A stretch of 64,000 nt of DNA from Setaria digitata. Taxonomy: Eukaryota; Nematoda; Chromadorea; Rhabditida; Setariidae. This document shows, piece by piece, positions 1 to 64,000 of this stretch (position 1 is the stretch's first letter; every line of letters starts with the position of its first letter). Location: positions 1 to 64,000 of the forward strand of contig RCAB01000272.1 of the NCBI GenBank assembly GCA_003640385.1, given 5' to 3'. The translations under genes were made by a program, and so were the position numbers. Under the pieces are notes generated by a model, which was given only the letters and a program-made list of their open reading frames with translations, searched no databases and was not told the origin of the DNA.

Positions 1-290
1 AATGATTTAAGCATTTGGCATATGTACTAAGTGAAAGCAACTGTTGCAGACAGCGAAAAGAGCTAAGTGTATATCGACGTTCACTTGAGAACTTAATTAG
101 AATCATTCTAATTGCATTACATAGAAACTTCTTCTTACAAAAAAGAAAGGAAAAGAAAGGGGAATAAGAGATTGATATAAAAAGAAAAAAGGAATTATTC
201 CGCAATGAAAACTGTCTTAATTGTAATTATTTAGTTGCCATTTTCCGGAACATAAATAACAAAATTGATGGGAAAATGAGAAGTTCGTAC

Positions 291-943
291 CTAACAGATG
301 GAAAAAGTACAAAAGGTCGAGAAACATCGACTTCATCAAAATCGATAACACTTTCACAACCATATCGTGAAGAATCCAGGCTACAGATGTCAAAAATAGG
401 ACTATGCCACGGATGACAATCTGTTGAACCGTTCTTTCGTAGTTTTGGTGCTGATAATGGATCCTGTACGGGTTTAAAATCTGATTTAACAATACTTCGT
501 TTCAGTTCCATTAAGTCTGCTTTGTTCAACGAATGAGCATAATGCTTAGATGTATGTGATAATAAGCATGCATCTGATTTGGCACTTTTTAGCAGTGTCA
601 TAGGTGACACAATAATGTCAACTTTTGGTACTACTGCTGATGATGGAATGATATTATCATCGGATTTCAGTGGTTTACTTTCGAATACTGAGGATAATAT
701 CATATCTGCACATTTTTCAGCAGCAGCAACAACAACAGAAGCAGTATCACTGAAAACGATTGCTTCTTCGTTATCATCAGTGGTAGCAGAAATAAAATTA
801 GCAGTAGTCATTGGAGTTGAAGCTAATTCATTCACATTAATATCTGTGGAAGATATATGTCCAATTTCAGTAGCAGTAGAAATGGTCGAATTTCTTTGCG
901 ATTCATTCTCACCAATATCACTATTATTGTTATTTTTATCCAT
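291..943 (-). CDS. Unrecognised acidic Ser/Thr-rich protein, N-terminal exon
   Basis: I do not recognise this gene. The reading frame is open well upstream of the chosen start, but M-D-K-N-N-N-N at 943 is preferred because a TAG splice acceptor lies 8 bases upstream, as at several other starts here. The frame runs about 217 codons to a good donor (TTAG|GTACGA) near 291. Residues are rich in Ser, Thr, Ala, Asp and Glu, with no signal peptide or membrane segment. The last third is more structured: a basic patch (L-M-E-L-K-R-S-I-V-K), then a stretch with several aromatics and C-x-x-L-D-S-S-R-Y-G-C. Later exons must lie beyond the left edge, so the protein is incomplete. It is probably a nematode-restricted or fast-evolving intracellular protein; function unknown. 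Confidence 0.5.
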
Positions 944-1195
944 TACAGAGGCTATAATCACAGATTGATAAAGTGTACTTTCTGGAACAATATTAATCGT
1001 TTCGTTCCGGATAATTGTAAAGGCCAGAGGAACGTAACCACTCGATCTGCCACCGATGGACAAACGGGCAACGCACACAAAGTGTATTTGTGCGTGTATG
1101 TGTGTATGTATTATCGTTACAACGCGAATTACTGCCCGGATAACCACGCCCTGCCCGTTTTTTACCCGTAAATTTTGCCTTTCCCGAAAGTTCAA

Positions 1196-2197
1196 TATTA
1201 GTAATTAATTTTCGGCAAGTCTCATTGTTGACATGTTTTCACTTTCGTCATATGAATCACTAATACGGACATAAAATTCTTCTTTTGTAAGCACAAAGTT
1301 GTGATAAGTTTAGATCAGTAAGGTAAGTAGTTAACACTAGGTTGCGCTGCACTTCAGCCTGCGTAAAATTTAATCATTAGCATGTAATCAGTTATTTCTA
1401 AGCGTCTTGGAAAATGTTACTTTGATGATATGCTTCATGATAAAAATTTGAAATCAAGAAAAAAAAAGAAAGGAAAAAAAAAAGACAAGAATTTAGAAAT
1501 TTACTGATAATTATGACTGAGTTTGTTCCTGAATTTCACCACATAAAAAAAGACTGAATGAGTTGTTACTGGTTTTTGTGACTGATTTTGAAGAAGTTAT
1601 CAAGTTGATAGCATTTTAAAGATTTCAACAGTGACGTACACTGATGAAAAACGTTTAAACAATTATATATACTTCATATACTTCCTATTAATTTTAACCT
1701 GTTTATTCTTTGACCTTTAACATTCAAGTTTTTTTCCTGTCTACTTTCTTTCTCGTTTTTCCTCATTTTTTTTTTTTTTTTTTTTTTTTGCTTAATGAAA
1801 TTAAAAGCAGTGTCATTTATTTTTCCATCTCTCATTAAAATATGGTAATTTTGTAGGAGAAAGTGTTTATACTGTTTTATTATGTTAATATTAAAATTTA
1901 TATTTTTTAGCATATTAGTTATTTTATCACTTTAGATATATTCGATTCTCATTACATTTAAACATTCAAATTTCACTGTATATTAAATCCATGTCAAATA
2001 TTTAAATATTATAACGGCTAAACGGTATTTCATATTAATTTAATTTCCTTGCATATCAAATATGAATCTATAAATTAAAATATTTAAATTTATTAAAAAT
2101 ATGATAATTAGGATGCATAATCATTATGATTATATAAAAGGTGATAAAATTTCACTGATGTTCAGACCATATTTTCTTCACACGATTACTCACAACG
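1196..2197. other. Intergenic, AT-rich, no supported gene
   Basis: The stretch holds runs of A/T, including a poly-T tract near 1768-1789, and scattered short open frames dominated by Lys, Asn and Ile. I see no splice-bounded open frame or RNA gene. It probably contains the promoter of the left-hand minus-strand gene. Confidence 0.5.
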
Positions 2198-2296
2198 ATG
2201 AAGGTTTTGGGTAATGGCTATTTTGCTGGAATCGAATTTGGCTATGGGCAAAGGGAGTTGGGGGCCAAAGCGGGGCTAGCGCTATTGGTTGGCTTG

Positions 2297-2299
<3 letters not shown>

Positions 2300-2377
<78 letters not shown>

Positions 2378-2396
2378 CACACACACAAACACACAC
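2300..2396. repeat. (CA)n dinucleotide microsatellite
   Basis: A nearly perfect CA repeat of about 97 bases with single interruptions (GCAC near 2371, CAAAC near 2387). Long His/Thr or Cys/Val open frames on both strands here are products of the repeat, not genes. Confidence 0.97.
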
Positions 2397-2502
2397 ATAG
2401 AGGGACACCATACATATATACACAATATGACCAGCACATACATAGGATGAAATGAATAAATTTTTTATGTCAACTTAATAGCAACAAAATGAAATACTAA
2501 AA

Positions 2503-2997
2503 AAATGTAACTTTAGGAGGAAAAATTGCTTCACGTCGCTGCTCATCATGCTTCGGAACTGGTACTGCACTAGCGGTAAATATTATACCTTACCTGTATA
2601 TTATAAGTTATTAATTCAGATAAGGTTAAAATAATCCCTTTTTTTTAAGTATGTGACGCTTAGAAGACCAAAAATAGAGCGCAAGATTAAAGATCCCAGT
2701 GAACTGCCACTGGGTAATCGAGCCTTCGACCTCCGGATGAAATGTATGGCCCAGAAGAAGCTACTGAAGAAATTGGAGGAGAAATCGGAGAAAGTGGTCA
2801 AGAAGAAGCGAAATACGGGGAAGCAGCGAAAGGAAACCACTGATACGGAGGCGAAGAATGTGGAGAAGCAGGAAAAGGAAACTACTGATACGGAGGCGAA
2901 GGCGAGGAATGCGGAGAAGCAACAAGAGGAGACCACTGATACGGAGGAGAGGAATGCGGAAAATGGGCCTGAAGAGAATAGCACTGATGAGAAATAG
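2503..2997 (+). CDS. Small Lys/Glu-rich protein with degenerate repeats
   Basis: Two exon-like segments are seen. The first, about 2517-2576, lies between a TTTAG acceptor and a GTAAAT donor and in one frame reads R-R-C-S-S-C-F-G-T-G-T, a C-x-x-C-x-G-x-G pattern like half of a DnaJ-type zinc motif. The second begins after a TTTTAAG near 2650 and ends at TAG 2995-2997. It encodes P-S-E-L-P-L-G-N-R-A-F-D-L, then a Lys-rich coiled-coil-like region, then three degenerate repeats around K-E-T-T-D-T-E-A-K-N and an acidic tail. The 5' end is unresolved: an ATG at 2198 opens a frame that runs into the CA repeat but does not join cleanly. I do not recognise the family. It could be a small mitochondrial or nuclear protein. 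Confidence 0.45.
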
Positions 2998-2999
2998 AC

Positions 3000-3849
3000 T
3001 TTTTATTAATTTCAGAAAACATGAAAATGATCTGGAAATAAAGCAGGCATAAATATGACGTGTTAACATTACACAATTACAAAATGTAAAAATAGCACAG
3101 GTATTAATATGATAAGGTGATATGAAGTACAAGTGGAAAAGTTACGTAACTTATGAAAATGCTGTAAAAGGTCGGATTGGGTTTTGTGAAAAATGGATTC
3201 ACAATGTTGGATATTTTGCAGGATGTAACGTAAATAACAGAATAATTTTTGAACTAGAAATGCTGGTGAATGAAGGACAGAAAGGAAACACTGGAACTGA
3301 AATCACAAGTGATGTATTTTTTTTTTTTTTTTTTGCTATTTTTCCTACTTCCTTGTAGTCTTCATACTGAAAACTTTCAAAAACAAATTTCTGAAAAGAA
3401 TTTCCATAGATTTTGAATCCATGAAAGCTGAGTCAAAGAATTAAGAATTGCAGATCTGACTACATAAATTCGAAACTCGAGAGCTAAATCTATGAATTAA
3501 GTATTTAGAAGTTGAACTTATGAACTCGAAAAATCTGAATCAAACGTATAGAATCTGAGCCGAAATTTTCATATCAGGACACATTTGCTCGTCCAGCTCA
3601 CTTAGAAAAACACTGACAAGTCTCAGTGGGTTTGAAGTCTGTGGTGTTGCGTGGATTTGTGTAAATATTGTCTTTCACGTGGAGGTCTGTTTGAATCTAG
3701 TCTAGATTTAGACTTTTCATATATAAGAATACTTCAAGTACAATAAAACATGGCGTAGGTGCTGTTAAAACAAATATAAAACATGTTCAAATGAGGGAAT
3801 TCGTTATGTGTAATGGGACGAGAATACACGGTTATTGGAATCAGTGACT
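3000..3849. other. Intergenic, no supported gene
   Basis: A frame at 3122-3358 has no splice support and ends in a poly-T tract, so it looks like 3' untranslated sequence of the gene to its left. The right end should hold the promoter of the TIMMDC1-like gene. Confidence 0.45.
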
Positions 3850-5842
3850 ATGTCAGATGTAGAGAGTGGAGCATTGTGGTGGAAATTCGTTTCTGCTTCG
3901 CATGAATTATTCAAATCGTTCTTACCCAAATCAGGTAAATCATTTCGATGAATTTAATGTTTATGTTGAAAAATGCATATTTTAACCGAAAAAAAAGTAA
4001 TAGATTCCGTTATGTTATCAGATCGTTGATTTCATTCACTTCTTGAAAAAACAGTTGTGAACTATAGGTTATCCATCAAATCTTTAAGCTACTTTCGAAT
4101 TGAGCTAAAGTGTTGCATTGACCTTTGTGTGAGAAAAAAATAATATATTTTGCTACTAAAAGTTAACCACGAATCGACAACATTGGCAATACCCTTTTTT
4201 TTCTTGATTAATATAGAAAGAAAAAATGAATGATAAATTTTCAGATGCCAAAGAGACTGTTACTGAAAGTGAACCAATTCCAGTCAGTTCCAGCCGACTG
4301 TACACTGGTGGTTGGCATCGATTGAAAGAATTATATACTGATGGAGGTGAAAAATAATTTAATTCGGGAAATTTGAAATTTGCTATATTTCCGGTGTTGC
4401 AGAGATACATTTTGAAACGGGTATCTTGGCGCCATGTATGAAGTGGGCATTTATCGGTACAGCATTCTTAACAGCTCCACTGAAATGGCAAAGTGCTGCT
4501 GAACGCTATGATCGTTATTCAAAAGGACGCATATTTCTGAATCCACATGATGCACTAGTTAATAAATTATCTATACTTATCGACTCTGTGAAGTTAATGA
4601 TTCAGGCAACATTTGTAATGACTGTAAGAAGAATTTTTCTTCGTGTTTTAGAAACATGACGCATGCGACGCTTGCCAGATGACCTAGATTTAATTCCATC
4701 AGACCTATACAGTGTATCTGAAACTAGGAATATTGCGTTAGTTATGCTTTTAGAAAAGTTTTTTTCAGAAAATTTTTTTTTTTCAGAGGCGTAAATGGGA
4801 TTATGCATTTGCATCATTTCTACGTGCAGGAGCAATTAACGGTACTCTTGCGGCATTATACGTTGGTTGTATGATGTAATGTTTTTCTTTTTTGATCTTA
4901 ATAATCTAGTAATAGTTCGTAGTTTATGTTAGCATCTTGTTGAAGTTGTAGTAGAAATTGAAGTCCACAACACTGTTAAGTCATTCAGCATAATTATGAA
5001 ATAGTTTCTGTTTAGAGACTTGAAATTTAAATTCATTTTATGTAGCGATTACTTTTAGAGCAGCAGTTACACACGTAGCAGCATGGCGTGATCATTTTTC
5101 GTTATGGAGTATTCCCGTTATAACAAGTAAATGAGCAAATTTTTTTTTTTTTTTTTTTCTTTAATTACTGATATTGGGAAGGATTGCTGGAGAGCAAGAG
5201 AAAGAAGATTTGGGAAAGTCGTGTTTAAAATAAGTAATTTTTGTAACATTTAATGGTATGTAATGAGGACAGTAGGAAAGAAATAACAAGTATTAATATA
5301 CTATATATAGTAAATGCTTTTTATTTTAGCTTCAGTATCTTCCATAATTGCATGTCCATTTGGTTTACAAAAAGTGGTAAAAGGAGGAGCTGTTGGATTG
5401 ACGAGCGGGTATCATATTTTTTATTCATGTGTTTATTTTAGTCATAATATTGTGCGGTCGACTTATAGTGCTATTTCCTTGAAAGGAAAAATGCGACCCT
5501 GCTCATGTGTTATTCAGTTTCCTTTAGTTTGAATTGAAATTCGGATGGATTGATATTTTAATTTCCTTCTCTTTCTGAATAATATTTATTTACAGATTCG
5601 CACTATCAGTGGTTTTGTATAGCACATCTTACTTCTCCAATCAAACTGTGGACGAGATTTATCGAGAATTCAAGCGGCAACATGAGCTCACTTTACAAGC
5701 TAAACGAGATGAAGACCGAAATCTTACAGTATACCAGAAAGAGCATAAAATTTGGCTCAGAGGTTTGGCTAAACTTCAGATGGAGAGAGATGAGAAGTTG
5801 AAGAATAAAACTGAAGACCTTTCCAATAGCAAGACAGGTTGA
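3850..5842 (+). CDS. TIMMDC1: TIMMDC1-like mitochondrial complex I assembly factor
   Basis: TIMMDC1 is an inner-membrane protein of the Tim17/22/23 family that helps build the membrane arm of respiratory complex I. Seven exons join in frame: 3850-3934, 4245-4346, 4403-4623, 4787-4868, 5046-5126, 5330-5408 and 5596-5842, giving about 298 residues (human about 285). The start follows an AATCAG acceptor by 5 bases, suggesting trans-splicing. Family signs by eye are G-G-W-H-R-L-K-E-L near residue 50 (human S-G-W-D-R-L-R-E-L), a string of hydrophobic segments (A-F-I-G-T-A-F-L-T-A, F-L-R-A-G-A-I-N-G-T, K-G-G-A-V-G-L-T-S-G), and a charged C-terminal helix after Q-T-V-D-E like human E-T-V-Q-E. The third exon may be partly intronic (residues after D-A-L). 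The alternative is another Tim17-like protein, which fits less well. Confidence 0.82.
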
Positions 5843-6438
5843 CATTTTATTCGTAGATCCGTGAGTTTCCATATTCATTTTTTTTTTTTCTTTTTATTGG
5901 GTTTTGGGAAATGCTTTTTCTATTGTATGCACACTAAAGTATGCCGAAATTGTACATTAAAAAATATTTGTTATGTTCCTGTATCAATTTGTTCTAACAT
6001 TTTCATTTTATTGTTGAATGAGTTTCACGAGAATATGATATTCCTGCAAATTTTTATTGCCCTTACTAATAACTTATCTTCTGTTCTTTGCTCTTTAAAA
6101 TCGCGGTTAAAGTCAGGATTTTTTGGTTGGATCTCTGTCGGTTTCACTGGTTTTGTTTCACTATTTTACCGAATTTCTCGGAGTGTTACAAAACTTCTCT
6201 TGCTTTGGAACGTCTATTCGTTCACCGATTGCAAGGGATAAAATATTAACAGGGAAAGAAAAGAAGCCGTCAATTTTGTTTTAGCTACGATATGATTGAT
6301 CCAGTATTTTTCCTTCTTCCGTCGTCGCAACTCTCAAAAGCTTTCTTTAGGATGTTTTCGATTTACTCCAAAGGAAAAAAAAAAGCTGTTGGAATCAGAC
6401 AATTGTGGATTTGTTTAATATTGCATGTAGAAAATTTT
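5843..6438. other. Convergent 3' intergenic region
   Basis: Between two genes that end facing each other. It holds poly-T and A-rich runs and a chance open frame (5861-6241) rich in Phe and Leu without splice context. Nothing else is seen. Confidence 0.5.
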
Positions 6439-7043
6439 CTAATCGATTGGAACCCGTTTGGTTGGAATAGTTTTCAATTTTTTCTCGACATACCAATAGT
6501 GATGCCATAGGACAAACGTGAAAAGCCAATTGCAGATAAAACCCATTAGATAAATAGTAAATGCGGTGGTAAATTCTGTATCCACCGTGCCACTCATTGC
6601 ATCTAGCATCTTCGGCGCTGTTGCCATCGTCAGTACCGCCAACCCGAGAGCATATGATGATTGCATCAAAAGGGCTGAAAAGATCCTTTTTTCTTTTGGA
6701 GGGAATTCTTAACTTTTAGGTTATTTTACCACGGTCTTGAACTTCGGAGTAGGATGTTACCATAACAAATTTTGATGTAGTAGGAATGAACAAATGTTCT
6801 GTCATTCCTACTGGTAATAAAGTGGCATAAGTAATTAACTGAACGCTTACCTGGCCAAAGTAACCATATTGGTTTGGTCAGGAAAAATAATGCAATTAGC
6901 AACAAAAACAAAGAACTGGTATGCGATAAACACCAAATAGAACGCATAAAACCACCGTCAAGATAATTTGCAATACATTCATTAGTTCCCAATACGCGGT
7001 GCATTAGACCGTAATCGAATATGATAATATCATAAGCTAGAAA
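6439..7043 (-). CDS. Small multi-pass membrane protein, family not recognised
   Basis: Two exons join in frame. The first, 7043-6851, follows a TTTCAG acceptor and ends at a GTAAGC donor. The second is 6674-6439, with a stop at 6439-6441. The product so far is about 142 residues with about four hydrophobic segments: I-I-I-F-D-Y-G-L-M, S-L-F-L-L-L-I-A-L-F-F-L, Y-A-L-G-L-A-V-L-T-M-A and Y-L-M-G-F-I-C-N-W-L-F. It ends in a short basic tail (K-K-L-K-T-I-P-T-K-R). The first exon listed opens at phase 0, so an upstream start exon is expected between 7044 and about 7450, but I could not fix it. An internal Met at the L-M-H-R-V-L site is a possible shorter start. It resembles small nematode four-helix membrane proteins; no function is assigned. 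Confidence 0.6.
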
Positions 7044-8756
7044 CTGAAATTAGAAGTTATACAGGAAATTCTTTATCTACTAATGCAATATGGAAACAGG
7101 AAATTATCAGTGATATTGCGAGAAATAGCGTACATAAATTGCTCAGTTCATTTCAGATAATATTTCTGTGATACCGGGGCAGTCTCTCTTTACGTGTGTT
7201 GGATGTAGCTGTTTCATAAATGCTGGATAAGAAAAAAAACTTTCAAAAAAAGATTCGGTAAAGATTATATATAGTAGATTTTCAAGAGAGATTCAGGATA
7301 CTGTCCGCAAGAAATTTTGCTCAATTCATTTGTTGATCAAGCTTTTACAAGTCTTCAAAATAAACTTATTTTTTAAAAACGAAAAGTAAATTACCTTCTC
7401 AGAAGTGGTTGAGCTTACTGTGATATTCGACTGGCATGCAAATATGGTATTGTGTTTTCGTATCGAATAAGCGTGCTGAATTGTTCAGTTTGTTTGGTCG
7501 TTCGAATTTTTTTATTTAAATTCAGAATTAAAAAAAATTCAAATTGAATTAATAAAAAAAAAGGAGTTCTAATCAAACAGGATTATCAGTTACTTAGTTG
7601 AAAACTTCTGTTTAGGGCGAAATTTCCTACATTTTCACTTGGAATTAATAATTTTAAATTAGCATGTGACTTAGCAAAAAGATTTTTTATCGTTAAATGT
7701 TAACAAAACTAAGAATACCAATAACATCGAATTTATGACTTAAGAAAACAATTACATCAATCTCTTCTTCCCTTCTTACATATCTGCAATCACAAAGACC
7801 ACTTCGATCCATTTAAGAATGATGTGATCATATATGTCCGAAAGAACTTAACGAAATATCAAACTCGGGATAGAAATTTAATAAAATTTATAAACAAAGA
7901 GATACTGAAGCTGATGTGCGATTTGTATAAAATCGGAAAATTTTATAATTCTAAAGTACTATTTTTTTTTATTTTTTTATAAATGCAAAATTATTTCATT
8001 TTAAGGGATGTATTTTAATGCATTTCATTTTATGGATTTCAGATCTATGCCCATCCATAAAGTAAGCCATAAGGGAGTTTTTTTTTTTCTTTCTTTTAAT
8101 TTATAAAACATAAGGAAAAAATTTTTTTTTTTAAATAACAAAAGAACCTGAAGAAGTGAAGCAAGAGCAACAAGGAATTGTTGAATCGTGAAGATAATAC
8201 AAAGATGCTTGTTTCTAAGCAGTAAACCGCAAATAGAAGTATATTTGTCTTCTATTACAATAAAATAACAAAGCTTCATGGTGCAAACAAGTTAAAAAAA
8301 AAATTCTGAAAGATGTTTGAGTGAAACTCAAGAAGCCTTTTTCGTATGATGAGTTAATTGGCACTTTTAACCAATTAACACTAATTTTTCTGTTTCTCAT
8401 GCATTAATGCACATTACATTCATTCTTTCTTTACTTACTCTTTTATTTTGGCTTTGCATACTTTTTCTAAAATTATTTATCGATAATTTTTATTAGTGAT
8501 AAGTTAGTTATGAGTGCTTTATTGTATATGAATATTGTAATAACAGGTTTTTTTTTTTTTTTTTTTTTTTTTTAAGTGGAATATTACATTAAAATTTTGA
8601 AGGCTCATTTCAGTTGTAGAAAATATAATTGGATTTGATGCTTGGTTATGAATACTTTTTGCTTCTCTCTCACTGAACATCTATTTAATTTTTAATATTT
8701 AATAGCATTTTAAAAAAATTTTAATCCAGATTTTACCTAATATATATACCATTCAA
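7044..8756. other. Intergenic, AT-rich, no supported gene
   Basis: Mostly A/T-rich sequence with homopolymer runs near 7550, 8075 and 8548-8573. Short minus-strand frames at 8025-8400 are Lys/Phe/Leu rich with no splice context. The left end should hold the promoter of the membrane protein gene. Confidence 0.45.
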
Positions 8757-8950
8757 GAGCTCCCGCAACAGGAATAAAAATATTTCAGTAAATCCTGAGT
8801 AAGCTGTATAGCGGTAAATTCTAACTGAACAGTAATTATGTGGCGATAAACATGATTTATTCCTACGTTGATATTCTAAGCTCTTTTATCATTCTTTTTG
8901 CGTTTGTATTCTTGTAGGTTTTAGGTACGTTGACTGAAGGGAGAAAAAAA
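8757..8950 (+). repeat. Local diverged duplication, copy A
   Basis: This segment shares ordered blocks with 9820-10020. They are a TAAATTCTAA..GAACAGTAA block, a GATAAA..ATTCCTAC block, and a block around GTAGGT..GTACGTTGAC followed by similar A/G-rich sequence. It sits upstream of the first exon I can place in the coiled-coil gene. Confidence 0.6.
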
Positions 8951-9178
8951 AAAGCTGAATCGCTAGGAATTGCAAACTACAAATTGATATGTTTCATTGT
9001 CTTGCCGATTTCACTAACATTTTCCGCCAGTTCCATCTATATTTTGAATTATGCAAACAGGCTCTCTTTCCTGTTTTTTGTTCCTTTGATTGATGATATC
9101 ATTTCACTAATTAAAACTGACATTCTTCTCGCCTTTTTCATTTCGCTAATTAGCTGAAACATTTTCATCATTTCAGCT

Positions 9179-12100
9179 CGTCTTCTATCAGCTGGAGAAG
9201 AGAGTGAAATGCTTATCAATATCACGTCAGACATTTCATTAATTGTAGTAACCTTCGGGCTTTGGCGGTTTTAAAAACTTATTTGAGTCGAATTTAATGA
9301 ACCCGAGTACCAAAATGAATTTAAAATCAATAAAAACATACAAAACTTGGCAACATATGACGATTCAATTGGTCGAGATGTCTTTTTTCACATAATCTTT
9401 ATCGACTCCTTTGTCGCCCAGCGATACTCAGTGATACAGTAAACCACCTGGAAACCGCAGAGGATGCTTTCGATGTCGTGAAATTTAAGGTAAGTTGAAA
9501 GTAAATGTTAGATTTTGTATTGCTAATATTTTAATAAAATTCTGGACTCTCATACCATTACAATCGATTATTGAAAAGTACCTAAGAAGTAAGATTATTA
9601 GCGTTGTCAAGAATTAATTAAATTGATTGCGATGTTCTGATTGGTATTTCTATTTTTTAGACTTCACAATAAATCTATGAAAAGCCCTAGACAGGTTATT
9701 TAAATGTGAGTCGTAACATCCTCACGATATTAATTTCTTGTTTGTTGACTAAGCATGATTTTCAAATAAGATTTTATCGCTATGCATACTATTTAGGACT
9801 TTAAGTAATATGAGTAAAATGTCCCAATAAAATCTCAATAGTTAAATTCTAATGAAACAGTAAATTATGTTGTGATAAATATTTGTAATTCATTCCTACA
9901 TATGATAGCTTAAGATTTTTTGTTACACTTATACTTTTATAAACCGTAGGTACGTTGACCGAGGGAAAGATGAATCCCAAAGAACTGCAAATGTTGTTAA
10001 TCGATTAATTAAAGTTAAGCCTTTACTATAAATTTATCCTAGTGGAGGCATATTTCTTAGTTGAAGTAATGTACTTTTATTTTTAGTTCTGATCCATCCA
10101 TTTTACCTAGCAAAAATACTGGCCATGTAAAATAAGTTCTTTTTTTCCCCAGTATAAAAGCATTCGTGACGACGTTTTGATCGACGAGTGGATTGAACAG
10201 ATTGTTATCTTTCTGGATGTATCCTTTTTTGGAATAACTGTTACACTGAGTTTTAAAAAATTAAAAACTGATAAGCAGGAAAATCTTTATTGTATTTAAA
10301 TATCGTTCCAATAAGGTCATGACATAAATTCAGTCCATTTATGACGGTGAGTTGTTTGGGAAAGGTTGAAACAGTTTCTATTTTCATTGCAACATAGAGT
10401 GACTCGGTATATTTAGTGAGTCAAGTTGATAGATAAAGTTGTATAAGTTACTTTTGTAAACAGAGACTGAGCAGAGCTATAATAATTACCTAATATCGAA
10501 TGATGTTAATTCAGTATGTTTACTTTTCCCATCCATTCTGTTCATTATGCTCATTTAATCACAGAGATCATTACAGCTATTAAAGTTTCGGTGTATTTTA
10601 AGGATTCGAAAAAATGTGAGTGGAAATATTTTTTTAAAGGGAATCAAGTGCTAGAGAAGAAGTTGAGGGCATGGAAAACAAATTTCAAGCTGTAGCTATG
10701 AGAACAGATTCGGAGGAAAAGGATCAAGATAAAAATCGGACTGAGCGTGGGAAGCTTGTGCAGATGCAGAAGAATTGGTTGGAAGCAAGGAAAAAAATCG
10801 CTTCTCTGGAAGCACAAGTTAATATGGTAAATGATTAGACGTTGAGAAAATTAAGGCAATATAATAATTTAGCTGAGAGTGTAGAAATAAAACTACGGTG
10901 TATCGGAGAATTCACAATGGTCTTGGATCAGTCAAATTATTGTGTGGAGGGCAAATAGATGAAAGTAAAACAAAGCAAATCCATTTGGAGTGTATTAGTT
11001 GATTTCGTTTAGAAATTGGACTTGTAATTTCAGCATCGACTTCGTGAAGAAGCTTTGATTTGTGAAATGGTTGAGTTACGCAAAAACCAGGAAATAAGTC
11101 AGACCAAGTTCGATGAGGAGCGTCGTGAATGGCTCCGCGATTTAAGGGCAGTCCAGGAAAGCAGAGCACAGGTATTATTTGTCAAAATAATACCTGTGCT
11201 CTGCTTCATTAATATTTATTTTTGTTTAAACTTCTGTTNTGACAAATATTTTGACAAATAATACCTGTGCTCTGCTTCATTAATATTTATTTTTGTTTAA
11301 ACTTCTGTTTATTTTAACATGTAAATCTTTTTTCCATCTTATGATATGATTTGTAGACATTCGGTAGTGCTGTCCTGTTTTTTTGGTATGGTTTTTAGAG
11401 ATGCTATTAAGAAAGGCTTATTCTAGAACGCTGATGACGACAAGGTCCAGATAGAATCACTGAAAGCGGAAATAGCAGAATTAAAGTCTTCCTTGGATGA
11501 TGCTGAACGAACACGTCTGTTTTTGTTAGAAGACAATGGTAAAATAAAACAGCAGAAAGCGAAATTAAGGTTTGTTTTCGTCTTATTCTTCCATTAATGG
11601 AGAAGCTTTATTCAGAGTACCATTGTTTTCATTCTGCGAAATTATCCTGTTACTGACATCTTCCAGTTCTTTATCCGGATCGTAAAAGGAAGCTGTACTC
11701 TGAATCCCAGTCAGTTGTAAGCACTTTTTTTTTGAGTTTCATTTTGTTCACATCAGACACTGTATATTGGAAATTATATTTTTCTATAAATTGAAATTTA
11801 GTTAGGTAACTACCAGAAACCGTTTCATTTACTCTGGTTAATGCATAAATATTTAGATGTGATTACAATGAGCTGAAGCGTGAACATAATAAACTCCTAT
11901 CCTCTCAGCAAGCTGCCACAACTGTACGTTTTATGCATAAAGCATACTGGCATGTACTATCAAAAAAATTGCAACCTTTTGATAGTACGGCCTTTTTTTC
12001 TTTACTCATGAGTTAATTGGAAATGTTGCTTGGTATTTTTTAGAGGAGAAATGAAGTTCTCTGTGATCGCAGTGCAACAGAAAACATTCCAAACAGAGGT

Positions 12101-13615
12101 ATTCAGAACGTGCCACGAAATGAGGGAAATTTTGGAGCTGGCGTTCTGGGTCTCTCCGAGGTAAATTGTTGTTAAGTTGTATTTGTGTGCATAACTTTTC
12201 ATTCTTATAAAATCATCCTTTTATATATTTTGTGTGTCATTTTTTCAATCTTTAGACGTACAGTATATGCATATTACCGGTTTTGCCCGCACAATCCGAT
12301 AATTCCAATGCTAGTGGCTTGGAGGCAGATTCTAAGCAGGACGGCAATTCAGTTGTTACTTATGTAAATATGCAGGTATTGTTACTTTTCAGAATTTTGT
12401 TGCGAAATCTTATCACCGAGTTGGAAAGGTAAAGCCTGTAACGGCTTTTATTATATAGCTGTGTCGTATAACAGCATTAGGGATAAAAAGCATGACAAAC
12501 GCATTCAGCTTTCCTACTATTCCTCTATATATATGCTTAAATATCATTTTTATCAAGTCGTTTTTTTCTTTCAAAGCGTCATTAATCAGGAGGGAGTTGT
12601 GTTGAACAATGCAAATACAGAAGAAAAAAAATTAATCGAAGAACTTACCGCGAAACTGAAAAACTCGGATGAGAAAAACAAGGAACTGCGAAAAGCGCTG
12701 TATACTGTTGATGAACAGTGCGAAAAGCTTGTGGTACGTTATTACTTTTCATTAGTCCGGTTCAGATCTATTGGTAAAACTTGCTGTTGGTCAGGTCAGA
12801 AGTATGATTTGATATCCATCGCTGAATTTAGATTTTGTTCAGCTTGCGATCCTGTTCCTAATACCATATGTACTCGCCGGGATAGAATATTGCTTCCAAT
12901 GTTTATAGCCCTGAATTAGCTATTCTGAAAAAAAAAAAAAAAAAAAAAACAAACAAGATGAAGGAATTCTATTTTGTAGATTACGAGGATTTTTGTTGTT
13001 TCATATCAGAAAGACAAATTATTCATTTGTATTTGTGGCTGGGCTTTTCCTAGCGCGTTTTGTTAATCGTATACATCATCATTGCAGAGAAGTTTCCAGG
13101 AACTGAAATTACGATATGAAGAGAAGGAACGCAATCTTGCACTGAATGCATCGGCATCTGGTGTAGCGCAACAAGGTAGTAGTCACTCTGAGAAATCGGA
13201 TCTTGCAACAGGATTTCCTGCGACGAAAAAGAATCACATATTCTTGTCCCAGAATTTTCTAGTAATTCTCTAGTTGAATACACATCTTCAATCATACAAA
13301 CGAAATTACATTCACCATTCAAATTTATTCCATAAAATATTCTCGAAGATTATTATGTGGATTCTGCCATCTCATTTTTATCTGCTAGAAGTCCATTTAC
13401 TGTAATCTTGGCTTCTATTTTATTCGATTCTCAATATTAACCTGTGTTGGTTTGCTAATCAAATCCACGCTACTGGTCTTATTGTGCAGATACTATTTTA
13501 ATCATTTTTTTTTTCTTTGCAGGACGATGAAAGTCTTGCATCGAATGCAGTTAAACGCAAACATACATCATGCTCCACTGCCTTTGGTAAACGTTCGAAA
13601 AATGATCTCTGCTGA
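9179..13615 (+). CDS. Large coiled-coil protein, family not recognised
   Basis: Exons read by eye: about 9179-9240 (uncertain), about 9423-9489, 10153-10218, about 10641-10826, 11034-11171, 11427-11569, 11857-11923, 12044-12160, 12256-12375, 12590-12733, 13088-13261 and 13523-13615 (TGA). From residue about 60 on, most of the protein is predicted coiled coil: heptads rich in Glu, Lys, Leu and Gln, such as E-E-R-R-E-W-L-R-D-L-R-A, A-E-I-A-E-L-K-S-S-L-D-D and E-L-T-A-K-L-K-N-S-D-E-K. A less ordered Asn/Ser region around the exons at 12044-12375 splits it. The end is basic (A-V-K-R-K-H .. F-G-K-R-S-K-N-D), like a bipartite nuclear signal. The shape suits a nuclear, centrosomal or kinetochore protein, but I cannot name an orthologue. 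A single-N join falls in the intron after 11171, and the 5' end is unresolved. Confidence 0.65.
9820..10020 (+). repeat. Local diverged duplication, copy B
   Basis: Second copy of the segment at 8757-8950, about 1.05 kb downstream in the same orientation. It lies in the intron of the coiled-coil gene between exons ending at 9489 and starting at 10153. Confidence 0.6.
11161..11204. repeat. 20-bp inverted repeat across a splice donor
   Basis: Arms 11161-11180 (GCAGAGCACAGGTATTATTT) and 11185-11204 are exact reverse complements around a 4-base loop. The left arm contains the exon end and GT donor of the coiled-coil gene. The right arm recurs once more after the N at 11239. Confidence 0.8.
11185..11308. 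other. Single-N join flanked by a direct repeat of about 55 bp
   Basis: The base at 11239 is N. The bases before it, from about 11185, recur almost exactly after it, from about 11255 to 11308 (both copies read ATACCTGTGCTCTGC and continue identically). This is the pattern left when two overlapping contig ends are abutted without merging. It lies in an intron. Confidence 0.85.
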
Positions 13616-15008
13616 CTAATGCAGACCTAATATAACTTCTTTCTTGTTTTCCGTATCATTTTCGACTGCTTTTTTTCCTCTCATATTTTCTTGATCATTT
13701 TAATTTAATTGATCCCACAAGTAACAAAAACTGCCTGAAAATATGGATCTCCTCTTGCAAAACTATGAAATTGCTGAATATTCCGCTAACAACAGTAAAG
13801 TAATATAACGCAGTCTGTACAGTCCTTTCCAAATATATATTTTATTGTATTACACGGTTGTTATTCTCAAACTTGCTTTTCGCATACCAATTTCTTCTGA
13901 ATGCAAATTGATTGTTGATAAGATCACTTGTAAAAGATGGTTATAACGACTTAAAATAAGCCCACATATCCAGCTTCACGCCCATTACCTTCATTGTCAT
14001 TAATCTGCTTCTCATCATTGACATATTCAGTTATTGTACAAATCTGATGCAAAACTGATTATCTCCTTCTACGTTCGTTGGTTGTAGTTCATTTGCATAC
14101 CTCCGGATGCTGTTTCACTGCCAGTGATTACGAAAAAGTATTTTGGGGAATTCGAGAATAAAATCCTCCCATACGGCAGCAAGTCACACATCACTTGAAA
14201 TCAATATCCTCCTTTATGTTTGAAGAACTTCAGTGACTTTAGAATATCCATCGATCAACACGAAAAGTATTACCTTCAGAATAATCTGCAAGACTCTATG
14301 CTACTCATCTTCAGTATACCCTCAGCTCCATTTCCAGAACTGAACTTAGCCGTCCGAGACAGATGAAGATCACCATCAGGTTATCTATCAGATATCGAGC
14401 AATGACACATGTAACCATTTATCGTGGACTGTAAGGACCTTTAATGAAAAAATGACGTTAAACATGTTTCACAGATTTTCAGCCCAAAATTCACTGAAGA
14501 AAATGGAGTAAAGTAGACAAATCAGCTTAAGGGATGATTTCAGAATAATGATAAGCACAAGGATGACATAAGTAAGCGAACAACTGCATTTTTCTTGGTA
14601 AACAAAAAAGCGAAACTATGACACAGAAGATTACACGCGTATGACGAATGTCCCCTTTTGTAGATCAAGATAAAATAAAAGACGAAGATGCTTATAAAAA
14701 AAATGAGGGTATATGCAGAAATAATAATGGTGTTAGGAGGTAATTACCGGTAACAGCTTGATTTAAGTTCGAAATGAGACTAAAATGGCAGAACTGTACA
14801 TGTGAGAAATGAAGTTAAAAATAATAGGGTAAGAGAGGGAATCATTAGAGTCAGCATATAGTGGTTTGTGGTAGAATTAAATTTCGAATGGAAAAAGAAA
14901 AACAAGAAGAAGTCAAATTTGATAAAAAAATATATAGTCAAGCTCGGATAGAGAGTATAAGTAAAACTGCATAATTGTACATGTGTATGATGATATGCAA
15001 AAGCAAAA
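13616..15008. other. Convergent 3' intergenic region
   Basis: Tail-to-tail space between the coiled-coil gene and the acidic gene. Minus-strand frames at 14780-15208 overlap the true last exon out of frame, with Met/Thr/Ile repeats mirroring its Asp codons. No RNA gene or other open frame is supported. Confidence 0.5.
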
Positions 15009-16499
15009 TCAGTTGTCATCATGATCAGAGCCCTCCAGATTTGGTGTAGTAATATCGCCACCAGCTGTGTCCCTCCCCACATCAGAAGGTATATCGGCTT
15101 CACCAGTTGCAGCGCAGTCCACTTCATCAACAGCGGTCGTATCCTCATCGTCATAATCATTACCATCGTCGTAATCATCACCATCTGCATCATCATCATT
15201 TTCCTCATTGAACTCTTCTGCGGACATGAGCGAGCGAGCTATAGCTTTTTGTCGCATGCGGAAAAAGTTCTTTGGTCGATTGAGTTTCAGTGTACATGGT
15301 GACATTATACTATCACTGGGAGAATAAATCTAGAATAACATAAATTTCGAAATTTTCAATGTAAGAAGCAGATGAAACAAAGCAGTTTCCTCTGTCAAAT
15401 ATTACTGATAACTTGAGAGTTGAAATCAACACCAGCTAAATCCGGAAATCAAACTCACTTTCCTCCTACAGCTTTCCCCCTATTCTTTCTACCGCTACTG
15501 AACCATCTTTACATCAACTCTGCGACCACTAGAGAGCTTCCACGTGTCCACGATATCGTGAAGTTAAAATGGACGCCTTTACAACTAATTTTTTGATGGA
15601 AAGTAAAACTGGCCCTAAACCTACCGCCATTCGTTTCCGCAAGCTGTTCACACGATCTGCTTCCGAGAAATACGGCGTCGACTAAAAAGCGTAAAAATAA
15701 CAGGACAGAATTAAAAAAAAAAAAAAAGCTAACGGGAAAGAATGAAAACGATTACTATGATTTGAACTTCTTCTTCATATCTACACCTTAAGAAGATTTC
15801 GATAAAAAACGAAAAAGTATTCACTTTCTCTCACACAGTCGATGTTCTATGTTTAATAGCTAATTTTGTAACTATTTTCATTATACAATGACTACAGCAA
15901 TATTCAAAATGACCACGAAACCCTTTGATGGAGAAAATGACTTGGCTTTCCGTTTAACGGGAAAAGAAACGTAATGGATATCTGCGAAAACCCACAGGTC
16001 CCTTGCTCGATTCAGGCAACTCGCCAGCTACCAATGGACTGACCGGACGCTCAGGAGAATGCTCACGCTGCTCATGCAGATCATCCTGCTCAGTACGTTC
16101 AGGAGAATGATCCGACGAGTCTGACGACTCAGTGATATTCTCTACATCCTTGAGCAAATCTCCACAATCAGAAGTAAACTGCGTCGTCTGTTCGCTATCA
16201 GAATCACCATGTTCGAAGTTTGGATCAGGAGTGATGCGGTCCGGTTCCGCTGCAGGGGAATCACTTCGGTCACTATCAATTCCCGAAAATTTGGTAGCAT
16301 CACCAACAGACAAATCCTCATCCGCTCCTTCCGAGCCCTGTGAACATACTGTATCCAAATGTTTTCGAGGACGACGTATCACCGACGCTTTCCATTCAGA
16401 CCTCGTTACCTTTGCTGGTGGAGAAGAGGCATCGCGTTCCCTAGTCGCACCGTTCTCTCTGTCAGCATCCTCGCTTTGTACGTCAATTGGTGTCGACAT
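15009..16499 (-). CDS. Acidic Ser/Glu/Asp-rich protein, probably nuclear
   Basis: Three exons: 16499 to about 15994, 15681-15625, and 15329-15009. The start M-S-T-P-I-D-V-Q is chosen because a TTCCAG acceptor lies 6 bases upstream; a longer frame from 16568 lacks this. Exon 1 is disordered, with many S-D, S-E, S-P-E-R and D-R sites typical of phosphorylated nuclear proteins. Its donor (CCT|GTGGGT) is weak and inferred from phase. Exon 2 reads Y-F-S-E-A-D-R-V-N-S-L-R-K-R-M-A. Exon 3 has the most conserved-looking part, Y-S-P-S-D-S-I-M-S-P-C-T-L-K-L-N-R-P-K, then a helix and an Asp/Glu tract with D-D-Y-D-D-G-N-D-Y repeats. About 290 residues. No enzyme domain is seen. The S-P-C-T-x-K-L block could be a short docking or phosphorylation motif. 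Confidence 0.62.
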
Positions 16500-18964
16500 T
16501 GTTAGCTGGAACGGAAATGAATTATCAGGGGAATGGATAAGTACGACGTTTAACTTCCACGAGGACAAATATAATAAAGTTGGGGAAAATAACGAGCAGA
16601 AAAATTAAGAGAATAAGAAAACGAATCATTATTATGTATTCCCCCCACCATGATTTAAATCTAAATACATTAAGCAGAAGACACGAGAGGAAAATCTACA
16701 ACACATGAATTTTACATTACCAATACAATAAAAGAGTTTATTGCTTGATTTTGATTTCCCACAGATTTTATCTTTTGCTTTTTATTTACTTCTCTCTTTC
16801 AAAAAAAAATTGTGTTTCGCTTAACGAAAACTATCTGACAATAAATTCATATCAGATTTAAAAAACCCTATAAATATGTCAATTTTGTTAGGTCTAGGTA
16901 AAAATTTGTGGAACTTTTATAACAGGATATACATCACCCATGTGCACAAATTCTCGGCATCTTCTTAGGCAATTGCAGAATGAAAACTGTGTGCTTATCC
17001 ATTCAAAAAAAAAAAAGAAATTGTACTTGCAAAACCACCGAGAAATTACTACATGCGTCTGAAACCTCCGCTAAATCTGATTAAGAACAATTTTTGTTAT
17101 TTCTAGTGGTGCTAGCAAAATACCATAGACATAGTCCAACAGCAGATTTTATAAACCACAGAAATGTTAACAAATGTAAGTGGAAGAAGGAGGGAGGCTA
17201 AAATGCCCCCTCCAGCTTGTATTATCGTATCCATAGTGTTTTATAGTTGTTCGGTACCAGCCAACAAAAGAACTTGCAAAATGCGACATTTCATCCCCGA
17301 TCTTTTCTTCTTGTTCCGGAAATTTGCTGAGTGATGACTGGAATTCCCAATACTGAAATAGTCCCTCTACCCAAATCACCTGGTAGCAGAATTTCAGTAT
17401 CAGGTCTAAACTAACAGGAACAATGTGGCAAAACCTAACATCCCTTCTTTCTGCCCTTCCACTCTTCTGGGTATAGGCATCCCCAATGAGCCACACCCCC
17501 ACACCCAAGACCAACCACCCGGCTATCAAACTGAACTGTGAAATGATTCAAATTCAAAAATAAGGCGCCAATAGTTACAGCGCACCTCCCAATTCCAGAT
17601 CGTTGTGAGAACAATCCGAAACGGAAAAGCACAATCCTGTGTTCCCACCACGAGACCCTCAGGTTCCTTTGTGTGGTAGTGTGTCAGGTTGTCGGCCAGT
17701 CTTTGATGTTCCATGAACTACAAGCTGCCCCATTTATATCAGATGGATAATCAGTTGAAGCCACTCATTACACCAGAAACACTGACTTGTCTAGCACTAC
17801 TGACACCACCGATCCATAGTACCCCGGCATGTTATAAGGTGTGTATAGGATGGATTTCCGTAATGCACACACGTCTATCCGTACCCTTGTAACACACAGT
17901 TACACAAAACATGTGATGAGAAATCGCGAGCTTTATTCGCAAAGTTTGTTGTTGTCTTACTACCTTTTTAGTAATAATGTGAAACAACAATGATCAAACT
18001 AGCATCAGTATTGGAAAAAGCAGCCTACAGGAATACACGTACGGTCAAAGTCACTTCATATAGAATTGCACAAACGTTCGTACAGAGGAAACTTTAACTG
18101 TTATTTGCGCTCAGAAGCAGACAAAGAGTCATGTCTGCTCGTTTCCGATTTAGCCATTACAGGTGTGAGTGAAAGCGCTTGAGAACTCTCCGCATTAAAA
18201 AAATCCTGAGACAATGTTTTGCAAAACTAAAGAAATATGGAGGGTATCAACATAACGTTGTTTAGCGAATTCATACTGGATTAAATTCTTGAGTTTAGTC
18301 GTGTAGCGTTGTCAACGCTGCGTAGCTTTCGTTCTGCTAATAGAGACTGAAAGCAAATAAACTGATCTGATTTAAAGCTCGAATTGCTCGAAGAACTTTC
18401 AAAGATAGCAACACAAATTAATCGGAATAACTCAGGCTTGTCGTCACCAGTTTCGAGTAACTGGACTTTCTACACAGTATCCACCATTGTCCACAACAGA
18501 TTGTCCAATTTTGGAGTTCAAATAGTTGAGTCGTTCGAAATGGAAATCTACAACGCCTTAAGTGTAAGAAATCCATGACACACAGTTTCTTGAAAATTGA
18601 AATCTCACACTGAAGATTATAGTTTGTTATAGATTAGCCAATGTGACATATTGTATGTATGTAGAGAACGTAACCTGAAAGAGCTCCACTTTTCCAGCTA
18701 CTCTATTCTTTCATGGTGCAATTACCATAAAAAGGATTATAGTAGTGGATACAACTTTAACTGTGGCTCTGTTAAGGGTAAGGCAATTCCATTTCTGCAG
18801 TACATACAAACATAGGACATAAAAAGAATAATCCCTTTTTTTTTTTTAGTAATGTAGAATAGTGGTATATCACCTTTTTTTTCCATTCTTTGCTTAGTGG
18901 ATGCATTGCATTACATCCTGTTACATCAAAATTCAGAATGTCACAGTAAAAACATTTAACTTAC
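16500..18964. other. Long intergenic region, no supported gene
   Basis: Less AT-rich than its surroundings around 17170-18060, with several medium open frames on the minus strand (17167-17714) and one on the plus strand (18384-18578). None has a credible start, splice context or familiar motif, and neighbouring frames overlap each other. It may hold the promoter of the acidic gene and decayed sequence. A possible extra 3' exon of the ACAD9-like gene (H-P-L-S-K-E-W near 18880-18905) lies at its right end. Confidence 0.4.
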
Positions 18965-21900
18965 AATCGTATAGTTTCCTCAATTCAGCCATTGACATGT
19001 TAGCTGCTTCAGAACAATACAATTGTGCCCAAGATATCTAAACATAATGTTTCATGTTTTAGAATAGACGGAAAACCGAAAAACATTAAATGATATGAAA
19101 TAAGTGAAATAAGCACTACACCAGTTCCTCAGTAGTTGCCATTATAAGACAATAATATCGTTGTTTTGAGAGAATCTTAACCATCTAACGACGCTGTGGG
19201 AAGTTTGAAACTGCTTACTATTACTGAGTAGCAAACGGTTACTTCATTTGCTTACATATTTCAAGAAGAATATATCTAACAATGTTTCAAAGTCTTCCAA
19301 TACTTACGATACACACAAAGAAAAAAAAAAAAAGATAGAATTTAGTAGGAAACTGGAAAAACAGTGGTTAATTGACTTGTTAAAATACCTCAAGATCACT
19401 GTTTCGTAGACCAATCGAGTAAGATCGACTTGATCGTGCTATTGTCGTGACCATGCCCAAATTATATTCAGTAACCTTTGAAATAGATCGAAGTACATTA
19501 TAATCGGATATAATGCCTTTTCCATGTTTCGAAAGAAGTAAGTCAAGTAATGCTTCCAATCGCCACATCGTATACTCCAAATTACTGCATGCTTCCTGAA
19601 GAGTTGCATTTATTATACAATCATTCCTAACAATTTAGGAAAAAATAAATAAATAAATAAACCTCATTAATAATTTCAATCGAATTATACGTAATAATTT
19701 ATTACGGTAGTGTACACAGGCTTAAGGCAAAATATGCTTCGATTCCAGATAAGATCTTTAAACTTTTCTTCAACAGAAACAGTCCTTAATATAACAAATA
19801 TTACTACAAATCAGCACCATCTAACAGTACACAATTTCATTTAAAAACACACTTTCAGTGATGGATGTACATGCTCCGCGATAAAATGTTGTAGTTTTGG
19901 ATCATGAAAAGATATAGCTTTTTCGACATGGCCAAAAATTCGATCATAAAGACGCTTATCAAAAGTGCGCCACTGTCTGAAATTTATAGTAAAACTGTTA
20001 CAAATACAATGACTTGCATTATTCCACTAGATAAAATCTCAAACCAATAAACTGTACGGTAAATTACTAACTTTATCCTATTTGCATTAGTGTTTGCATA
20101 TGAAATAATAACTTGAGATGCCACAAAATTCTTAAGATCCAGTTCAGTACTACTCAGCAAAAGAGCTGCTATCATATCATTTAGTAATCCATCAAAATCC
20201 ACGGTAGATGTAACAGCGCTCACTCCAATAATATCTGCAGTCGAGGATATAGCTTTTGAAAGCAGATCCCTAGCGTACTTCTAAACGAAAATTCAGAAAA
20301 TTGGTAATAAATTAACAATTTAAGCTAAAAAAAAAAAAAAAAAAACATTTTAGAAAATACATCTGAGCACTATAACGAATGAATCCAGTATGTGCATACA
20401 TATGCATATGTGCATACACATAAGCTGTGTTTTATGCATGACATAAAAAATGAAAAGTTCTTAGACAGAGTAAAAGGATTGAATCTGGAAGTATTATGCT
20501 TAAAATAAGGTATGCGGTGGCCATCGAAAATAGGCCCTACAAAGGTTGGAAGTGATAAAGTCTGCGCAACTAACGTGTATTATCGCTTCTTCGACATCAA
20601 CTAATAGTGCGAGTTCTTCATCGTGAAGTCCGCCAATATAGTAGCACATTGACTCAAGCACGTATGTATTTAATGCAAGTTGCGTTACTAAATGCTAAAC
20701 ACAGATTAATTAAATAAAGCGGAAGGGACGTGATTATTACAGCTGACGCTGTTAGTGAATAAGTACATCGGGAAGAAAAGTTATGAACAAATATATTAAA
20801 AATCCTGCCTTAATACTATCTTTTTCGGCTAACCGCAAGTTCTCCTGCAGCGTTGTATTGCAGTATTCTGATAAAGTACCTACAAATTATGAACAATCTT
20901 TGCAAAGTGAACTAAATCCCAAAAACCAAAATAACAGAGCACAAATTATGAAAAAAACTTTTTTTGACATATACTGCAGTAATAAATCCAGAAATATTAA
21001 TAAAAAATCTAGTAATCTATTTTATATCTCATCATATTTCTTATGCTTTCTGATCACCAAGACTTTCTCGTGTCCAAAGAAATGTGAATGAAAAGAGTCA
21101 CATACGTGAAGAAGTGTAGTAGGAAAAAGTTAACTCGTTAAGTGATTAATCTTTATAAGTAAATACAGGAAAAATAATGAATAATGTACTGATCAAGGTT
21201 TTCATAAACCCCACGACAGCGGCACCAAATGTAATTCGTTTTATAAGTACTTCTTGAGCGATCTTTTTTCCATCTTCAGGCTTCCCCAACATGGAATTCG
21301 CCTCTATAGTCTGCTGCTTGAAACCCAACGAATTTACTGAAAAGAAAAAAAAAAAAAAAATGATGGGACTACAACTAATGAAAATGTTATGGCACTTCAA
21401 AAAAATGGTGTGTACTGTTTATACTATCTTGAATAAAAATAATAATTTAAAAATGCTTACTTTCCAATCCACTCCTCCCAAAAATAGAGGTTTTCGTTCC
21501 TACTTCAAAAGTACCAATGTCTCCATTTTTTCTGTCAACAAGATAGCATACTACTTCATTTTCATCCTGAAAATATCTGCTCAGAAAATTTTATGGTAAA
21601 CATTCTTGTTAGTCTATTTCTTCTTATATAGGTCTTCCATCCGAATTAAAAAAACGAATTTTTTTTTCTCGAACATATTAGAATGTAAATCAAACCCGTT
21701 TAGAAAAAACGAAAAGTAAATCAGCATCGGATCCATTAATAAAGTGTTCTGTTGCTATCAGCTTCTGCTTGTCACTGCTAGATCCGCATAAAGATGCCAC
21801 TAATTCTAAATTTGGATCCCTGAAAGCTCTATGTAAGGGGAAAGACTCACGTCGGAACGCAATAATCTTTTTTCCCTTCAAACCAAAAAATGGATCTGTT

Positions 21901-23172
21901 TGTGGAAGACATTAGACTCTGAGGATTTATAGGAGAAACTGGGATGTATTTCAAAAAAGCTTACATCTCAGACTCGGGAAAACCAATCGCTGGCCGAATT
22001 GCCCCCGATGCAATTTGCGGAAGATACTGCGACTTCTGTTGGTCGTTACCGAACAGCAAAATAAGAGATGCAGCCAGATGCGTCTGCTCGAAACGAATAT
22101 AAAATCTCCAGTAAGATCCCAATCCCTCACAAAGAGCCAATAAATCTTTGTAACACATGTTCACACCACCTGAATACTGCTCTGTTAAAGAATTACTATT
22201 AGAATACGAATTTTGAAGCTAAAAGAAAAATCTTATTTGAACAGATAACGATGCATGCAAGGAATTTCTTCTTTTCTCATCTCATAAATCTCACGCTATC
22301 TCTACGGTTGTGAATAATGTCCAGGGCTACTTCTACTCAATCTTTCTTAATTCTTTATAAATTTAATTCAAAGAAAAATGACACACCATATTCTTTCGGT
22401 ACAGCGTAAGAAGAGAGTTTATATCTATCCCAAAGAGCTGCGATAGAGTTTCCATGACTAGCTAAAAATTAAGCGAAAATTAAAATAAATGTAAATTTGG
22501 TTCTTATATTTTCCCCGATACAGCGGTGGTTACTTGATATCAACTAACCTGCTGCTTTGATGTCCTCCTTGAGTGCAGATACTAACTTCAATATATTTTC
22601 AGCTGTATCCGTGTCAGAATATTCTGGATAAATGAAGAAATCCTCGAAAAAGTTGACAACGTTATGTCAGGCAAAAGTAATAAAAAAAAATTGTTAGAAC
22701 AATGTCCACATTATATATTTAAAATAAATTATACAAACATGAAAGTTAGAGAGGAAATATGAGGAAATATAATCTTTCAGCAAGCAAGTTGCGTTTTATC
22801 GGTTCAGTTTTTATATGGTTCTATTTTATACAGAAACTAAAATATTTACAAAAAAAAAGGTTAAAATTATGCTGACTTTTTCTGAACTTTTTCTATGACT
22901 TTTGCTTACAAATGAAAACGGTTAATTAAGAAAAAAGTAAAAAGGACTTTTTCAAAACGATTTAGGGCAAGTCCACGGCTCAGGGAAACTCTCTGAATTG
23001 GTATGCCATACTCTCTGACAATATCACATGCCGATAAACCATTTGTTTCTCTTACTGATTTCGAATTTTCTGCTCCTAACGACTGACAACTTCTTACCGA
23101 TAATACATTTCTTGCACCAACAGAACACGGCCGAATCAAAACCGTTTTAAATACTGAATAACTTCGTTTCAT
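18965..23172 (-). CDS. ACAD9: ACAD9-like acyl-CoA dehydrogenase family protein, degenerate active site
   Basis: ACAD9 is a mitochondrial flavoprotein best known as a complex I assembly factor. Exons: 23172-22948, 22642-22549, 22461-22387, 22169-21965, 21819-21696, 21566-21461, 21336-21190, 20879-20817, 20687-20575, 20280-20072, 19976-19853, 19595-19389 and 19037-18965, about 588 residues (human 621). The start lies 5 bases after a strong poly-T CTTCAG acceptor. The first 50 residues look like a mitochondrial presequence. Matches to human ACAD9 by eye: V-P-K-E-Y-G-G; Q-Y-L-P-Q-I-A-S-G; D-A-D-L-L-F-V-F-S-K; the A-R-S-S-R-S-Y-S-I-G-L-R-N block at the C-terminal end. The catalytic motif F-E-G-T-N-E-I is replaced by L-S-S-T-E-L-D near residue 427 (about 20134-20157), and T-E-P-A-S-G-S-D by P-E-S-E-M-D-P-N. 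The exon 1 donor (GTCCTT) is weak. Splicing on from 18965 gives an immediate TGA, so the extreme C-terminus is uncertain. Confidence 0.82.
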
Positions 23173-23180
23173 TTATCCTG
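23173..23180 (-). promoter_or_regulatory. Probable spliced-leader acceptor for the ACAD9-like gene
   Basis: On the minus strand a run of about 14 T followed by CTTCAG ends 5 bases before the ATG at 23172. No donor in the same transcript is needed to explain it, which is the arrangement of a trans-splice site. Confidence 0.6.
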
Positions 23181-23424
23181 AAGAAAAAAAAAAAAAAAGA
23201 AAAATCGAAATTTGCTGCCCGATGACAAGGAAAGAAACATCTTAAAGCAGTGAAAAATTTGGTGTTCGCTAATAAGATTAAAAAAAAAGCCATTTCAAAG
23301 CAGTGGACACGTCAAATAATCAATATATTTACGTAAAAGTGAAAATTCCAATGCTTTCTGCATATGCTGTCAATTAATTACATTGATTAATATCTCACAT
23401 CTTTCCATACTTCTCTGTTTCTCT

Positions 23425-24121
23425 TCAAATAGTAAAACTTTTCTTTTCCGATACTTCAAACAATTCTGATTCATAAAACAAGAAATGATCCTTCTTTATT
23501 AAATCACCAACACGCCTACTAAAAGTATCCAAAGCACGACTGGTATGAAATAAAACTATTAGAAACAGAAACTGTTTAACCTACTGAGAACCAGAACTGC
23601 ACTTCTTAATGGCTCATCTTCCTCCTGTTCTCTTGTACCATAGAACTCTTTTAAATCCTTTTCAGAATAATGGCATTTCTAAAGGACTGCTGCATAAATA
23701 TCTATTCTGCTACTCTCACAATCATCAACTTCGGCATATAGTATCTTCCAAGTCCCAATAGAACTCTGAGATCTCACTTCGGAGATGCTCCACACGCGAA
23801 TTACGAATTTCGAAGCAACGAATAACTTATACAAGAGACGAAAAATACCGCACCAAAAGTGCAGTTGTGCGATCATCGATAATAGCGAGATTCCGGATGG
23901 GAAAATATTCTAGCTAAAAGAATCGAACAAATCACTGGTAATTTATAAAAGGGAAAATCGTAAACAGAACCTAATCGCCCTGTATAACTTCCTTAACATG
24001 AATGTAAAAATAAGGAAAAGACTCACAAAATTAGCGTAACAGCCGGGAATTAATCTCGGGACAGAAGGTTTCACTCTGGCCGGATGGATGCGATCCGTTT
24101 CCAGAAGTTTTAGAGGACGAT
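23425..24121 (-). CDS. Unrecognised small multi-exon gene upstream of ACAD9
   Basis: Four exons join with matching phase: about 24121-24027, 23913-23833, 23678-23581 and 23539-23425 (TGA). Residues include L-L-E-T-D-R-I-H-P-A-R-V-K, then E-Y-F-P-I-R-N-L-A-I-I-D-D-R-T-T-A-L-L-V-R-Y-F, then K-D-L-K-E-F-Y-G-T-R-E-Q-E-E-D-E-P-L, and a C-terminal helix with F-S-R-R-V-G-D-L-I-K-K. About 130 residues; no start Met is seen in the first exon. The segment at 23769-23684 (S-S-I-G-T-W-K-I-L-Y-A-E-V-D-D) also looks protein-like and may be an alternative exon. The second exon faintly recalls DDA1 (E-Y-P..I-I-V-T-E-K-T-N-I-L-L-R-Y), but I would not assign it. It ends about 250 bases before the ACAD9 start on the same strand, so an operon is possible. 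Confidence 0.55.
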
Positions 24122-24323
24122 CATTACATCTCTTCTCACATTATTGTTAGGTGTTTGGTATATGTTTTTTGTTTTTTACGGGGTGCTTTCTGTTTTCTGG
24201 TTATATCTTCCGGAAGAGATGATTCAAAGGAAGCGTTGCGAGCTGCACGGAAGTCCTAGACTTTGACTCGTTGCTAACAGTGTCGCCAGTTTTTTGTATG
24301 TTTACTTGTTTTACAGACCTAGC

Positions 24324-27300
24324 ATGCAGTTGTCGGGACTGGATATGGCCATTTATGGCTTTAATCGGAATGTGCGGAAGGTAGAAGAAGCAGGAATTTC
24401 GTATGAATTACGTATTATCCGCGATAAACTAACACTTGGTCTAAGTACTGAGCCTGTCTTGAAACACTCATCAGCTATCGAATGCCTTGCTGGAAATTTG
24501 ACGAGGCTGGATTCAGAAGAAAATGGAAATCATGTACGAGTTTTTTTCTTGGAAATAAGGTCTCATCGGACAACTTGGTTGAATTTATTGTCATTGATTT
24601 CTCTTCAAACAAAAAAGGAATTTAGGTTGGCCAAGAATTTATGGATCCAGATGATGAGAGGTATCGTAGATTTTTGAAAAACTTGGATCCAAAACATTGC
24701 AAGGATCAAGATCATTATAAAGTCCTCGGATTATCAATGCTGCGATGGCAGGCTAGTGTATCACAGATTCGTACTGCTTGTAAGTTTAGGAGATCTTTAC
24801 ATACTTGCTTACTTATTAAACCTCAACGTTTCGAGGTTAACTCAATATAGCATGGGCTTATAGTTAATTTGTATTTCCATCTTTCTGTATCTGTATGGTA
24901 CTTTACAAAGTCTGAAACTTTAGTAAGAGGATACAAATACAATCAACAACACATATATATTTTTGGGAAGCTGAACTTTCGCAGTCTATTGGCTAGGTAT
25001 AAGCGACATTACATGTAGCTTGGAAAGTATTTTTTGCATAATTACCAAAAGGTATTAAAGATATTGTTGATGACACCTTTATCTCGACCCGTCTGCTACA
25101 GAATCTTTTTAGTTCGTGCCAAAGTGCTGAAGCATCATCCGGATAAAAGCAGCGGTGGAAAAATTGAAGCAAGCGGTGGTGAAGATTATTTTACATGTAT
25201 CACCAAAGCTTATGAACAATTAGGATTATCGGAACAGAAAAGAAGAGCCTATGATTCTGTAGACCCGTTGTTCGATGATTCGATTCCTGACGAGAAAACA
25301 ATCAGTTCTGATAATTTTTACGAAATTCTGGCGCCAATCTTTGCTAGGAATGCAAGGTCTTTAAATAATCATTTCTTTTTTCTCCAATTATTTGAACTTG
25401 GATACATTCTCTCCTTTTTTATTGCAGTTGTTCTTTGGACATTCTGATAAAGCCTTCTGATGTTTTAAACGAATAGATTAGTGTCATAGAAGTTATCTAA
25501 ATTGTCAGAGAGAGTAAAACTCTTGTTTGATCAGCCTATCCTGAAATCGCTGAAGCAGGTCGAAAATATTGCATGTTTGTTTGAAATTTTGTGTAAGACG
25601 AGTGGGAATACTGAATTTATTATGTAAAGCATCATTTTTAGGTGGTCTGTTCGGCAGCCTGTCCCGTTACTAGGNGAATTTATTATGTCAGATTATGTAA
25701 AGCATCATTTTTAGGTGGTCTGTTCGGCAGCCTGTCCCGTTACTAGGCGATGCAAACAGTATGCATGATGAAGTGGACAGGTTTTACTCATTTTGGTTTA
25801 ACTGGGATTCTTGGCGTGAATTCTCATACCTAGACGAGGAAGATAAAGAGAAGGGCGAAGATCGTTGGGAGAGGCGTGAAATCGAAAAAATAAATAAGGT
25901 TAGTTTTTATTTCTGAGCAAATAGGAATAAATCCCCTGTTTCATTCTTTACTCAAAATGATTTGCTCAAGATCGTCTAGAGAGACATACAGACTACGGAA
26001 AAGCTTTCATATCGTTAACAGTAGTGCATGTAAGTTGTCATCGTTTCAATGAAAGTTTTCATTCGCTAGCCCAATTTTTACATATCGGTTTTTAAAGTGG
26101 ATAGGTTGTAATATGATTTTAACCAGGTTGAGCGGGAAAAACGACGTAAGAATGAAATGAAACGAATCAGAAGTCTTGTTGAAATGGCTTACCGTAAAGA
26201 TCCGAGAATAGCAGCGTTCCGAGAACAGGAAAAAATAAAGAAGGAGAAGCAGAGAGATGAACGCAAGAAAGCTCTAGAGGAGAAAAAAGCTCAGGATGAA
26301 AAGAAAAAACTGGTAATGTTTACACTTTTTTAAATTCATATTTGTAGTATTCGCCAAGTTTCTGGATCCTGACACTACAAAGAAATTAATAAACTGTACG
26401 GGACCTTTTTCTAGGAAATTGAATTAAAAAATAGAAAAATGGAAGAAGAGCAGTTAGAAAAAGAACGGCAACAACAGGCCCACGAAAAACGAGTGAAAGA
26501 ACAACAGAAAAAACAACTTGGTGAAGCGCGAAGGAAGCTCCGTAGAACTGCCGAGGTTTGTTTCTTGTATCGAATTCGTGATATTCTGATAGGACCTCTT
26601 AAAGTAATTCATCATTATTTTAGTGCGCTATCATGCTGTATCCCCAGAAAACTCTACTTTGGGTACTGGTGTGATAGTGGCAACCGTTGCACACATGACA
26701 GAGGAGCTTCAAGGAAATCGGAAAGAAATGGGCTTATGTTGATCGGCTAAGACGAACGTTTCGAACCATCAGCATCCTAACGAGTGGGTGGAGTAAATGG
26801 AATGGTTCGACGGCTTGCACTGTGAGCCTCTTTCGAGAAGTTTGTGCATAGCCGTGGGGTTACGCTTCATGATATGGAAGCACGCAGCATACGTGATTGC
26901 CCTGATAATATACTTAACATATTGACCAGTAATATATTTTTGAGAGAAAGTGCTTTGCTTAGGGTAAAAATTATTGGAATGCAGACGTTTCGTCGAAGTT
27001 ATCGTGCCTGGAAGCGATTGAACGTGTTTGTTTGCGACTTGATGCCGTCCATTTGAATGAAGTTACTGCCAAGTTGGAATCAATAAGTGATCTCAGAAGA
27101 GCAATGGACGCCTTAAACGTTCAAGTATCCACATTTTTGATTTTAGGCGAATTTCATTAAGTCTACGATTCATTCTATATACATGGACTATAAAAGTTCT
27201 TGGATACTGATAGCCTAATTTAACAGACAAATCCCGATTAGGGCAGCAAATTTTCTGCATTGTAAACTGGTTCTGGAGTTGAGTGTTTCAGATTAATAAA

Positions 27301-28624
27301 GAAGTCTCGGAAAATGTTGGAAACAAAGATACAGTTTCTGAGAATGCTGCAAATAACCAGAAATCTCGTTGGTCTCCCGATGAAATTGCATTACTAGTTA
27401 AAGCTACTACTTTATACCCTGTCGGCACTCTCAGAAGGTTTTAAAACTCATTTTTTAGAGCAAAGAAATTCCAATATGTTGTTCCTGTCAGCTGGATATT
27501 TATATTTTGCTGCAAATTACTCACAAGTAAAATATGAATTTCAGCTGAGATTAATTTTTCTAGATGGTCAGAGATTGCGAACTATGTCAATGAACACCGC
27601 GAAAGTAGAAGTGCGAAGAAAAAAACAGAAAAGGACGTTTTGACTCAGGTATTTTATAATGATCATTCATTAATATCTCATTTTCGGGAATCACCTGACT
27701 TGAGGTGCGAAGTGTTGTCTCAAGTAGGATGTTGTAAAATAAAGAGCAAACAACTGGGAATTTCATATAGATTTTACTTGATAACGGTGCGATCAGTAAC
27801 CATTTCCTAGAACAAATCAGTGAAAAAGATTAATGAGAATAATATGATTTACCAAGTAATTCATGCATATCAAATTTGGAGTGCTCTAGTCCATGCGTTG
27901 CTCACTAGTCTTCCGTAATTGAAATTTGAACACTTAATTTCTAGGTGAAAACCTTAAAGTCACTAAATAATGCTCAAGACCAGAAAAAAGTGATGGATAT
28001 TTTGGTTAATCCAGCGAGAGCAAGTGAGCTGGAATGGAAAGCAGAAGAGCAAAAGTTGCTTGAGACGGCACTTAAAAAATTTCCCTCATCTGATCCAGGC
28101 CGTTGGGAAAATATTGCAAATTTTGTAGGGAAATCGAAGAAAGAATGCATAAGGAGGTTGGTAACATATATTCATAATTGTATCAGTTATTTCAATAATA
28201 TATAACATTATATTTTAGGAAGAATAGAGGGTTGAATAAAGAGATATTTACAATTTCTAGATATCTTTCATGGCAAGTCCGAATATTTACATAAGATTCC
28301 TGCTATTTTTTTCTCAGTTTTAAGATGTTTTTATAGGATTTATTTCTGAATAGTTCTATTTTTGCTTTTACCTTTTCTTATCTGTCTAACTCGGGTTCCC
28401 TTATGTTGAGCTGCTCTCTTGGCTTTTTGAAGACATTCAGATAGAATTAATAAATGGAAAATTTGAGGGACTGTCAATGTAACAGTATGGTTTTTACTAA
28501 TTCCAAGATGTTTTCCATTTGTTAACCTTTTGATTCCTCAAATATCAGGTCAAAAAATATTTTAATTTCCAGATTTAAATATCTCGCAGAAGTGGTGAAA
28601 AGTAAGAAGGAGCAGTTCCCCTGA
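24324..28624 (+). CDS. DNAJC2: DNAJC2/zuotin ribosome-associated J-protein
   Basis: DNAJC2 (MPP11, zuotin) partners ribosome-bound Hsp70 and also acts in chromatin through its SANT domains. Exons: 24324-24533, 24626-24779, 25113-25356, 25715-25898, 26127-26312, 26415-26555, 26963-27124, 27292-27437, 27564-27648, 27945-28156 and 28573-28624, about 591 residues (human 621). The start follows TTTTACAG by 7 bases. The J domain spans about residues 85-160 ([11 protein letters not shown] in K-H-H-P-D-K). Next come the zuotin-homology part ([10 protein letters not shown]), a long charged helix (about 240-380), and two SANT repeats ([18 protein letters not shown]), ending [11 protein letters not shown] partial duplicate of the exon at 25715 sits before the N at 25675 and is probably an assembly artefact. 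Confidence 0.9.
25613..25747. other. Single-N join flanked by a direct repeat of about 62-72 bp
   Basis: The N is at 25675. The sequence from GAATTTATTATG at 25613 to 25674 recurs at 25676-25747, with about 10 extra bases in the second copy. Both copies contain the acceptor and first 32 bases of a DNAJC2 exon. Only the right copy continues into the full exon. Best read as unmerged contig ends. Confidence 0.88.
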
Positions 28625-29998
28625 CACTCCATTGCATTAGCATTCTTTTGATGATTACCCGGCTTGCAGGGAGATTTGTATTTCTTTGAATTATCCGGTA
28701 TGTTATTGACGTATATGTCGACAACATTTTTGCTCAACTTGTTTTTATGCATATTTAGTTTTTTCTCTGCTGGTGTAATTTCTTAAATTTGTAATATCAT
28801 CTCATTCACATGTAGTGTCGTTTCACTCTCACGTGCTAGTATTAATCTCGTGTGCTTAGGAAACTAGCATCACTCATTTATCAGCTGTTATTTAATGAAT
28901 AACGACGCGTTCGAAGTGCTGTCATGACGCTCATTTTACATTTGTCATCCCTTTATAATATATTTAAAAGTATTCTAAAATTTTTTCACTCCACTAGGAG
29001 TTCGTCCAAAAATAAAACTGATCGGTAGAGCAATTAAGAAGCCCTTATATAAAACGATACCTCCTTATCAATCGGTTTAAGAATTGGATACTTCAACATA
29101 CTTCTTTGGATAACAATGCTGTAGGAACTTTCAGTGCCGCAGATTTTGTATCTTGTCATCATTAACAGTTAGATGCTTGTTCGGCTTTTGCATCTCACTT
29201 GCAGTACTTGGATAATTTACCTGTTATAGATTCTATGCCTTGCAAACGACTTTAGTGTTGATTTGGAGACCAAAACTTTTTTTGGGACTATTCAGTTCCC
29301 ATCACGCAAATGGTGCACTGTTTTAAATAGAATCCAGATATATAAAATATATTGATATCCACCCTTTTTTACTGCAGAGATTCCGATTTGTCTCGTTAAA
29401 CGGTAACAAAGCACAAATCTATAATTTGGCGTTGTGAATATAAGAGAAGAAACTGTTTCCTTAAGCAGCTCTTTAAGGCAATCCTCGCTCTCATTGTGCA
29501 AGCCCGAAGGGAGCTAGCTACTCACACATACTCAATTTTAAGGCTTAGGGCGTCCTTCAAGCTCCAGGCTTTTAAAGAAGTATCGTATCTACACATGTCA
29601 TTCGGAAGACATGAGGTATCTTAGCATTTGAAACCTATCGACATAACTACAGTGGTTTCGTGATAAGTTAATTCGAATAAACATGCGCAACGATCAAATT
29701 CTACATCACGGATGAGTAGAATCAGTTCAACAGATCTGAATCGATTAGGAGGGATCTGTTTTTAGAGTCGGAAGGAGAAGCAATAAGTAGTGGCAGGATT
29801 CGTGANAATCAGTTCAACAGAGGATCTGTTTTTAGAGTCGGAAGGAGAAGCAATAAGTAGTGGCAGGATTCGTGAGTGTCTGGAAAGGACTGCAAACGGT
29901 AAAAAGCAATTGACTTTAACGTTTACTTTCAAATATACAATACGGATAATTGAACTGCCCAGGTGAATATAGTACAATCAAGTGGCAAATCAGTAAAT
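28625..29998. other. Convergent 3' intergenic region
   Basis: Tail-to-tail space between DNAJC2 and the phospholipase C gene. Open frames here are short and unsupported. It contains a single-N join at 29806 flanked by repeated sequence. Confidence 0.5.
29719..29875. other. Single-N join flanked by a direct repeat of about 69-87 bp
   Basis: The N is at 29806. Sequence 29719-29805 recurs at 29807-29875, the right copy lacking about 17 bases after AATCAGTTCAACAGA. Both end GGCAGGATTCGTGA. This fits two allelic contig ends placed side by side. Confidence 0.87.
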
Positions 29999-32450
29999 TT
30001 ATTCAATTGCGATTCGTACAAAGAGTGAGGCACATTCATCCACCGTATGTAAATGGCCCGTATTCAGTCGTATATGCGAATAACCTGAATGATTCTTCTT
30101 TAATGAGTATTCTGCTCTAATTATGGTTAGCAGGCAATATATTTCGATCTTTTGAGATAGCCTAAGTCGCACTATAAGGCAACTGGACGTGAACACAGTT
30201 GTAACACCGTTCACAATCTTGGGAAACATGAAAAAAAAAAGTGAAATTATTCTATTTGATCCATCATCTGACTAGAATGTTTTCTGTCTATATTATCCTC
30301 TCACATCCTAGAACAATGAAGTTTCAAACCTGCACGAATACTTCGAACTGGAATTGTATATTCACCAACAAAGTCGTTTGCAGAAGTTGAATCGAAATCT
30401 TTTACGCAAAAACGAAGCAATGCAAAATCAGGAAAATGAAGCGGAAATGTAAACGTTTCGTTGAACTGTGGATTAAAGCTGAAACATATCACCGTATGCA
30501 TCAGTCCATAGGTACACAGCTTGTAAAAATCACACAACTCGTCTTTCAGCCAATGAAAAAATAAATAAATAAATAAAACATACATTAAAAAAAAAAGAAA
30601 AAACATACAGCTTACAGAATAAACGAGCTGGTCTTGGGAAGTCTTCAAAAAATAAGCAATACCTATCCAACTTTCATGAATGACAAAAATCTGCCACCCA
30701 TAAAAAAAAAAGGATATAAACTTCTGAACCAATATTTTATGGTAGATTTTCCCAATACTTCCAGAGCCCTCACTACTAATTCTCTTTATGATTCCAACAA
30801 TCATTCACTATCCACTAAACAGGTGAAAAGAGAAATGGTAATGTTACCCATTGTTGCGAATGGTTCTTGTCCGGAATTTTTGGGAATCAGCGAGAATTCC
30901 AAACATCTCAACAGTAACGTATGGATCAATAACATCATTTGCTTGAGATATCTTCGGCAGATACTGTCCACTTATAAGCTGAAATGCGAAAAAAAAAAAA
31001 AAAAAAATGGGTGAAAGCAACCACAGACGTTTTATTCAGTACATTTCATTTTGTTTATAAAATACAATTTACTACACATTTCAGAACATCATTTTTCTTT
31101 CCTTTTTATTTAGAAGGCTGGAATTTGATAATTAGGTCCAAAACGACAAAGGGAATATTACTAAATCACCTCCCAGTTAAAAAAGTTCAGCCTTCAAATA
31201 CACATTTTTATTATTTAAACAAATGCAAACAGTTAGGATAACCCTTCCGGTCAAAACGATATCAACATGAAAAAGTTTCAAAAGCGGTCTACCCCAACTA
31301 TCACTGTTGCTGCTATTGAACTCGATATTTCGGGCATACGTGGGTCTGAAAAGTAAGTATTGCTATTCTTTATAAAGTTTAGATGATATCTTGTATATAT
31401 TATTTAACAAGAGGATATTTGGAGATGGCATCACGAAAGTTAACGCAAAACTTGCAACACATATTCTTCTTAATAGCTTCCAAATCAAAGTAATTTTAAA
31501 AATTATTGACATGACACCTTCATGTAATTGAAGAATGGTAATTTAATTTTTCAGTAGGATACACTCCCTGAATCATGACAGACTACTGTACTATTATTTA
31601 TTATTATTCTAAATCATCAATCATATTTATGTCACAATATTTCAAAAGAAAACCAACCAAGTCCATCGATAAGTGTCCTTGGTTTGAGGACGTAACCACA
31701 ATTACCGTTGATCCGAAACAAACCATTAACTAAATCAAGATATTCTCCTGGAGTTTGCATATTCATTGCGACTGACTGAACGCCGCAAATCCATGAAGGA
31801 ATGGGGTCCATATTGCTTGAATCCTGTCGTAAACCTTTCGGGAACGACTTTACAAACCGCTTTGATGTATATGCCGCTAACGAATAACCGCTTTCCATAT
31901 GTATTTCAACCTTCCGTTCAGATAAGGAAGGCGAACCATCCATCGGATCTGCAGTTCAAATACGGTTTTCTTTTTCTGATCTTGCTATTGAGTAATTCTC
32001 AAAACCTTCCGGAAATTTCGAGAAAAGCTATTTTGTTCATAATCTTCAACCTAAACCAAAATCTGTCGGAAACCAATTTCAAACCAAAAATTAATGAAGC
32101 CTTCCCAACCTATTTTGTTGCCTATTTCTGTAACTAGCAAGTGTTAAAATGCAAAACAGAAGACATACGTTCATCGATATCCTGGAATATGTTACGTGAA
32201 AGTTTGACAGATGGTAGTGAAATCAGCTGAGAAAACGCTGGATCGAGTTTGATAGTCTCTTTAATTCCACTGTTGTCTTCGCCTATTTCGTCATCATCCT
32301 GATCAAATTTCCGATCAGGCCCTTGTTCTGATCTCAGCTTTTTGCCGCGCAATAAATACTTATTTTTTAAAGCATTCGGCGACGGCAAAGGTTGGGACGC
32401 TCCATTACTAGGACGCATATATATTTTATCGCCTAGTACCTAGAATGTGT

Positions 32451-32487
<37 letters not shown>

Positions 32488-35400
32488 GTACCGGAAAAAA
32501 AAACGAATTCTTTATAAATCAATATGAATACTTTGAATTAAAACGCACTGCAACTAAATAAAAGAAATGTGTTCAATATCATAACTAACTTCGTTAAATA
32601 TCCGTGACATTGCTTTCTGTTGCGGTAAGCTAACGTGATTCTCGATAGTTAATATCACCGGATAAGGGTTTGTCTTGAAGGCATACGCATCAATTTCTTT
32701 CAATGCATCTTTTAACGTAATCGTTTTAATAAACGTACGTTTGTGCGTAATACATGGCTCTCCTTCCTCGCCATCAAAAACGTCTACTGAAGAAGATATA
32801 ATTTCATTTCAGAGACTAATTACCTAAAAAAAATTACAAAATTTGAATAAACCACTAAAACTGAAACTTAGCAAAATTCAACAATGAGAGAAAAGCATAC
32901 ATTCCAAGAGTCGTACACCTCTTTTAAGCGCGCTGATGTAACCTTCAACAGTTGCCTCACCCTTCATTTGCAATCCAGTAAGATATGTATTGTGGCTAGA
33001 GTTGACGTAATAATGACTTAGTGTATGATCCATGTCCTGGAAAACTTCGTCATGTCCAGGCCTCATGATGTTACCCCATTCAGACAGCAATAATCGCCGG
33101 AAACCTAAAAATGATTCAGAATCCTCAAAAACGACTTCGAAACGACGAGGAATTGTCAAACACAATCGGAGTACCATAAATTAATTTTCGCTTGATTTGC
33201 AGCGTGTACAGGACTACCTCTGCTCAGTTATCTTGCTGTGGAAAAGTGCATCGGGTACCGTAATCGTTTCTCTGAGATAACTGCACAAAAAAACTTTTCG
33301 ATGTTCTGAGATTTACACCAGAGCACAAAGCATCACAAACCGTGTCATTCTTTGTCAACCTGTAGTCAATAACTGTTGACAAAACCACCTGATATATTGT
33401 AGTTATTTAACCAAAGCCTTCTATTTACTAAAAACGGTAGCGAACGAAGAAAATGCTATAAAAAATCCAACAAATTATGCAATACCCATGGGTCCAAGCA
33501 GTTTTGCCCCTGTTGTTTCGAAATTATCGATAATTAATTCGGCCTTTTTTTCGTCGATATTATCAAACTGTAAATATAGTTGATTGATCAAACTTTACAA
33601 TGTTAGTTACACGTCTGCATCATATTCTCGACCTTTAAATAAACCATGTACGTTAAGGTACCTAAGAATACCTGCTGTTCGGTTGTTAGGAATATTTTCA
33701 AATCGAGAGCCGATAAAGCAGGCTCATTGGATTCACTGAACATTCTCATCGCATGCTTCAAATCTGGTCGATCTGTTAGGTGAGCGAAGAAATTCACGAA
33801 TTCACGCTCATCTAGTTGCCCATCACCTTTGCCAAAACCATCTGCTTGCTAAAAAGTTGGGATACCACTTATATCGCAGAGAAATCCGAAGAATCTTAAC
33901 AAGCACAGAGATGAATTTCAAGACAGAAAGCAAAAGAAGGTGGGGATTAATATTTGTACCCACAAATTCAGGTACAAAAATGTTTAAAAGCTGTAAAGAA
34001 AAATCATGAAGACAAACAGATGAGAATTCCATTAGCGCAAATCTGGAGAAAAAAGAACGAATTTTGACATAAATCATTCACTTATGAGCCATTTGAAAAA
34101 TGACCGTGTATAGAGCATGCGCATATCCGGTACTGACTTGCAGATTCAGGGTTTTCAAGAGCTTCAATATTTCACCAAAACTTAATTTGCCTGAAAGAGC
34201 ATGTATTAAATTCCATTTCGCATACTAAGCAAATTGCGAATACTCTCATAACTGCAGTCATGAGAGAACTGTCAATTATCTACAGCATGCACCTTCTAAT
34301 TAAAATGATACTGAACGAAGAATTAATCATAAAGTATGACCCTTTATAAGACACAATTTTCTGAAGTAAATTAAGGGAAAGAGTGGACTATCACTAATTT
34401 ATTTCAAACTTCGACAATCCACTTGCGGCCTTAGTTTTTTTCTACGCAGTGTAAAACTATGACTGTGCCAAGAACGATTCAGGTTTGCTATTGGTGGTAT
34501 TAAAAACCATTACATATGATGAATACAAGTCTCAATAAACACCATGAAGTTAACTGACCACTTTTGTTCTTATCAGCTTTCCGAAAATTATCCAAAAGCC
34601 ATTGTTCTTCGTTAAAGCATAAGCGCTTTTGATTCTTTTTATTGACAAAATACTGCAAACCCTTGACAAACTTATCTCTCACGGATGGATTTTCGGCGAC
34701 GAAATCAATCGATTTGTGAAGTGTACTTCGACCAATTAAAATCACGGACATACACATTTCTGCCTACAATTCTATTTATTGAATTCCGAGAAAAAAAAAG
34801 TGACTAAAATCTTATGGCCAGCAGCAAATGCTAATGAATATTGTCTGAAATTTTAATAAAGCAATGAACAGTTTACATTCCACAATGTTGTAATGTAAGC
34901 TGCAAGGCAGGAAAAATATTTCTCTGAATTTTAAATAATAACTGGAACAGGCATTTTGACTTCCACCAAAAGAAGATAACACAGTTAGTAGGCACAATTT
35001 TCTATGAAGACTATAAATGTGAATAATTATTTGTTAACAAAAACTATCTACTTCTTTTTTTTATCAAATCTAACATCTTGGAAGATCACATATGTATAAT
35101 GAAAAATTGATCAATTTATTAATTAATTAGGGGAATAAAATTAAATAAATGAGGAAAACAAATAAGTAAAGGTATATAAAGTTAAATCAGACTAAATTAA
35201 ATTAAATTAAATTGAATCAGACTAAATTTAATGGAACGAAATGAAATTGAACTGAATTAAAACAAATTAAATTAAATTAAATTAAAACAAAATTGAACTG
35301 GATCAAATTAAATCGAATCAATCAAAACAAAATGAAATAAAATAAAAACTAAAGAGACAAAATAAAATAAAGAAATAAATATATAAACGAATGCATACTC

Positions 35401-35940
35401 TGACATTTAAATTGCAGAGGATAAAATAAAATTAAGCTAACCGTAACTTCTTCTCGAAAAGAATATTTCTTTGAAGCTTTATGAAGATTATCAGAACTGA
35501 ACCCTTTCCGCACTTCTAAGATATCATCAATACTTACTGAAACATCGTCATTTACAATGCAGTATTTTCCGGTGGCAAAATATCTATCTTCATCAATCCC
35601 CAGAAAGTTATCCTCATCAGATGCAACGGTTCCTAGCGGAGGTATTACTATGATAAAGGTGAACCAATTGGGACAAGTTAAGGAAAAGATAAAACTAAGC
35701 AGTATTTTGCCAATTCTTAGAAAATATGAAAATTAACAATTTACCAGATTTGAGTTTTAACGGCACAAACTTCCAGCAGACTGCCGAATGATAACAGAAC
35801 CATTTTTGATCTTCCACATAGATTTTCCGAGGGATTCCTAAACAGCCTGTTTTAACTCGGCACATCTTTACACCTGTCTGGCACAATTCCAAGCACTCCT
35901 TGAGTTCATCGTCTACTCTTGCTACAGCGTCGTCGCCCAT
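29999..35940 (-). CDS. PLCD: Phosphoinositide phospholipase C, delta type
   Basis: PLC-delta hydrolyses PtdIns(4,5)P2 to InsP3 and diacylglycerol in a calcium-dependent way. The order is canonical. A PH domain lies in exons 35940-35745 and about 35632-35445 (I-D-D-I-L-E-V-R-K-G-F). EF-hands follow in 34757-33600, with a loop D-K-N-K-S-G-Q-L. Catalytic X lies in about 33177-32590: N-S-S-H-N-T-Y, then D-V-F-D-G-E-E-G-E-P, T-H-K-R-T-F and I-L-T-I-E-N-H, so both catalytic His and the calcium-binding acidic residues are present. An acidic linker is at about 32410-32280. Y follows (R-Q-D-S-S-N, N-C-G-Y-V-L-K-P; 31943 to about 31660). C2 runs from about 31344 through 30978-30840 and 30478-30330, to the last exon 30084-29999 (A-S-L-F-V-R-I-A-I-E, stop). 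The start lies 7 bases after TTTTTCCAG. It is too short for beta, gamma or epsilon classes. Confidence 0.9.
32452..32482. repeat. (TA)n microsatellite
   Basis: About 31 bases of alternating TA in an intron of the phospholipase C gene. Confidence 0.9.
35160..35370. repeat. Degenerate AAATT/AAAAT low-complexity tract
   Basis: Runs of TAAAT repeated units alternate with GAATCAGACTAAAT and GAACTGAATT variants inside a PLC intron. It looks like a decaying pentanucleotide satellite. Confidence 0.75.
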
Positions 35941-38593
35941 GGTAAGTCTGGAAAAATGTATCATATCCAACAAAAAAAATGAATGAACTTGAATAGACAA
36001 GCGAAAATGAACTTTCTGGCTGATGAGAACTAAGAGGACCTGATGAGAACTAAGATATAAATATGAGGGTAAAAGGTGATCAAGCATAAAATAATATTTT
36101 CAAATTGTCTAATCCTGAAATAAATCAAGAAAAGTGAGAAAGAGAATGAGGAACGAAGGACTAATGAAAAACAAATGGCTCCTGTGAAAAGTACACAAAA
36201 AAAAATCAATGATATAGCATAACAGACCGCAATCGTCATGGTACAGATTTTTTCTCTCAGATTTTTGAAATCAATTTTGCTAACACTAATCTATGTTATG
36301 TAAAATGAATGCAAACACGAGTGTACTGAATTTTTTCCCCAGTATCAATCAGCAAAACTGTAAACTCAAATGTAAATATAATACCAATACATGTGTTAGT
36401 ATGCGTTGTAATCAAATATGAATATCACGATATGATATCACCGCATACCTAACTATTACGTAACTTTTTCTCACATTTCGAAAACCATTCGTTAGAAAAG
36501 TTTGATATGAATATACTATGAGTGAAGTATTCCAGTCATTAATGAAATTTGAGTATACTAAACATAACATTTTTGCTTGCTCTTAAACTCATTTCAGTGT
36601 AAAAAAAATTTCCGACTAAATACGAATTACTAAAAATTCAAATTACTTGTAGAGAGACTTAAATTCCAATCACTCACTACCTCCTGACTATGCATTAATG
36701 CATGGCGAGCGTATATCAACAATAGAGAAGTCGTTAAATATAATTCCCTATTCTATCAAATCAACATTTCAATTTATACGATTACCTAACATGCCTGTTT
36801 GGCGGAAGAAGATTCCAATTAGTCAAAATAATACCTGCATGTTGAACACTGTCTTGAATTTCATCAATAAAATCCAAATAAAATATTAAACTATTGTATT
36901 CAACGCAATCCATAAGTCACTCGTTCATTCTTAACTAGTCTAGCTAGAATGTTGGCCAATTAGGCATGACTCCCATCTCTATTAATGATGGACACAAATC
37001 TCAAAATTATGCTTATAAACTCATGTCACATTGGCAACTTCTACTTTGAAAAGATTGACAAATAAATTGGAATAATCAAAAGGCATAGAAATTGATAACT
37101 GAAGTACTCTCTTATCAATAATAACAAACTATCTGTTAACTAAAACCACAAATATGAGAAAAAAAAAAAAAGAAAAGCAGAAAATACAGCTGTGAAAGGA
37201 GACGACTTGCAACAAAATAAGACAGACGTTTGGAGGAAGTATTGATTTACTGGAGATGAAAAAGTGAAAAAAGAATGTACAAAACAAATTGACAGTGATT
37301 GATTTGAAATCAATAAATTTGTTATCAGAGAAGAAAATTAGTTTTAAAAAGGTTTAAATTTTTAATCATCTAAAGCTAATTACTGTCTTTTATTTTAGAA
37401 GGAGATATGTCAAATATATTTTTTTCAAATCAAACACTGAAAACTAAACGAATATGAGGGAGAATGCATTCGTGGAAACGATTTCTGTCTAGTAATCTAC
37501 AAATCATGGTTTCATTTTATTTAGGTTCATTTTCTGGAAATTCTGGATATTCTGGTGGAGCAAAAAAAGAAATTATCGGTTCCGCAAATGTCTCATCTTT
37601 TTCTGATCTTACCCTTAATCAACTTTTCTTCCATTAACAAATAAACAGGAGTTCGAAAGTCATGATAACCTCTGTTGAAGCAGAGTATACTACAGCTGAA
37701 TGATAGCCCTGATTTCATGAATTTATTATGTGAATCATTGCGAACGAATCTTTTCGATCATTTACAGAAAAAAAAAAAATATAATTTCGTGAAAAGTGTC
37801 TCAGCAGATTGCAAGATATAGTTCTAAACAAAGAATATTGTAGTATATAAAAATACTAAAAATTTTATCGGATCAAGTTAATTTACGGATAGTATTTTGT
37901 TGATTGTAATACTTAGAAATTGAAAGTTTCATGCTTCAGCTCCATCATTACAAATTATGATTGATAAACTCGTAACATATGAGAAGTCAAGTACTATGTC
38001 ACATATTATTTCAATTCTATCGAATGATAATTTGATATCAGCTAATATTTAGTCCCCCCCCCCAAAAAAAAAAAAAAAAATGGCGCTGATAGTCTTGAGA
38101 TTTTCGAATGTGACTTGTTCAAAAGTCATCCTTTGGTGAATTACTTCATCGAGTTCAAAATCGAGCAAAAAGCAGACAAATTTTATAGAGTTAAGACTTA
38201 AGTTATGTTTGAAAAGACTAGTAGTTTTCATATTCCGACATGATTCACCTGAAAGCAACGTGAATAAAATACCTGGCAAAGAATAATCCAAAAGCGGGAG
38301 AATTCATGGTTCAAATTCCCAATCATTTTATTCGAGAAAATTATCAGATCAGTACCGTTGTTTATTAGATTGCTATCATCGATTATTTATATACAGAGGA
38401 ATCATTTCTTTAAAATGTTTATTTTTGTCCTTTTTTTTTTTTTCCTGAAAGAAAAAGAAAATATTAAAGAAAGATAACAATTTATTCAACCGATTTACAC
38501 TATTTAAGCGAAAGTTTAACAATAAAAAAAAAGGAAAAATTAATCTGTAATTAAGATGAGCAAAAATTATACAAATATCATTTTAATTATAGC

Positions 38594-38602
38594 ATCACAC
38601 AT

Positions 38603-38633
<31 letters not shown>
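38594..38633. repeat. (CATA)n(CA)n microsatellite
   Basis: About five ACAT units followed by about seven AC units. Confidence 0.9.
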
Positions 38634-38936
38634 TAACGAGAAAGAAAAGCATTGTCAAAGCAATTTTTAAAAACTTTTGTAATTTCATGTAAATTACTGA
38701 ACATTATGGAAGTGAAATAAAAGGATAAAGATTTACTTATTTTGTTATATCAGTCATTCAATGTTTCATGATATTGTTCCTACTTTTTTTTTTCAGTTAT
38801 TAAATTTCATTTTTCTCAAATTGTCTATCATATCAAATTGGTTGCACAGTTCTTTAAGAACCATAAATAGGTTAATTATTGCCACTTAATTAATAGATAT
38901 ATTTGGTGAGTATATGCTAGCATACAAATACATATG

Positions 38937-38975
38937 GTGTGTGTGTGTGTGTCTGTCTGTCTGTTTGTGTCTGTC
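38937..38975. repeat. (GT)n(CTGT)n microsatellite
   Basis: TGTGTG run followed by CTGT/TTGT units, 300 bases upstream of the innexin start. Confidence 0.85.
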
Positions 38976-39221
38976 AGTATATATGTATATGCAAGGGAGG
39001 AGTCGACTGATGTTCATAAAGGAGGAACGAAATTATTGCCAGCTGACTTAAGACTGAATGAGCAGTTCAAGTGGATTTCTTTAGCGACGGATCAAGACTT
39101 TTCCTGTACTGAATTGCTGGCGGTGACGTTGCTATTTGCTTCGGTGGCGGAAAATAAAAATTAAATAAATTAAAAAAGAAAAAGAAAAAAAAAGGAAAGG
39201 AAAAAAAAAGGAGAGAAGGAA

Positions 39222-42200
39222 ATGGTAGCCGGTGGTTATCGGATCGGTATGCATCTGATAACGTCTGCTTTAAGACTTCTCGAACCACGGGTCGATGATG
39301 ATTTTGTTGATCGGCTTCATTATCTGTACACCTCAACAATGCTATTCCTATTTTCCATTATCGTTTCTGCTAAACAATATGGTAATAATATTTTTGTATA
39401 GAAATTGCTTTTTTCTTTTTCTTTCCTTGTTATTTTTACTTTTTTTTTTTCCTCCTCCCCCCCCCCCTCCCTCTATTATTTTAATTGTAATTTTATGACG
39501 AAAAGAAGAATAGAATGGAGGGAAAAAAAGGAAGTGAGAAAGGAATAGTAAGTTAAGCTTTTATATTAGTAGCTGTTTAATTATTTTAAATGTAGCATGT
39601 AAAATTAACAAAATATCTGATACATTTATTATTTTCATTGATCGGAAAAGAAAAAAAGAGAAAGGAATGATTATAAATGGAAAATGTTTAGGATAATATT
39701 TAGCGAAGTTTATTCGATATAATATGGTAATTGTTCCTTTCTTATCCTTATCGAAACAATTCTTTCCTATTTTTTGTTCCATTGATGATAATTAAATAAT
39801 TAAAATATTTTTATGCCTTTTTATTCTTCAAATAGATAGATGGTATTAAAATTTAATTATCGGTACTCGAAAGCTTTGAATTGTTTTAGTGATATTTTAA
39901 AATAATAGCTACGGCTAAATTATCATTGTCGTGTATATGAACAATGTCAGTTACTATTTTTTGTGATGAAATCTGCAAATGTCGATATTTCGCAGTTAAA
40001 TGATTGAAGGTTATCCAAACCTCAGAACTCTTCCTTTTTTCTTCAAAATAACATTAACAAATAGTTTAACTGTATAACTGTTATTAATTAGAAACAAATT
40101 GTCTGAATTGAGCTTTAGCAACTTTCAAACTGATTAATGGATGATTCTGAAACGGAAAAAACTTTCTTCTATCAACACGCATAGAGCAATCAAAGGAACA
40201 GCCACAGAAATCAATTTGTATTAATGATCATCTCACAAATATTTCTAATTAAACACGAAAATGTGAAATGAACATCATTTTTTTTAAATCAATTTATCAG
40301 GCTTCTTTTTTCTTCTCCCATTATTTAGAAATGACATATTTATTTATGTTCTGAATAATTTTACTTTCATTATTTCATTTCTTTAGGTCATCCAATTGAA
40401 TGCTTTGTGCCAGCACAATTTACGAAGGCGATGGAACAGTATACGGAAAATTACTGCTGGGTTCAGAATACTTATTGGGTACCATTTCAGGTAACTTTTC
40501 TAGAATTTCTAAATACTTTCTAATATTATACAACCGGAAAAAAAAGCATAATTATTTTGTACTGAAAAAACGAAGCAGGAGAAAGGGGCGAAAATTTCTA
40601 ATAATAGAACAGTATGGATTTATATTTCAGAAAAAAAAAGTGCTTTTTAGTTTAGAAAGCAAAAGTTACGAGAAAACTTCTCCCTTAGCTCCTTTCTTTT
40701 TCCACTGCGGATGTTGTCTGATTTATTACAATGTAGCAAAATAATAAACTCTTGATCGTTATATACCTTAATATTATTTACTATAGTACTATAGTAAATA
40801 ATATTAAGGTTAAAAGTGAAAATATGCTAATTACATGATTTTTTTTTTTATTTCGTGAACTAGTAATTGAATGAGAGTAACACTGTTTGTTTCACTTTTG
40901 ATTAACTACGTTATTAAATTATTGTTAAGACAAAAAGTGTAATAAATATTTCAATTTGCTAAAGGAATTTTTTCTTTCATAGAAAAATCACAGTAAATCA
41001 TTTTCGTGGAAAATTTCGTTCTTTTTTTTGCATCGAAAAACAACGAAAAAAAAACTTTAAACTATTAAAATTTAAATGATTAAAAATAACTAATGATTTT
41101 AAAATGTTATAAAGTTCTTATTATTAAAATTTTAATTATCAAAATTTAACATTACGAAATTTTTTCTTCTTAAATTTAACTAGATACAAACTTTTTATTA
41201 AAATTAATAGTATACTGTAGGCGTTAAAACATATGCAACTGACATTGAGAGGTGGGAGGATTCATTAATTAAAACAATAGTAATGAACATTAAAACATCA
41301 CTGAAGGATTTAATACCGCATCGTTTGGATGATCGAGAGCGTCGACAAATTGGTTATTATCAGTGGGTACCATTTGCGTTAGCTATTGCTGCTATCATGT
41401 TTCATATGCCATCAACTGTTTGGCGAATACTTAGCACACAGTCAGGTGATATGATTATTTCAAAAATTTTCGAAAGCTTTCTCATTATTAGTTGAGTCGT
41501 AAACTTTTTTTTAAATTTTAGCTAAAGAAAAATCGCCTCATCATAATGTCTGCAACAAATATATGAATATTTGAGTGGTGCTTGTTATCAATTTTTAATT
41601 GTCAATTATTCACTTTCAATCTAATTATACCAATAATAATAATAATGTGAAACTTCAAAATGATAAATGAAATCAAGGAGAAAAGTTGATCTTGTGGTCG
41701 AGATGAATGTGAAAGCTTACCCTCCATTCTTTATGTTATCACTATCATTAAACAGTAATGATATTATTTGAAAGTTTGCGTGAGCATCGACTGAACTACA
41801 AATTATCGATTTAGTCTTGCTGTTTAAATCTTATTTTGAATGATAAACAAGTAGTGGCCACTGGTTGCAAGACAAAGAAAGATCTTGTTATATATGCGAA
41901 AAAGCAAAGAATTAAAATTATCACATTTCATTTTGAGCACTGGGAGAATCTTTCTAAATGTAATTAGCTTAAGTTGAAAATAAACAATTGATGAGAAATC
42001 AATAGGAAAATTGCAGGGCTGAACATGTCATTGGTGATACAATTGGCAAGTCAAGACCAAAATGTCGATCCATTAATACGAGATCATTCCGTTGAAGTAC
42101 TTACTAGGCATATTGATGATGCTCTGAAATATCAACGGGACTATGGTAGTCGAAATAAGAGTGTGAGTATTTTTGTCAAATATTAAACTTGATCATAAAA

Positions 42201-44710
42201 TATAATTGCAAAAATAGTTGTGTTCCCTTGGAAGACTCAATCAAACTAATATGATATTTAGTTTATTAGAAAAACAAAATTTGATAAATTCAATTACTAT
42301 TAGACTGATTGATCAATGGATGAAATAACAGAAGATAAGGTTATTTAAATTTCTTTTCGAAAAGTTTGCATACTGCAGTGTAAACACATCTTGAATACGT
42401 CTGATAGAAGAATATCATCAGGCATTTTCTATTATGTTCGCCTATGATCAGTTTAATAGTAATTGAATTTGTCTAATTTTGTCTTGCTATTAAGCTAATA
42501 CGTCTAGCAATAAGTGCTTAATCTCGCGCGTAGTTGTGATATATGAAACAGTATGCACGGCATATTAGATTAAAATCAAACATTAAATTATTAAGAATGC
42601 TTCAGTTGATCTGAAAAAGCGATCGTAACTGCTAAACTTAATTATATCTTATCTGTCATCATGAAGGAGAGAGTGAATTAATTAGTCCGTACTTTTTGTA
42701 AGCTTATTTATTGACTTAACTTGCAAGTATCTGAAGCATCCGTGAAAACTAATTAAATTCCAATTGTTAGCAGTCATATCCTGCTGATTTCTATTTCTGA
42801 TAGGAGATTAATTAATTTTTCTTGACATAAGTCCAAAATTCATTTAGAATTTTTAATGACTATCCATTATCTTCACTTAAATGAAACTAGAAATACTAAA
42901 GTTAACTAGAAATTTAGAAGAAAAAATGACAATTTCACAGAATGAAAATGACATAGAAAAAATGATTCACGAAAGAAAAAGAGAGTGATACTTAATTGCT
43001 ATTAATGAATGATAATTTCGATGCTAATTTCAGGTATATCTATTTGCGGTGCTAAAGTTAGGTAAAATTTACGGAGCTTATGTATCAGTTGTTTATCTGT
43101 TCGTGAAGAGCTTACATCTATGTAACGTTCTGTTGCAATTTATAATGCTGAATAATTTCTTGGAAACATCCAATTATCCATTCTTCGGTGGTCATGTCCT
43201 CTACGACCTTATCATGGTACTCTTCGGTTGATATTGAAACTTCTTCTTTCTACCTGAATGTAAAAACCATTTTGTGAGAACTTCCTATTCAAATTATCTA
43301 TTTGAAATTATTATAACTGGTAAGATTCTTCCCGGGAATATGTCTTTTAATCATTGAATCATTCATTTTTGTCCAGTCGTATTTGTAAAATATAGGGAGA
43401 TTTCATATTTATAATACTAAAAAAAAAGTTGAACTAATTTAGTTTGTTAGATGGAAGGTAAATTTATGTAAATTGAATTTTGCTAAAGTAAGTTTGCATG
43501 CATAACGTGCAAAACCGCATATTTAAATCTTACTACAAGTATATTCTAAAATATAAGCATCACTTTTGCAAAAAAAAAAGTGAGAAACGTAAAAATTGTG
43601 ATATTTTCAGGGTCGAGAATGGCGTGATTCAGGACGTTTTCCACGTGTAACACTATGTGATTTTGAAATACGGGTTTTGGGTAACGTTCATCGACATACG
43701 GTGCAGTGTGTTCTGGTTGTTAACATGTTAACGGAAAAGATATTTCTCTTTCTATGGCTTTGGCTTCTCTTACTATCATTTGGTACTGCCATAAATATGA
43801 TTATCTGGACATTGTCGCTGTCGCTTGCAGAATGGCGACATGCATTTGTCACCAAATTTCTGGAATGTGAATCCAATCAGACACATCGTTTTGTTCATCA
43901 TTTTCTTCGGCCTGATGGTGTATTCATTTTGCATGTATGTTCAGAAGAAACTTTTGCTAAATTAATTACATTTCTACTAATTACATATTTATATTTAGTT
44001 CTTTATTTGAAAGCAATGAAAAGAAAATGGATGACAGTTGAAGAAGTTTTATAATACCAGAGGATTGAAAGATTTAATTTTTGTTGCTAATTAAAATATG
44101 GTGTAAAAAAAAATTTTTCTTTTTCTACCATTATACAAAAGAAAAAAAAAATGAAAACAAAAGCAAAAAACTTCTCTATTTCTGACGTTTTCATTTGCTC
44201 CATTAAAAAAAAAAAAAAAAAAAAAAAAAAAGCAGTTGCTGAATTTTCAATAAGTTTAGTCAGAGAAAAAGAAGAAAAAAGGAAAAAACTCAAAGATGAA
44301 CTCACAGGGCTGTCTTGTTAATTATTATAAAAATTGTGAAGACATCTTAAAAATGACTTACAATGTTAGTCTTATGTTCTTTGATGTGTTTAATCGATCT
44401 ACTAGCATAAATGATAATAGCCTATCAATCAATACTAGATGATCAATCATATTCCTGTATAACTGGAAATTTTCAGATGATTGCGTCACACGGTGGTAAT
44501 ATAGTATGTGCTCGACTTACGGAATCCTTATGGATGAAATTTTTACAACGAAGTGGTAAATTAACTGTATTTGATGTGGAAAAAGCTGTTTGCGCAGAGG
44601 AAAGAAGTAACAGCAAGAATGGTAATAAGCAGGTAGATGAAGGAAGTTGGCGTGAACCAACGCTGCCACCTCCAATGCCATTGCTACCTACGTCTACTCA
44701 ATTCGTTTGA
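39222..44710 (+). CDS. inx: Innexin (invertebrate gap-junction channel subunit)
   Basis: Innexins form gap junctions and hemichannels. Exons: 39222-39381, 40387-40490, about 41307-41445, 42017-42162, 43034-43216, 43611-43934 and 44477-44710, about 429 residues. The first helix lies at about residues 38-53 ([14 protein letters not shown]). Extracellular loop 1 carries [11 protein letters not shown] and Y-C-W-V-Q-N-T-Y. The hallmark Y-Y-Q-W-V-P-F starts the second helix. The third ([14 protein letters not shown]) and fourth are in exon 6, where C-D-F-E-I-R and R-H-T-V-Q-C-V-L mark loop 2 and its edge. The tail ends in a Pro-rich segment, P-P-P-M-P-L-L-P. The acceptor of exon 3 (CTGAAG) is atypical; a longer exon is possible. 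Introns are up to 900 bases or more, and one carries a 46-bp palindrome. I cannot say which C. elegans innexin is closest. Confidence 0.9.
40765..40810. repeat. Perfect 46-bp palindrome
   Basis: ACCTTAATATTATTTACTAT begins a 23-base arm (40765-40787) followed directly by its exact reverse complement (40788-40810), with no spacer. It lies in the innexin intron between 40490 and 41307. Confidence 0.93.
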
Positions 44711-46805
44711 CATACGTGTGATATTGAATCAGTTGCCGAAGCACAACGAAATGGATATCATCGGTTATAGTATATACCACAGGGAATAAGTTATCGTTTT
44801 TTTTTTTTTTTTTTTTTTTAACAAATTTTAAAAGTGATAAATTGAACTATACACTAACATTTGGCTTATTTTTTTATCAATTTAAACTTTATATTATGAA
44901 AAAGTTGAAAAGTTAGCTAAGTGGATGAAAAGAAAAGTAAGAAGGTAATGACTTAACCAGTCTTGAACCATTAGTTTATTTCTGAATCAACAATTACACT
45001 ACTTCAAGAAACTTCTTCTAACAAAGTTTCGTAACATATTATTATCCTGGACTTCGGTGCATTTTTCTTTTGTTAGGAAAATATGTTGTTTAATTGTACA
45101 AATATTTGTCAAATTATTGAATATGTCCAAGGTTTCGCATTCTTTTCTTTGAAATTTGACAGAACGATGAAAATAGGAATTTGAATAGCTTTATTGTTTG
45201 AAAATTTAAAGTTACAGTGTGATTTCACAAATATTTATAAAAAAAAAAAAAAAAAAAAAAAAAGCATCACCAATTACTATACTTAAAAGTAGTCAATCAG
45301 TATCAGTGAGTAAGAAGTAACAAAAAAAATTTTTTTTTTTTTTTTGTTTTCAACGATCTCATATGAATTTCATAAAAATAAAATGTACTCTTCATCAATA
45401 TTTCATCAGTTTCTAAAATAATCAAAATTATTATCAGGATTATTTAACCTAATGACTGCATGGTCTGTGCATATCAGGTATTAATTTGATTTCACAAAAA
45501 ATTATGCCATAAAAATCGCAAAAAGTGATTTAAAGGAGAAGAACTGAACAGTTGGAACTTTAATTTTCCAAACCTTATAATCTATTATTTTTTTTCTGTC
45601 TCCTGCATATTATTTTTTGATTTTTCATTTGAAGATGTGTAATTTGCCATGCCACCATAATACTTGAAACTTTGTTAATTAAGAAAAGTGCGTGTCATGA
45701 TTGCTAATTTCATTGCTCACCTTTATAATAATTATGTAAATAAAAATTAAGCCCATGTTTTGCTTTGTTTCTCCTCTTTTTTTTTAATGGAACGAAAATG
45801 ATGAGAGATAGTAATTAGTGTCGGCATGTAATACGATATTGATATTTTGTCACCGATCAAGATTTGCTTTTTTTTTTTTTTAACTTAATTCACTGTGATA
45901 AAGAGAGTGAGAAGTAAAAAACACGAAATGATTATGAGTATTTATAGTTTTTCCATAATGATGAATAAGGAAAGAAAAAAGAATATTTTTTTAAAATAAA
46001 AGTTAAATAATTTGGCAGTGCTGAATAACACAATTTTCTTCCTAACAACGTTCCTGGATTTCACCTGAAAAAATTCTATTTAATCCTGCATCATGCAATA
46101 ATGTATGAAGTTTTATTTAATAAATATGAAAGAAATGAAAAAAGCTAAAAATCTTAATGTGTAAAATTTCAAATATCCATTTCCTATAAAATTATTACTC
46201 TGGATTATATTCTAAAAAAAAAAACTTGAAATTCCAATCAGCATTCCAATGTTTCAATTTTATTCAACATTTGTTTTCACTGATAAGTAAGTAACTGTTA
46301 AAGTTAATATTGTTTTTGTAAGTTGGAAGAAGAAGCAGAAGTTAAAAAATTTCTCATCATTCATTTACAGTGAATTAAAAACAACTTCTTTCATCTTTTT
46401 CTCTCTTTCAGAATTTCCCACTTGTCTTTTACTCAGGAGAAGAAGAAAAATGAAATCAAAATATATGACTTATCTGAAGCTGCCATTTTTTTTTTTTGCT
46501 GTTAATGATGCTTATATTATATTAAACTTATTTCTAACATGATTTAGTCAGCTGTTACAAGAAAAAAAAGTTTATGTATTTTTTTTTTTTGTTCTGACCT
46601 AATAATCTTGTTGATATCGCTTCTAAATCTTCCCTTCCCTAATAAATCCTCCAATCACTTCTTATTTATTAATATAACACTAATTCCTAAGTTAATAAGA
46701 AAAGATGAATTAAGTAAAAGTTATTTCTTATTAATAACATGAATCCTTAAGTTCATAAGTAATTAATTAAGTGAAATTATTTATAAAGAAACAGGACCGT
46801 AACTA
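44711..46805. other. Convergent 3' intergenic region, very AT-rich
   Basis: Between the innexin and SPARC 3' ends. Many poly-A and poly-T runs (44797-44819, 45239-45263, 45328-45345, 45869-45882). No open frame of note and no RNA gene seen. Confidence 0.55.
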
Positions 46806-49800
46806 CTAACCTTCTTTCAGGCCAAGACATTTTCCCCATTCCTTGATTGATATGTTGCCATCATTGTTGACATCACAATTCTCCAGGAATGGTTTGATGC
46901 ATGATTCCATGGGAATAACCGGTGCTGTGATCGGAATCAATTCATGATGAGAAACATGCTTATCATGCGGTTTAATATCCAAATCACAGAATTTCCATAT
47001 TACCGGATAAACATGCTTCTTTTCATCATCCGATTCCGCTTCAGCAATCAATTCCTCCCACTCCAAATTATGCAGCTCACGACGTTTTTTCATTTCTCGC
47101 ATTACCTTTAAAAAAAAAAAAGAAAAAAATTTTTTTAATTTTTTTTTTGGTTCAAATTTCCTCATTTTACGAAAAACAGTTTAAGCGACAGAATTTGATG
47201 AAAGACCACGATTTCTTGTTTCGTTTTCTCTTTTCCTCCAACTCCCTTAGTGTACTTTCTTTTCTATACTATAGCATATGGATGAATATTTGTATATAAG
47301 TTCGTTATTTCTTTTATAAACAAAAACAGAATGAATGATCGGTTGAAAATTACGAAAAGGGCTAAATATTATTTAAAAGAGTCAACGGAGAAGTCTAAAA
47401 ACAACGCAGTACAAGGAAAGCAGTTCAATCGTCAAGAGTCACACAGCTTATCATTTCAAAGATTGAAAATACAAGAAATTTTAAATTTTAGACAAATTGA
47501 ATGAAAGTTTGTTAAATTTTATTTTAATATCATTAAAGCAAAAAACAACAATTAGTTTAGTTTATGCTTGGGCATTTTTTTTTTTTTTTTTTTTTTATAA
47601 CTGCTAATACTTTATTTGATAGGTTCGATTAAAGATAGGCAACTGAATTTAAATTTCTTATTTTTTTCCTCATTTTTTTCTTTTTTTTTTGTTTTATGCT
47701 TAAAAATATTTCATGAAAAATAATAATGATGAGAACAGTAATAATTATATTCCATACAATTATTACATACATATATACCTGGAAAAGCCAATCAGCCATT
47801 CGTGCTGGGAATTGAATCATTAATTCATCGGTGCATGGTTCAAGCTTTTTGCAAGCTCCCAAATATTCCAAATGAACCTTTGCATTCATCTTGTTCTAAA
47901 TGACAATCAGCAATTATTGAATAAAAATCTACGCTTACCTGAAAATAATTTATTATTGTGCTTACCCCACCGATAAATTAAATTAAGAAAAAACAAGAAA
48001 TTTTTTCAAATATTAAAAGTTAACACTTTCAATTTGCTTTTCAAAAAATTTTTTTCTGGAATTTTGAAATTTAATATTAATTAAACATAGGTGAAAAATG
48101 ACTAACTTTGCATTCTTTGGATTTATGTTTACAAAGGCATCTTTCACGATAAAGTTCACACAACGATGGAAATGTTTGATTTGTATTACTGCAAACCTAT
48201 AAAACAATATTATTTGTTCGAAAACTTATCAATCATTGTCGCAATTTTTCTTTTTCTCTTTTATTTATTTATTTTTTCTTGAAAATGCAATGCACTTTAT
48301 ACCAGTGATAATTTATTCGCCGAAAGAATAAAATGATAGTGGAAAATAGTAAAATCATAAATCTCTAGCATTAGCATTTTCTAAATATAAATTTTAAATG
48401 AAACCTGATCAAGTGGATCATCATCGAGCAATGGACACATTGAAATGCATTCACAGGTGGGTTCACCACTTTTATCCACGATACATTCTTTACCCCATCC
48501 ACAAATATGATCTTCACAAGGATTCTTTTGTACCACTGGTGCTATAAACTTTTACTGAGATAAAAAAGATTTTATTTAATTTGATAACAAATACGTTTAC
48601 CATTAGATTATAAATGTTTTTTTTTTTTAATTATGACTGCTTGCAGAAGATAAACAAATTTAGTTGATCAGCACAATATTTGAAAAAAAGAAAAAAAAAA
48701 AATTTTAAATATTGTGCTAATTTAGCAGAAAAGAAGCTTCGAATTTTAATTTAATTGGACAGAAAACTTCTTATAATTTTTAATTAGCAAGTAAATTGCA
48801 AAAAGAAATTGAAGAACCAATTTGTTCGAACAATATAATATACTTCTAAGAGATTTGGTAAAATTAGCATGATGAAAAAAAAAAAAAAAAATGGAGAGCA
48901 AGCAATATTAAAATTGCTAATAAATGCCATTTTTGTGTGTATAATTAAAGTGAAAATTTCCTAAGGGAATTAGTAAAGATGTACAACTAAAATTTCAACC
49001 ATAATTTACTAATTTCATGATCTAATTCACTTTTGAGCAGTAATTAATTTTAAAATTATCCAAAAAAAAAATTTTACAGGAAAGTTGCTGCTGATTTATT
49101 CTAGCCTAAACATAATTGGATTTATTTATTTTTTCTAGTTAAAAACATTAAAATAAACAAACCTGGCTTGTAATTTTTCATTGGTTCTACTATTTTCTCA
49201 TCAATATTCTCCAGTAATGTTTCTAGTTCATCCCAATCATTTCCTTTCTTCTAAAATTTTGAAAAACAGTTCAATTTTTTCAAACAAAATCTTCATTGTA
49301 GAATAAGTTTTATTTAGAATTTTTAATTTCTAAAAAGGAAAATAAAAAGGAGAATGTGATTGGTAAGAAGCAGAAACTTATCAGCTATACCTTAAAAATG
49401 AAAAAATCAGTAAATCAAATTAATTAGAGAGAAAAAAAAAAAACAGACATTACACTGTTAATTCCTTCTGATAATTGATTAATAAAAATTGCCAGGAATG
49501 TAGTCGATCAAGTAGTTAATGATTTACATTTGCGTCATTGTATTCGTATTTAGTTTCAATGCAAAAGAATTTAATTCAGATAAGGTAATTAGTTTGTTTT
49601 GGTTTATTAATATTTACTAGAAGAAAAAGGAAACAAGAAAAGAAGTACTTAGTTGTTATGAAAATGAATTTCATTGCTTATAAGTTCGTTACTTCTCCCT
49701 TATTTGATCAGGATAACTCGAAGATTTTTGCAATATCATCATAACCCAGGTGTATACATGGGATAAATATATATGCTAAAAGGCAATGAACAGGAAAAAG

Positions 49801-51331
49801 ATGGAACTTTCTGACTGGTATGTTAGAACTCATGCCAAAAATTCTTTTGATTTGAAATATTTTAAGATGAGTTATTATGCCATCCATAGAAGGCTAACAG
49901 TTTAAACCTTTTTGCTATATTAGAAAAAATTTTTTAGTTCAATTATTAATTTAATTATACAAAGAACCATTCGCAATTTTTATTTGCTAATTCAAAAATT
50001 TTTCAAGAATTTGCATTTTTTTTCTTTTTTTTTTTTTTTTTATTCTAAAAGCCTTGAAGAATTTAGCAAAATGGAAGATCATCCTCATTTGACTGGAAAA
50101 AATGAACTTTTCCAGTCTAAAAATTACAACATTTTTGACAAAAAAAAAAAAAAAAAGAAGAAAAAAAACGAAAAAAAAAAAGGAAATTTAAACTAGAACG
50201 AAGTGTTTCTTATGTTTTTTCAAATTTAAACCGTAACATATAAATTAATTTTTTTTTTTTTTTTTAAAAAATGCAGCTAAAACACATTTCAGTCAATCTT
50301 CACGCTAATGTGCAAAAGGATTGGTAGTTGCAAAATAAAGTTATATAGCCTTGTACCAGTTTTAAAATTTAATGAACTTTCTGTTTTTAATATCCAACTA
50401 TTATCATTTTGGAATTGCATTCTAAATCATTGTGTAGAGCGTTTGTTCTAGTCGTACTTTTCAGTAATAAAAAAAATGTTTTGTTTTTTTTCCAAATTTC
50501 GATTAATTTAAATCACTTACAAGTTGAAAATTAGCAGAAAAATAAAATGAAAAAAATTCTTCCTAAGCAACTGAAAAAGAAAATCGTAAAACATAAAAAT
50601 TCTGAAGGATACTGACTAAATAATCAAATATTAATTAATGAAATTATAAATGAAATAAATTAAAGCTGGTTTTTTTTATTTGTTTTATTATTATTAAGAC
50701 AGTTAAAAATATTAAGAGAGAAAGTGCTAAGGAGGAAAATGAAAACTTTTGAACATAGACATACTAACGTTGCATTATGTTTGTTATTTATAATTTTGAA
50801 CATTTTCTTAGATATCAATAATCACAGATACACTGTCACAGATCTTATAATATCCTCAAACTATAATTTTCTAATTGTTATAGTTTGTTTAACAGAGCTA
50901 CGAATCATCTAAATTTTTTGAAATCAAATTTTCCATATTAGATTGTCAAACTGTTTATACTGCAGTTTGAGCACTGTAATCATCGTTGGGAAATTATCCA
51001 AATTTTTGAAATTTAAATTTTTTGCAGTAAAATTTTTGGAGTAAAAATTTCTATAATATTAAGAAACATTTGTCCATTTAGTCATCATACACTTAGTATA
51101 CTGCAACGGGAAATTGCTAATTAAATACAAATAAAAAACTTTTCATCGGCTAGAAAATAATTGAGTTATGATGTGAAGGATGAAAATGAAATTAAAATAC
51201 CTACTTAATAATTAGGTAAAGAGAAAAACTCTTTTTTTTTTTTTTTTTTTTTTTTCTGCAAATACCTTTTTGCCAAACACAGTCGAAGTTACCAATAGTG
51301 AGACGCCGAAAATCAGAGCTGCCACATTCAT
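46806..51331 (-). CDS. ost-1: SPARC/osteonectin (OST-1)
   Basis: SPARC is a secreted calcium- and collagen-binding protein of basement membranes. Exons: 51331-51266, 49250-49163, 48541-48405, 48196-48107, 47895-47779 and 47105-46806, 265 residues, close to the length I recall for C. elegans OST-1. Exon 1 is a clean signal peptide (L-I-F-G-V-S-L-L-V-T-S-T-V-F-G). A short acidic N-terminal segment follows, then a Cys-rich follistatin-like domain (N-P-C-E-D-H-I-C-G-W-G-K-E-C to C-L-C-K-H-K). The alpha-helical and EF-hand extracellular calcium domain comes next: S-H-H-E-L-I-P-I-T-A-P-V-I-P-M-E, then the EF loop D-V-N-N-D-G-N-I-S and E-W-G-K-C-L-G. The N-terminal acidic region is short, as in nematodes. 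The first intron is about 2 kb. A TAG acceptor precedes the ATG by 5 bases. Confidence 0.93.
48670..48718. repeat. 12-bp inverted repeat with A-rich loop
   Basis: AGCACAATATTT at 48670-48681 and its reverse complement at 48707-48718, separated by 25 mostly A bases, in a SPARC intron. Confidence 0.7.
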
Positions 51332-52583
51332 TGCGTCTATGTGAGCCAAAGTAAATCAACGAGGAAGTTTGATGGTAACAATTGTCGAGAAAGATGCTTA
51401 CCTCAATGATCGCCTCCTTTCCTCTGAATTTATCCATCATACCAACCTGTCCCTTCTTTCACTTACCCCTCTTCCTTCCTTCCCTTTCCTCCTACCTTTT
51501 GCTTAACAGATTTTCTTTTAAGCTACATTAGCTAACCAAACTTTAAAAAAAAAGAAAAAAAAACAAAAAAAAAAAAAANAAAATTAATACTCCACCCGAT
51601 CCACACGTTACCCCAATCGAAGTGTATTGCTTATTCACTGTATAAGCAAACAGTTGAAAAAGTGGTAGTTAAAAGAACTATAAGAGGATAAAAGTACAAC
51701 TTATGTTCTGAATTTTTCCAATTTTGTTCCAGCAATAAGAGATTTTTAAGACTTTATTTGCATAGATCAACACCAATAAGGTAACAGTTGGATTTTAAAT
51801 TTAAAATTGGAAATGTAAATAACTCTGGAAATTCCCAACACCGATTTCAATTTTAAGCAATACAATATTCGAACTACTCTTCAGACTGCACATTGAACGA
51901 ACGAACTTAGGGTCGATTTGCACTACCATTACACTTAAGATGAACTGAAAATCTCGACTGCATTATTACACCAAAACTCTCGCACACATTGCCTAAACCT
52001 CTCTTCCATACATTAAAGAACTCTAAAATTTATGCCTTTCACAGAATTCATTAGATCCGTACTGAGTCCCGTTATTTCTGCAAGCCTAGCAATTCAATTT
52101 CAGCAACACCTCCAAATTTTATGCTGTAATTCAAATCCGTGAACCCGAAACAAAACACACCTTCCGAATCATAATATATTTAAATTTCAGTCACAGTTGT
52201 GGAACATCCATCACAACCACTTGAAATTACACCTCGGTAAATAGAAATTGTTCCGATGTTAAAATGCTTCGCCCATAAACTTCAGTTCATGACTTTAAAA
52301 GTGAATGGCATGTTATTTATGTTACAATGAATTTAGATAGAACTTTACTGGCGCGAACACGAGAACAGCATCACCTTACAATAATAACGATCAATTCGTT
52401 AAATCTTATGAAAAGAGTATGAATTTACTGCCACGAATTAATATTTGTTAAAATTTGGACACACTGCATCTAAGAAATGAAATTTCTAATAAATAGGGTC
52501 TAGAAAAACTGGAGACTGACTCGTACGCGTGCAACAAATGTTCATCATGATCAGGAAATAATAGAATGCCTTTTCTTTAAAAC
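51332..52583. other. Intergenic region between SPARC and VDAC
   Basis: Both neighbours are on the minus strand, so this should hold the SPARC promoter and the VDAC 3' end. The base at 51579 is N inside an A-rich run, a homopolymer gap. No gene is supported. Confidence 0.5.
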
Positions 52584-54961
52584 TTAACAACACGGATGGA
52601 AGTTTAAACCAATGCCGTATTTGTGCCCTTCACTGAAAGAAGCCATTCCAAACTGTGATGAAAGCGTCAGCTTCAACTGAAATTCACATTTTACAGTTTT
52701 TAGCTTCTTTATAATTCCTAAATTTCTTTCAGAAAAATATAAATTTAAATTACGGATGCAAAAAAAAAAAAGTTTTTTGAAACTGAACGGTATGTACAGA
52801 AACAGCCAAAAAGTAATACAGATACATCAAATGCCATACTTAACGTAATAGCTAAAAATGCTGCTGATAATTAGAGATTTGAAAACAAACTCGATTTGAG
52901 AGATGATGCGTAAGTGCAAAAGCAACTTTTGATTCATGATCAACTTTGGCTTTCAGTTCTAAATCCTGTGTGGGACAGTACTTCATTGCCAAACCGAAAC
53001 GTGCTCCTGGCTCACCAGTTGTCCAGCTAAACATAGCCCCAATATCTAGATTCTATAAAATATTTTAAAATTACGCATGCAGCATGCTGAGTTAATTTTC
53101 TAAAAATTCACCTGTATAAGAAAAAATCTGATTTAAAGAGAGAGATAAAAATCGACTGTCATTCGAAATCTATTAGGAAGGTGTATCACGTAATGAAGCA
53201 GCTCTAGAAGTTACAACTGTCTAGTTCCAGCATTTCTGCCCACTGCGCACTATAACAACCGTGTTGTGAAAAATTCATCAACCAGAATGGAAACCTAACT
53301 ATGAGACGAAAATTACATTACTTAGACATGCCATAGTCCAATGAGACACAAAAAACTAAAAACCATACTTACATGAGCGACACCGTGGTAGAATGAGCCA
53401 CCAAATTCTCGAGCATCGTTTACGTACGAATGCAAAACATAATCTTTTCCTACTCTTCCAAATGCAAAGCTAAGAGACTGAAAAATATTCTTTTACGCAT
53501 ACCAAGAATCACTCACTTCAGTGCTTAAATGAATTGTATCTGCAATCTGTGAACTGCACGTCACAAACTGGAAGAGTTTTATAAAAGAAATTCAAAAGCA
53601 TGTTCCTTGTTTGCGCACCTTCAGCTGACTGCTAGGAACATCAAATGCGCTTTGTACCCCCATCAACCATCCATTCAAACCGGTAACTGCAGAAAAATTG
53701 ACTTGAGGACCGGTATCCAATCCGACATCAAGATTACACTGAAAAAAGAAGCAAATAATCCGCGACTTAATTCTTTAGTTAGTCTCCTACAATAACCGCC
53801 TCATACTATTCATAGAACTATAATACGTCAGCCGAAGAGGATGCATCGACAAACTACGACATATACATATGTCGTTCGAGTAATTAGGATAGGCAGAACA
53901 AAACACTGCAAGCCTAAATAAACAGAAGTATCCTAATCAGAGAGTATGATTTTATTCACGAATATCATGAATACAACAGTGTCACCCAACCTACTCAAAG
54001 ATTTTTCTGTGAAATCCAGAGAAAAACACCGTACCGTAACATTCCTGTTCAACAATTCAGCCTTCACCCGACCTGACCGTTTACCATTGTGTGGAGCATA
54101 CCACGAATCTAATGTAAGTTTCAAACCACGGGCGAAGCGATCCTGTATTTCAACAATTGTACCCAGTAAATTCTCCGTATTCCACTTTTCTGTCAGAACC
54201 ATGCCTGGAATATAAAATTTTTATTCCTTCTGCAAAAGTTCCATTTACTTTATATCTTATGATATTTTTAAACAACCCTCATTTTCCAAAGAGAAAGTGA
54301 ATACCAACCACAAATTACAACAGTTATACTTATTACTTAAATACCAATTTATCAGCCCTGTATTGACACAGAGCACAATGACACAACTACCTCTAATTAC
54401 CTATCACAGTTCACAAAGCAAAAACAATTTACCATATGAAGGTATACGATATTTGACATCAAAATTTCCAGCGAGTTTTCCTGTAGCAACGGTGTGCACT
54501 GCAGCAGTGGAAAACTCCACCTCCTGATTTTCTCCTGATCTCGAACATGCGTCAACTCGTAGAGAACCAAAATCTGAAAGAAGCCAAATGAACTATTTCT
54601 AGCCAAAGGTACAAAAACTTTCGTTGCTCAGAAATCATATTTACCGAATGACCTTCTCATCTTTTCGTGGCCTTACATGGATTCTATGCTGGATTATTAC
54701 CACCAAATAATTTAAATCAATAAAATGTAGATGTTATACCCGGCATGCGGTCGTTATTTCATCATCTTAATATATAGCTATAAAAGTTGATCAAATGAAC
54801 AAATAAAACTGCGATAACTTATAGCAATGAAAAACTTTGAAAACTTTCAAACTCATAACTAACAGGAATGATAATGAACAAATGAAGATAAACTAACTGT
54901 ATCCCTTCGTGAACAACTCTCTAGCTGCCTTCCCAAGATCAACGTAGCACGGATAAAACAT
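52584..54961 (-). CDS. vdac-1: Voltage-dependent anion channel (mitochondrial porin)
   Basis: VDAC is the main metabolite pore of the mitochondrial outer membrane. Exons: 54961-54898, 54573-54433, 54204-54035, 53738-53619, 53477-53373, 53052-52891 and 52676-52584, giving 284 residues, the normal length of about 283. All junctions keep phase. The N-terminal helix reads D-L-G-K-A-A-R-E-L-F-T-K-G-Y. The first strands contain V-E-F-S-T-A-A-V-H-T and G-N-F-D-V-K-Y. The diagnostic block L-T-E-K-W-N-T-E-N-L-L-G-T and the G-L-K-L-T-L-D stretch are intact. The C-terminal strands include L-T-H-H-L-S-N-R and the porin signature-like G-H-K-Y-G-I-G-L-N-F. The last residues H-P-C-C are unusual for VDAC. 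It starts about 450 bases from the divergent KIAA2013-family gene, suggesting a shared promoter region. Confidence 0.95.
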
Positions 54962-55409
54962 CCTGTAGTAGCCTAAAACAAACAATTTCAGTACTGCCAA
55001 ATCCCCCACACAAACCAATCACCCAAACCCCTGCGAAGCCACCAAACGACAGAACAACCCCACAGAAACTGTCGGTATCCTTCGGTCCATATACCGTTCA
55101 TACGGCTGGTGTTCATTTTTCATGCTCCTATTGTGAAATACTTATTTCCTTCTTGCCAACAAGCTTTTATATGGATATTAGAAATTTACATATTAGTGGT
55201 GCTTGAGGTTGTTCTAGCTTACGGCTTGTAATTTCCAAGTTCTATTATTATATGTTAACTTGGATAAGACAAGTATTTTTTCAGGAAAAGAATGTTTGCT
55301 AGGTTGTTTTAATAAGATGTGAATGTTGGTTTATATATGTTGAAGTTTTTTTTTTAGGAATTAAATAATGCAAATGGTAAATTGGATATTTGGTTAGCTT
55401 GAGATAGTA

Positions 55410-58400
55410 ATGTTGTCATCTATGAGAAGAGTACAGTGTAGGCGATGGGATGATTTCGAATTGAGAAAATGGTTACGTCAACTTTCTGTACCAAGACGGG
55501 TCTCATTGACGGCTGTTTTCATCCTCTTTTCACTCTATTTCATTATATCTTCCTTCTTTTCCTCACCCTACATCTCTGAGTCCCAAAAATGTCTCAGTGA
55601 ACATCTGAATGCTTGGAAATACTTCGAAAACGATAATTTGGTTTCAATTTCCAACAAAAAATTTGGATTTACTGGTAATGGGTTAGTTCTGCAATTCATT
55701 AATCTTCCTTATCTGGACTTCTAGAGGCATTATTAATTCATGTGCTAACTTATAGCCTATTGGGTTGTACGAAGCAACATATTCACTTTGAATCCATTCA
55801 TTCAAAATTAGTATGACATTTATTACATCATAACAGTTTATAAGATCTTTTTGAGGTTCATCGGAATGGGTGGCGATGGAGAGTTGCGGCTAAAAACATC
55901 TCGAGTTTTATCAGCACGAAGTGCCTTTTCTCCTCTTATTGATGCGCAAATTCAAAATTCAGAATCTTTTGCAGAAAGTTATATAAATGATTACCGTGAT
56001 GGTACTATCACAGCTATACGATGTTATCGTATTGTACGTATTTCTAATCTTTAATTTTCACATTTCCTTCTTTCTTTCTGTTAATTTTCTTTTAAATATT
56101 GCATCTTTTTGGTTTTTTATTTAAGGAAGTTATTTTTAAAGATCTATGAAGTTAATGAGTATTTTCAATAATCTTTTACTGCAGAGCGATCAATGTATAT
56201 GTACTGCACAACGCGTTTATGCTCATCGAAGAAGACCGCATCTTTTAATCCAAGAACTTCAGGCGGCAAATCCATCGGTCTTTTTTCCGTTACTTTTAAA
56301 TGTAGCTCCACTGCAAACAAAGCAATTCCAGACATATATTTTCTGCGTAGTATCCATATTTTCAGTCCTTCTTTCAGGATAGCGATATCGAAATCGAACT
56401 CTCCGTAAAAATTTCGGAATATTGGACGCAAAGAAAGAGGTTTACGTTTTTGCATTATTAAACTCTGCAAGTATTACCGACTGCTGTTTAATGAGTAACA
56501 GGTCACTGCGTTGTGACATACGCCAGAGCACTGAAAAGTTTCCTTCGTATGCGAAATGATAGTATGGTACTCAACAGAAGAGCCACCACTGAAGACTTGG
56601 AAGCTGGATAAGTCAAGTTTTGATCAGGTAAACAGAATGGACAAATTGATCCTACGAAGGGTATTTATGAATAAACCCCTTCAAAATTTGTTATATGTTT
56701 CAGTAGCAGTGCAGCTGATCCAGTTTATACACGTCACTTTGAGTCTGATGGAGCACATACGTTAGTTGCTGCTGCATGTACGAAAATTCCTGAAACTATT
56801 ACGGTTGAACAGAAAAACGAAATCTTTTTACGCTTTCTTTGTCTCATCAATTATATTGCCGGAAAAAACGAAAATGATGAGTTAAGATTGCTGGGCGAAA
56901 GTGTTGCCAAGGTGTATTGTTTTTTATGCTCTCTGGCAAACGGGTTTTAAATTGATTGAAGTTTTGAGAAAGCTTAGGTATCTCTACCACTTCTCATCAG
57001 GTCTTTGTAACCTTTGATATGAGGTGCAAGTCAGGAATTTCTCAAGTATACAAAGGAAAGTAATACATATGTTGCTACACTCTTCTATTTTATGTTGAAG
57101 GTATTTCTCGGGTTTGGAAGATTTTAAAGTGAGTAACAATGAATGGAGGAACGAGTTTTAGCATGAGTATATGGTTACCAAATGTGGAGGATCGATAATT
57201 GTGAAGACCCATGTGGAAGATTAATTCACTTTTGGGAATGTTTTTTTTTCTTTTTCAGGAACTCACAGATTACAGCTTACTAGATAGAACCCTTCTGTAT
57301 CGCGAGCATTCAACGGCTTGGAATAAGGTACGATTACTATTTAACATAGAACTTTTTGTTTTAGTGGCTGGTGATTATATCCTTTTTCTAATTTATATGT
57401 ATTTTTAGTTAAATATGGTTACGTTTGGTATTTCAAAATCTCTAGCTCCAAATGCTTTGAATGCTGATCAAATAAATGCTACACGTTACGTGCTGCTATC
57501 AAATATGCGTGATCCACTGCTAGAAATTGGAGTTAGCAAAGAACAAAAGGAGGTAGATATCGTTAAGATTAAATCTGCACTTTTTCATGTATCTGTTTTA
57601 AGACATATTTATTTTCGGCAAATATGACCAGTAAATTCCAGGCGGGAGCAGCATCGATAAAGAAAATAGATATGTGTTACACAGGACATTCAACGCTTCT
57701 TGTACCCTCTCGTTTGTGGAGGAAATCTGATAATGTCAATGACATCATTGAAACAACGGACATCTGGTTATTAACTCTGGAGAAACGTGGATGTTCTGGA
57801 CTCCTAAAAGCTGGTGCTAGTGGCCTTGCCGAAGCGTTTGTTCTCAGTCTTCTTGCATCCAAGTAAACAGTTCGTGATCTTTTCTTTGTAGTTCTGCTGT
57901 GAAATATAAGTCTCAATAGGTTTTTCAACTAAATTATTCCTGTTTTCGCAGGTTTTCTCGTGAACATCTGGAAATAGACATTGATCCGGCTGATTTACTT
58001 CGAGAGATTACAGTTGGAAATTTGGCATATTCTCCTACCACGAAAGTTTCAATAAATGTTCGTTTAAGTACTGGTAATCGACCTTATTTCATGATCTCGT
58101 CCGACTCGCAGGTAAGATACTTTTTCATCGTTCTAATTACTTTTTTATATTTCTTTTTGACTAAGGATATCACAGTTTCGAAAGATTCTCACATGGTGGC
58201 TACCCTTTGAATGGGTAATCACTTACTCCTTTTTTGTTTTTGGACTTTTGTTTAGAAATTCCCAAACCGCTCATCTGTTTTGTTCGATTTTCAAATTTTA
58301 AGATTTTCGCTTGTGATGCAGCCTGCTTAAATCATCCAATAGCCGTCGGACGATCAAATATACATATTCCGGTTAAGGTAACTAAACCAGCTACTCCAAT

Positions 58401-59105
58401 TTTATATATTTCACACAACAAAAATCATCTCGAGCAACTGCGGGGGACAATACACGTTGTTGAGGTGATGCTTTTTCATGTTAAAGCCTAGTGTTGTTGG
58501 AGGAAGGAGATGAATTCCTAAAAATTTAGAATATTCAACATTGCTTAGCGTAGGATCTTTTTTTTTTTCTCTCCAGAGAATAAAATTGGTTATCTCAGCA
58601 CTCAAGATATCCCATACGCCTCTAGATCCAATGGGCTGCTAGTGTTTAATCTCTTCTATTCGGAACTGAGTATAAAGCAATGATCTGGATGCATATATAT
58701 TTTTTTAAATGCACGTTTTTTGCTGAATGCTTGATCGACCAGTGGAAGTCCAAAAGTGAAACTGTTTTGTAATTTATTCAAATGTGATTTTTGGCTAAAA
58801 ATTCTAAAAAGAAGAAAAAAAATTGATCATTTGTTGCTGAATGATAGTTTATAATACCCGTAGTATTATAAGAAACTTCTTTACTGCAGGTCATGGATGC
58901 TCCTGCTCATGAGCATGGACTAATTGCGCTTCATAAACATGGTCATCGTTTGGGTGGTCTCCCAATGATGTTTTGGATGATGCTTGGTGCTTTAGTAATT
59001 GTATTCCATTTATTCTTATTTAAGTTGCTTTATTCGGAGTGGCAAAAGGGGGACACAATGCCTTATAATTATTATTTACGACAGCGTTACATTCGCAGTC
59101 ACTGA
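55410..59105 (+). CDS. KIAA2013: KIAA2013-family membrane protein
   Basis: The family is a poorly studied metazoan endomembrane protein with one C-terminal membrane helix. Firm exons: 55410-55681 (signal or anchor V-F-I-L-F-S-L-Y-F-I-I-S-S-F-F), 55856-56033, 56185 to about 56277, 56704-56911, 57259-57327, 57409-57552, 57642-57862, 57952-58111, 58303-58464 and 58890-59105. Between 56277 and 56704 two more short exons are likely (S-D-I-E-I-E-L-S-V-K; W-Y-S-T-E-E-P-P), but I could not phase them. Matches to the human protein by eye: A-H-R-R-R-P-H, D-I-W-L-L-T-L-E-K-R-G-C-S-G-L, P-A-T-P-I-L-Y-I-S, and the final helix with F-H-L-F-L-F-K-L-L-Y-S-E. The tail is short and cytosolic. An ATG at 55422 is an alternative start. 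Molecular function is unknown. Confidence 0.85.
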
Positions 59106-59482
59106 GATATTGCATCGCGAGATATACATTTCTCAAGGAATAAGAAAGGTTATCCATACTTGTTTCTAAATGTATTATTTATTATCTGGTTCATTTGAAG
59201 TATTCATTACATCTATACTTGTGTTGTATATGGTCCTTGTCCTTCATAGCGAATTCAGTCATCTTCCTTATAGTAAATGTGTAAGTGAAGATTTAGGGGG
59301 TAGTTAAAAATTGAAATTTAGGAAGTAATAACTTTGTCGGGAACACATGGCTACTTTTACTGTTATGTTAGTAATTGCAGTGATTTGTCGTGAAACATAC
59401 CACAAGTACTAAAAAAACGCTCCTTTTTTTAAAACAATATCAAATATATGGATGATCACAAATCCATTGATTTTGTCGTCCG
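59106..59482. other. Convergent 3' intergenic region
   Basis: About 377 bases between the stops of the KIAA2013-family gene and the NF-kappaB-like gene. Nothing but untranslated AT-rich sequence is seen. Confidence 0.55.
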
Positions 59483-60902
59483 TCACTGTTGCTCATTTCC
59501 AGCCTGTATCAAACGTACCCCAAGCGTTTCCCCCATGTCTTCCAAAGATTGCGTCACTGTTGACAAGTTTGCATTTGGAACTTGCTGCAAATATTTTGAA
59601 GTAGTTCCGAATAAATGCTAAGTTTTAAGTATTTAGATGCATTCACGCAACAAACCCTGAAATATTGCCGATTTATTAAGCTTCATTCCATTATAATAAA
59701 GGGCATGGTAGCGAAACTTCAGCTTTTGCGTTTCCTTGAACTATTTATTGAGTCACTTCCGAATGATCTTTAGATTTTCAGATTTCTCTCTACTTAAAAT
59801 ATATATAGGGAAAACCTTACTTCGTATTGATCAAGAAGCATCATGGTTGGTGAAGAGGAATCGTCTAAACAAACACGAATAAACTCTACCATATGCCCAC
59901 AACCGAGATGATCCGCTAGAATTGCCCATTTATCCTCTACATCTAATATCTTCGATAGTCGTAACCTCGTTAGGTAATCCAAACAGGAAACATCATCTGA
60001 AACTGAGAATTAAGGCTGTGTGCTTTATTCAGACAAAGTTGCTGTAAAAAAAATAACAGTTTATTTCTTATACGAATATCGCTCTGATAAGGATGTATGC
60101 ATAATTTGGTATCATCATTGTACAGATGGAAAGAAATATCCATTTTATTTTTGTTGCTCTGACCACAGGAATTATTATTTATTGTTACTTAGTTCTATTG
60201 TACAACAGTAAAGTTTTATGTGCCGCTTTACAGTTAACTGTTTGTCATGCATAATTTAGTCCAGCTATATAAGACTGGTGATATGTCCATCGTAGAAACA
60301 AGACAAGTTATGTATAGTAGTGTTGATGCTTTGAAAATTTATAAAATTCGGAAGAAGAAACAGAGAAATATGTAACCTTTGAGTGTACGAAGTCGATAAC
60401 TAGTTGCAGCATCGGTGCTTACAGCTGTACTACCCGATTCTTCACTTTGCGGTTCATTGGTTTCTTGTTCTTCGAGACCGTTTTGTGCAGCATATATATC
60501 AGGTAATTCAACGCGTTCGCCATTTAGAATCCGCTGTACATCTTCGTCATCTGCTTCTGCTGGTCGCCCATCACCTATATTACTATCGTTTTACCTCATG
60601 ACAAATTTTTCCTTTATTTATTATTATTATCCCTCAAGATGAACATAATCTTGCATATAACTTTAAGAGGCAGTTTAATAATGACAAAAAGATGTTGCAC
60701 TCTGAAAACCTGTTCCCAAAGAATCCATGGTTGATCCGGCATCCAGAAGGCGTCCGATCATTACAAGATTCTTTTTCTTACATGCAACTTTCAGAGGTGT
60801 ATCGCCATTATTCGATATTGCATTAAGATCACAGTCATGCTGCAAGTTTCATCATTAACAGCCAAAAAATTGATGATAAAAGTTATCCCTTTTCTTCTTT
60901 TT

Positions 60903-60942
<40 letters not shown>

Positions 60943-63900
60943 AACCACTTAGCAATATCAACAAAAAAAGAACCTGAGCAAGTAAAGAGACCGCATCAAC
61001 ATCATCCATATACAGAGCTGTCAATAAAGGTGTTTCACCGTTATTATCGGGAATATTCACAGGCGCACCCGCTTCTATTAATGCTTCTAACAAACTTAAT
61101 TTTAACTTCTTAACAGCAATATGAGCTGGCGTATAACCGGAGCAATTTTTTTTGGCTAAAATATTCTCTCTGTTGATATCAGTTCCATTTTCTACTTCCT
61201 CACTATTACTTGTTTCCAAAATTTCTTTATAAATTGCATCGTTATATACCTCTCCCAAATAATGCGCAACCTGAAAAATTAATTTTCCATTTGAAACTAG
61301 AAAAACATAAAATTATTTGCTTATTTTATCTTAGACTTTTCCTTTCCACAAGCTAGTATCATTGTGTATAATTTCGATCATTTTACACTAAGAAATAAGT
61401 AAGCGAAATAAATAAATACAATGTAATATGCTCTGTTGAAATTAAGCAATTACAAAGACTTCTTCTATACTGCTATAATTTAAATATTAGGAAAAAGAAA
61501 AAAAAAAAAGTCTACATTAAGTAGAATTATCTTCTATAAGAGTTGAAATTTTTAGTGTATTTCGACAAACTCAAAAAACTTACTGTATCCAAATTATTAT
61601 CAACAACATTTCTCTTGGCACCAGCACTAATTAGGTAATGCACACAGTCTGGATCACCGGCTCGTACCGCACAATGTAAAGCTGTTTGGCCTCGAACATT
61701 CGGCGCATTAAGGATTTTTTGACGGTCCATTTCATTGCTACATTGACATAAAACCGATAGCATTGTTTTTAGCGCAAAATTTTGTTTATTACGTGCTGCC
61801 ACGTGTAAGGCACTGAAGCTAATAATAATTACTCATCCTTCCATTAGCATATTCACATCATTACGTTGCTTCATTAAAAAAAAAAAAAAAAAAAGTTAAA
61901 ATTATTAAGACTGCTTTTAGTTATTGCTGTTGTGTTTTTAATGTTACTGAAATAGAATGGCATGTTATGGACAACATACCTGAATGAAATATACCTGTTT
62001 ATAGTTAGACAACTTACCTTTCTTTGCTTCTAGAACGAATTTTATAAAACAGCAAGCACTTTTGCGAACTTTTAACTAGCCTCTTTATATTTGTAAACAT
62101 ACAACGAGCAAGTTTTTAAAAAGAAAAGTTTTCTTTTTGAAGATTAGAAAAATTAATAGAGACTTGCAGCCGTCGTTATCAGATGTACCAAGAAGTGGTA
62201 CCAACGGTTTAACCAAAGATAACGGTTCTCCTTCAGCGGCAAATTCGAATAACGATGCTATTAGCGCTTCCTTATCAACAGCATCTGTTTTATCTGTGCT
62301 ACTCGTATCACTGAAGATATTATGAACACGATGATATTCATTTCCCGAAATGAATGAGCTAACCTTATCAAATCAAATATCACGGAGTGACCGGAAGTTC
62401 AATCTTAAAACAGAAAAGGATTCAGGTAATTGATAGATGTTAATGTAATTCCTTTATCTTTTCACACGTACTTTGACGTTTCACTAGAAGTAGCAAGTTT
62501 GCCATTCTTCTTCCTACCTCTCTGTTTTTTTTTTTTCTTTTGAAGTCAAAAATACAAAAAGAAAGGAGAAATTTGATTTGTATCTGGAAATAATAAACCA
62601 AATAATTATCACTAAACAGTTATCGCTTAGTAGATCAAATAATTATCACTAAACAGCTAATTATAATTAATTACTGACATGAAAATCAATAATATATTAC
62701 CTATATGAATTCCATCACTCAGTTCTCTGATTATTTAATTTCAGTGTACGAAGATTCCCAATACTATATTATAATGAGTTACAATAATGACTTCATATCA
62801 TATTCACATATCTATCATCAATGCATGATAAGACTAATCAATCACCTGACATGAAATTGTATTGGTAATTCTAATTGTTGTGGACCGTTTCGTAGAAATA
62901 TTTTGAAGCTATTTGTTACGGATATTGCTTTATCTGCTTGCTCCGGAATAATAAGAGGCGGTAAAGAAAATATAACTAGCTGAAAATGTTCATCTATTTT
63001 ACTTAAACTTTTCAAGTTCAATTCTTTCCTTTTTAAATACTATTTGAAAAATATTTTTTTACAAAAAATGCTTAATTAATTACTTTTTCTTATTCAAAAT
63101 TAACAATAATACAGTAAGATAACTCTTACCTTATCATAGATTTTCAATCGTTCAACAGGTAACATTCGATTACCAATATCAACAAATATACTAATATCAT
63201 TAATTGGTTTACTTAATAACAACCATATTGTTTCCTTAGTGTTTCGTATAATATTATGACTTACTTCAATTACTTGAAGCGGTCCTATAAAATCAATTAT
63301 TCATTGTTTTAGGGATTTAAAAGGAAAAAAAAAATTGATTGATTAATTTGAATATCTTGCTGCAAGAGTAAAACGATATACCATTATCACGATGCATAAT
63401 ATCAGAAACAATCACTGAAGAAGCAGAAGCTGTTGCTGCTTCAACGATTATTCGAATACTTTCCTCTTCTTCTGTCCACCTTTCATCAACTTTTTTCGTA
63501 CCACCACTGCACTGTTGATTTGCTTCAGCTGATTGGATCGATTCGTGTTGGCCTGTTTGTATCGGTTTTGTAATGTATAAATCTTCAAATCTGAAAATCA
63601 TCGCACTGGAATGATTAATACCTTTTGCTATGACTAACACACTGATCAATCGATAATGCTTCAGTGAAACCTCAAAGTTGAAGAAAAATTTCCAAAAAAA
63701 AAAATTCTTTAATGACTCATAACCTGATATGTTTGATACTTTACAAGCTAAACTCATCATCTGTCAGTGAAATCATCTAATTTTACCTTATGATATGTTA
63801 ATGAATTCATTGCCTAACTGACTGATAATATATTGTTTACGGTAATTATATCAAGCATCATTTGTATCGTATCAAATTACTCTAATCTCTTCACAAATTT

Positions 63901-64000
63901 CATTTAATTTCAGTTTACATGAATTCTATTTGTACCGCTCTGAACAGCATTAAAATCATATATTATCCAATATCTTAAAAATATTACTCCAACAAATGAT
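59483..64000 (-). CDS. NF-kappaB p100/p105-type protein: Rel/IPT, ankyrin repeats, death domain (5' end beyond window)
   Basis: In other animals such proteins are Rel factors held inactive by their own ankyrin repeats until processed. Exons, N to C: about 63690-63370 (end of the Rel N-terminal fold; F-E-D-L-Y-I-T-K, V-I-V-S-D-I-M-H-R-D-N); 63284-63130 and 62979-62846 (IPT fold; T-I-W-L-L-L-S-K-P-I-N-D-I-S-I-F like p50 E-I-Y-L-L-C-D-K-V-Q-K-D-D-I-Q-I, then L-V-I-F-S-L-P-P); about 62309-62160 (linker, E-G-E-P-L-S-L-V-K-P-L-V); ankyrin exons 61818-61584 (G-Q-T-A-L-H-C-A-V-R-A-G-D), 61270-60974 (N-N-G-E-T-P-L-L-T-A-L) and 60839-60710 (N-G-D-T-P-L-K-V-A-C); acidic 60574-60377 (A-E-A-D-D-E-D-V); death domain 59996-59821 (K-W-A-I-L-A-D-H-L-G-C-G, L-L-D-Q-Y-E) and 59584-59483 (L-E-D-M-G-E-T-L-G-V-R-L-I-Q-A, stop). 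The DNA-contacting Rel start is off the right edge. The linker-to-ankyrin junctions are approximate. Confidence 0.8.
60903..60937. repeat. Poly-T tract
   Basis: About 35 T, lightly interrupted, in an intron of the NF-kappaB-like gene between two ankyrin exons. Confidence 0.9.
62599..62656. repeat. 21-bp direct repeat
   Basis: CAAATAATTATCACTAAACAG occurs in near-tandem, with copies starting at 62599 and 62636, in an intron of the NF-kappaB-like gene. Confidence 0.85.

Follow-up and report, generated by a model that had tools for sequence, protein, structure and literature searches.

C. elegans IKB-1 has been treated as an IkB in an animal that has no NF-kappaB (PMC7527347). It is reported to be expressed chiefly in muscle and to be mostly cytoplasmic in a subset of cells, to bind chromatin in vivo and, in vitro, histones and parts of PRC2, and not to bind mammalian p50 or p65 (PMC7527347). 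The same paper describes ankyrin repeats and putative SUMO sites, that description naming neither an IPT nor a death domain, and the terms "death domain" and "Rel homology" do not occur in its main text. Its authors found the persistence of an IkB without NF-kappaB surprising because free IkBalpha is unstable, and they note that it is debated whether nematodes once had NF-kappaB and lost it or whether it arose after nematodes had split off (PMC7527347). Elsewhere, a 2024 survey gives p50/p105 proteins as absent from Nematoda (PMC11432056), nematodes are described as being without NF-kappaB (PMC6072134), and in nematodes like C. elegans most of the pathway is said to be seemingly gone (PMC8391683). 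Relish homologues are reported from Priapulus caudatus and P. varius (PMC7056985), and an IkBepsilon-like record exists for Trichinella (PMC3553144). The other nematode IkB-like protein of C. elegans, NFKI-1, belongs to the IL-17 pathway and binds MALT-1, its N-terminal 374 residues contacting the MALT-1 death domain; it is encoded by a gene separate from ikb-1, and that contact was published for NFKI-1, not for IKB-1 (PMC7190641). IKB-1 as a relic of p105 was not found in the open-access literature searched, subscription papers lying mostly outside this search.

Here we describe the ikb-1 locus of the filarial nematode Setaria digitata. Nematode ikb-1 is probably a reduced p105-type NF-kappaB gene, which has kept the IPT domain, the ankyrin repeats and the death domain and no longer has a functional DNA-binding domain, a glycine-rich region, an NLS after the IPT or an IKK degron.

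Structure and surroundings of the Setaria gene

The window analysed consists of the first 64,000 bases of an 86,784-base contig, from a genome of 75.6 Mb in 976 contigs. In the corrected model, a minus-strand gene of 11 exons extends from contig position 64461 to 59483, with GT/AG borders and a frame that is consistent throughout. Its 667-aa translation is identical to P0001 (Setaria digitata A0A915PMW4, death domain-containing protein). An initial annotation of the window had proposed a spliced minus-strand gene with a Rel C-terminal fold, a linker, ankyrin repeats, an acidic segment and a death domain in that order, and the model bears this out. The exons are as follows.

64235-64461, minus strand: exon 1, aa 1-75, past the window end
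63382..63590, minus strand: exon 2, aa 76-145; together with exon 1, the N-terminal region, located where an RHD has its DNA-binding half (splice sites and frame)
63130..63284, minus strand: exon 3, aa 146-197; first half of the IPT / Rel dimerisation-type domain (gene model, HHalign, PDB profile search, VIA)
62846..62979, minus strand: exon 4, aa 198-241; second half of the IPT domain (gene model, HHalign, PDB profile search, VIA)
62164..62310, minus strand: exon 5, aa 242-290; short linker, then the start of the ankyrin domain (gene model)
61584..61812, minus strand: exon 6, aa 291-367; ankyrin repeats (Pfam, gene model, VIA)
60974..61270, minus strand: exon 7, aa 368-466; ankyrin repeats (Pfam, gene model, VIA)
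60710..60839, minus strand: exon 8, aa 467-509; ankyrin repeat region (Pfam, gene model, VIA)
60377..60574, minus strand: exon 9, aa 510-575; end of the ankyrin domain and acidic, low-confidence linker (gene model)
59821..59996, minus strand: exon 10, aa 576-634; first part of the death domain (Pfam Death, PDB match to p105)
59483..59584, minus strand: exon 11, aa 635-667 and stop; end of the death domain (Pfam, gene model)

Exon 1 opens with a conserved Met, an in-frame stop lies 11 codons upstream of it, and the protein terminates directly after the death domain. A previous model of 689 aa, in which the acceptors of exons 4 and 6 were wrong, was ruled out by alignment to P0001; this model or its pieces served as the query in the early Pfam, PDB and residues 1-300 homology searches. 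When the genome was searched with P0001, 16 matches were obtained, namely the ikb-1 locus (11) and weak ankyrin matches elsewhere (five).

The next gene upstream, also on the minus strand, encodes a Brix-domain protein, presumably IMP4-like, and extends from contig position 65914 to about 68000, so that it ends about 1.45 kb from exon 1. There is no room for a standard Rel DNA-binding domain unless its exons lie beyond the Brix-domain gene or within the 1.45-kb gap. On the other side, a DUF2152 (PF10222) gene with plus-strand exons at 57573-57866 and 58872-59105 is arranged tail to tail with ikb-1. On the minus strand at 56165-56473 lies one open frame, 102 codons long, which could start at a Met close to its 5' end. 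Other death-domain exons occur in the genome on contig C491 (14479-14799) and contig C549 (4778-4933); contig C491 carries ankyrin matches too, possibly belonging to an ankyrin gene.

Orthology and domain content

Judged by sequence, the Setaria gene is the filarial orthologue of ikb-1. Residues 1-300 as the query retrieved 11 proteins at E<=0.001. The alignment as the query retrieved 61 proteins at E<=1e-20 among the 7991 candidates scored; the top 27 make up the nematode family, and the other 34 (from bacteria, algae, other animals and records without a species name) were interpreted as ankyrin proteins of a generic kind. A query with the death domain of Haemonchus found 33 proteins, and all 23 that carry species names are nematode. 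The observed family spans the chromadorean nematodes reached, including Pristionchus and many Caenorhabditis species, several of them named IKB-1 (the Caenorhabditis members identified by name are congeners of C. elegans). The idea that the gene was kept in this lineage and lost in C. elegans is therefore wrong. Names given by the sources include BMA-IKB-1, IKB-1 (Trichostrongylus), ikb-1 (Pristionchus) and CBR-IKB-1, next to the annotations "p105 subunit" (Ascaris) and "NF-kappa-B subunit" (Dirofilaria); annotations such as that of Ascaris hint at a p105 descent of IKB-1. In a midpoint-rooted tree of 22 rows, in which 7 of the 19 inner branches are unresolved, spirurines, ascarids and allies are split from rhabditids at 100/100. 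The Setaria protein is 69-85% identical to the aligned spirurine proteins and 32-39% identical to those of rhabditids. Nematode IKB-1 (C. elegans ikb-1, BMA-IKB-1, CBR-IKB-1) likewise proceeds from an IPT-like domain through ankyrin repeats to a death domain.

IkB-type ankyrin repeats lie C-terminal to the IPT domain. They are matched by Pfam Ank_2 at 2.2e-30 and are structurally closest to IkBalpha/beta by VIA; where ranges are given, the Foldseek (full model) and VIA rows listed fall in this ankyrin part. The C-terminal domain is a death domain of p105/p100 type, matched by Pfam Death at aa 588-662 above the cut-off (E 7.2e-8). Against PDB sequences its best matches are p105 (2.1e-5) and p100 (4.2e-4), the next true death domain being MyD88 (0.56); the family death-domain profile is less clear-cut, with UNC5B a close third. 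The last two exons thus encode, as had been proposed, a p105/p100-like death domain that runs to the end of the protein.

Pfam, which finds the Ank and Death domains at significance, does not find RHD_dimer or RHD_DNA_bind. RHD_dimer (PF16179) was detected in none of the three sets searched (0 of 13, 0 of 13 pieces and 0 of 10), and RHD_DNA_bind (PF00554) in none of the family sequences searched with it. Despite the failure of RHD_dimer, sequence profiles rescue the Rel link through the rhabditid domains: when a profile built from the N-terminal domains of 13 rhabditid proteins (including P0019, P0068, P0072 and P0079, and containing no Pristionchus, spirurine or ascarid piece) was searched against all of PDB, 28 of 28 matches were NF-kappaB/Rel dimerisation domains, the best at E 8.4e-4. 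Caenorhabditis-type domains reached 92% against Rel in HHalign. A Rel-type IPT domain is thus present at the level of the family.

The Setaria domain itself is tied to Rel only through orthology and a modest structural match, 40 of the 50 VIA rows listed for the N-terminal model being NF-kappaB/NFAT. The best 50 Foldseek rows for this model were mostly glycosidases, with a few Ig-like or other beta domains, and had poor TM-scores. No PDB match was obtained with the first 261 residues of the 689-aa Setaria model or with a mixed IPT profile, and seven spirurine domains scored 11.3 against Rel in HHalign, the shuffle mean being 11.2. These comparisons did not confirm the proposed strand-by-strand agreement of the IPT exons with vertebrate p50, as the Setaria and spirurine sequences alone show no Rel signal by Pfam, PDB or HHalign. 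For the HHalign IPT and joint tests, Ascaris P0013 and two odd gene models (P0069 and P0082) were left out from the 26-row alignment; the N-terminal alignment retained 21 of 23 pieces (P0064 and P0079 were dropped), most rhabditid pieces being a few residues shorter. Ascaris P0013 (Ascaris suum F1KWT2) carries an insertion of about 85 residues in the IPT-like domain, before the last strands, which suggests that constraint is relaxed on that side.

N-terminal region and missing NF-kappaB motifs

Spirurine proteins have about 145 additional N-terminal residues relative to rhabditid IKB-1, whose N-terminus before the IPT domain is short. This region, encoded by exons 1 and 2, was found in spirurines only among the proteins compared. 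It is conserved in six of seven aligned spirurine proteins, the seventh being a Brugia protein with a different gene model, and the Setaria sequence is 50-88% identical to four spirurine relatives. Beta strands are predicted, and by eye a stretch around "LVTKDxPHRPHPH", followed later by "FxNLGI", resembles an RHD. HHalign of the spirurine N-terminus against RHD-N gave a score of 17.8 over 105 columns in the by-eye register, which is not significant, 4 of 60 shuffles scoring equally high. The joint RHD-N and IPT comparison scored 24.09 and brought no gain over the mean of 24.08 obtained with the N-terminal part shuffled. Seven VIA rows (7, 8, 11, 12, 13, 22 and 40) span both domains of whole Rel/NFAT chains, at an rmsd of 10-13 A. 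These comparisons suggest, below significance, that exons 1 and 2 may encode a degenerate DNA-binding half, and we regard this as a lead.

Simple patterns were used to scan 24 of the 52 family proteins (P0001-P0027, P0062-P0086) for NF-kappaB motifs. RFRY of the recognition loop was observed in none of the 24, with one stray CEG in P0077. The glycine-rich processing region (at most 6 Gly in 30) and an NLS or basic cluster just after the IPT domain were likewise absent from all 24; basic clusters do occur between the ankyrin and death domains in some Caenorhabditis-type proteins. The IKK degron DSGxxS was absent in 22 of 24, and the two D/ESGxxS strings that occur, at residue 592 of P0067 and residue 346 of P0068, both lie outside the N-terminal part. 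It had been suggested to look for the Rel recognition loop past position 64,000; the start of the gene does lie there, outside the window, and the exon found there does not contain the loop.

In the 75.6-Mb genome, PF00554 had no match at E<=1 and PF16179 had none, negatives that are weak because 14 control genomes gave no match either. A p65-like exon was not found at E<=10, a search for which no genome with a known match served as a control. The reach of such exon-by-exon searching is limited: a Runt control was found, and the death domain of ikb-1 itself, split over two exons, was missed. The DNA pattern for RFRYxCEG had one match, RFSYRCEG on contig C437, which lies outside the listed open frames of at least 30 aa and was put down to chance.

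Origin of ikb-1 and comparison with known systems

The published placement of C. elegans IKB-1, near IkBalpha/beta by TreeFam and with BCL3 as its BLASTP match (PMC7527347), would have IKB-1 come from an IkB/BCL3-type gene, its IPT-like and death domains being later additions or convergent. The structural closeness of the ankyrin domain to IkBalpha/beta and the absence of a Pfam RHD_dimer match fit this origin. It nevertheless requires two independent gains that yield the exact p105/p100 order along with a p105/p100-like death domain, and the uniformly Rel matches of the IPT profile in PDB speak against it; we consider it unlikely. A full, working p105, processed to a DNA-binding p50-like factor and with its missing exons farther upstream, would agree with the domain order and with the Ascaris and Dirofilaria annotations. 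It is largely refuted, and we give it the least credence, for exon 1 opens with its conserved Met after an in-frame stop, the Brix-domain gene ends shortly upstream on the same strand, and RHD_DNA_bind, recognition loop, glycine-rich region and NLS were not found. Of the proposal of a full p105-type gene, what stands is the p105-type descent (IPT, ankyrin repeats and death domain); the gene is not full, its DNA-binding half being unrecognisable and its recognition loop absent. That IKB-1 is the dimer partner or inhibitor of another, unseen worm Rel protein would account for the kept and conserved IPT domain and IkB-type ankyrin repeats, but the exon-by-exon search of the genome, within its limited reach, found no PF00554 domain, p65-like exon or true RFRYxCEG, and we hold such a partner to be very improbable.

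We therefore favour a reduced p105-type gene. Self-inhibited NF-kappaB signalling, as proposed for this locus, is unlikely because three further features are missing too, namely a glycine-rich region for processing, an NLS behind the IPT domain and the IKK degron; self-inhibited kappaB transcription is unsupported, and a scaffold derived from NF-kappaB is the better fit. In such a scaffold the ankyrin domain would pack, much as it does in p105/p100, on the IPT domain of the same chain or of a sister chain, and this packing could confer stability without an NF-kappaB partner, in cis or as a homodimer. The death domain presumably recruits death-domain signalling proteins. DNA binding, we infer, has been lost, and the additional residues of spirurines occupy the position of the lost half, of which they are possibly a collapsed remnant. 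IKB-1 would then be a scaffold in the cytoplasm and on chromatin rather than a transcription factor that recognises specific sequences.

If ikb-1 is a p105 relic, the ancestor had NF-kappaB, whose DNA-binding half was lost and whose remainder was kept under selection, and the chromatin role is what is left of an NF-kappaB gene. NF-kappaB would then have been reduced, not simply lost, in these nematodes, and domain deletions in C. elegans could test this. More tentatively, it is possible that NF-kappaB in Chromadorea was beheaded rather than lost outright, ikb-1 being the surviving p105, in which the ankyrin domain clamps the Rel dimerisation domain of the same protein, and spirurines retaining a collapsed, loop-less relic. 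If true, this would explain both a conserved, stable IkB in worms without NF-kappaB and its indifference to mammalian p50 and p65, and the family would document steps from a master transcription factor to a scaffold or chromatin regulator.

IkBalpha, IkBbeta and BCL3 are not known to have an IPT or a death domain; compared with these proteins, the nematode gene lacks the DSGxxS degron. Set against vertebrate NF-kappaB1 p105 and NF-kappaB2 p100 and insect Relish, it is without a recognisable DNA-binding domain, recognition loop, glycine-rich region, NLS and C-terminal IKK degron. The linker between the IPT and ankyrin domains, roughly 180 residues in p105, measures only about 15 in the Setaria protein. 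Shared with p105, p100 and Relish are the IPT domain and the IkB-type ankyrin repeats, joined in p105 and p100 by the C-terminal death domain, and all of these stand in the same order in the nematode gene.
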